The translations under genes and the position numbers were made by a program. From Gemmobacter nectariphilus (GTDB lineage: Bacteria > Pseudomonadota > Alphaproteobacteria > Rhodobacterales > Rhodobacteraceae), in contig DYMU01000015.1 of assembly GCA_020721445.1 (NCBI GenBank), positions 1 through 33,577 of the forward strand: 33,577 bases of DNA, read 5' to 3'. A model generated the notes under the pieces. It saw only the letters and a program-made list of their open reading frames with translations. It was not told where the DNA came from and made no database searches. Positions 1 through 33,577 of this stretch are shown here, in pieces (the first letter of the stretch is position 1; each line of letters opens with the position of its first letter).

Positions 1-2
1 CC

Positions 3-254
3 TTCTACATGGACAAGATCGTGCCAACTGGAAGCAAGTTCGAGTTGTTTCGCTGGCCTCTGTTTATCTAATTTGTTGGGCTTTCTCTTATCGCGTATCG
101 CGCACTGACGGCCTATGCAAAGTGGGCATTCCCCGTCAACGTTCTTGCTGAAAATAAGGACAAAGCGCTTAAGCATCGCCTCGCCCTCGGAGCGTTCACG
201 AGCTGGCTTTACTACCAGTTTGCAAGCACTCTGTATAGCATAGTGGTAGGTTAG
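3..254 (+). pseudogene. Broken membrane-protein-like fragment with an in-frame stop
   Basis: Frame 3 is open from the left window edge to a TAG at 252-254 except for one TAA at 69-71. The reading before the stop ends in FRWPLFI and the reading after it continues FVGLSLIAYRALTAY, so a hydrophobic stretch appears to run across the stop. The downstream part has no ATG, GTG or TTG near its beginning, so it is unlikely to be a separate gene. The part after the stop carries Lys, Trp and Tyr residues and looks like real protein (about 60 codons, ending SWLYYQFASTLYSIVVG). I do not recognise the family. The DNA is poorer in GC than the rest of the window. The alternative is that a real gene ends at 71 and the rest is a chance open frame. 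The 5' part is outside the window. Confidence 0.4.
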
Positions 255-450
255 CTGTTCCATCCGAATTATTAGTGCCACCGGCGACGCTGTGGCCACT
301 TTGGCAGCGCATACACTCAGGTGAGTCGTTACGGCCAATTCCGTGTGGGCGCAGCCGGTCAGAATGACTGGTCAGGAAGGGCGCATCCACAAACAACCGA
401 CGGCCCACAAGCCACTGTTTTCAAGTAGGTATTTTGCTTCTCTTGAAAAG
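255..450. other. Low-GC intergenic stretch at the 3' side of tRNA-Met
   Basis: These 196 bases hold no gene I can support. A 70-residue minus-strand frame at 196-408 is present but has no ribosome binding site that I can see, no recognisable domain, and overlaps the fragment on its left. The composition resembles the first 250 bases rather than the gene-dense DNA to the right. This could be remnant DNA of an element that entered at the tRNA 3' end, but no integrase or duplicated tRNA end is visible in the window. Confidence 0.3.
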
Positions 451-527
451 TGGTGGCGAGGGGGGGACTCGAACCCCCGACCCCGTGATTATGAGTCACG
501 TGCTCTAACCAGCTGAGCTACCTAGCC
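451..527 (-). tRNA. tRNA-Met (anticodon CAT)
   Basis: Read on the minus strand, 77 bases fold as a full cloverleaf with encoded ACCA end. The D stem is GCTC/GAGC, the anticodon stem CGTGA/TCACG is perfect, the loop CTCATAA carries anticodon CAT, and the T stem GGGGG/CCCCC closes the loop TTCGAGT. The acceptor arms GGCTAGG and CCTCGCC pair at six of seven positions; position 4 gives a U-C mismatch where a G-C pair would be expected. The first pair is G-C, unlike an initiator tRNA, so elongator methionine is most likely. A CAT tRNA modified with lysidine to read isoleucine AUA codons cannot be excluded without a full comparison. Confidence 0.93.
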
Positions 528-745
528 ATGGGGCGCGTGGTATTGTGCGCGCCCATGCGCGTCAAGGCCGAATCGCTGTTTGGAGCAGGGTATGGGTCAT
601 GGCAGCGCTGGGTTACCGCATACCACGCCAGCCGTGTTCCCGGCGCGCCATGCCCGCGATCCTTGGCAAATGGGCACGTGCGCCCTGCGATGTCGGTTTG
701 CGCATGGCGTCCAGCCCGGCTAGGCTTGGGAAAAATGAGGCAGGC

Positions 746-1987
746 ATGATACGGGCGATTTTGGTTCTGGTGGGTCTGGCGGGCGCGCAGCCGGTGGCGG
801 CGCAATCGCTGAACACAACCGAAACCGAGGCCCCGGCAGGAGCGATCCAGATGAAACCCATCGGCACCGAGGCCGGCTTTTCCGACTGGTTGGCGGGGTT
901 TCGCAGCCGTGCCCTTGCCGCAGGCATCCCTGACGCTGCCTTGTCCGGGGCGCTGAAGGCCGCGCGCTTCAACCCCAGGATCATCGAGCGCGACCGCAAT
1001 CAGAACGAGTTCACCAAGACCATCTGGGATTACCTTGATACCGCGGTGTCCGATGACCGGGTGGCGCAGGGGCGAAAGGCGCTGGAACGGCATGCCGCGC
1101 TGCTGGCGCGGATCGAGGCTGACACCGGCGTCGACCGTTACGTCGTGGCGGCGATCTGGGGGCTGGAATCGGCCTATGGCGCGGTGCGTGGCGACACCCC
1201 GACGATTGAGGCGCTGTCGACCATGGCCTATGATGCCCGCCGCGCCGCGTTCTTCGAGGCGCAGTTGCTGGCGGCGCTGAAGATCCTTGCCACGGGCGAT
1301 GTGACCCTTGCTGCCCTGCGCGGCAGTTGGGCCGGGGCGATGGGGCACACCCAGTTCATGCCGACAAGCTGGTGGCAGTTCGCGGTGGATTTCAACGGCG
1401 ATGGCAAGCGCGACATCTGGGGCGATGACCCTGCCGATGCGCTTGCGTCAACCGCCAATTACCTGCGGCATTGGGGCTGGACCAAGGGCGCGCTGTGGGG
1501 GCTTGAGGTGACGCTGCCGCAAGGCTTTGACTATGACCAGACGACCGAGCGGGTGCGCAAACCCGTGGCCGACTGGGCCGCCTTGGGCGTGCAGCCCGCG
1601 GCCGGGGGCGCGTTGCCCGACCATGGCCTTGCCTCGGTCTTGCTGCCCGGCGGGGCGCGGGGGGCGGCCTTCCTGATCTTCGCCAACTTTCAGGTGATCG
1701 AACGCTATAACACCGCCGATGCCTATGTGGTGGCCGTTGGCCATCTGGCCGACCGTCTGCGCGGTGGCCCGCCGATTGCCGCCACCTGGCCGCGCGAATT
1801 GCGCGCCCTGACGCTGGACGAGCGGATCGAGCTGCAAACCCGGCTGGGCAATGCAGGCTTCGACCCGCAGGGAATTGATGGCCGGATCGGGCCAAACACC
1901 ATCGCCGCCGTAAAGGCATTTCAGAAGGCCAACAGCCTTGTGCCCGACGGCTATGCCAGTCTGGAGATCCTGCAGCGGCTGCGCTAG
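746..1987 (+). CDS. Lytic murein transglycosylase, MltB/SLT_2 family, with C-terminal peptidoglycan-binding domain
   Basis: The 413-residue protein cleaves the glycan strands of peptidoglycan in the periplasm to leave anhydromuramic ends. The ATG at 746 is chosen over upstream in-frame starts because a GAGGCAGG ribosome binding site precedes it and it yields a secretion signal (MIRAILVLVGLAGAQPVAAQ, residues 1-20). The catalytic domain runs from about residue 43 to 340. The motif AIWGLESAYG gives catalytic Glu141, and MGHTQFMPTSW follows at about residue 196, as in GH103 enzymes. The last 60 residues (LQTRLGNAGFDPQGIDGRIG onward) are a PG_binding_1 repeat. There is no lipobox, so it is probably soluble. 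It is transcribed away from the tRNA, and the 218 bases between them show nothing clear. Confidence 0.92.
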   Translation: MIRAILVLVGLAGAQPVAAQSLNTTETEAPAGAIQMKPIGTEAGFSDWLAGFRSRALAAGIPDAALSGALKAARFNPRIIERDRNQNEFTKTIWDYLDTAVSDDRVAQGRKALERHAALLARIEADTGVDRYVVAAIWGLESAYGAVRGDTPTIEALSTMAYDARRAAFFEAQLLAALKILATGDVTLAALRGSWAGAMGHTQFMPTSWWQFAVDFNGDGKRDIWGDDPADALASTANYLRHWGWTKGALWGLEVTLPQGFDYDQTTERVRKPVADWAALGVQPAAGGALPDHGLASVLLPGGARGAAFLIFANFQVIERYNTADAYVVAVGHLADRLRGGPPIAATWPRELRALTLDERIELQTRLGNAGFDPQGIDGRIGPNTIAAVKAFQKANSLVPDGYASLEILQRLR

Positions 1988-2110
1988 GCGGCCAGCCTTG
2001 CATTTTCGCACATCAGCACGCGGCCAGCCCCCATTGTCGCGCGCCCTGCAACCGCTTAGTTTGCGCGCGATCCGGCCCGGCACAGGCCACCCGAAAGCAG
2101 GTAAGACAGC

Positions 2111-2959
2111 ATGACCGACACGACAAAATATGTTCCGCCGAAGGTCTGGGTGTGGGACAAGGAAAACGGCGGGCAGTTTGCCGGCACCAACCGACCGATC
2201 TCGGGCGTCACGCATGACGCGCCGCTGCCGCGCGGCGAGCATGCGTTCCAGCTGTATTCGATGGCCACGCCCAACGGGGTCAAGGTCACGATGATGTTCG
2301 AGGAATTGCTGGAAGCCGGCCACAGCGGCGCCGAATATGACGCCTGGCTGATCAAGATCGGCGCGGGCGATCAGTTCGGGTCGGGCTTTACCGAGATCAA
2401 CCCGAACCAGAAAATCCCGGCGCTGGTCGATTACACCGGCACCCATCCGCTGCGGGTGTTCGAATCCGGGTCAATTCTGCTGCATCTGGCGGATAAGTTC
2501 GAAGCCTTCCTGCCCGCATCGGGCCCCGAGCGGACCGAGGTGATCAACTGGCTGATGTGGCAGATGGGGTCGGCGCCGTTTCTGGGCGGCGGCTTTGGCC
2601 ATTTCTATGCCTACGCGCCCGAGAAATACGAATACCCGATCAACCGCTATGCGATGGAAACCAAGCGCCAGCTTGATGTGCTGGACAAGCAGTTGGCGCT
2701 GCATCCTTATGTGGCGGGCCAAGACTATTCGATTGCCGATATGGCGATCTGGCCCTGGTATGGCGGTGTCGTCCTGAACCGGGCCTATAATGCGGCTGAA
2801 TTTCTGGATGCGGCGTCCTATACGCATGTCATGGCCTGGGCGAAAAAGATCGACGCGCGGCCTGCGGTGATCCGGGCGCGCAAGGTCAACCGCAACTGGG
2901 GCGAGGCGCAGGACCAACTGCCAGAACGCCATTCTGCGGCCGATTTCGACCGGCTCTAG
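2111..2959 (+). CDS. yghU: YghU-type glutathione S-transferase / disulfide-bond oxidoreductase
   Basis: This 282-residue protein matches the YghU (nu-class) glutathione transferases, about 288 residues in E. coli, which bind two glutathiones and reduce disulfides or organic peroxides. The thioredoxin-like half shows SMATPNGVKVTMMFEELLEAG near residues 56-75, INPNQKIPALVDYTG near 97-111 and VFESGSILLHLADKF near 117-131, the last forming the glutathione gamma-glutamyl site. The helical half contains YVAGQDYSIADMAIWPWYGG, the usual N-capping box of the GST fold. A short basic N-terminus precedes the GST core, as in YghU. It is cytosolic and appears to be a single-gene unit; three hairpins lie downstream. 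Confidence 0.93.
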   Translation: MTDTTKYVPPKVWVWDKENGGQFAGTNRPISGVTHDAPLPRGEHAFQLYSMATPNGVKVTMMFEELLEAGHSGAEYDAWLIKIGAGDQFGSGFTEINPNQKIPALVDYTGTHPLRVFESGSILLHLADKFEAFLPASGPERTEVINWLMWQMGSAPFLGGGFGHFYAYAPEKYEYPINRYAMETKRQLDVLDKQLALHPYVAGQDYSIADMAIWPWYGGVVLNRAYNAAEFLDAASYTHVMAWAKKIDARPAVIRARKVNRNWGEAQDQLPERHSAADFDRL

Positions 2960-3012
2960 CCGCGCCGCCTCTTGCAGCGTCGGCGGGCTTGGGGCACCCT
3001 GTGGCTTGGGCC

Positions 3013-3060
3013 GTGGCGATGGCGTCGCCACAGGGGGGCATTGCCCCCGCCGCTTGCGGC
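3013..3060. repeat. Three tandem hairpins between yghU and creatinase
   Basis: Three small inverted repeats follow one another: GTGGCGA/TCGCCAC (3013-3019 and 3025-3031), GGGGGC/GCCCCC (3034-3039 and 3043-3048) and GCCG/CGGC (3049-3052 and 3057-3060). No T-run follows, so this is not a standard intrinsic terminator. It may be a degenerate palindromic repeat or mark the 3' end of the yghU message. Confidence 0.5.
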
Positions 3061-3139
3061 TGTGTGCTGCTTTCGTCCTGCACGCCGGGGTCTTTCGGGG
3101 TCTCGGTCACAATGTCCGGCCCCAAGCATGAGGTCTGAC

Positions 3140-4354
3140 ATGGAACTGATCCGCCCGACGCACTACCGCTTTGCCAATGGTTGCACCAAGGATGCTCTGC
3201 CCTTTGCGCCAGAAGAATACCACGACCGCCTGGCCGGTCTGCGCGATATCATGGACCTGCACAGCCTTGATGCCGTGGTGCTGACGTCGATGCACAACGT
3301 CGCCTATTACTCGGGCTTTCTCTATTGCAGCTTTGGGCGTCCCTATGCCTGCGTGGTGACGCGCACCGATTGCGTCACCGTCAGCGCCGGCATTGACGCA
3401 GGCCAGCCGTGGCGGCGGTCGGTGGGCGACACCATCACCTATACCGACTGGCAGCGCGACAATTTCTGGCGTGTGGTGGCCAGTGTGACCGGCACCGGCC
3501 GCGCGATTGGCTGCGAGGCCGACCATCTGACGCTGGATCAGGCGGAAAAGCTGAACACCTATGTGCAACCCAAACGCGGCATGGATATCGCCCCCGCCAC
3601 CATGCAGCAGCGTATGGTGAAATCAGAGGCCGAGATTGCGCTGATCACCCAGGGTGCGGCCGTGGCCGATGTCGGTGGCCATGCCATCCGCGCGGCGATC
3701 AGCGTGGGTGCCACCGAATTGGAGATCGCCATCGCAGGCCGCGACGCGATGGAGCGCGAGATTGCCAAGCGCTTTCCCGATGCCGAATACCGCGACACCT
3801 GGGTGTGGTTCCAGTCGGGGCTGAACACCGATGGCGCGCACAATCCGCTGACCAACCGCAAATTGGCAAGGGGTGATATCCTGTCGCTGAACTGCTTTCC
3901 GATGATCAGCGGCTATTACACCGCGCTGGAACGCACGCTGTTCGTGGGCGAGGTGGATGATGCCAGCCTGCAAATCTGGCAGCACAACATCGCCGCGCAT
4001 GAATACGGCATGACGCTGTTGCGCCCCGGTGCGTCCTGCGCCGAGATCTCGGCCAGGATCAACGCCTTCCTGGCCGAGCGTGACATACTGCAATACCGCA
4101 CCTTCGGCTATGGCCACAGCTTTGGCCTGCTGTCGCATTACTATGGCCGCGAGGCTGCGCTGGAATTGCGCGAAGATATCGACACCGTGCTGGAACCCGG
4201 CATGGTGATCTCGATGGAACCGATGCTGACCCTCCCGCACGGCCAACCCGGCGCGGGCGGCTATCGCGAGCATGACATCTGCATCGTTACCGAAGACGCG
4301 CCGCAAGACATTACCCACTACCCTTATGGCCCCGCGTTCAACGTGGTGGGCTAA
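3140..4354 (+). CDS. Creatinase (creatine amidinohydrolase)
   Basis: The 404-residue protein hydrolyses creatine to sarcosine and urea. It has the pita-bread fold of M24 peptidases but carries creatinase-specific runs rather than aminopeptidase metal ligands: YYSGFLYCSFGRPYA (about residues 56-70), GQPWRR, YTDWQRDN, WFQSGLNTDGAHNP with His234 equivalent to the catalytic His232 of Pseudomonas putida creatinase, GDILSLNCFPMISGYYTALE, LQYRTFGYGHSFGLLSHYYG and GAGGYREHDI. Length matches the Pseudomonas enzyme (403). The ATG at 3140 sits six bases after GAGG; an in-frame ATG at 3128 would add four residues. No creatininase is adjacent. The downstream cupin/amine oxidase pair starts 207 bases later; a link to sarcosine use is only inference. 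Confidence 0.93.
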   Translation: MELIRPTHYRFANGCTKDALPFAPEEYHDRLAGLRDIMDLHSLDAVVLTSMHNVAYYSGFLYCSFGRPYACVVTRTDCVTVSAGIDAGQPWRRSVGDTITYTDWQRDNFWRVVASVTGTGRAIGCEADHLTLDQAEKLNTYVQPKRGMDIAPATMQQRMVKSEAEIALITQGAAVADVGGHAIRAAISVGATELEIAIAGRDAMEREIAKRFPDAEYRDTWVWFQSGLNTDGAHNPLTNRKLARGDILSLNCFPMISGYYTALERTLFVGEVDDASLQIWQHNIAAHEYGMTLLRPGASCAEISARINAFLAERDILQYRTFGYGHSFGLLSHYYGREAALELREDIDTVLEPGMVISMEPMLTLPHGQPGAGGYREHDICIVTEDAPQDITHYPYGPAFNVVG

Positions 4355-4561
4355 GGCCGGGCCGCCGAAAAAGGCGCTTTCCGGTCAGCCATCGGCTTTC
4401 AGTCCCGGGCTGGCGATCCGGGCGCCGTGTCGGGGTCTTTCTGCGTGTGGCACCCGGCCCGTTGCCGGAACCGCGCATCGCCCCTTGAAAATGCTCAGGC
4501 GGCGGGCAAATGAAGGCGCTGGGTGAACCGTGTCACATTTTCGCGGCGCCGTGGGGGACAA

Positions 4562-5242
4562 ATGCGGATCAACGATGACCTTGAAAAGCCGGTGACCGTC
4601 GATGCCGGGGCTATGGACTGGACCCAAAGTCCCGCCGCTGGCGTAGACCGGCGCATGCTCTATCGGGTGGGGGCCGAGGTGGCGCGTGCCACCTCGATCG
4701 TGCGCTATGCGCCGGGAAGTGCCTTTCCCGAACACGCCCATACCGGAGGCGAAGAGATTCTGGTGCTTGAGGGCACCTTTCAGGATGAACACGGCGACTA
4801 TCCGGCGGGCAGCTATTTTCGCAACCCGCCCGGCACTTCGCACAGTCCGGCGGCGGCCGATGGCTGCGTGATCTTTGTGCGCCTGTGGCAGTTCCGTGCG
4901 GGCGACACGGCGCAGATCGTGCGCCAACCGGGCCAAGGCGACCCGCTGCCCCCGCGCGACGGCGCCGCCTCGGCGCGCCTGCTGTTCGACGACGGGGCCG
5001 AGCATGTAGCGCTTGAGGCTTGGCAACCGGGCGCGCGCATCACCGTTGCCAACCCTCGGGGGCTGGAGTTTCTGGTCCTGTCCGGCAGTTTGCAGGTGGC
5101 GGGCCGCCCGCTGGGCCCGCAAGGCTGGGGGCGTCTGCCCGCCGGGAATGCGCTGTTGGCCCAGGTCGGGCCGATGGGCGCCGAGGTCTGGCTGAAGGAT
5201 GCCGCCCTGCAACATGACAACATCCTGTCGATGCCGGGATGA
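4562..5242 (+). CDS. ChrR-like bicupin protein lacking the anti-sigma domain
   Basis: The 226-residue protein has two cupin barrels of the type found in the C-terminal half of ChrR, the zinc anti-sigma factor. The first barrel keeps the metal site: FPEHAHTGGEEILVLEG supplies His, His and Glu, and YFRNPPGTSHSP the last His. The second barrel (about residues 135-222) has lost these residues. The N-terminal zinc-binding anti-sigma domain of ChrR is absent, so this is probably a stand-alone cupin, enzyme or sensor rather than an anti-sigma factor. The start at 4562 follows GTGGGGGAC closely; another in-frame ATG at 4523 adds 13 residues. It overlaps the next gene by four bases. No sigma factor gene is nearby. 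The 207 bases upstream show no clear promoter. Confidence 0.82.
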   Translation: MRINDDLEKPVTVDAGAMDWTQSPAAGVDRRMLYRVGAEVARATSIVRYAPGSAFPEHAHTGGEEILVLEGTFQDEHGDYPAGSYFRNPPGTSHSPAAADGCVIFVRLWQFRAGDTAQIVRQPGQGDPLPPRDGAASARLLFDDGAEHVALEAWQPGARITVANPRGLEFLVLSGSLQVAGRPLGPQGWGRLPAGNALLAQVGPMGAEVWLKDAALQHDNILSMPG

Positions 5243-6369
5243 CCCACGGCGTGGCGCAGACGACAGCGATGCAGACCACAGGCGTCGCCGTGCTGGGCGG
5301 CGGACTGGCGGGGTTGAATGCTGCGCGCCTGTTGCAGCAGGCCGGCATCCCCTGCCATCTGTTCGAGGCGCGTGACCGCCTTGGCGGGCGCATCCTTACC
5401 GTCGACGCGACGGGCAAGCCCTCCACGGACGGTTTTGACCTTGGCCCGTCATGGTTCTGGCCGCACATGCAGCCAGAGCTTGCGGCGCTGGCCAGCGAAT
5501 TGGGGGTTCCGGCCTTTGCCCAGCACACCGCCGGCGACATGGTGTTCGAGCGCAGCCAGCGCGAGCCGCCGCTTCGGACGGACTGGGCCGGGCAGGATCA
5601 GGGGTCGATGCGGCTGCGGGGCGGGATGGGTGCGTTGGTGCAGGCCTTGGCGCAAGGTCTGCCTTCGGGCTGTGTTCGGCTGAACGCGCCGATCACCCAC
5701 CTGCGGCTGGGGCAAGATGGCGTCGTTCTGGACGTTGCCGTCGATGGCCGCCCCCCGGAACAGTGGCTGGCCCGCCACGTGATCTCGACCCTGCCGCCGC
5801 GCCTGATGGCCAAGGCCATCCGCCTTGACCCGGCGATGGACCCGGCAACGATCAGCCGCTGGCAGAACGTGCCGACATGGATGGCACCGCATGCAAAGTT
5901 CGTGGCCCTGTATGACCGGCCGTTCTGGCGTGCGGCGGGACTGTCGGGCATGGCGCAAAGCCTTGTTGGCCCCCTGACCGAAATCCATGACGCCACCACC
6001 GCCAGCGGTCATGCCGCGCTGTTCGGCTTTGTCGGTGTGCCCGCCCGAACCCGCGCCACCCTGTCACGCGACGCCTTGGGTCGCGCAGCACTGGACCAGT
6101 TGGCCCGTCTGTTCGGATCGCAGGCCGCCACCCCGCGCGCCACCTTGCTGAAAGACTGGGCGACAGACCTGTTCACCGCAACCCAAGGCGACAGCGCGCC
6201 GTCCGGCCACCCGACCGCACCCGATGCGCCCATGGTGACTGGGCGCTGGGCGGATCGCCTGTCGCTGGCTGGCAGCGAAAGCAGCCACACCGAACCCGGC
6301 TATCTGGCCGGGGCGGCAGAGGCCTCAAACAGGGTGACACGGGCCTTGATCAAACGCCTGAGCATCTAA
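5239..6369 (+). CDS. FAD-dependent amine oxidase-like oxidoreductase
   Basis: The 376-residue protein begins with the dinucleotide-binding motif VAVLGGGLAGLNAARLL and FEARDRLGGRI, the FAD-binding pattern of flavin amine oxidases. GLGALVQAL-like sequence (residues about 130-140) and the C-terminal SHTEPGYLAGAAEASNRV, which contacts the flavin, complete the fold. It is shorter than most monoamine oxidases (about 450), has no export signal and no obvious covalent-FAD cysteine. The ATG overlaps the cupin stop (ATGA), so the two are translationally coupled and probably act together. The substrate cannot be told from sequence; an amine, amino acid or polyene is possible. A second in-frame ATG lies at 5269. 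Confidence 0.83.
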   Translation: MTHGVAQTTAMQTTGVAVLGGGLAGLNAARLLQQAGIPCHLFEARDRLGGRILTVDATGKPSTDGFDLGPSWFWPHMQPELAALASELGVPAFAQHTAGDMVFERSQREPPLRTDWAGQDQGSMRLRGGMGALVQALAQGLPSGCVRLNAPITHLRLGQDGVVLDVAVDGRPPEQWLARHVISTLPPRLMAKAIRLDPAMDPATISRWQNVPTWMAPHAKFVALYDRPFWRAAGLSGMAQSLVGPLTEIHDATTASGHAALFGFVGVPARTRATLSRDALGRAALDQLARLFGSQAATPRATLLKDWATDLFTATQGDSAPSGHPTAPDAPMVTGRWADRLSLAGSESSHTEPGYLAGAAEASNRVTRALIKRLSI

Positions 6370-6526
6370 GGCCTTCGGTCCGCATCGGCCTAGGCTTGCA
6401 GCATCCTCTGTCCGCAGCGATGACCCCCGGCAATGCCCGGCGATCCGCCTTCGGCCGCGCTCTGGTTCTTCCGGCTGGCGCCTGAACGCCGTCTGGACCC
6501 TGTAAAGGCAGGGGTTGCCCCCGCGC

Positions 6527-7297
6527 TCAGACCGTCTGGCGTGCGACATGCACCATCGTGCCCCAGTCGGCACATTTCGCCATCAGATCATCGGGCAGCG
6601 GGGCATCGGTGAACAGGGTATCCAACTCGGCCAGCGATGCCAGCCGCGCCGGGGCCGATTGGCCCAGTTTTGAATGGTCGCAGACCAGAAACCTGCGCCG
6701 CGCCTGCCGGATGATGGTCTTGGACACCCGCACCTCTGCCAGATCAAAGTCCAGCAGATCACCATCCCGGTCCAGCGCCGAGGTGCCGATCACCGCATAG
6801 TCGACCTTGAACTGCTCAAAGAACTGCGTCGTCAACTCGCCCACCAGCCCGCCATCCGACCGGCGCAGGGCACCGCCCGCCACCATGATCTCGCACCCCG
6901 GATTGGCGGTCAGGATATTCGCCACGTTCATGTTGTTGGTCACCACCGTGATGTTGCTGTGCCCCAGCAACTCGCGCGCAACGGCCTCGGTGGTTGTCCC
7001 GAGGTTCAGGATCAGCGAACAGTTGTTCGGGATCGCCGCCGCACAGGCGCGGGCGATGACCGCCTTCGCGCCTTCGTTCATCCGTCGGCGCTGTTCATAG
7101 CCCAGATTGGTCACGCCGGTGCGCAGCGTGGCACCGCCATGCACCCGTTCCAGATGGCCCGCGTCGGCCAATTCGGCCAGATCACGCCGGATCGTCTGCA
7201 AGGTCACGTCAAACCGCTGCGCCAGATCTTCGACCACCACCCGCCCCTCGCTGCGGGCCAGTTCCAGAATTTCGGTTTGCCGGAAATTGAGGGCCAC
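6527..7297 (-). CDS. glpR: DeoR-family transcriptional repressor of glycerol genes (GlpR)
   Basis: From the GTG at 7297 the protein has 256 residues, the usual size for GlpR (252). This start is chosen because AGAAGGG lies eight bases upstream, whereas the longer frame to 7387 adds 30 residues without family features. The N-terminal winged helix contains RQTEILELARSEGRVVVEDL and the DeoR signature FDVTLQTIRRDLAELADAG. The C-terminal DeoRC sugar-phosphate sensor domain shows LNLGTTTEAVAREL and IGTSALDRDGDLLDFDLAE. It diverges from glpD and probably represses the locus until glycerol-3-phosphate binds. Downstream, 157 bases to the convergent amine oxidase gene hold no convincing terminator. Confidence 0.9.
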   Translation of the reverse strand: MALNFRQTEILELARSEGRVVVEDLAQRFDVTLQTIRRDLAELADAGHLERVHGGATLRTGVTNLGYEQRRRMNEGAKAVIARACAAAIPNNCSLILNLGTTTEAVARELLGHSNITVVTNNMNVANILTANPGCEIMVAGGALRRSDGGLVGELTTQFFEQFKVDYAVIGTSALDRDGDLLDFDLAEVRVSKTIIRQARRRFLVCDHSKLGQSAPARLASLAELDTLFTDAPLPDDLMAKCADWGTMVHVARQTV

Positions 7298-7463
7298 GGT
7301 GTCGTCCCTTCTGCGTGTGGCGTTCACCTTCAAAGATGCGCCGCCGCTCTTCAAGGGGGAAAACAGCCGGGTCAGGCGTGACAGCATCGCCGCGTTGCAG
7401 CGCGTTTTTGCACGGTTTTGCGCGAAGTTTCTGAAAAGCTGGGTGATTTCCGCGCTGCATACG

Positions 7464-7502
7464 CGAAATTATTCGTTTAATATTAAATCGCGCATAAACG
7501 AA
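7464..7502. promoter_or_regulatory. Candidate GlpR operator in the glpR-glpD intergenic region
   Basis: The 269 bases between the two divergent starts include an AT-rich block unlike the surroundings. It holds a perfect inverted repeat TTCGTTTA (7472-7479) and TAAACGAA (7495-7502) with centres 23 bases apart, and an overlapping palindrome CGAAATTATTCG (7464-7475). Spacing near two helical turns and CGAA/TTCG half-sites fit a DeoR-family repressor. A TTGACC at 7512 could be a -35 element for glpD, but I see no good -10. Confidence 0.5.
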
Positions 7503-7566
7503 AAAAATCCTTTGACCGGCCCATCGAAACGCGCCAAGGTTCAAATGCCTTGGGAGGGGACCATTC

Positions 7567-9195
7567 GTGAAAGACAGCGCAGGGTCGGACGTGACCGACC
7601 TGTTCATCATCGGTGGCGGAATCAACGGCTGCGGCATTGCCCGCGATGCTGTTGGTCGCGGTCTGACGGTTGCGCTGGCCGAACAGGGCGACATCGCACA
7701 GGCGACGTCTTCGGCCTCGACCAAACTGTTCCACGGTGGCCTGCGCTATCTGGAGTTTTTCGAGTTCCGGCTGGTGCAGGAATCGCTTGAAGAGCGCGAA
7801 ACCCTGCTGGTCGCCATGCCGCATATCTCGTGGCCGATGCGCTTTGTGCTGCCCTACCACCCCGACATGCGCTTTGAAGGCGACACGCCCACCGGCCGGC
7901 TGATGGCGCGGCTGATGCCGTGGATGAAAGGGCGCCGTCCGGGCTGGCTGATCCGGCTGGGGCTGTTTCTTTATGACAATCTGGGTGGCCGCAAGATCCT
8001 GCCCGGCACCCGGACGCTGGACCTTGCCCGTGATCTTGCCGGTGCCCCGCTGCAACCGCGCTTTGCCCACGCCTACGAATATTCCGACTGCTGGATCGAG
8101 GATGCCAAGCTGGTGTCGCTGAACGCCGCCGACGCCGCCCGCCGTGGCGCGCGGATCATGACCCGCACCCGCGTGGTGTCGGCTGACCGCACCGGCGATC
8201 ACTGGACCATCACCACCAAAGGCCGTGACGGTGTGTCGACGCATCGCGCCCGCGCGCTGGTCAACGCAGGGGGGCCGTGGGTCGAGGATATCATCCGCAA
8301 CGTCGCCCGCATCAATTCCACCGAAGGCGTGCGCTTGGTGCGCGGCAGCCATATCGTGACGCGCAAGCTGTATGACCACGACCGCTGCTATTTCTTTCAG
8401 GGCACCGATGGCCGGATCATCTTTGCCATTCCCTACGAGCAGGATTTCACCCTGATCGGCACCACCGACAAGGACCATCAGGGCGACCCGAACACCGCCG
8501 TCTGCACCGATGAGGAACGCGACTACCTGTGCGCCTTCGCCAGCCAGTATTTCAAACAGCCGATCACCGCCGCCGATGTGGTGTGGACCTATGCCGGTGT
8601 CCGCCCGCTGTATAATGACGGCGCGAAATCCGCGACCGCCGCCACCCGCGACTATGTGCTGTCGCTGGACCAGACCGGCGCGCCGCTGCTGAACGTGTTC
8701 GGCGGCAAGCTGACCACCTACCGCCGTCTGGCCGAGGCCGCGCTGGCCAGACTGGTGCCGTTCTTTCCCGCCGCCACGCCGCAATGGACCGCGCGCGTGC
8801 CGCTGCCGGGCGGGGATTTCCCGCATGACGGGGTTGCGGCGCTGACCGCGCGGCTGCGGGCCGACTTCCCGTTTCTGACGCCCGCCTGGGCCGCCCGGCT
8901 GATCCGGGCCTATGGCACCAATGCCGCAATCGTGCTTGGCAGCGCCAAAGCCGCCGCCGATCTGGGCCGTGATTTCGGCGCCACCCTGACCGAGGCCGAG
9001 GTGCGCTGGCTGATGGCCCAGGAATTTGCCATGCGGGCCGATGACATCGTCTGGCGCCGCACCAAACTGGGCCTGCGCCTGACGGCAGACCAGATCGCGG
9101 CGCTTGACGCCTTCATGACCGATGCCGAACCGGCAGGCGGCAACCCTTTGACCGAAAAACCCGCAGCCGGGGCAATCACCCCCGCTGCCGAATAG
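7567..9195 (+). CDS. glpD: Aerobic glycerol-3-phosphate dehydrogenase
   Basis: The 542-residue flavoprotein oxidises sn-glycerol-3-phosphate to dihydroxyacetone phosphate at the inner face of the cytoplasmic membrane and passes electrons to quinone. The FAD motif FIIGGGINGCGIARDA is at residues 13-28. The family signature around SSASTKLFHGGLRYLE follows at about residues 48-63, and IIFAIPYEQDFTLIGTTD is near 287-304. A C-terminal helical domain begins near residue 400. The start is GTG, eight bases after TTGGGAGGGG. It opens the glp operon, with nine bases to the next gene, and is presumably under GlpR control. Confidence 0.96.
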   Translation: MKDSAGSDVTDLFIIGGGINGCGIARDAVGRGLTVALAEQGDIAQATSSASTKLFHGGLRYLEFFEFRLVQESLEERETLLVAMPHISWPMRFVLPYHPDMRFEGDTPTGRLMARLMPWMKGRRPGWLIRLGLFLYDNLGGRKILPGTRTLDLARDLAGAPLQPRFAHAYEYSDCWIEDAKLVSLNAADAARRGARIMTRTRVVSADRTGDHWTITTKGRDGVSTHRARALVNAGGPWVEDIIRNVARINSTEGVRLVRGSHIVTRKLYDHDRCYFFQGTDGRIIFAIPYEQDFTLIGTTDKDHQGDPNTAVCTDEERDYLCAFASQYFKQPITAADVVWTYAGVRPLYNDGAKSATAATRDYVLSLDQTGAPLLNVFGGKLTTYRRLAEAALARLVPFFPAATPQWTARVPLPGGDFPHDGVAALTARLRADFPFLTPAWAARLIRAYGTNAAIVLGSAKAAADLGRDFGATLTEAEVRWLMAQEFAMRADDIVWRRTKLGLRLTADQIAALDAFMTDAEPAGGNPLTEKPAAGAITPAAE

Positions 9196-9203
9196 GGACC
9201 GAC

Positions 9204-10295
9204 ATGGCGCTAGACCTGCAAGCAGTTTCACGGATGGACAAGGGGCAGGTCATCTTGCACCCCACCAGCCTGACGCTGGAACAAGGCACGATGAACGTGC
9301 TGCTTGGCCCCACCTCTGCCGGCAAGACCAGCCTGATGCGCCTGATGGCGGGCCTTGATGCCCCCACCACCGGGCGGCTGGTCTGGAACGGTCAGGACGT
9401 GACCGGAATGCGCGTGCAGGACCGCCGGGTGGCCATGGTCTACCAGCAGTTCATCAACTACCCCGGCATGACCGTCTATGACAATATCGCCTCGCCCTTG
9501 CGCCTGCTGGGCAAATCGACCGACCAGATCGACCGCGCCGTGCGCGCCACCGCCGAGATGCTGAAACTGACGCCCATGCTTGCCCGCCGCCCGCTAGAGC
9601 TTTCGGGTGGCCAGCAACAGCGCTGCGCCTTGGCGCGGGCGCTGGTCAAAGAGGCGGGCCTTGTCTTGCTGGATGAACCGCTTGCCAATCTTGACTACAA
9701 GCTGCGCGAAGAGTTGCGCGCCGAAATCCCGCGCATCTTTGCCCAGTCCGGCGCGATCTTCGTCTACGCCACCACCGAACCCGAAGAGGCGCTCTTGCTG
9801 GGTGGCAACACCGCTACGCTGTGGGAAGGCCGCGTCACGCAATTCGGGGCCACCCCCGATGTCTACCGCAACCCCACCGACGCCATCACCGCGCGGGTGT
9901 TCAGCGACCCGCCGATGAACTTTGTCGACTGCGTCAAGCAAGGTGACCGCATGACCTTGGGGCAGGGTGTCACCATCCCCGCCACCGGCCGTTTCGCACG
10001 CTTGGCCGATGGCCGCTATCAGGCCGGCTTTCGGGCCAACCATCTGCACCTGAACCGGAAAACCGGTGACAGCGTCCAGTTTGCCTGCACCCTTGGCGCC
10101 AGCGAGATCACCGGATCGGAAACCTTCCTGCATCTGCACCACGGCACCGACCGCTGGACGGGTCTGGTTCACGGCGTGCAGGATCTGCCGATTGGCGGTC
10201 AGGTCGGCATCTGGCTTGACCCGGCACAGGTCTATCTGTTCGACGCGGCCGGCCAGCTTGCCGCACCGCGGGCCGCAACCGGGGCAGGGGTATAA
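9204..10295 (+). CDS. glpS: Glycerol ABC importer ATPase subunit GlpS (switch histidine missing)
   Basis: This 363-residue ATPase is one of two that power glycerol import. Walker A is GPTSAGKT (35-42), the Q-loop lies in VYQQF (79-83), the signature LSGGQQQR (133-140) is intact, and Walker B is LVLLDEP (153-159). The switch position, normally His in YVTHDQ, reads YATTEP with Thr191, so the usual H-loop histidine is absent. The last 110 residues form the regulatory OB-fold found in sugar-type importers such as MalK and UgpC. It lies nine bases after glpD and two bases before glpT. The partner has the opposite defect, which suggests one working ATP site per pair. Confidence 0.9.
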   Translation: MALDLQAVSRMDKGQVILHPTSLTLEQGTMNVLLGPTSAGKTSLMRLMAGLDAPTTGRLVWNGQDVTGMRVQDRRVAMVYQQFINYPGMTVYDNIASPLRLLGKSTDQIDRAVRATAEMLKLTPMLARRPLELSGGQQQRCALARALVKEAGLVLLDEPLANLDYKLREELRAEIPRIFAQSGAIFVYATTEPEEALLLGGNTATLWEGRVTQFGATPDVYRNPTDAITARVFSDPPMNFVDCVKQGDRMTLGQGVTIPATGRFARLADGRYQAGFRANHLHLNRKTGDSVQFACTLGASEITGSETFLHLHHGTDRWTGLVHGVQDLPIGGQVGIWLDPAQVYLFDAAGQLAAPRAATGAGV

Positions 10296-10297
10296 TC

Positions 10298-11370
10298 ATG
10301 GCCCGCATCACCCTGTCAAACCTCGCCCACAGCTACTACCCCAACCCAAAGTCCGAAGCCGACTTCGCGTTGAAGGAAATGGACCATGTCTGGGATGACG
10401 GCGGCGCCTATGCCCTGCTGGGGGCCTCGGGCTGCGGCAAGACCACGCTTTTGAACATCATCTCGGGCCTTGTGCACCCCAGCCAGGGCCGGGTGCTGTT
10501 TGGCGACCGCGATGTGACAGGCGCCCCCACGGCGGAACGCAACATTGCGCAGGTGTTCCAGTTCCCGGTGGTCTATGACACCATGACGGTGCGCGAAAAC
10601 CTTGCCTTCCCGCTGCGCAACCGGGGCATGGATGCCGCCTATATCCAGTCGCGCGTCGCCCAGATTGCCGCGATGATCGGGATGGAGGCGACGCTGGACC
10701 GCAAGGCGCGCGGCCTGACCGCCGACGCCAAGCAAAAGATCAGCCTTGGCCGCGGCATGGTGCGTCAGGACGTGAACGCCATCCTGTTCGACGAACCGCT
10801 GACCGTGATCGACCCGCACATGAAATGGGAATTGCGCACGCAGCTCAAATTGCTGCACCGCGAGTTTGGCCACACCATGATCTATGTCACCCATGACCAG
10901 ACCGAGGCGCTGACCTTTGCCGACAAGGTGGTGGTGCTGCACGATGGCCGTGTCGTGCAGATGGGCACCCCGCAGGAATTGTTCGAAACCCCCGAGCATA
11001 CCTTTGTCGGCTATTTCATCGGCTCGCCCGGCATGAACCTTTTGGATGCCACCATCCACGGCAACATGGCGCAAACCGCCGCGGGCCCGGTTGCGCTTGC
11101 CGCCCACTATGCCCCGCAAAATGGCCGTACGCAGATCGGCATCCGCCCGGAATACGCGGAAATGACCGCAGGCATCGGCCTGCCCGCCCGGGTGCTGCGC
11201 ATCGAGGATGTCGGTCGCCACCGCATCATCCGCGCCGAAGTGGCCGGCAGCCAGATCAGCGTCATCGCAGGCGAAGGCCAGCCCGTCGGGGCCGATCTGA
11301 CCCATGTCCGTTTCGACCCCGCCCGGGTCAATGTTTACGCCAACGACTGGCGCATCAAAGGAGCCGTGTG

Positions 11371-11371
<1 letters not shown>
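10298..11371 (+). CDS. glpT: Glycerol ABC importer ATPase subunit GlpT (signature motif lost)
   Basis: The 357-residue protein is the second ATPase of the importer and is not the GlpT antiporter of E. coli. Walker A is GASGCGKT (42-49), the Q-loop is VFQFP, Walker B is ILFDEP (162-167) and the switch histidine is His199 in YVTHDQ. At the signature position, where LSGGQKQR is expected, the sequence is LTADAKQK (140-147), so both signature glycines and the Gln are gone. A regulatory C-terminal domain begins near residue 240. The gene starts two bases after glpS, and its TGA shares one base with the ATG of glpP. Naming follows the rhizobial glycerol system. Confidence 0.9.
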
Positions 11372-12242
<871 letters not shown>

Positions 12243-12243
<1 letters not shown>

Positions 12244-13046
12244 TGCGCATCCGCTCCTCTGCCGTGGTGATGACCCTGTATCTCTTGTTCCTGCTGATCC
12301 CGATCTACTGGCTGATCAACATGAGCCTGAAGACCAACACCGAGATCGTCTCGACCTTCAGCCTGTGGCCCAACGACCTGACGTTTGCCAATTACGTCAC
12401 CATCCTGACCGATCCGGCGTGGTACATGGGCTATGTCAACTCGATGATCTACGTCACGATGAACGTGGTGATCTCGCTCGCCGTGGCACTGCCGGCGGCT
12501 TACGCCTTCTCGCGCTACAGCTTCATTGGTGACAAGCACCTGTTCTTTTGGCTGCTGACCAACCGCATGGCCCCCCCGGCGGTGTTCGCCCTGCCGTTCT
12601 TCCAGCTTTACTCAAGCGTCGGCCTGTTCGACACCCATATCGCCGTGGCGCTGGCGCATTGCCTGTTCAACGTGCCGCTGGCGGTGTGGATCCTCGAAGG
12701 CTTCATGCGCGGCGTGCCGAAAGAGATCGACGAGACGGCCTATATCGACGGCTATTCCTTCCCGCGCTTTTTCCTGCGCATCTTCCTGCCGCTGATCGCA
12801 AGCGGCATCGGGGTGACGGCCTTCTTCTGCTTCATGTTCTCCTGGGTCGAACTGCTGCTGTCGCGCACCCTGACATCGGTCAACGCCAAACCCATCGCCG
12901 CCACCATGACCCGCACCGTCAGCGCCTCTGGCATGGATTGGGGCGTGCTGGCCGCCGCCGGGGTGCTGACCATCATCCCCGGCGCGCTGGTGATCTACTT
13001 CGTGCGCAACTACATCGCCAAGGGCTTTGCCCTGGGACGGGTGTGA
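12243..13046 (+). CDS. glpQ: Glycerol ABC importer permease GlpQ
   Basis: The 267-residue permease is the MalG/UgpE-type partner of GlpP, with about six membrane segments starting at VVMTLYLLFLLIPIYWLINM. Its EAA loop reads KEIDETAYIDGYSFPRFFLR followed by IFLP. The ATG at 12243 overlaps the glpP stop by one base and follows GGAGG by seven bases; an upstream GTG at 12240 would add one residue. It is unrelated to the E. coli phosphodiesterase also called GlpQ. A 163-base gap with a hairpin repeat separates it from glpU. Confidence 0.92.
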
Positions 13047-13068
13047 TGCGCGCTGTGCTAGCGACATT

Positions 13069-13173
13069 CCCCCACCCCCATCCCCTCCCCACGAGGGGGA
13101 GGGGGGCCGACTGCCCCAACGCTTGCTCCCGGTGCCTCCCCTCCCCCCCGTGGGGAGGGGAGGCGGGTGGGGG
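13069..13173. repeat. Palindromic repeat element inside the glp operon
   Basis: About 105 bases are bounded by the inverted 9-mers CCCCCACCC (13069-13077) and GGGTGGGGG (13165-13173). Inside are two hairpins: CCCCTCCCC/GGGGAGGGG (13082-13090 and 13096-13104) and the 13-base arms GCCTCCCCTCCCC/GGGGAGGGGAGGC (13134-13146 and 13152-13164). The layout resembles the paired palindromes (REP/BIME type) scattered through many proteobacterial genomes. No T-run follows, so it is not a plain terminator. It falls between glpQ and glpU and could slow or protect the transcript. Confidence 0.75.
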
Positions 13174-13209
13174 GCAGCCGGGCAGGGCCACACCCCCCGG
13201 AGACTGCCC

Positions 13210-13611
13210 ATGACCGCACCCCGCTGGCCCCTGATCTATGCCGTCACCGCCGCCATCGCCGTGGCGATCCTCGCCGCGCTGGTCGCGGTTGCCCCCCGCG
13301 CCGATGGCCGCATCGACTGGACCGCGCAGATGGTTGACGGCGGCTGGATGGCCTGGACGCTGCCCATTGCCCTGTTTTTCTACACCATCGCCTGCCTGCT
13401 GGTCCTGTTCACCCTTCTGGCCATCCACTTTCCCGAAACGCCGCGCACCGGCATCTTGCGCATCGAAACCACCCGGGGCGACCGGCTGTTCATTTCCCTT
13501 CTGGGCTCGGCCTTCCTGTCGCTGGCCTGGCTCGCCGCTTTCGGCGCACCGCTGACCTATGCGCTGATCCTCTGCCTTGCCTATGCCGCAGCAGTGTTCC
13601 GCTGGGTCTAA
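13210..13611 (+). CDS. glpU: Small DUF2160-type integral membrane protein (GlpU)
   Basis: The 133-residue protein has four probable membrane helices: WPLIYAVTAAIAVAILAALV, WMAWTLPIALFFYTIACLLV with the following residues, LFISLLGSAFLSLAWLAAF and PLTYALILCLAYAAAVFRWV. Proteins of this kind sit in glycerol ABC operons of rhizobia and rhodobacters and are annotated DUF2160; the role in transport is, to my knowledge, unproven. The ATG at 13210 is set by GGAG eight bases upstream. A longer frame reaches back to 13027 but would translate the palindromic repeat and is rejected. It lies 71 bases before glpV. Confidence 0.85.
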   Translation: MTAPRWPLIYAVTAAIAVAILAALVAVAPRADGRIDWTAQMVDGGWMAWTLPIALFFYTIACLLVLFTLLAIHFPETPRTGILRIETTRGDRLFISLLGSAFLSLAWLAAFGAPLTYALILCLAYAAAVFRWV

Positions 13612-13682
13612 GGCACGGCACGACAACGACCCCCCGGCAACGGGGGCAAGACCAAACGTCTCAACATTCTGGGAGGAATACC

Positions 13683-15401
13683 ATGAGATTGCGTCACCAA
13701 ACCACCGCCATGGCGCTTGCGCTGATGGCGCTTGGCGCGCCCGTCTGGGCCGATATCGAGGCGGCGAAAGCCTTTCTTGACGCCGAAATCGGCGACATGT
13801 CTGTGCTGGACCGCGCGGGCCAAGAGGCCGAACTGCAATGGTTCATCGACGCCGCCAAACCCTATGCCGGCATGGACATCAAGGTGGTGTCCGAAACCAT
13901 CGGCACGCATGAATACGAAGCCAAGGTGCTGGCCCCGGCCTTTACCGCCATCACCGGCATCAAGGTCACCCATGATCTGATCGGCGAAGGCGATGTGGTC
14001 GAAAAGCTGCAAACCCAAATGCAGTCGGGCGAAAATATCTATGATGCCTACATCAATGACTCTGACCTGATCGGCACCCACTGGCGCTACAAACAGGCCC
14101 GCAACCTGACCGACTGGATGGCAGGCGACGGTGCCGCCGTGACCAACCCAAACCTTGATCTGGCCGATTTCATCGGCATCTCCTTCACCACCGGGCCGGA
14201 TGGCAAGCTGTATCAGCTTCCCGACCAGCAGTTCGCCAACCTCTACTGGTTCCGCTACGACTGGTTCAACGATCAGAAAACCAAGGACGATTTCAAGGCC
14301 AAATACGGCTATGACCTTGGCGTTCCGGTCAACTGGTCGGCCTATGAGGATATTGCCGAGTTCTTCACCGGGCGCGACATGTCCTACATGGGCGGGCCAA
14401 CCTCGGTCTGGGGCAACATGGACTATGGCAAGAAAGACCCCTCGCTCGGCTGGCGTTACACCGATGCGTGGATGTCGATGGCCGGCATGGGCGACAAGGG
14501 CGAACCGAATGGGCTGCCGGTTGACGAATGGGGCATCCGCGTCAACGAAAACTCGCAGCCCGTGGGTTCCTGCGTTGCCCGTGGCGGTGCCACCAACGAC
14601 GCGGCGGCGGTCTATGCGGTGACCAAGGCCATCGAATGGCTGCAAAAATACACGCCGCCAGAAGCCGCTGGCATGACCTTTGGCGAGGCTGGCCCCGTGC
14701 CCGCCCAGGGTGCGATTGCCCAGCAGATGTTCTGGTATACCGCCTTCACCGCGGCCTCCGTCGTCGAGGGCACCCCGGTGATGAACGCCGATGGCACGCC
14801 GAAATGGCGCATGGCCCCCAGCCCGCATGGCGCCTATTGGTCCGAAGGCACCAAGATCGGCTATCAGGATGCCGGGTCGTGGACGCTGATGGAATCGACG
14901 CCCGTTGACCGTGCGCAGGCGGCCTGGCTTTATGCCCAGTTCGTCACCTCGAAAACCGTGGACGTGAAGAAAAGCCATGTCGGCCTGACCTTCATCCGCG
15001 AAAGCACGATCCAGCATCAGTCGTTCACCGACCGCGCCCCGAAACTGGGCGGTCTGGTGGAATTCTACCGCTCGCCGGCCCGCGTCCAGTGGTCGCCGAC
15101 CGGCACCAACATCCCGGACTATCCGAAACTGGCACAGCTGTGGTGGCAGAACATCGGCGACGCGATGTCGGGCGCCAAAACCCCGCAAGAGGCGCTTGAT
15201 TCCTTGTGCGCCGAACAGGAAGCCGTGCTGATCCGGCTGGAGAAATCCGGTGTGCAGGGCGACCTTGGTCCGAAGATGAACGAGGAGGTGGACCCGCAGG
15301 TCTGGCTCGATGCCCCTGGCGCGCCGGTGGCCAAGCTGGAAAACGAAAAGCCGATGGGCGAGACGATCGCCTATGACGAGCTGATCAAGTCCTGGCAATA
15401 A
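13683..15401 (+). CDS. glpV: Glycerol ABC importer periplasmic binding protein GlpV
   Basis: The 572-residue protein has a clear signal peptide (residues 1-23, MALALMALGAPVWA before DIEAAK) and the two-lobed solute-binding fold of group 1 binding proteins. It is well above the usual 400-450 residues for sugar or glycerol-phosphate binders, with extra C-terminal sequence. Its position between the permeases and glpK, and its match in layout to the rhizobial glpV, argue for glycerol as ligand. Aromatic-rich stretches such as LYWFRYDWFN and VPVNWSAYEDI may line the pocket, but this is a guess. GGAGG precedes the ATG. A terminator-like hairpin follows the stop at 15414. Confidence 0.9.
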   Translation: MRLRHQTTAMALALMALGAPVWADIEAAKAFLDAEIGDMSVLDRAGQEAELQWFIDAAKPYAGMDIKVVSETIGTHEYEAKVLAPAFTAITGIKVTHDLIGEGDVVEKLQTQMQSGENIYDAYINDSDLIGTHWRYKQARNLTDWMAGDGAAVTNPNLDLADFIGISFTTGPDGKLYQLPDQQFANLYWFRYDWFNDQKTKDDFKAKYGYDLGVPVNWSAYEDIAEFFTGRDMSYMGGPTSVWGNMDYGKKDPSLGWRYTDAWMSMAGMGDKGEPNGLPVDEWGIRVNENSQPVGSCVARGGATNDAAAVYAVTKAIEWLQKYTPPEAAGMTFGEAGPVPAQGAIAQQMFWYTAFTAASVVEGTPVMNADGTPKWRMAPSPHGAYWSEGTKIGYQDAGSWTLMESTPVDRAQAAWLYAQFVTSKTVDVKKSHVGLTFIRESTIQHQSFTDRAPKLGGLVEFYRSPARVQWSPTGTNIPDYPKLAQLWWQNIGDAMSGAKTPQEALDSLCAEQEAVLIRLEKSGVQGDLGPKMNEEVDPQVWLDAPGAPVAKLENEKPMGETIAYDELIKSWQ

Positions 15402-15413
15402 GCTGATCCCTCG

Positions 15414-15450
15414 GAAAGGGGCAGGCACTGCACTTGCCCCTTTCTCTTTC
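15414..15450 (+). terminator. Intrinsic terminator-like hairpin after glpV
   Basis: A perfect 10-base stem, GAAAGGGGCA (15414-15423) and TGCCCCTTTC (15435-15444), with an 11-base loop is followed by the pyrimidine tract TCTTTC. It lies 12 bases past the glpV stop and could reduce transcription into glpK. Its last five stem bases are also the first bases of the long inverted repeat that follows, so the two structures compete. Confidence 0.6.
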
Positions 15451-15525
15451 TGCAAATATCCCCGCCGGAGGCTCCTGCCCTTGGCCGGGGAAGCCTCCGG
15501 CGGGGATATTTGCAGAAAGAGAAAG
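15440..15525. repeat. 34-base perfect inverted repeat between glpV and glpK
   Basis: The bases 15440-15473 are the exact reverse complement of 15492-15525, with an 18-base spacer. The core of each arm is GCCTCCGGCGGGGATATTTG. The element ends 26 bases before the glpK start, leaving its ribosome binding site (GAGGAG, 15543-15548) outside. I recall similar GC-rich palindromes between genes of related genomes, but this has to be checked. It could act as a bidirectional terminator, an RNA-stabilising hairpin or a mobile palindromic repeat. Confidence 0.85.
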
Positions 15526-15551
15526 CCCGCGTCGCGCGGCATGAGGAGACC

Positions 15552-17036
15552 ATGACCCATATCCTTGCCATTGATCAGGGCACCACGTCGTCGCGGGCCA
15601 TCCTGTTCGACGCCGGGCTGCGGGTGGTGGCCACGGCGCAGGAAGAGTTCCGCCAGATCTACCCCGCCCCCGGCTGGGTCGAGCATGACCCCTCGGACCT
15701 GTGGGCCACCGTGGCCGGCACCGCCCGCGCCGCCATCGAAAAGGCCGGGGTGGATGCGCGTACCATAGCCGCCATCGGCCTGACCAACCAGCGCGAGACG
15801 ACGCTGATCTGGGACCGCGAGACCGGCCAGCCCATTCACAACGCCATCGTCTGGCAGGACCGCCGCACCGCCCCCACCTGCGAGGCTTTGGCGGCAGCAG
15901 GCCATGCCGCGATGATCACCGCCCGCACCGGCCTGCTGCTGGACCCGTATTTCTCGGCGACCAAGGTCAAGTGGCTGCTGGACCATGTCGAAGGTGCGCG
16001 GGCCCGCGCGCAGCGCGGCGCGCTGATGTTCGGCACCGTCGATACCTATCTGATCTGGAAGCTGACCGGCGCGCGCACCCATGCCACCGACGCCAGCAAC
16101 GCCGCGCGCACCATGCTGTACAATATCGCGACCGGTCAGTGGGACGCCGAGATTTGCGGCCTGCTCGACATCCCGATGTCCCTGCTTCCCGAGGTCCGCG
16201 ACTGTGCCGCTGACTATGGGGTCACCCGTGCCGACCTGTTTGGCCGCGAAATCCCGATCCTTGGGGTGGCGGGCGATCAGCAGGCGGCGACCGTGGGGCA
16301 GGCGTGCTTCACCCCCGGAATGATGAAATCGACCTATGGCACCGGCTGCTTTGCCTTGCTGAACACCGGGTCCGACCGGGTGCCATCAAAGAACCGGCTG
16401 CTGACCACCATCGCCTATCAGTTGAACGGGAAACCGACATATGCGCTGGAAGGCTCGATCTTCATTGCGGGGGCCGTGGTGCAATGGCTGCGGGACGGGC
16501 TGAAGATCATCCGCGAGGCCAAAGAGACCCAACCGCTGGCCGAACAGGCCGACGAGGCGCAGGGCGTGGTGCTGGTGCCGGCCTTCACCGGTCTGGGCGC
16601 GCCCTACTGGCGGCCAGACTGCCGGGGGGCGATCTATGGGCTGACCCGAAACTCTGGCCCGGCGGAACTGGCGCGCGCGGCGCTGGAGTCGGTTGGCTAC
16701 CAGACCCGCGATCTGCTGGAGGCGATGAAGGCCGATTGGGGTGCCGCGGCGGATGGTGTGCTGCGGGTTGATGGGGGCATGACGCACAGCGACTGGGCGA
16801 TGCAGTTCCTGTCCGATATTCTGGGCGCGCCGGTTGACCGCCCGGTTGTGACGGAAACCACCGCTCTGGGGGCGGCCTATCTGGCCGGGTTGCAGGCCGG
16901 CATCTGCCCCGCACCGGCCGAGTTTCAAAAGACATGGGCGCTGGAGCGACGCTTTTCCCCGGTGATGGACCCAAAGGTGCGCGCCGTGAAATATGCGCGG
17001 TGGGGGCGGGCGGTTGCCGCCACGATGTCGGTATGA
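15552..17036 (+). CDS. glpK: Glycerol kinase
   Basis: The 494-residue kinase phosphorylates glycerol to sn-glycerol-3-phosphate in the cytosol, which traps the imported substrate. The FGGY fold is shown by [13 protein letters not shown] (residues 7-19, phosphate loop), [19 protein letters not shown] with the following [10 protein letters not shown] (glycerol site), [26 protein letters not shown] and [20 protein letters not shown]. The start at 15552 has GAGGAG upstream; the frame extends to 15510 but that part lies in the inverted repeat. The stop overlaps the next ATG by four bases. Confidence 0.97.
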
Positions 17037-18181
17037 CGCCGTTTGGCATTGCCGCGCCGGGGCGCATCCTGTTCGGGCGCGGCGAGGCGGCAAAGGCTGT
17101 CGGGCTGATCACGGCTTACGGTCAGCGGGGGGTTGTGGTGCATGGCGCGCAGGCGGCACGGGTGGCCTGGCTGATCGACGGTTTGCAGCGGGGCGGGGCC
17201 GATGTGCTGGCGCTGTCTTGTCCGGCCGAACCGACGCTGGCCATGCTGGACCAAGCCTTGGCAGCCGCGCGGGCGCACGGCGCGCAATGGGTGGTCGGCA
17301 TCGGCGGTGGCGCAGCACTTGACCTTGGCAAGGCGGTTGCGGGGCTTGCCCCCGGCACGACCCCCGCGATGGACCATCTGGAGGTGGTTGGCCGCGGGCT
17401 GCCGCTGTCTGCCACGCCGCTGCCGTTCATCGCGATACCGACCACCAGCGGCACCGGCGCCGAGGCGACCAAGAACGCTGTCATCGGCAGTCCCGAACAC
17501 GGCCGCAAGGTCAGTGTGCGCGACGACCGGATGCTGGCGCGTCTGGCCATCGTCGACCCGGCGCTGACCGATGGTTGCCCGCGTGGGGTCACCCTTGCCT
17601 CGGGTCTGGATGCGCTGACGCAGGTGATCGAGCCCTATGTCTGCACCCGATCGACCCCGTTTACCGATGCGCTGACGCTGCCGGCGATACCGTTGGGCAT
17701 GCGTGCCCTGATGCGGTTGATGCAGGGCGAAGACCCGCAGGCGCGCGACGACCTTGCCTGGGTCAGCCTGTGTGGCGGGCTTGCGCTGGCGAATTCGGGG
17801 TTGGGGGCGGTGCATGGTTTGGCGGGGGTGATCGGCGGGCTGATCCCGGCCGCACATGGTGCGATCTGCGGCGCGCTTCTGGGCCCGGTTCTTGCGCTGA
17901 ACCGCCAACGGGCAAGCGGGCCCGCGAAGGAAAGGCTGGGCACGGTGTGCGATATGCTGGCCAAGGCTTTGGCGTCAACGCCCGACGAGGCCCCGGCCGC
18001 CCTTGCCCGCTGGGCACGGGGCGCAGGGTTGCCAAGTCTGGCCACGCTGGGCCTTGACCCCGCGCAGCACCCGACCGTGGCGGCGGCAGCGGCGGCGTCT
18101 TCGTCAATGAAGGCCAATCCGGTGGTTCTGTCGACGGCCGAACTGATCGAAGCCTTGCGCCGCGCCGACGGGTGCCCATGA
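17033..18181 (+). CDS. Iron-type (group III) alcohol dehydrogenase with a changed metal site
   Basis: The 382-residue protein belongs to the iron-containing alcohol dehydrogenases, NAD(P)-dependent enzymes acting on alcohols or aldehydes. It shows the nucleotide-binding run [17 protein letters not shown] (88-104) and [15 protein letters not shown] (136-150). By comparison with lactaldehyde reductase (Asp196, His200, His263, His277), the metal ligands fall at Asp193, Gln197, His261 and His275, so one His is Gln. Some members of the family carry DALTQ here, so this may define a subgroup. Coupling to glpK (ATGA overlap) suggests a role with glycerol or a C3 product, for example a side reaction on dihydroxyacetone or an aldehyde; the substrate is unknown. 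Confidence 0.88.
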
Positions 18182-18292
18182 CCGCGCTGCAAGTGCGCGC
18201 CGGGTGAATGCGCGTCATCGCGCCCGCGCCTGCCCCTTAAACGGCCCGTCCAAGGCTGGCGTCGCGCGGGGCAACCGGGATTGGTGTACAAC

Positions 18293-18320
18293 GAAAAACG
18301 GCGGACACAGGCCCGCCGTT
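18293..18320 (-). terminator. Intrinsic terminator of the CTERM-protein gene
   Basis: On the minus strand AACGGCGG (18320-18313), loop GCCTGTGT and CCGCCGTT (18304-18297) form an 8-base stem whose end runs into TTTTTCG. It lies 29 bases after the stop of the minus-strand gene. In the other direction it could also end the glp operon transcript, but no T-run follows on the plus strand. Confidence 0.8.
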
Positions 18321-18348
18321 CACCAATGCCGCACGTTGAAGCCCAGCC

Positions 18349-18894
18349 TTATGCGGCGCGGTTCTTGCGGCGGGCAAGGCCCAGTGCGCCGAGTGCTGTC
18401 AGCAACAGCATGCCACCGGCAGGCAGCGGGACGGCAGTGATGCTGGGCGCGATGCTGACGGTATAGCTGCCGTTGTTGAAACTTGCGGTCGACCGGACAT
18501 TGGCGATGTCTGGGGTAAAGAACGCTCTCCATCCCGCGACGCCAAGGGTGTAGCTACCCTCGGCCAAAGTGCTGATGCCACTGAACGACAGCGTTGCGGT
18601 ATTGCCCGCAGCGGTGGATGTGGCTTTCGCAAGCAAGGTGGAGCCGAAGTAGAGGCCGATGGATTCCCTGAAGTTGCTGCCCACTTTGCTGGTGATGGAA
18701 ATATCCAGCCCCGACAGTGTGAACCCCGAAGGCGCATCAAGCGAGAAATTGATGAAATCAACGGTTTTCTTTGTCAGGGTATAGTTGGCGTTTGCGCCGC
18801 CGGTCACATCGCCAAGATTATAGGTTGCCGCAGTGCTGGCCATGGTCGAGGCGACGACAAGTGCGCCGGCAATCAAAAAAGACTTAAATTTCAT
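18349..18894 (-). CDS. Secreted protein with a VPLPA-CTERM sorting domain
   Basis: The 181-residue protein starts with a signal peptide (MKFKSFLIAGALVVASTMAS) and ends with VPLPAGGMLLLTALGALGLA then RRKNRAA, the proline motif, membrane helix and basic tail of the VPLPA type of PEP-CTERM domains, which are processed by an exosortase. The middle is rich in Ser, Thr, Gly and Asn, of beta character, with no known enzyme motif. The ATG at 18894 is preferred because GTGGA lies eight bases upstream; an in-frame ATG at 18900 is too close to it. It is probably surface or matrix material. No exosortase gene is in this window. It diverges from the phytase-like gene. Confidence 0.85.
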   Translation of the reverse strand: MKFKSFLIAGALVVASTMASTAATYNLGDVTGGANANYTLTKKTVDFINFSLDAPSGFTLSGLDISITSKVGSNFRESIGLYFGSTLLAKATSTAAGNTATLSFSGISTLAEGSYTLGVAGWRAFFTPDIANVRSTASFNNGSYTVSIAPSITAVPLPAGGMLLLTALGALGLARRKNRAA

Positions 18895-19221
18895 TTTCAT
18901 ATTCCACTTCGTGAGCCTTTGGTCCCGCACGGCAAGACCAACGTGCAATTGGCACCTATGCGGACGGTGTGTAATGACTAAACCTGAAATACGTTAATAA
19001 TGAGGCTACTTCCGTCACGTCCCGGGATTTTGAACGACAGACCGTTGATTTTGGCAGTTTTCCGGCTGTGCCGTCTGATGGGTGGGCCGATCCGCCGTGT
19101 GAGGCAGCGCGCAATCGCCGCCTTGCCCGGAAGCGGACGTTTCACGCGGCCCCCTGCCTGCGCAAGGGCCGTCGCCGCACGGGGGCAGCAGTATGGGGGC
19201 TGTCGTTCACCCTTGGCCAAA
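18895..19221. other. Divergent intergenic region between CTERM gene and phytase-like gene
   Basis: This stretch holds the leader of the minus-strand gene and DNA upstream of the Pho box. A plus-strand frame starting at 19000 (101 residues) and a longer reading joined to the phytase-like gene from 19068 are rich in Arg, Pro and Ala and lack ribosome binding sites, so I treat them as chance. The bases 18970-19010 are AT-richer and could hold the CTERM promoter; I cannot name -35 and -10 with confidence. Confidence 0.4.
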
Positions 19222-19250
19222 CTGTCATACGACTGTCGCCAAGGCGTCAT
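19222..19250 (+). promoter_or_regulatory. Three-unit Pho box (PhoB binding site)
   Basis: Three direct repeats follow with an 11-base period: CTGTCAT (19222-19228), CTGTCGC (19233-19239) and GCGTCAT (19244-19250), against the PhoB consensus CTGTCAT. Ten bases after the second unit comes TATCTT (19250-19255), a possible -10 element placed as in PhoB-activated promoters where the box replaces the -35. The start codon of the phytase-like gene is about 50 bases further on. This predicts induction under phosphate limitation. Confidence 0.75.
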
Positions 19251-19301
19251 ATCTTGCCGCCATTGCTGCGCGTCAATGAAACCCTCAACAGGAATGGCCC
19301 G

Positions 19302-21470
19302 ATGATCCTTCGTCATGTCTGTCTGACCTCTGCCCTCGCCCTTGCCACCGCAATGCCTGCAAGCGCCGAGATGGTGTTCAACCGTGTCTCCAGCTTTGCC
19401 ACGCCGGGCAACATGGCGGCGGGCGAAGATCTGGCGCGCGAAACCAGCGCCGAGATCATTGCCGCGACTGAAGATGGCATGACGCTGATCTATTCCGACA
19501 GCCCCTTGGGCGTGATCGGCATGGTCGATATCACCTACCCCAAGGCGCCAAAGCCGCTGGGCAACATTGCCATGGGCGGCGAGCCGACGACGACGCAGAT
19601 CATCGGCGGCATGGCCTTTGTCGGCGTCAACACCTCGGCCGATTTCATCAACACCTCGGGCAAGCTGGTGACGGTCGATATCGCCGCCAAGGCAGTGGTG
19701 GCGGAATGTGATCTGGGCGGTCAACCGGATTCGGTGGCCAAGGCCAAGGACGGCAGCTTTATCGCCGTGGGGATTGAAAACGAGCGTGACGAAGACCTGA
19801 ATGACGGCGTGATCCCGCAGATGCCGGCTGGCTTTGTGGTGAAACTGCCGATCAAGGATGGCGCGGTCGATTGTGCCGGTCTGCAAAAGATCGAAATGAC
19901 CGGTCTGGCATCGGTTGGTGGTGATGACCCGGAGCCCGAGTTTCTGGACGTGAACGAAGCCGGTGAAATCGTCGTCACCATGCAGGAAAACAACCATATC
20001 GCGGTGATCGCGGCCGATGGCACCGTGGCCAGCCATTTCAGCGCCGGGGCGATTGATCTGGACGGGATCGACACCAAGCGCGACGGCAAACTGAACTTTA
20101 CCGGCAAGAAGGAAGGCGTGCTGCGCGAACCCGACGCCGTGAAGTGGATCGACGCCGATCATTTCGTCGTGGCCAACGAAGGCGATTACGAAGGCGGTTC
20201 GCGCAGCTTTACCATCTTCAAGAAGGATGGCACCGTTGTTTACGAATCCGGCCCCGCGCTGGAACGGGCGATTGCCGCCATCGGCCATTACCCCGAGCAC
20301 CGCTCTGGGTCGAAGGGTGCCGAGCTTGAGTCGGTTGAAGTTGCCACCTATGGCGACCAGCGCCTGCTGTTTGTTGCATCCGAACGTGGGTCGATCATCG
20401 GTGTCTATGACCTGACCGATCCTGCCGCACCGGTGCTGAAGCAACTGCTGCCGTCGGGTGTGTCGCCCGAAGGTCTGGTTGCCATTCCCGGCCGCAACCT
20501 GTTTGTCACCGCCAACGAGGTTGACCTGCGCGAAGACGGTCTGGCCCCGGCGCATGTCATGGTTTACGAGCGCGCCGAAGGCACTGCCGCCTATCCGATG
20601 ATCACCAGCGAAGGCTCTGACCCGCTGATCGGCTGGGGCGCGTTGTCGGCGCTGGCCGCTGGCGCGGAAGCCGGCCAGTTGTTTGCGGCCTCGGACAGCG
20701 TCTATGGTGCGATGCCCCGCATCTATACCATTGATGCAACCCAGACCCCGGCCCGCATCACTGCTGCGCTGGACATCACCCGGGGTGGCGACGCCGCGCA
20801 AAAGCTTGACATCGAAGGCATTGCCACCGATGGCGAAGGTGGGTTCTGGATCGCCAGCGAAGGCCGCAGCGACCGTCTGATCCCGCACGCGATCTATCAC
20901 GTCAACGACAAGGGCGAGATCAAACAGGAAATCGCGCTGCCGCCGGAACTGCTGGCGACCGAAACCCGCTTCGGCTTTGAAGGTATCACCGTCGCCGGTG
21001 ACTGGCTGTGGATGGCCGTGCAGCGTGAATGGGCCGATGATCCGAAGGGGATGGTCAAACTTGCCGCCTACAACACCAAGGAAAAGACCTGGGGTGCGGT
21101 GCATTACCCGCTGGACGCCAAGGCCGAAGGGGCCTGGATGGGCCTGTCGGAAATCACCCTGCATGGTGACTATGTCTATATCATCGAGCGGGACAACCAG
21201 ATCGCCGACAAGGCCGCCGTCAAGAAACTGTATCGCGTGAAGGCTGCCGAAATGGTTCCAGCCAAGCTGGGTGAGGCGCTGCCGGTTGTCACCAAGGAAC
21301 TGGTGCACGACTTCCTGCCCGACCTGAAATCGCTGAACGGCTACGTTGTGGACAAGGTCGAAGGCTTTGCCATCGATGCCGCCGGCACCGGCTGGGTGGT
21401 GACCGACAATGACGGCGTCGACGACTCGTCGGGCGAAACCCTGTTCTGGTCGATTGGCACCGTGCAGTAA
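19302..21470 (+). CDS. Secreted phytase-like esterase-domain protein
   Basis: From the ATG at 19302 (AGGA eight bases upstream) the protein has 722 residues and a signal peptide ending in ATAMPASA. The N-terminal two thirds repeat short beta-propeller-like segments such as GQPDSVAKAKDGSFIAVGIE, PDAVKWIDADHFVVANEGDY and VSPEGLVAIPGRNLFVTANE. The C-terminal third (from about residue 440) matches the pattern of the phytase-like esterase domain: LDIEGIATDGEGGFWIASEG, TRFGFEGITVAGDWLWMAVQ and VEGFAIDAAGTGWVVTDNDG. It probably acts on phosphoesters in the periplasm or outside. Location behind a Pho box supports a part in phosphate scavenging. Substrate is unproven; proteins of this type are also labelled alkaline phosphatase-like. 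Confidence 0.85.
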   Translation: MILRHVCLTSALALATAMPASAEMVFNRVSSFATPGNMAAGEDLARETSAEIIAATEDGMTLIYSDSPLGVIGMVDITYPKAPKPLGNIAMGGEPTTTQIIGGMAFVGVNTSADFINTSGKLVTVDIAAKAVVAECDLGGQPDSVAKAKDGSFIAVGIENERDEDLNDGVIPQMPAGFVVKLPIKDGAVDCAGLQKIEMTGLASVGGDDPEPEFLDVNEAGEIVVTMQENNHIAVIAADGTVASHFSAGAIDLDGIDTKRDGKLNFTGKKEGVLREPDAVKWIDADHFVVANEGDYEGGSRSFTIFKKDGTVVYESGPALERAIAAIGHYPEHRSGSKGAELESVEVATYGDQRLLFVASERGSIIGVYDLTDPAAPVLKQLLPSGVSPEGLVAIPGRNLFVTANEVDLREDGLAPAHVMVYERAEGTAAYPMITSEGSDPLIGWGALSALAAGAEAGQLFAASDSVYGAMPRIYTIDATQTPARITAALDITRGGDAAQKLDIEGIATDGEGGFWIASEGRSDRLIPHAIYHVNDKGEIKQEIALPPELLATETRFGFEGITVAGDWLWMAVQREWADDPKGMVKLAAYNTKEKTWGAVHYPLDAKAEGAWMGLSEITLHGDYVYIIERDNQIADKAAVKKLYRVKAAEMVPAKLGEALPVVTKELVHDFLPDLKSLNGYVVDKVEGFAIDAAGTGWVVTDNDGVDDSSGETLFWSIGTVQ

Positions 21471-21503
21471 TCGTCGCAAGCCGAAACTGTGTCGAAAATG
21501 TGG

Positions 21504-21532
21504 CCCCTGGCACCATGCCGGGGGTCTTTTTC
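21504..21532 (+). terminator. Intrinsic terminator after the phytase-like gene
   Basis: CCCCTGGC (21504-21511), loop ACCAT and GCCGGGGG (21517-21524) pair over eight bases with one G-T wobble, and TCTTTTTCG follows. It lies 33 bases after the stop codon and fits a rho-independent terminator. Confidence 0.85.
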
Positions 21533-21554
21533 GTTTTCGAACCGGTCAAGGGGC

Positions 21555-21578
21555 TTGACGGACAGGGGATCGTCCGTC
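21555..21578. promoter_or_regulatory. Inverted repeat overlapping a possible -35 element of the L,D-transpeptidase gene
   Basis: GACGGAC (21557-21563) and GTCCGTC (21572-21578) are perfect inverted 7-mers with an 8-base spacer. A TTGACG (21555-21560) resembling a -35 box overlaps the left arm. No convincing -10 is seen at 16-18 bases. It could be an operator, 36 bases before the start codon. Confidence 0.35.
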
Positions 21579-21614
21579 GCATGGTGCTTCAGAGTTCCCA
21601 ACCCAAGGTCTGCC

Positions 21615-22505
21615 GTGAATCATCTTTTTCAACGCCTTGCCGCCTTTGCCCTGCTGACCGTTCTGGCCGCATGCGGCGCGCCGACGGTGACAACCGCCCC
21701 GCCCACGGCACCGAATTATGCCGGGTTTCAGGATGGCGCTTTCTACATCGAGCCTGTCGATGCCAAACATCTGACGCCGCAGACCGTGCGCACCGAGGTG
21801 GCATACACGGGCGATGAAGCGCCGGGGACGATTGTGGTCGATATCTATGCCCGCAAGCTGTACCACGTCATGGAGGGCGGTCGCGCGACCCGCTATGGCA
21901 TTGCCGTCGGGCGCGAAGGGCTGTCGTTCCAAGGCAGCGCCACCATCGGGCGCAAGCAGGAATGGCCAAGCTGGACGCCAACTGCCAACATGATCCGCAC
22001 CCAGCCCGAGACCTATGCCGAATATGCCGGTGGTCTGCCGGGCGGGCTGATCAACCCCTTGGGCGCGCGGGCGCTGTATCTGTATCGCGGCAGCCGCGAC
22101 ACCTATTTCCGCATCCACGGCACCATCGACAACGCCTCGATCGGGCGGGCAACCAGCGCGGGCTGTATCCGTCTGTTCAACCAAGATGCCATTCATCTGT
22201 TTGAAAACGTGACACTTGGCACGCCGGTCAAGGTGCGCACCCTGGAAGAAAGCCTTGCAGCCGAGGGCCCTTACATGGACGACGCCTATGGCCGCGCCAT
22301 TACCGAGACGCCCGAGGCGATGCGGAAAAAAGAGCGTGAGGCGAAAGACGTGCTGGCGCTTGAGCAACGTGAAGCCAAGGAAAAGGCCGCCGAAGAGGCG
22401 CGGCTTGAGCGCGAGGCCGAAAAGGCCCTGCGCAAGCGGCTGGCCGATTGCCGGCGTCGGGGTCTTGACTCGGCGGCCTGCCCGCCCGCCGATGGCAGCG
22501 CCTGA
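21615..22505 (+). CDS. Lipoprotein L,D-transpeptidase (YkuD domain) with charged C-terminal tail
   Basis: The 296-residue protein makes or edits 3-3 cross-links in peptidoglycan, or ties proteins to it. I place the start at the GTG 21615 because AAGG lies seven bases upstream and a lipoprotein signal follows at once (FALLTVLAACGAP, lipobox LAAC); the frame runs back to 21489 over the preceding terminator. The YkuD domain covers about residues 65-215, with the catalytic pattern HGTIDNASIGRATSAGCIRL holding His and Cys. Residues from about 230 to 280 are a highly charged Glu/Lys/Arg/Ala coiled-coil-like stretch rarely needed for catalysis, followed by a short tail with two Cys. Confidence 0.9.
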   Translation: MNHLFQRLAAFALLTVLAACGAPTVTTAPPTAPNYAGFQDGAFYIEPVDAKHLTPQTVRTEVAYTGDEAPGTIVVDIYARKLYHVMEGGRATRYGIAVGREGLSFQGSATIGRKQEWPSWTPTANMIRTQPETYAEYAGGLPGGLINPLGARALYLYRGSRDTYFRIHGTIDNASIGRATSAGCIRLFNQDAIHLFENVTLGTPVKVRTLEESLAAEGPYMDDAYGRAITETPEAMRKKEREAKDVLALEQREAKEKAAEEARLEREAEKALRKRLADCRRRGLDSAACPPADGSA

Positions 22506-22513
22506 CCCATCGC

Positions 22514-22555
22514 CACCAGCGTGAACGTCAACGCTGCTGGGCGGCAGTTGTTTTT
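22514..22555 (+). terminator. Probable terminator after the L,D-transpeptidase gene
   Basis: CAGCGT (22517-22522) pairs with ACGCTG (22531-22536), and three further pairs form beyond a C-C mismatch. A T-rich run TTGTTTTT ends at 22555, about 12 bases past the stem, further than ideal. The remaining bases up to 22765 contain no gene that I can support. Confidence 0.5.
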
Positions 22556-22765
22556 CGGGGTATGACGGATATCCTTGGTCGCGCGGTGCAAAAGCCGGTG
22601 ATCGCCCATCGGCATTTTCATGACTGCTGAAATGGTGGGCGGTTTGTGTCTTGATGCCAACGAAATGGGCTTAGACCCCCTGATGTGCGATCCGGTTCCG
22701 GTGCGCGCAGCGTTCTGATCCGTGTGCCTGTTATGCAGGGGCATCCAGCGAAAGAAAAAGTGCTC

Positions 22766-25700
22766 ATGTCGATCAAAGCCGCTATTCACCACCTGACCCA
22801 TTACAAATATGATCGGCCGGTTACGCTTGGCCCGCAGATCATCCGCCTGCGCCCGGCACCGCACAGCCGCACACGGGTGATCTCGCATTCGCTGAAGGTC
22901 AGCCCGGGCGGGCATTTCGTGAACCACCAGCAAGACCCGTTCGGCAACTGGCAGGCGCGGTTTGTATTTCCCGAACCGGTGACCGAGTTCAAGATCGAGG
23001 TCGATCTGGTGGCAGACATGACGGTGTATAACCCGTTCGATTTCTTCGTCGAGGAAAACGCCGACACCTGGCCGTTTGAATATGCGCTGGACATGGAAGA
23101 AGATCTGGCGATCTACCGCCGGTGCGAACCCGCCGGCCCGCTGTTGCAGGCGTTTCTGGACAGCGTGCCGAAGGATACCCTGCGCACGGTTGATTTCATC
23201 GTGGCCCTGAACGCCAAGGTGGCCAATACGCTGCACTACACCATCCGCATGGAACCCGGCGTGCAGACGCCCGAGGAAACGCTGGGCGTCAAAAGCGGGT
23301 CGTGCCGCGATTCGACCTGGCTTTTGGTGCAGGCCTTGCGCCATCTTGGCTTTGCCGCGCGGTTCGTGTCGGGCTATCTGATCCAGTTGAAACCCGACCT
23401 GAAGGCGCTGGATGGCCCGTCGGGCACCGAGGTGGATTTCACCGATCTGCATGCCTGGGGCGAGGTGTTCCTGCCCGGCGCGGGCTGGATCGGGCTGGAC
23501 CCGACCAGCGGGCTGTTGGCGGGCGAAAGCCATATTCCCCTGGCCGCCACCCCGCATTACCGCAGCGCCGCCCCGATCAGCGGACGGGCCAGCTTTGCCG
23601 AGGTGGACTTTTCGTTTGACATGTCGGTGACCCGCGTCGCCGAACATCCGCGCATCACCAAGCCGTTCAGCGATGATGCCTGGGATGAGTTGAACGCGCT
23701 TGGCCACAAGGTGGATGCGGCCTTGGCGGATGGCGATGTGCGCCTGACCATGGGCGGCGAGCCGACCTTTGTGTCGATTGATGATTTTGAGGCCGAGGAG
23801 TGGAACACCGCCGCGGTTGGCCCGACCAAGCGCACGCTGGCCGACCAGTTGATCCGCCGCCTGCGCGACCGTTTCGCCCCGGGTGGGTTCCTGCATTATG
23901 GTCAGGGCAAGTGGTATCCGGGGGAAACCCTGCCGCGCTGGACGTTTTCGTTGTATTGGCGCAACGACGGCTATCCGATCTGGTCGGATGCGGCCCTGAT
24001 TGCACAGGAAGGCGCGCAGACCGGCGTCACCACCGTAGACGCGCAAAACCTGCTGGTGCAGATCGCCGAGGATCTGGCGCTGGAAACCGACTGCATTCTG
24101 CCAGCCTATGAAGACCCGGCGCAATGGTTGGTCAAAGAGGCCAACCTGCCCGACAACGTGACCCCGGCCAATTCCAAGCTGAAGGACGCCGAGGAACGCC
24201 ACCGCCTTGCCACCGTGTTCAACCGCGGGCTTACCAACCCTTCGGGTTTTGTGTTGCCGGTGCAAAGTTGGCAGGCGCAGGCTGCGGGGCGGCGCTGGCG
24301 CACCGAAAAGTGGCGCTTGCGCCGCGGGCACATGTTCCTGGTGCCGGGGGATAGCCCGGTTGGCTATCGTCTGCCGCTGGAAAGTCTGCCTTGGGTGCCT
24401 GCGTCGCAATACCCCTATATCAACCCGACTGATCCCACGGTGGACCGCCCGCCGCTGCCAGTCCCGGGGCCGGTGCCAAACGCCCCCGCCGTGTCAGAGG
24501 CGCGGCCGCAATCCCCGGCCAGCTTTACCGCCGCCAGTGCGCAAGGCGCGCAGGTGGCGCAAGGCTCACCGCTGCACGAGGTGGACGGGCATATCCGCAC
24601 CGCCTTGTCGGTGGAACCGCGCGACGGGCGGCTGTGCGTGTTCATGCCGCCAGTGGTGTCGATCGAAGACTACCTTGACCTTTTGCGCGCCGCCGAGGCT
24701 GCTGCGAAAAAGCTGGGGTTGAAGGTGCATATCGAAGGCTATGCCCCGCCGCAGGACCCGCGTCTGAACGTGATCCGCGTGGCCCCCGACCCCGGCGTGA
24801 TCGAGGTGAACGTGCATCCGTCGCGCACTTGGCAGGACTGTGTCGATATCACCACGGCGGTGTATGAGGAGGCGCGGCAAACCCGCTTGGGTGCCGACAA
24901 GTTCATGATCGACGGCAAGCATTGCGGCACGGGGGGCGGCAACCATGTTGTCGTCGGCGGGGCCACGCCGAACGACAGCCCGTTCCTGCGCCGGCCTGAC
25001 CTTTTGGCCAGCCTGATCCTGCACTGGAACCGCCATCCGTCGCTGTCTTACCTGTTTTCCGGCCTGTTCATCGGCCCCACCAGCCAGGCCCCGCGCATGG
25101 ACGAGGCCCGGCATGACAGCCTGTATGAGATGGAAATCGCGCTGTCGCAGATCCCTGCCCCCGGTCAGGGGGCGGCGCCAATGCCTTGGCTGGTGGACCG
25201 CCTGTTGCGCAACCTGCTGACCGATGTCACCGGCAACACCCACCGGGCCGAGATTTGCATCGACAAGCTGTATTCCCCCGATGGCCCCACCGGGCGGCTG
25301 GGGCTGGTCGAGTTTCGCGGTTTCGAGATGCCGCCCGACGCGCGGATGAGCTTGGCCCAGCAACTGCTGATCCGGGCGCTGATTGCGCGGTTCTGGGCCA
25401 ATCCGGCGCAGGGTGAATTGACCCGCTGGGGCACGGCCCTGCACGACCGTTTCATGCTGCCGCATCATGTTTGGCAGGATTTCCGCGATGTTCTGGCCGA
25501 CCTTGCGCAGCATGGCTTTGCCCTGCGCAAAGAGTGGTTCACCGCGCAGGCCGAGTTCCGCTTTCCGTTTTGCGGCGAGGTGAGTTACGAGGGGGTGCAT
25601 CTGGAACTGCGCCAAGCGCTGGAGCCTTGGCATGTGCTGGGTGAAACCGGGGCGATCGGCGGCACGGTGCGCTATACCGACAGTTCGACCGAACGCTTGC

Positions 25701-26110
25701 AGGTGAAGCTGTCGGCCGCCGATCCGTCGCGCTATCAGGTGCTGTGCAACGGCCGTGTGGTTCCCCTGCATGCGGCAGGGTCGGGGCAGGCGGTGGCAGG
25801 GGTGCGCTACAAGGCTTGGCAACCGGCGTCAGCGATGCACCCGGTCTTGCCGGTCGATGCACCGCTGACCTTTGATATCCATGACACATGGTCAGCGCGG
25901 GCGCTGGGGGGGTGCGTCTATCACGTCGCCCATCCGGGGGGGCGCAACTATGAAACCTTTCCGGTCAACGGCAATGAGGCCGAGGCCCGGCGTCTGGCAC
26001 GGTTCGAGGCGCATGGCCACACCCCCGGCCATGGCATGCACCCGCGCCCCGAGCGGGTGCACCCCGAGTTTCCGCTGACCCTTGACCTGCGGCGTCCAGT
26101 GGGGCTGTAG
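22766..26110 (+). CDS. Transglutaminase-like / DUF2126 fusion protein
   Basis: This 1114-residue protein joins two parts. Residues 1-270 are a bacterial transglutaminase-like module with its N-terminal beta domain and the thiol-protease triad Cys180 (SGSCRDS), His229 (DLHAWGE) and Asp245 (IGLDPTSG); such domains usually cleave or exchange amide bonds. Residues from about 300 onward are DUF2126, which I recall being grouped with glutamine synthetase-like carboxylate-amine ligases; [14 protein letters not shown] (719-732) resembles the glycine/His loop of that fold. No signal peptide is seen, so it is cytosolic. The ATG at 22766 has only a weak AAAG upstream; another frame start is at 22685. 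It ends seven bases before the next gene. The substrate is unknown. Confidence 0.9.
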
Positions 26111-26117
26111 TCCGATA

Positions 26118-28526
26118 ATGGACAGGGTGGCAGACGCGGCGGCGGCAAAGGCAGATCAGGGCGCAAGGCGCGATCTTGGTCTGCGCAGCTATACCCCGCT
26201 GCGGGGCGCCCCCGACGAGATGCTGGTGAACGGCACCATCCGTCCGCTGTGGCAGCCGCTGATCGACCATCTGCGCAGCCTGACAGAAGACGGGCTGACC
26301 CGCGCCACCGGGCGGGCCGATCAATACCTGCGCGATTCCGGCGTGTTCTACCGGCAATACGGGGCCGGCCAGTCGGTGGAACGGGCCTGGCCTCTCAGCC
26401 ATATTCCGGTGCTGATCGACGAGGCCGACTGGACCGAGCTGTCCGCCGCGCTGATCCAGCGCGCCGACCTGCTGGAAGCCTTGATGGCCGATCTTTACGG
26501 CGCGAACCGGTTGGTGGCCGACGGGCATCTGCCGCCGTCGCTGGTGGCAGGCAACCCCGAATGGCTGCGGCCCATGGTGGGGGTGCGGCCCCGGTCGGGG
26601 CATTACCTGCATTTCGTGGCGTTTGAAATTGGCCGTGGTCCGGATGGCAAGTGGTGGGTGCTGGCCGACCGCACGCAGGCACCATCTGGCGCGGGCTATG
26701 CGCTGGAAAACCGCGTGGCCACCAGCCGTGCCTTTTCCAGCGTGTTTGAAGGCCAGAACGTCCACCGTCTTGCCGGGTTCTTCCGTGATTTCCGCGATGC
26801 GCTGGTCGGCCTGCGCAACGAAGGTGATGGCAGGGTCGCCATCCTGACGCCGGGCCCGATGAACGAGACCTATTTCGAACAGGCGTGGATCGCCCGCTAT
26901 CTGGGTTTTGCGCTGGTGCAGGGCGAGGATCTGACGGTGGAGGGTGGCCGGCTGATGCTGCGCACCGTAGCGGGCCTGCGTCCGCTGGATGTGCTGTGGC
27001 GCCGGCTGGATGCCAGCTATGCCGATCCGCTGGAGTTGGACCCCGCCTCGCGCATTGGCACGCCGGGCATGGTGTCGGCGCTGCGGCAGGGCGGGCTGAC
27101 CATGGTCAACTGCCTTGGCTCGGGTGTGCTGGAAACGCGGGCTTTGATGGCTTTCATGCCGGCTTTGGCGCGGCAACTTCTGGGTGCGCCGCTGGCGATG
27201 CCCAACATCGCGACCTGGTGGTGCGGCGGGGCGAAACAACGCGCCCGGGTCATGGCAGACCCGTCGCGTCTGGTGCTGGGGGCGGCGCTTGGCACAGGCC
27301 TGCCGTTTGACCGGCAGGGTGACGCCATCCCGGCTGCCAGCCTGTCATCCGCCGACCTGATGGACCGCCTTGCCCGTGACGGGGCAGCCCTTGTGGCGCA
27401 AGAGGCGGTGACCTTGTCGACCACGCCGGCGCTGGTTGATGGCCGCATCGTGCCGCGCCCGATGAGCCTGCGGGTGTTTCTGGCGCGCACCCCGCGCGGC
27501 TGGCAGGTGATGCCGGGCGGCTTTGCCCGCATTGGTGCCGCAGCCGATGCCACCGCCCTTGCCATGCAGCAAGGTGGCACGGCGGCGGATGTCTGGATCG
27601 TCAGCAAGGACGACGTGCCCAGCATTACCATGGTCACGCCGTCCGAAGGCCCCTATCGCCGGGCCTCGCCGGGGGCCTTGCCCGCGCGGGCGGCGGATAA
27701 CCTGTTCTGGCTCGGCCGCTATGTCGAACGCACCGAAGGCATCGTGCGGCTTTTGCGGGCGCGTCACATCCGGCTGGCCGAAGGCGGGCGCGCGGCGTTG
27801 CCATTGCAAAAGGTGGTGGACAAGATCCTTGCCAGCTATGGGGTCGAAGGCCGCGACGGCATCCCGCAAGGGTTGCTGGAGACGCTGGGTGCGGCGGTGA
27901 TGGCGGCCGGTCAGGTGCGCGACAGGTTTTCGCCCGACGGCTGGTCGGCGCTGAATGATCTGGACAAAAGCGCGCGGCGGATGGCCAGTCGCGTGACTGC
28001 GGGCGATGATGCCGCGCGGGCGTTGTCGGCGCTGTTGCGCAAACTGGCGGGCTTTTCCGGCCTTGTGCATGAAAACATGTATCGCTTCTTTGGCTGGCGC
28101 TTTCTGTCGATCGGGCGGCAGCATGAACGCGCGCTTGGCATGACCAACCTGCTGGCCGTCCTTGCCGATGCCGATGCCCCGCCCGGCGCGTTGGATCTGT
28201 GCATCGAACTGGGCGACAGCGTGCTGACCCACCGTCGCCGGTTCACCGTGGCATCGTCGCGGCAGACGGTGATTGACCTTCTGGCACTGGACCCGATGAA
28301 CCCGCGATCTGTCCGGCATCTGGTGGATGGCTTGAGCGAACAGGTGCAGGTGTTGCCGGGCGCGTCGGTGCATGGGCAACTGTCCGACCTTGGCCGCGCC
28401 ATGCTGCGCTGTCAGGCCGACATCGCCACCGCCACGCCCGAAACCCTGACGACCGAGGCGCTGATCGACCTGCATGGCCGGATTGCCAGCCTGTCCAGCC
28501 TGCTGACCGAGGCGTATTTGCGGTGA
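26118..28526 (+). CDS. Circularly permuted ATP-grasp / alpha-E domain protein
   Basis: The 802-residue protein has an N-terminal circularly permuted ATP-grasp domain (about residues 60-480), a predicted carboxylate-amine or peptide ligase that forms an acyl phosphate with ATP. Typical runs are YRQYGAGQSVERAWPLSHIP, WWVLADRTQAPSGAGYALEN and AILTPGPMNETYFEQAWIAR. The second part, from about residue 520 (ARAADNLFWLGRYVERTEGI), is the all-helical alpha-E domain, found almost always with this ligase. The ATG at 26118 is seven bases after the preceding stop, without a clear ribosome binding site, so coupling is likely. The 3' end overlaps the next gene by four bases. Fused order ligase then alpha-E in one chain is known in the family. 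Confidence 0.9.
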   Translation: MDRVADAAAAKADQGARRDLGLRSYTPLRGAPDEMLVNGTIRPLWQPLIDHLRSLTEDGLTRATGRADQYLRDSGVFYRQYGAGQSVERAWPLSHIPVLIDEADWTELSAALIQRADLLEALMADLYGANRLVADGHLPPSLVAGNPEWLRPMVGVRPRSGHYLHFVAFEIGRGPDGKWWVLADRTQAPSGAGYALENRVATSRAFSSVFEGQNVHRLAGFFRDFRDALVGLRNEGDGRVAILTPGPMNETYFEQAWIARYLGFALVQGEDLTVEGGRLMLRTVAGLRPLDVLWRRLDASYADPLELDPASRIGTPGMVSALRQGGLTMVNCLGSGVLETRALMAFMPALARQLLGAPLAMPNIATWWCGGAKQRARVMADPSRLVLGAALGTGLPFDRQGDAIPAASLSSADLMDRLARDGAALVAQEAVTLSTTPALVDGRIVPRPMSLRVFLARTPRGWQVMPGGFARIGAAADATALAMQQGGTAADVWIVSKDDVPSITMVTPSEGPYRRASPGALPARAADNLFWLGRYVERTEGIVRLLRARHIRLAEGGRAALPLQKVVDKILASYGVEGRDGIPQGLLETLGAAVMAAGQVRDRFSPDGWSALNDLDKSARRMASRVTAGDDAARALSALLRKLAGFSGLVHENMYRFFGWRFLSIGRQHERALGMTNLLAVLADADAPPGALDLCIELGDSVLTHRRRFTVASSRQTVIDLLALDPMNPRSVRHLVDGLSEQVQVLPGASVHGQLSDLGRAMLRCQADIATATPETLTTEALIDLHGRIASLSSLLTEAYLR

Positions 28527-29410
28527 CGACCTATGCCTTGCGCCTTGTCATCAGCTATGACTTTGCCCGCCCGATCGGCGCGGGGCGGCAGTTGTTCCGC
28601 ATCCTGCCCGCCGATGTGGCGGGGGTGCAAATCGTGCGCGGGGCCAAGGTGCGCCTGACGCCCGACCCGACCGATCGGGGCGAGTTCAAAGATTTTTTCG
28701 GCACCCGTGTGATCGAGGTGGCGATGCCCCCCGGTTTGACCCAGTTGGAACTGGTGCTGGAGGCGGCGGTCGATCGGGTTGCGTCCGAAGGGTTTCTGGA
28801 CATCTCGCCGCCACTGGCACGGCTGACGCAGGAATTGGCCGCCTGGCGCGACATCGGCCCGGCCTCGCCGCACCATTTTCGCACCCCGTCGCGGCGGATA
28901 CCGCAGATGCCCGAAGTGGCGGGTTTTGCGCAGGCGGCGGTTGCGGGCTGTGTGACGGTGCACGAGGTGGTGCAAGCTCTGGGCGAGGGCCTGCACCGCC
29001 ACATGACCTTTGACGCCAAGGCCACCAGCGTTGACACCTCGCCCGAGGATGCGTTCACGCTGCGGCGCGGGGTCTGTCAGGATTTCGCGCAGATCATGGT
29101 CGGCGGCTTGCGCAGCCTGGGCGTGCCGGCGGCCTATGTTGCGGGCTATCTGCGCACCGACCCGCCACCCGGCAAGGCCCGTCTGGCCGGGGCCGACGCC
29201 ATGCATGCCTGGGTAAGGGCTTGGGCGGGTGAGGAAATGGGCTGGATCGACTATGATCCGACCAACGCCTGCTTTGCCCGCGCCGACCATATCGACGTGG
29301 GCTTTGGCCGCGATTATGCCGATGTCGCCCCGGTGACCGGTATGCTGCGGCTGGATGGCAGCCAGAAGGGCAGCCATCAGGTCGATATCGAGGAGGTGTT
29401 GTTGCCGTAA
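28523..29410 (+). CDS. Second transglutaminase-like protein of the ligase cluster
   Basis: The 295-residue protein has a beta-rich N-terminal domain (SYDFARPIGAGRQLFRILPA) and a transglutaminase-like domain with Cys185 (RRGVCQDFAQIM), His228 (DAMHAWVRAW) and Asp245 (IDYDPTN). It begins at a GTG that overlaps the stop of the ATP-grasp gene (GTGA), so translation is coupled. No signal peptide is visible. It probably acts as a peptidase or amide-exchange enzyme on the product or substrate of the upstream ligases. It converges on dctR with a 44-base gap in which I see no terminator. Confidence 0.92.
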   Translation: MTTYALRLVISYDFARPIGAGRQLFRILPADVAGVQIVRGAKVRLTPDPTDRGEFKDFFGTRVIEVAMPPGLTQLELVLEAAVDRVASEGFLDISPPLARLTQELAAWRDIGPASPHHFRTPSRRIPQMPEVAGFAQAAVAGCVTVHEVVQALGEGLHRHMTFDAKATSVDTSPEDAFTLRRGVCQDFAQIMVGGLRSLGVPAAYVAGYLRTDPPPGKARLAGADAMHAWVRAWAGEEMGWIDYDPTNACFARADHIDVGFGRDYADVAPVTGMLRLDGSQKGSHQVDIEEVLLP

Positions 29411-29454
29411 CCCCGGCGCCTGCCGCGTGGCCTTGGCGGCCTTGCGGGTCGGGG

Positions 29455-30063
29455 TCAGGCCAGGGGCCGGAACTCTCCCACCAGACGCGCCAACTCCATC
29501 GCGTTGCGCACCCCGGTTTTTGACAGGATGCGGCTGCGATGCACCTCGACCGTGCGGATGGCGATGCCCAGGGTCTCGGCGATCTGCTTGTTCAGGTGGC
29601 CTTGCAGCATCAGGTGCATCACCTCATCCTCGCGCGCCGACAGGGTGGCCAGACGGCTGGCAATGTCGCGGCGGGTGTCGGCTTCGGCCGCAGCCGCCCG
29701 GTGGCGGGCAATCGCCTCAAACGCGCGTTCGACAATCAGGTTGTCGTTGAACGGCTTTTCGACAAAATCGAACGCCCCGGCCTTCAGGCTTTGCACCGCC
29801 ACCGGCACATCGGCGTGCCCGGTCAGAAAGATGACCGGCGCCCGAAAATCGGCGGCGCGCAGGCGGTCAAACACTTCCGTCCCGGACAGGCCCGCCATCC
29901 GCACATCCAGAATCAGGCAATCGCAATCCCCGTGCGGCAGGGCGGCCAGAAACGCCTCGCCCGAGGGCCAGCCCTGCGCCTGCACCCCACGAGACGCGAA
30001 CAGAAACGACAGTGCGTCGCGGATTGTTTCCTCATCATCCACAATATGAATGGTTCCGGTCAT
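29455..30063 (-). CDS. dctR: FixJ-family response regulator DctR
   Basis: The 202-residue protein has a receiver domain (residues 1-120) with acidic pocket Asp9-Asp10, phosphorylation site Asp53 (CLILDVRMAGLSG), Thr in FLTGHADV and Lys in FVEKPFND. A LuxR-type helix-turn-helix follows: LSAREDEVMHLMLQGHLNKQ, IAETLGIAIRTVEVHRSRIL. It overlaps the kinase gene by four bases. The pairing with a DctS-like kinase and divergent dctP matches the Rhodobacter capsulatus dctSR-dctPQM locus, where the pair turns on C4-dicarboxylate uptake. Confidence 0.9.
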   Translation of the reverse strand: MTGTIHIVDDEETIRDALSFLFASRGVQAQGWPSGEAFLAALPHGDCDCLILDVRMAGLSGTEVFDRLRAADFRAPVIFLTGHADVPVAVQSLKAGAFDFVEKPFNDNLIVERAFEAIARHRAAAAEADTRRDIASRLATLSAREDEVMHLMLQGHLNKQIAETLGIAIRTVEVHRSRILSKTGVRNAMELARLVGEFRPLA

Positions 30064-32096
30064 TCGGCGGCGACTTTCCGTGAGATCTGACCGGGCAGGG
30101 TGATGCGAAACACCGTGCCGCCGCCATCACGCGGGGCATGGGTCAGATGACCGCGGTGCAATTCCATGATCGACCGGCAGATGTTCAGCCCCATGCCCAT
30201 GCCCTGCGGTTTGGTCGAGGTGAAGGCATCGAACAGCCGCCCCTCAAGTTCTGCCGGGATGCCGTCGCCCCGGTCGGCGACGTCGATGATGGCGCTGCCA
30301 CCTGGCCCCGCGCGCAAGGCCACGTCCAGCCTGCGGCCCGGCTGGCTGGCCATCGCCTCCATGCCGTTGCGGATCAGGTTGATCAGCACCTGTTGCAGCA
30401 AGATGCGATCGGCCGGAACGGCCGGCAGATCGGCAAGCCCGGTCACGATCTGCACCCGGTTTTCACGCGCGTCTGCGGCCAGAAAGCCCACGGTTTCGGT
30501 GATCACCTCAGCCAGCGAGACATCGTCAAAGCTGGGTTCGCGCTTCTTCACCAGATCCTGTATGCGCCGGATGATCTGCCCGGCACGATTGGCCTGCACC
30601 GACAGTTTGGCCACTGCCGGGTGCAACACCGCCGGGTCGGCGCGGCCGCTTTGCAGCAGGTTTTGCAAGCCCGCCGCATAGCTGGCAATCGCGCCAAGCG
30701 GCTGGTTCAATTCATGCGCCAAAGTCGAGGCCATTTCCCCCAGCGTCACCAGACGCCCGGTGCGGGCCAGGTTTTCATCCTGTGCGCGGGCCAGCCGCGC
30801 GGCGGTCTTGGCCTGGGTGATGTCGATCACCGACCCCATCCAGCCGCGATGCGCGCCGGTGGCGTCGATCAGCGGGGCTTCATACACCTGCACGTCGATT
30901 TCGCTGCCATCGGCGCGACGAAACCGGGTTTCAAAGGCTTGCGGCGCGGCGCCACTGTTGGACAGGGCCTGCTGCCGGGCCAAGGTTTCGTCCAGCCGGT
31001 CGGGCGACCAGTAGGGCATCGGGGGCGCGCGATCCATCAGGTCATCGGCGGCAAAGCCGACCAGCTGACAAAACGCCGAGTTGACGTAAAGCACGCGCCC
31101 GTCATGGTCCTTGGCGCGCAGACCCACGGTCAGGCTGTCTTCCATCGACCGGCGAAAGGCGATCTCGCCGCGCAGCCGCGCCTCGGCCTGACGGCGGCGT
31201 TGGGCGCTGCGATACAGCGCCAGCAGGGCAAGAATGGCAAAAGCGGCAAAGCCCGCGATTGCCGCCAGCAGCAGCACATTGGCAAAGGCGGTTGGTGCGG
31301 CATAGGCGGTGATCCGCAACACCGTGCCGCGCAACGGCGGGTCAAAGCTGATGCCATGCGTCGGGTTCACCGGGTCGGGCGTGCGGCGCACCCGGCTGGC
31401 CAGAACCGTGCCGCCGGTATCGGTCAGGGTGACGGCGTATTGCTCGGCAATCCACCACGGGATGTGCCGCTCCAGCATCAGGGGCAGTGCCACCGTCGCC
31501 GTCAGCACCCCCGCCCCCTGTTCGCTGCGCACGGCCATGGTGACGGTGTCGCCGGTCACATCGCCATAGACCGGGCGTGCCGACACGCTACCGGACCGCA
31601 GCATCAAGGCCACCAGCGCCGGATCGCGTGGCGCAGCCAGCCCCGGCACCCCGCGCACGGGCACGCCGTTTGCATCATGCCAGACAATCGACAGCACCTC
31701 GGGGTTGGTGGCCACATGCAGGCGGGCACGGGCGGCCAGCACGTCGGGCGCGGCCCCGCTGGCCTGATCCAGCGCCAGACGCACCAGCATGTCTTCATCG
31801 ACTGAAAGCTGAAACCGCAGCGTCTGTTCCACCCACAGCGCATCAGTCGCAAGCTTGGTGCGGGCCTGTTCCGCCTCGGACCGGGTGACCGCCCAGACCA
31901 GTGCCGCCACCAGCGCGATCAGGGCGACAATGGCCACCAGCGGGATCAGCGACAGAATGTCGATGCCACGGGCCGGGTTCCCGCTGGTGCTGGCCCAAGG
32001 GTCGCCCCCGGATGCGGTCTTGCCCGCCGCCTTTTGCTTGTCCGGCTCTTTCAGCGGCCTGCCCTCCTCGACAGCGCGATGCCTGATGCGACACAA
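30060..32096 (-). CDS. dctS: Membrane sensor histidine kinase DctS
   Basis: The frame gives up to 678 residues with membrane helices near 48-71 and 272-296 enclosing a periplasmic sensor domain of about 200 residues, then a PAS domain (about 318-430), His461 in the H-box HELNQPLGAI and ATPase boxes NLIRNGMEAM, DRGDGIPAEL and GMGMGLNICRS. This is the DctS plan, a sensor of extracellular C4-dicarboxylates. The start is uncertain: no ATG or GTG begins the frame. TTG at 32096 is the furthest start, while a strong GAGGAGGG precedes a CTG at 32054 by seven bases and would remove 14 residues. The gene diverges from dctP. Confidence 0.88.
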   Translation of the reverse strand: MCRIRHRAVEEGRPLKEPDKQKAAGKTASGGDPWASTSGNPARGIDILSLIPLVAIVALIALVAALVWAVTRSEAEQARTKLATDALWVEQTLRFQLSVDEDMLVRLALDQASGAAPDVLAARARLHVATNPEVLSIVWHDANGVPVRGVPGLAAPRDPALVALMLRSGSVSARPVYGDVTGDTVTMAVRSEQGAGVLTATVALPLMLERHIPWWIAEQYAVTLTDTGGTVLASRVRRTPDPVNPTHGISFDPPLRGTVLRITAYAAPTAFANVLLLAAIAGFAAFAILALLALYRSAQRRRQAEARLRGEIAFRRSMEDSLTVGLRAKDHDGRVLYVNSAFCQLVGFAADDLMDRAPPMPYWSPDRLDETLARQQALSNSGAAPQAFETRFRRADGSEIDVQVYEAPLIDATGAHRGWMGSVIDITQAKTAARLARAQDENLARTGRLVTLGEMASTLAHELNQPLGAIASYAAGLQNLLQSGRADPAVLHPAVAKLSVQANRAGQIIRRIQDLVKKREPSFDDVSLAEVITETVGFLAADARENRVQIVTGLADLPAVPADRILLQQVLINLIRNGMEAMASQPGRRLDVALRAGPGGSAIIDVADRGDGIPAELEGRLFDAFTSTKPQGMGMGLNICRSIMELHRGHLTHAPRDGGGTVFRITLPGQISRKVAAE

Positions 32097-32111
32097 CAGC
32101 CCGCGATCCGT

Positions 32112-32133
32112 CTATTGCGGAAACCCACAATAG
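32112..32133. promoter_or_regulatory. Candidate DctR operator between dctS and dctP
   Basis: A 22-base imperfect palindrome has the arms CTATTG (32112-32117) and CAATAG (32128-32133), with GG and CC also matching inside, so 8 of 11 pairs agree. It is the clearest dyad in the 108 bases between the divergent dctS and dctP starts, about 70 bases upstream of dctP. A FixJ-type dimer would bind such a site. No -35/-10 pair is assigned. Confidence 0.45.
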
Positions 32134-32204
32134 CGCCGCACGGCGTTCGCTGGCAAGACAAGCACAATCACCTTGGGAGAGGTGAGCCTTTGGAGGAGAA
32201 ACAA

Positions 32205-33212
32205 ATGCTGACACGTCGCACATTCGCCCGCATCGCGGGTGCAGCCGCCCTTGCCCTGTCGGTGGCGCTGCCTGCCCATGCCGAACCCATCGTCATCAAG
32301 TTCAGCCACGTGGTCGCCCCCGATACGCCCAAGGGCAAAGGTGCCGACAAGTTCAAGGAACTGGCCGAAGCCTATACCAATGGCGCGGTGACGGTTGAGG
32401 TTTACCCCAACAGCCAGCTTTACAAGGACAAGGAAGAGCTTGAGGCGCTGCAACTGGGCGCGGTGCAGATGCTGGCCCCGTCGCTGGCAAAGTTCGGCCC
32501 GCTGGGCGTGCAGCAGTTCGAGGTGTTCGATCTGCCCTTCCTGATGAACGGCTATGACGACCTGCGCAAGATCACCGATGGCGACATTGGCAAAAGCCTG
32601 CTGGGTTTGCTGGATGACAAAGGGATCAAGGGCCTTGCCTATTGGGACAACGGCTTCAAGGTCTTCTCGGCCAACAGCCCGCTGAAATCGCCCGATGATT
32701 TCCTTGGCCTGAAGATGCGCATCCAGTCGTCGAAGATCCTTGAGGCGCAGATGCAGGCACTGGGGGCCGTGCCGCAGGTGATGGCGTTCTCGGAAGTCTA
32801 TCAGGCGTTGCAGACCGGCGTGGTTGATGGCACCGAAAACCCGCCATCGAACATGTATACCCAGAAGATGCACGAGGTTCAAAAGCACGCGACGCTGTCG
32901 AACCACGGCTATCTTGGCTATGCGGTCATCGTGAACAAGGCGTTCTGGGAAGGCCTTGACCCGGCGGTGCGCGAACAGTTGGACAAGGCCATGGCAGAGG
33001 CCACCGCATATGCCAACTCGATCGCCAAGGAAGAGAACGACAATGCCATGGCCGCGATGAAGGCCGCAGGCACCACCGAGTGGCACGAGTTGACCGCAGA
33101 AGAGCGCGCGGTATTCGTCGAAACCCTGAAACCGGTGCATGCGCAGATGTCGGACCGGATCGGGGCCGATCTGATCGCGCAGGCCTATGCCACGCTTGGC
33201 CTGACCAACTGA
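32205..33212 (+). CDS. dctP: C4-dicarboxylate TRAP transporter binding protein DctP
   Basis: The 335-residue periplasmic protein captures malate, succinate or fumarate for the sodium-driven DctQM permease; the R. capsulatus protein has 333. GGAGGAGAA precedes the ATG. Residues 1-26 are a signal peptide (ALALSVALPAHA before EPIVIKFSHV), and HVVAPDTPKGKGADKF opens the mature protein. The family region GLKMRIQSSKILEAQMQALG (about residues 168-187) includes the Arg (Arg172 here) that salt-bridges a ligand carboxylate. FSEVYQALQTGVVDGTENPP follows, a hallmark of DctP proteins. It diverges from dctSR and is probably induced by DctR. Confidence 0.96.
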   Translation: MLTRRTFARIAGAAALALSVALPAHAEPIVIKFSHVVAPDTPKGKGADKFKELAEAYTNGAVTVEVYPNSQLYKDKEELEALQLGAVQMLAPSLAKFGPLGVQQFEVFDLPFLMNGYDDLRKITDGDIGKSLLGLLDDKGIKGLAYWDNGFKVFSANSPLKSPDDFLGLKMRIQSSKILEAQMQALGAVPQVMAFSEVYQALQTGVVDGTENPPSNMYTQKMHEVQKHATLSNHGYLGYAVIVNKAFWEGLDPAVREQLDKAMAEATAYANSIAKEENDNAMAAMKAAGTTEWHELTAEERAVFVETLKPVHAQMSDRIGADLIAQAYATLGLTN

Positions 33213-33224
33213 CACCCTGAAACC

Positions 33225-33252
33225 GGGGGCGCGGGCTTGGCCCTGCGCCCCC
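33225..33252 (+). terminator. Hairpin between dctP and dctQ (transcript attenuator or 3'-end stabiliser)
   Basis: GGGGGCGC (33225-33232) and GCGCCCCC (33245-33252) pair over eight bases, with an inner GGG/CCC and one bulged T. No T-run follows (ATTTCAC), so it is unlikely to stop all transcription. In TRAP operons a stem-loop here is often invoked to keep the binding protein in excess over the membrane subunits, which is an inference for this genome. Confidence 0.7.
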
Positions 33253-33274
33253 ATTTCACATCCCGAGGTTTGCC

Positions 33275-33577
33275 ATGATCCTGCGCATCCTCGACCGCTT
33301 CGAAGAAATCCTGATCTCTGCTCTCATGGCCGTGGCCGTGGTGCTGATCTTCGTGGCCGTCGTGCACCGTTTTTCCATCGGTTTCGCCGCTGATCTTGTG
33401 GGCTATGCCCGCACCCATGACATGCCCGCGCTGCAAGACTGGGCGCGGGCAGCGTTCAAGTCGATCAACGGCATCCGGCTGACCTGGGCACAAGAGGCCT
33501 GCATCTATCTGTTCGTCTGGATGGCCAAGTTTGGCGCGGCCTACGGCGTGCGCACGGGGATTCATGTCGGCGTCGAT
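33275..33577 (+). CDS. dctQ: TRAP transporter small membrane subunit DctQ (3' end outside window)
   Basis: The first 101 residues are present and the gene runs off the right edge. The start at 33275 follows GAGG at 33265-33268 by six bases. The first membrane helix (LISALMAVAVVLIFVAVVHR) is followed by a long polar loop (about residues 40-70) as in the R. capsulatus DctQ, and a second helix begins at TWAQEACIYLFVWMAKFGAA with the typical continuation YGVRTGIHVGVD. It is the small partner of DctM, which should follow. The dctP-dctQ gap is 62 bases and holds the hairpin. Confidence 0.93.
   Translation, partial: MILRILDRFEEILISALMAVAVVLIFVAVVHRFSIGFAADLVGYARTHDMPALQDWARAAFKSINGIRLTWAQEACIYLFVWMAKFGAAYGVRTGIHVGVD

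Follow-up and report, generated by a model that had tools for sequence, protein, structure and literature searches.

The three-gene cluster described here appears to be a DUF2126 branch of the amide-chemistry family that includes Anbu, circularly permuted (CP) ATP-grasp, Alpha-E and transglutaminase proteins, serving under nitrogen scarcity, a reading that, together with the scheme below, we put at a probability of about 0.48. The cluster lies in a window of 33,577 nucleotides, by which we mean the whole stretch of Gemmobacter nectariphilus DNA that was analysed. In this scheme, DUF2126 would join a carboxyl group to an amine with ATP, as its structural model suggests, and the transglutaminase domains of genes 1 and 3 would act on amide bonds of that kind, by hydrolysis or exchange. 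Gene 2, whose loss of residues is seen directly in the alignments, may act as a scaffold or regulator of DUF2126, while ATP-grasp ligation would come from a stand-alone CP-ATP-grasp/Alpha-E pair, here the one encoded by the Anbu operon of a second contig, C50. Such a system would likely serve to attach a small amide or peptide group reversibly to peptides, proteins or polyamines, allowing the nitrogen in these targets to be stored or released. The features of the locus are as follows.

22506..22765, no strand: leader, from the upstream gene to gene 1
22766..26110, plus strand: gene 1, transglutaminase-DUF2126, 1114 aa, ATG start (ORF and Pfam)
22781..23014, plus strand: Bact_transglu_N (PF08379), gene 1 residues 6-83 (Pfam, 98.5 bits)
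23189..23503, plus strand: Transglut_core (PF01841), gene 1 residues 142-246 (Pfam)
23303-23305, 23450-23452 and 23498-23500, plus strand: gene 1 triad codons Cys180, His229 and Asp245
23597..26092, plus strand: DUF2126 (PF09899), gene 1 residues 278-1109, predicted glutamine-synthetase-like amidoligase (Pfam, 1333.6 bits; Foldseek)
26118..28526, plus strand: gene 2, CP-ATP-grasp fused to Alpha-E, 802 aa, ATG start
26406..27533, plus strand: CP_ATPgrasp_2, gene 2 residues 97-472, judged catalytically degenerate (Pfam, 434 bits; alignment)
27678..28520, plus strand: Alpha-E (PF04168), gene 2 residues 521-801 (Pfam, 177 bits)
28523..29410, plus strand: gene 3, second transglutaminase-like protein, 295 aa, GTG start
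28925..29260, plus strand: Transglut_core of gene 3
29075-29077, 29204-29206 and 29255-29257, plus strand: gene 3 triad codons Cys185, His228 and Asp245

Gene 2 starts 7 bases past the stop of gene 1, and gene 3 overlaps gene 2 by 4 bases, in agreement with the close packing described in an earlier, sequence-only reading of this DNA. Every domain named in that reading, including PF01841, PF08379, DUF2126, CP-ATP-grasp and Alpha-E, was matched in a Pfam profile search, with DUF2126 matching over its full length (1333.6 bits against a cut-off of 27) and gene 3 carrying Bact_transglu_N as well as Transglut_core. The cluster thus encodes CP-ATP-grasp, Alpha-E and transglutaminase domains together. 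None of the three genes matched an NCBIfam family at E 0.01, and no export signal was seen in the three proteins, the N-termini being judged by eye. The surrounding window genes that were scanned have carbohydrate, glycerol, cell-wall, redox and peptidase functions, and none is plainly for nitrogen assimilation.

The transglutaminase domains are taken to be thiol enzymes because their Cys-His-Asp triads are intact, as the sequence-only reading had noticed: C180/H229/D245 of gene 1 is the same in all 73 copies aligned and C185/H228/D245 of gene 3 in all 66, the alignments being limited to copies within a set length range. By tblastn, a gene of the gene 2 type is found in 75, and one of the gene 3 type in 73, of 83 named loci that were picked for holding DUF2126, and the order of the three genes is shared by Granulicella, an acidobacterium. 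Laboratory strains with DUF2126 include Synechococcus elongatus and Azospirillum brasilense Sp7. Because the arrangement is conserved, the cluster is not a chance assembly. An ABC-transporter ATPase family, a broad one, adjoins the cluster in 19 of the 83 loci, and a zinc metallopeptidase family stands beside it in 7 of the 83 and in 7 of 46 further loci (tblastn). No other neighbour family was common across lineages when the 83 loci were clustered, one of which (L078, about 48% G+C) gave no gene calls; those that recur look lineage-specific.

Gene 2 is most likely a pseudo-ligase, to judge from the loss of ATP- and metal-binding residues. The ATP-grasp fold is kept: the model (pLDDT 86.8) matches 3n6x with a TM score of 0.83 and also matches the folds of glutathionylspermidine synthetase/amidase and glutathione synthetases, so the protein may still hold a substrate. 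In alignments anchored on 3n6x, stand-alone CP-ATP-grasps keep E156, N158, R160, K317, K364, H422 and D424 in 26 of 26 cases, and gene 2 reads E-A-R-Q-R-G-P-S at D143 and these positions. Residue 183 of gene 2 is Ala (Glu in the stand-alone type), 185 is Arg (Asn), 341 is Arg (Lys) and 388 is Gly (Lys), and the G-loop is gone. Among fused homologues (107 complete rows, after 9 of 116 were dropped for gaps), E156 is kept in 2, N158 in 0, R160 in 1, K317 in 1, K364 in 15, H422 in 3 and D424 in 0. Glutathione synthetase is described as having two phosphate-binding lysines and acidic metal ligands (PMC2845819), and from the order of the motifs K317 and K364 would be the phosphate-binding lysines and E156 a metal ligand. 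Since these putative lysines, the E-x-N motif and the G-loop are gone, the gene 2 ATP-grasp gives no evidence of an active ligase. Fused and stand-alone ATP-grasps fall on opposite sides of one branch with support of 100/100 (56 rows). A two-ligase picture, which would need gene 2 to be active through a rearranged ATP site, is highly doubtful: the fold is well predicted, the G-loop lysine is kept in 15 of 107 fused copies and many other columns are invariant among 23 copies, but each of E156, N158, R160, K317, H422 and D424 is absent from 104-107 of the 107. The sequence-only reading had counted gene 2 as a ligase and had named absent ATP-site residues as what would refute this; they are missing in the alignment, and we rejected an active second ligase. 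Overall, the interpretation offered in that reading is partly supported.

DUF2126 is likely the ligase of the cluster, though its match to the glutamine synthetase (GS) superfamily is weak. Pfam describes it as a putative amidoligase. A Foldseek search with the DUF2126 model (pLDDT 68.4, pTM 0.73, with 204 of 841 residues below pLDDT 50) gave a best E of 5.7e-4 and two matches below 1e-3, both glutamine synthetase, at TM scores of about 0.3; YbdK and gamma-glutamylmethylamide synthetase come next. GS-superfamily entries make up at least 48 of the best 50 of 189 matches (to E 10). A profile-profile comparison of DUF2126 with GS and GCS2, for which the transglutaminase domain served as a control, detected nothing, and PDB sequence searches with gene 1 and with the DUF2126 profile yielded no useful match. 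The ranking of structural matches favours a likeness to GS-like ligases, a comparison that the sequence-only reading had suggested; the TM scores and the profile comparison do not.

The three-gene cluster is probably not self-contained. Across a sample of 299 Pseudomonadota genomes, DUF2126 was found in 92 and Anbu in 115. All 92 DUF2126 genomes have a match of stand-alone CP-ATP-grasp strength (best E 2e-145 or lower) and all 92 have Alpha-E, the latter being partly trivial because gene 2 itself carries that domain; two or more Alpha-E genes are present in 86 of the 92, as against 11 of 79 Alpha-E genomes lacking DUF2126. Anbu is present in 58 of the 92, of which 11 have it no more than 1 kb from the DUF2126 match, and was not detected in the other 34. 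Once Alpha-E is required, DUF2126 and Anbu show no association (58/34/55/24, p 0.42, where relatedness of genomes and loci makes such p-values overstated). In G. nectariphilus, the cluster holds no Anbu, and the sole match found in the genome is on contig C50, outside the window, where Anbu keeps Thr1, Asp17 and Lys32 and shares an operon with the stand-alone CP-ATP-grasp/Alpha-E pair. The cluster looks partner-dependent because DUF2126 genomes have stand-alone-strength CP-ATP-grasps and, in 58 of 92, Anbu, and on these counts a self-contained three-gene pathway is unlikely.

The setting of nitrogen limitation under NtrC and sigma54, absent from the sequence-only reading, comes from the literature on other bacteria. 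In Burkholderia, the expression of four cluster genes falls 6.0-9.4-fold when ntrC is mutated (PMC5491218). The Anbu operon of P. putida is reported to be induced under nitrogen limitation; log2 values on nitrate versus ammonium are 4.44 for Anbu and 3.99 for the ATP-grasp (PMC8050072). An A. caldus copy lies near glnL-ntrC. Sigma54-like sites lie upstream of 21 of 70 loci outside the alphaproteobacteria versus 10 of 183 other genes, whereas alphaproteobacteria show an excess at the loosest threshold, 12.5 (21/91 versus 115/971, p 0.003, again overstated by relatedness), and none at 13 (5/91 versus 48/971), 13.5 (2/91 versus 25/971) or above, the threshold of 13.5 having been picked after the scores were seen and upstream stretches having been cut at tblastn match starts rather than mapped start codons. 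Against random stretches, the alphaproteobacterial group, which takes in one MAG titled Arenimonas (a gammaproteobacterial genus) and a few entries without a class in the title, gave 2/94 versus 4/282 at 13.5 and 24/94 versus 35/282 at 12.5. The leader (22506..22765) has no sigma54-like site at 2 or fewer mismatches, and among six Rhodobacterales loci it is little conserved and holds no shared promoter element. Sigma54-like matches in the window are at chance level, and gene 1 is preceded by none; the window itself lends no support to an NtrC/sigma54 promoter there. The nitrogen data come from bacteria other than the window organism.

The cluster could instead belong to a small-molecule pathway whose product, a gamma-glutamyl or peptide-amine metabolite, is built by DUF2126 with the stand-alone ATP-grasp and cleaved by the transglutaminase domains as amidases. 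This would parallel glutathionylspermidine synthetase, gamma-glutamylmethylamide synthetase and the amidase half of glutathionylspermidine synthetase/amidase, and glutathione or small gamma-glutamyl amides are indeed what the fold neighbours of both ligase-like proteins produce. Putrescine/spermidine transport genes appear in the same NtrC regulon table as the Burkholderia cluster (PMC5491218). We nevertheless consider this pathway somewhat unlikely, as no one-function transporter or amine-metabolism family recurs across lineages in the 83 clustered loci, and Anbu, a proteasome relative, points to peptides.

Pupylation-like tagging, with DUF2126 attaching a tag, the transglutaminase domains removing or exchanging it and Anbu degrading the product, is quite improbable. 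The combination of a GS-like ligase, a proteasome relative and nitrogen stress does parallel the Pup system, which has a GS-like ligase, a proteasome and a link to nitrogen stress, and Anbu and DUF2126 are adjacent in the 11 genomes noted above; but the flanks of 12 Rhodobacterales loci hold no conserved small protein, and a third of DUF2126 genomes (34/92) have no detected Anbu. For the Anbu operon, tagging had already been suggested (PMC6376114). A still bolder form would be a protein conjugation system for nitrogen starvation outside actinobacteria, with DUF2126 as conjugase, the transglutaminases as deconjugases, the dead ATP-grasp/Alpha-E partner keeping order, the stand-alone ATP-grasp making the group and Anbu using it. 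We regard this as a long shot; if it holds, a counterpart of Pup and the proteasome would extend across Proteobacteria and into other groups.

A purely catabolic system, in which nitrogen is won from peptides or amides by transglutaminase-like peptidases and Anbu, with the ligase-like domains limited to substrate binding, would suit both the degenerate gene 2 and the DUF2126 motif GGEPTF, where Thr replaces the second Glu of the GS-family GxExE motif. It is nonetheless improbable, given the many invariant charged residues of DUF2126 across 18 copies, the site kept by the stand-alone ATP-grasp and the release of phosphate from ATP by a relative (PMC6376114).

Three points narrow the ligase question: the fused ATP-grasp-Alpha-E protein is probably no ligase, DUF2126 is the candidate, and its activity is best considered alongside the stand-alone ATP-grasp when nitrogen is limiting. 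A Yersinia Anbu operon, described as having four genes, was tested previously and showed no interaction or complexes and no Anbu activity; searching the text of that article for DUF2126 gives no hit (PMC6376114). PF09899 occurs once in PMC11597610. DUF2126 is common among Pseudomonadota, yet the literature searched holds no published substrate or product for DUF2126 or Anbu, as the sequence-only reading had also held, and no treatment of DUF2126 together with transglutaminase.

Several known systems resemble the cluster. The Pup-proteasome system, which uses a GS-superfamily ligase, shares with it a GS-type ligase candidate, a proteasome-type protease and nutrient stress; it differs in that no Pup-like protein was found in the flanks of the 12 Rhodobacterales loci and Anbu stands in place of the 20S proteasome. 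Glutathionylspermidine synthetase/amidase, which joins a ligase to a thiol amidase, and the glutathione synthetases have a fold like the gene 2 model, but gene 2 is without the residues that would bind nucleotide and metal. The Anbu operons of P. putida (PP_2685-2688) and Yersinia bercovieri have the CP-ATP-grasp, Alpha-E and transglutaminase families in common with the window cluster, whereas the latter lacks Anbu, adds DUF2126 and a second transglutaminase, and has its ATP-grasp degenerate and fused to Alpha-E. A B. cenocepacia locus (L144) places ATP-grasp, Alpha-E, transglutaminase, transglutaminase-DUF2126, fused ATP-grasp-Alpha-E and transglutaminase genes in one direction, and a sigma54-like site sits upstream of its ATP-grasp match, at a distance of about 90 bases; in the window genome, by contrast, the stand-alone ATP-grasp, Alpha-E and transglutaminase genes are on another contig and no such site precedes gene 1. 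By gene description, this locus resembles the NtrC-dependent BCAM1233-1236 (DUF404/407, DUF403, transglutaminase and large transglutaminase), homologues of genes 2 and 3 being absent among the published rows drawn on here (PMC5491218). Finally, the association of ATP-grasp, Alpha-E, transglutaminase and Anbu is attributed by citing papers to the study of amidoligase systems by Iyer et al. 2009.

The three cluster genes all lie on the forward strand, exactly where the sequence-only reading had placed them, and every domain it named is present:

22766-26110, plus strand: gene 1, with Bact_transglu_N, Transglut_core and DUF2126 domains
26118-28526, plus strand: gene 2, with CP_ATPgrasp_2 and Alpha-E domains
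28523-29410, plus strand: gene 3, with Bact_transglu_N and Transglut_core domains
29455-32096, minus strand: LuxR-type response regulator and PAS histidine kinase, 3' of the cluster and convergent with its genes

Both transglutaminase (TG) domains were also said to retain Cys, His and Asp, and these residues are invariant in the aligned copies of gene 1 (C180/H229/D245, 73/73) and gene 3 (C185/H228/D245, 66/66). On the 5' side are an L,D-transpeptidase gene and a phytase-like gene, and other scanned genes of the window encode a lytic transglycosylase, glutathione transferase, M24 peptidase, amine oxidoreductase, DeoR regulator, glycerol-3-phosphate-type oxidation, an ABC transporter, an FGGY kinase and an iron alcohol dehydrogenase. 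A tRNA-like ARAGORN match at 5299-5381, with an odd two-base anticodon and just within the amine-oxidoreductase gene on the same strand, is probably a false positive. Two more transglutaminase-core genes, without the Bact_transglu_N domain, were seen on contigs C23 and C27 of genome G000.

The cluster had been interpreted as encoding two ligases that form amide bonds, and this appears to be half right: DUF2126 is a probable ligase, but the ATP-grasp domain of gene 2 has lost residues expected to form the ATP site. The predicted model of gene 2 (pLDDT 86.8) matches the CP-ATP-grasp structure 3n6x best (TM 0.83, target length), followed by glutathione synthetases and glutathionylspermidine synthetase. 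As a reference, we aligned 26 stand-alone CP-ATP-grasp proteins, including one from the Anbu operon of the window genome (Anbu is a proteasome relative), and many residues common to 26/26 of these are missing from the fused type. Among the 107 fused rows complete at eight positions (9/116 were dropped for gaps), the residue of the stand-alone type persists at D143 in 56, E156 in 2, N158 in 0, R160 in 1, K317 in 1, K364 in 15, H422 in 3 and D424 in 0; the window gene 2 has E, A, R, Q, R, G, P and S, respectively. Some conserved sites survive, for example R172, R272, D247, D279 and N307 (104 to 116 of 116 fused rows). The same stretches are changed when 3n6x is aligned by HMMER with gene 2 alone or through both families' profiles: LEDNLR becomes LADRTQ, DDK becomes ETR, and the G-loop VVKEV becomes VLGAA. 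In glutathione synthetase, as described in PMC2845819, two lysines bind the ATP phosphates and acidic residues bind magnesium; judging from order and motif, K317, K364 and E156 may be the counterparts of these phosphate lysines and metal-binding acidic residues. In a tree of 56 rows, one branch separates 30 fused from 26 stand-alone rows with support of 100/100. Gene 2 is thus probably a pseudo-ligase.

DUF2126 is the probable ligase of the window cluster, and Pfam describes the family as a putative amidoligase. A structural comparison with glutamine synthetase (GS)-like ligases had been proposed in the sequence-only reading. The predicted model is of moderate quality (pLDDT 68.4, pTM 0.73), and a Foldseek search of the PDB gave two matches with E <1e-3, both glutamine synthetase; at least 48 of the top 50 of 189 matches (to E 10) are glutamine synthetases, YbdK, gamma-glutamylmethylamide synthetase or GS homologues. 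However, TM-scores are only ~0.3, and profile-profile comparison of DUF2126 with GCS2 and GS gave no match. Overall, we regard the predicted GS-like fold as likely.

The cluster is widespread. DUF2126 is present in 36/120 same-family and 92/299 same-phylum genomes (E 1e-3), and a scan of species genomes found at least 592 relatives. We collected 83 loci, all selected for DUF2126, from the best 80 of these relatives plus three plasmid loci, a set therefore skewed to alphaproteobacteria. The closest named relative among the matches listed is Pseudorhodobacter sp. MZDSW-24AT (DUF2126 88% identical). By tblastn, the gene 2 type is found in 75/83 and the gene 3 type in 73/83 of these DUF2126-selected loci; gene 1 occurs without genes 2 and 3 on a continuing contig at L090, L104, L111, L113 and L137. 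The same three-gene order is found in the acidobacterium Granulicella. In Enterobacter roggenkampii (L061), a five-gene version lies between insertion sequences near arsC on a 90 kb plasmid; the module can therefore sit on a small plasmid.

The cluster seems to depend on partners encoded elsewhere. Among the 299 phylum genomes, 92 have DUF2126, 115 Anbu (E 1e-10) and 171 Alpha-E. Alpha-E occurs in 92/92 DUF2126 genomes, a partly trivial result given the Alpha-E domain of gene 2 itself, and in 113/115 Anbu genomes; more informatively, at least two Alpha-E genes are found in 86/92 DUF2126 genomes versus 11/79 Alpha-E genomes without DUF2126. A stand-alone ATP-grasp query finds a best match of E <=2e-145 in 92/92 DUF2126 genomes, whereas the window fused copy scores only 224 bits against this query; the stand-alone type thus appears to be present in each, active-site residues having been examined in 26 stand-alone proteins only. 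DUF2126 and Anbu co-occur in 58 genomes and are associated overall (p 9e-9), but not within Alpha-E genomes (both in 58, DUF2126 alone in 34, Anbu alone in 55, neither in 24; p 0.42), both p-values being overstated because the genomes are related. DUF2126 and Anbu look like optional modules upon a common core.

In 11/58 genomes with both, the two are physically linked: no more than 1 kb separates Anbu from the DUF2126 match, with Anbu upstream in 8 and downstream in 3 (L155, L159, L160), and fused gene 2 is absent from the stretch examined in all three of the latter. In Pseudooceanicola pacificus (L071), a divergent Anbu operon adjoins the cluster. At L144, from Burkholderia cenocepacia, stand-alone ATP-grasp, Alpha-E, TG, TG-DUF2126, fused ATP-grasp-Alpha-E and a further TG gene, six in all, share one orientation. 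A stand-alone ATP-grasp gene shares the stretch with DUF2126 in only 4 of the first 83 loci (L061, L062, L063, L071) and in 23/46 further loci. In the window genome, the Anbu operon is on contig C50, and its Anbu retains Thr1, Asp17 and Lys32 (numbered from an internal Met), the residues named in PMC6376114.

Published data connect these genes with nitrogen. In B. cenocepacia H111, mutation of ntrC lowers expression of BCAM1233-1236 by a factor of 6.0 to 9.4 (PMC5491218); these correspond, by description only, to the first four L144 genes, and the rows examined include no gene 2 or gene 3 homologue. In P. putida, Anbu and its ATP-grasp gene are up log2 4.44 and 3.99 on nitrate versus ammonium (PMC8050072), and nitrogen limitation raises PP2685-2687 6.6- to 11.1-fold relative to carbon limitation (PMC3325844). 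A sigma54 regulon survey places COG3484 (proteasome-type protease) in an alpha-, beta- and gammaproteobacteria-enriched cluster (PMC12316311), and in marine metagenomes urea metabolism is linked with Bact_transglu_N, Alpha-E and CP-ATP-grasp domains (PMC3597751).

We also searched for promoters at 40 loci from outside the alphaproteobacteria. Sigma54-like sites with a score of at least 13.5 (of 15.5) precede 21/70 cluster units (15 loci, some probably close relatives) versus 10/183 other genes of the same loci; shuffles reach 13.5 in 1.8%. Counts at other thresholds are 35 v 31 (12.5), 27 v 22 (13), 12 v 4 (14) and 6 v 4 (14.5). At 87 alphaproteobacterial loci, an excess at 12.5 (21/91 v 115/971, p 0.003) is gone at 13 (5/91 v 48/971), 13.5 (2/91 v 25/971) and 14 (0/91), and no such site lies upstream of window gene 1. 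Given these counts and the published data, nitrogen control is supported, strongly for the family, and is unproven for the window organism.

The Acidithiobacillus caldus plasmid copy (L062) is close to glnL and ntrC. The TG and DUF2126 parts of this copy occupy different reading frames. Close by, amid insertion sequences, are two Anbu-like matches together with ATP-grasp, Alpha-E and an aliphatic amidase gene. Tabrizicola (L083) has a gene for the urea-degrading enzyme allophanate hydrolase on the opposite strand (16285-18090, minus), ~480 bases downstream of gene 3. Glycogen or starch genes are near the cluster in Rhizobiaceae loci such as L072-L075, L079, L084, L088 and L092, and at L111, which is flanked by GlgB, amylase-family and 4-alpha-glucanotransferase genes; in 14 loci the downstream genes include a family represented in L075 by glycogen phosphorylase. 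Nitrogen limitation leads to glycogen build-up in many bacteria. A ~371 aa family is on the opposite strand in 7/83 loci (L063, L104, L118, L119, L125, L132, L134; median ~250 bases from gene 1) and in 7/46 further loci (tblastn); it is a zinc-ribbon putative metallopeptidase (PF15887 and PF10005) in L125 and L119, and is so annotated in L063.

We propose, as a testable reading, that the window encodes a single probable ligase, DUF2126, together with a probable pseudo-ligase, gene 2, and that further partners are encoded elsewhere in the genome. DUF2126 would form, and the TG domains would cut, one kind of amide bond; gene 2 would act as a scaffold, and the stand-alone ATP-grasp protein would supply the group to be joined. 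The target may be either a small molecule or a protein. In the literature searched, the key 2009 paper on amidoligase systems (Iyer et al.) apart, we found no earlier description of the probably dead ATP-grasp or of the combined nitrogen evidence; the protein family and the gene association are already known.
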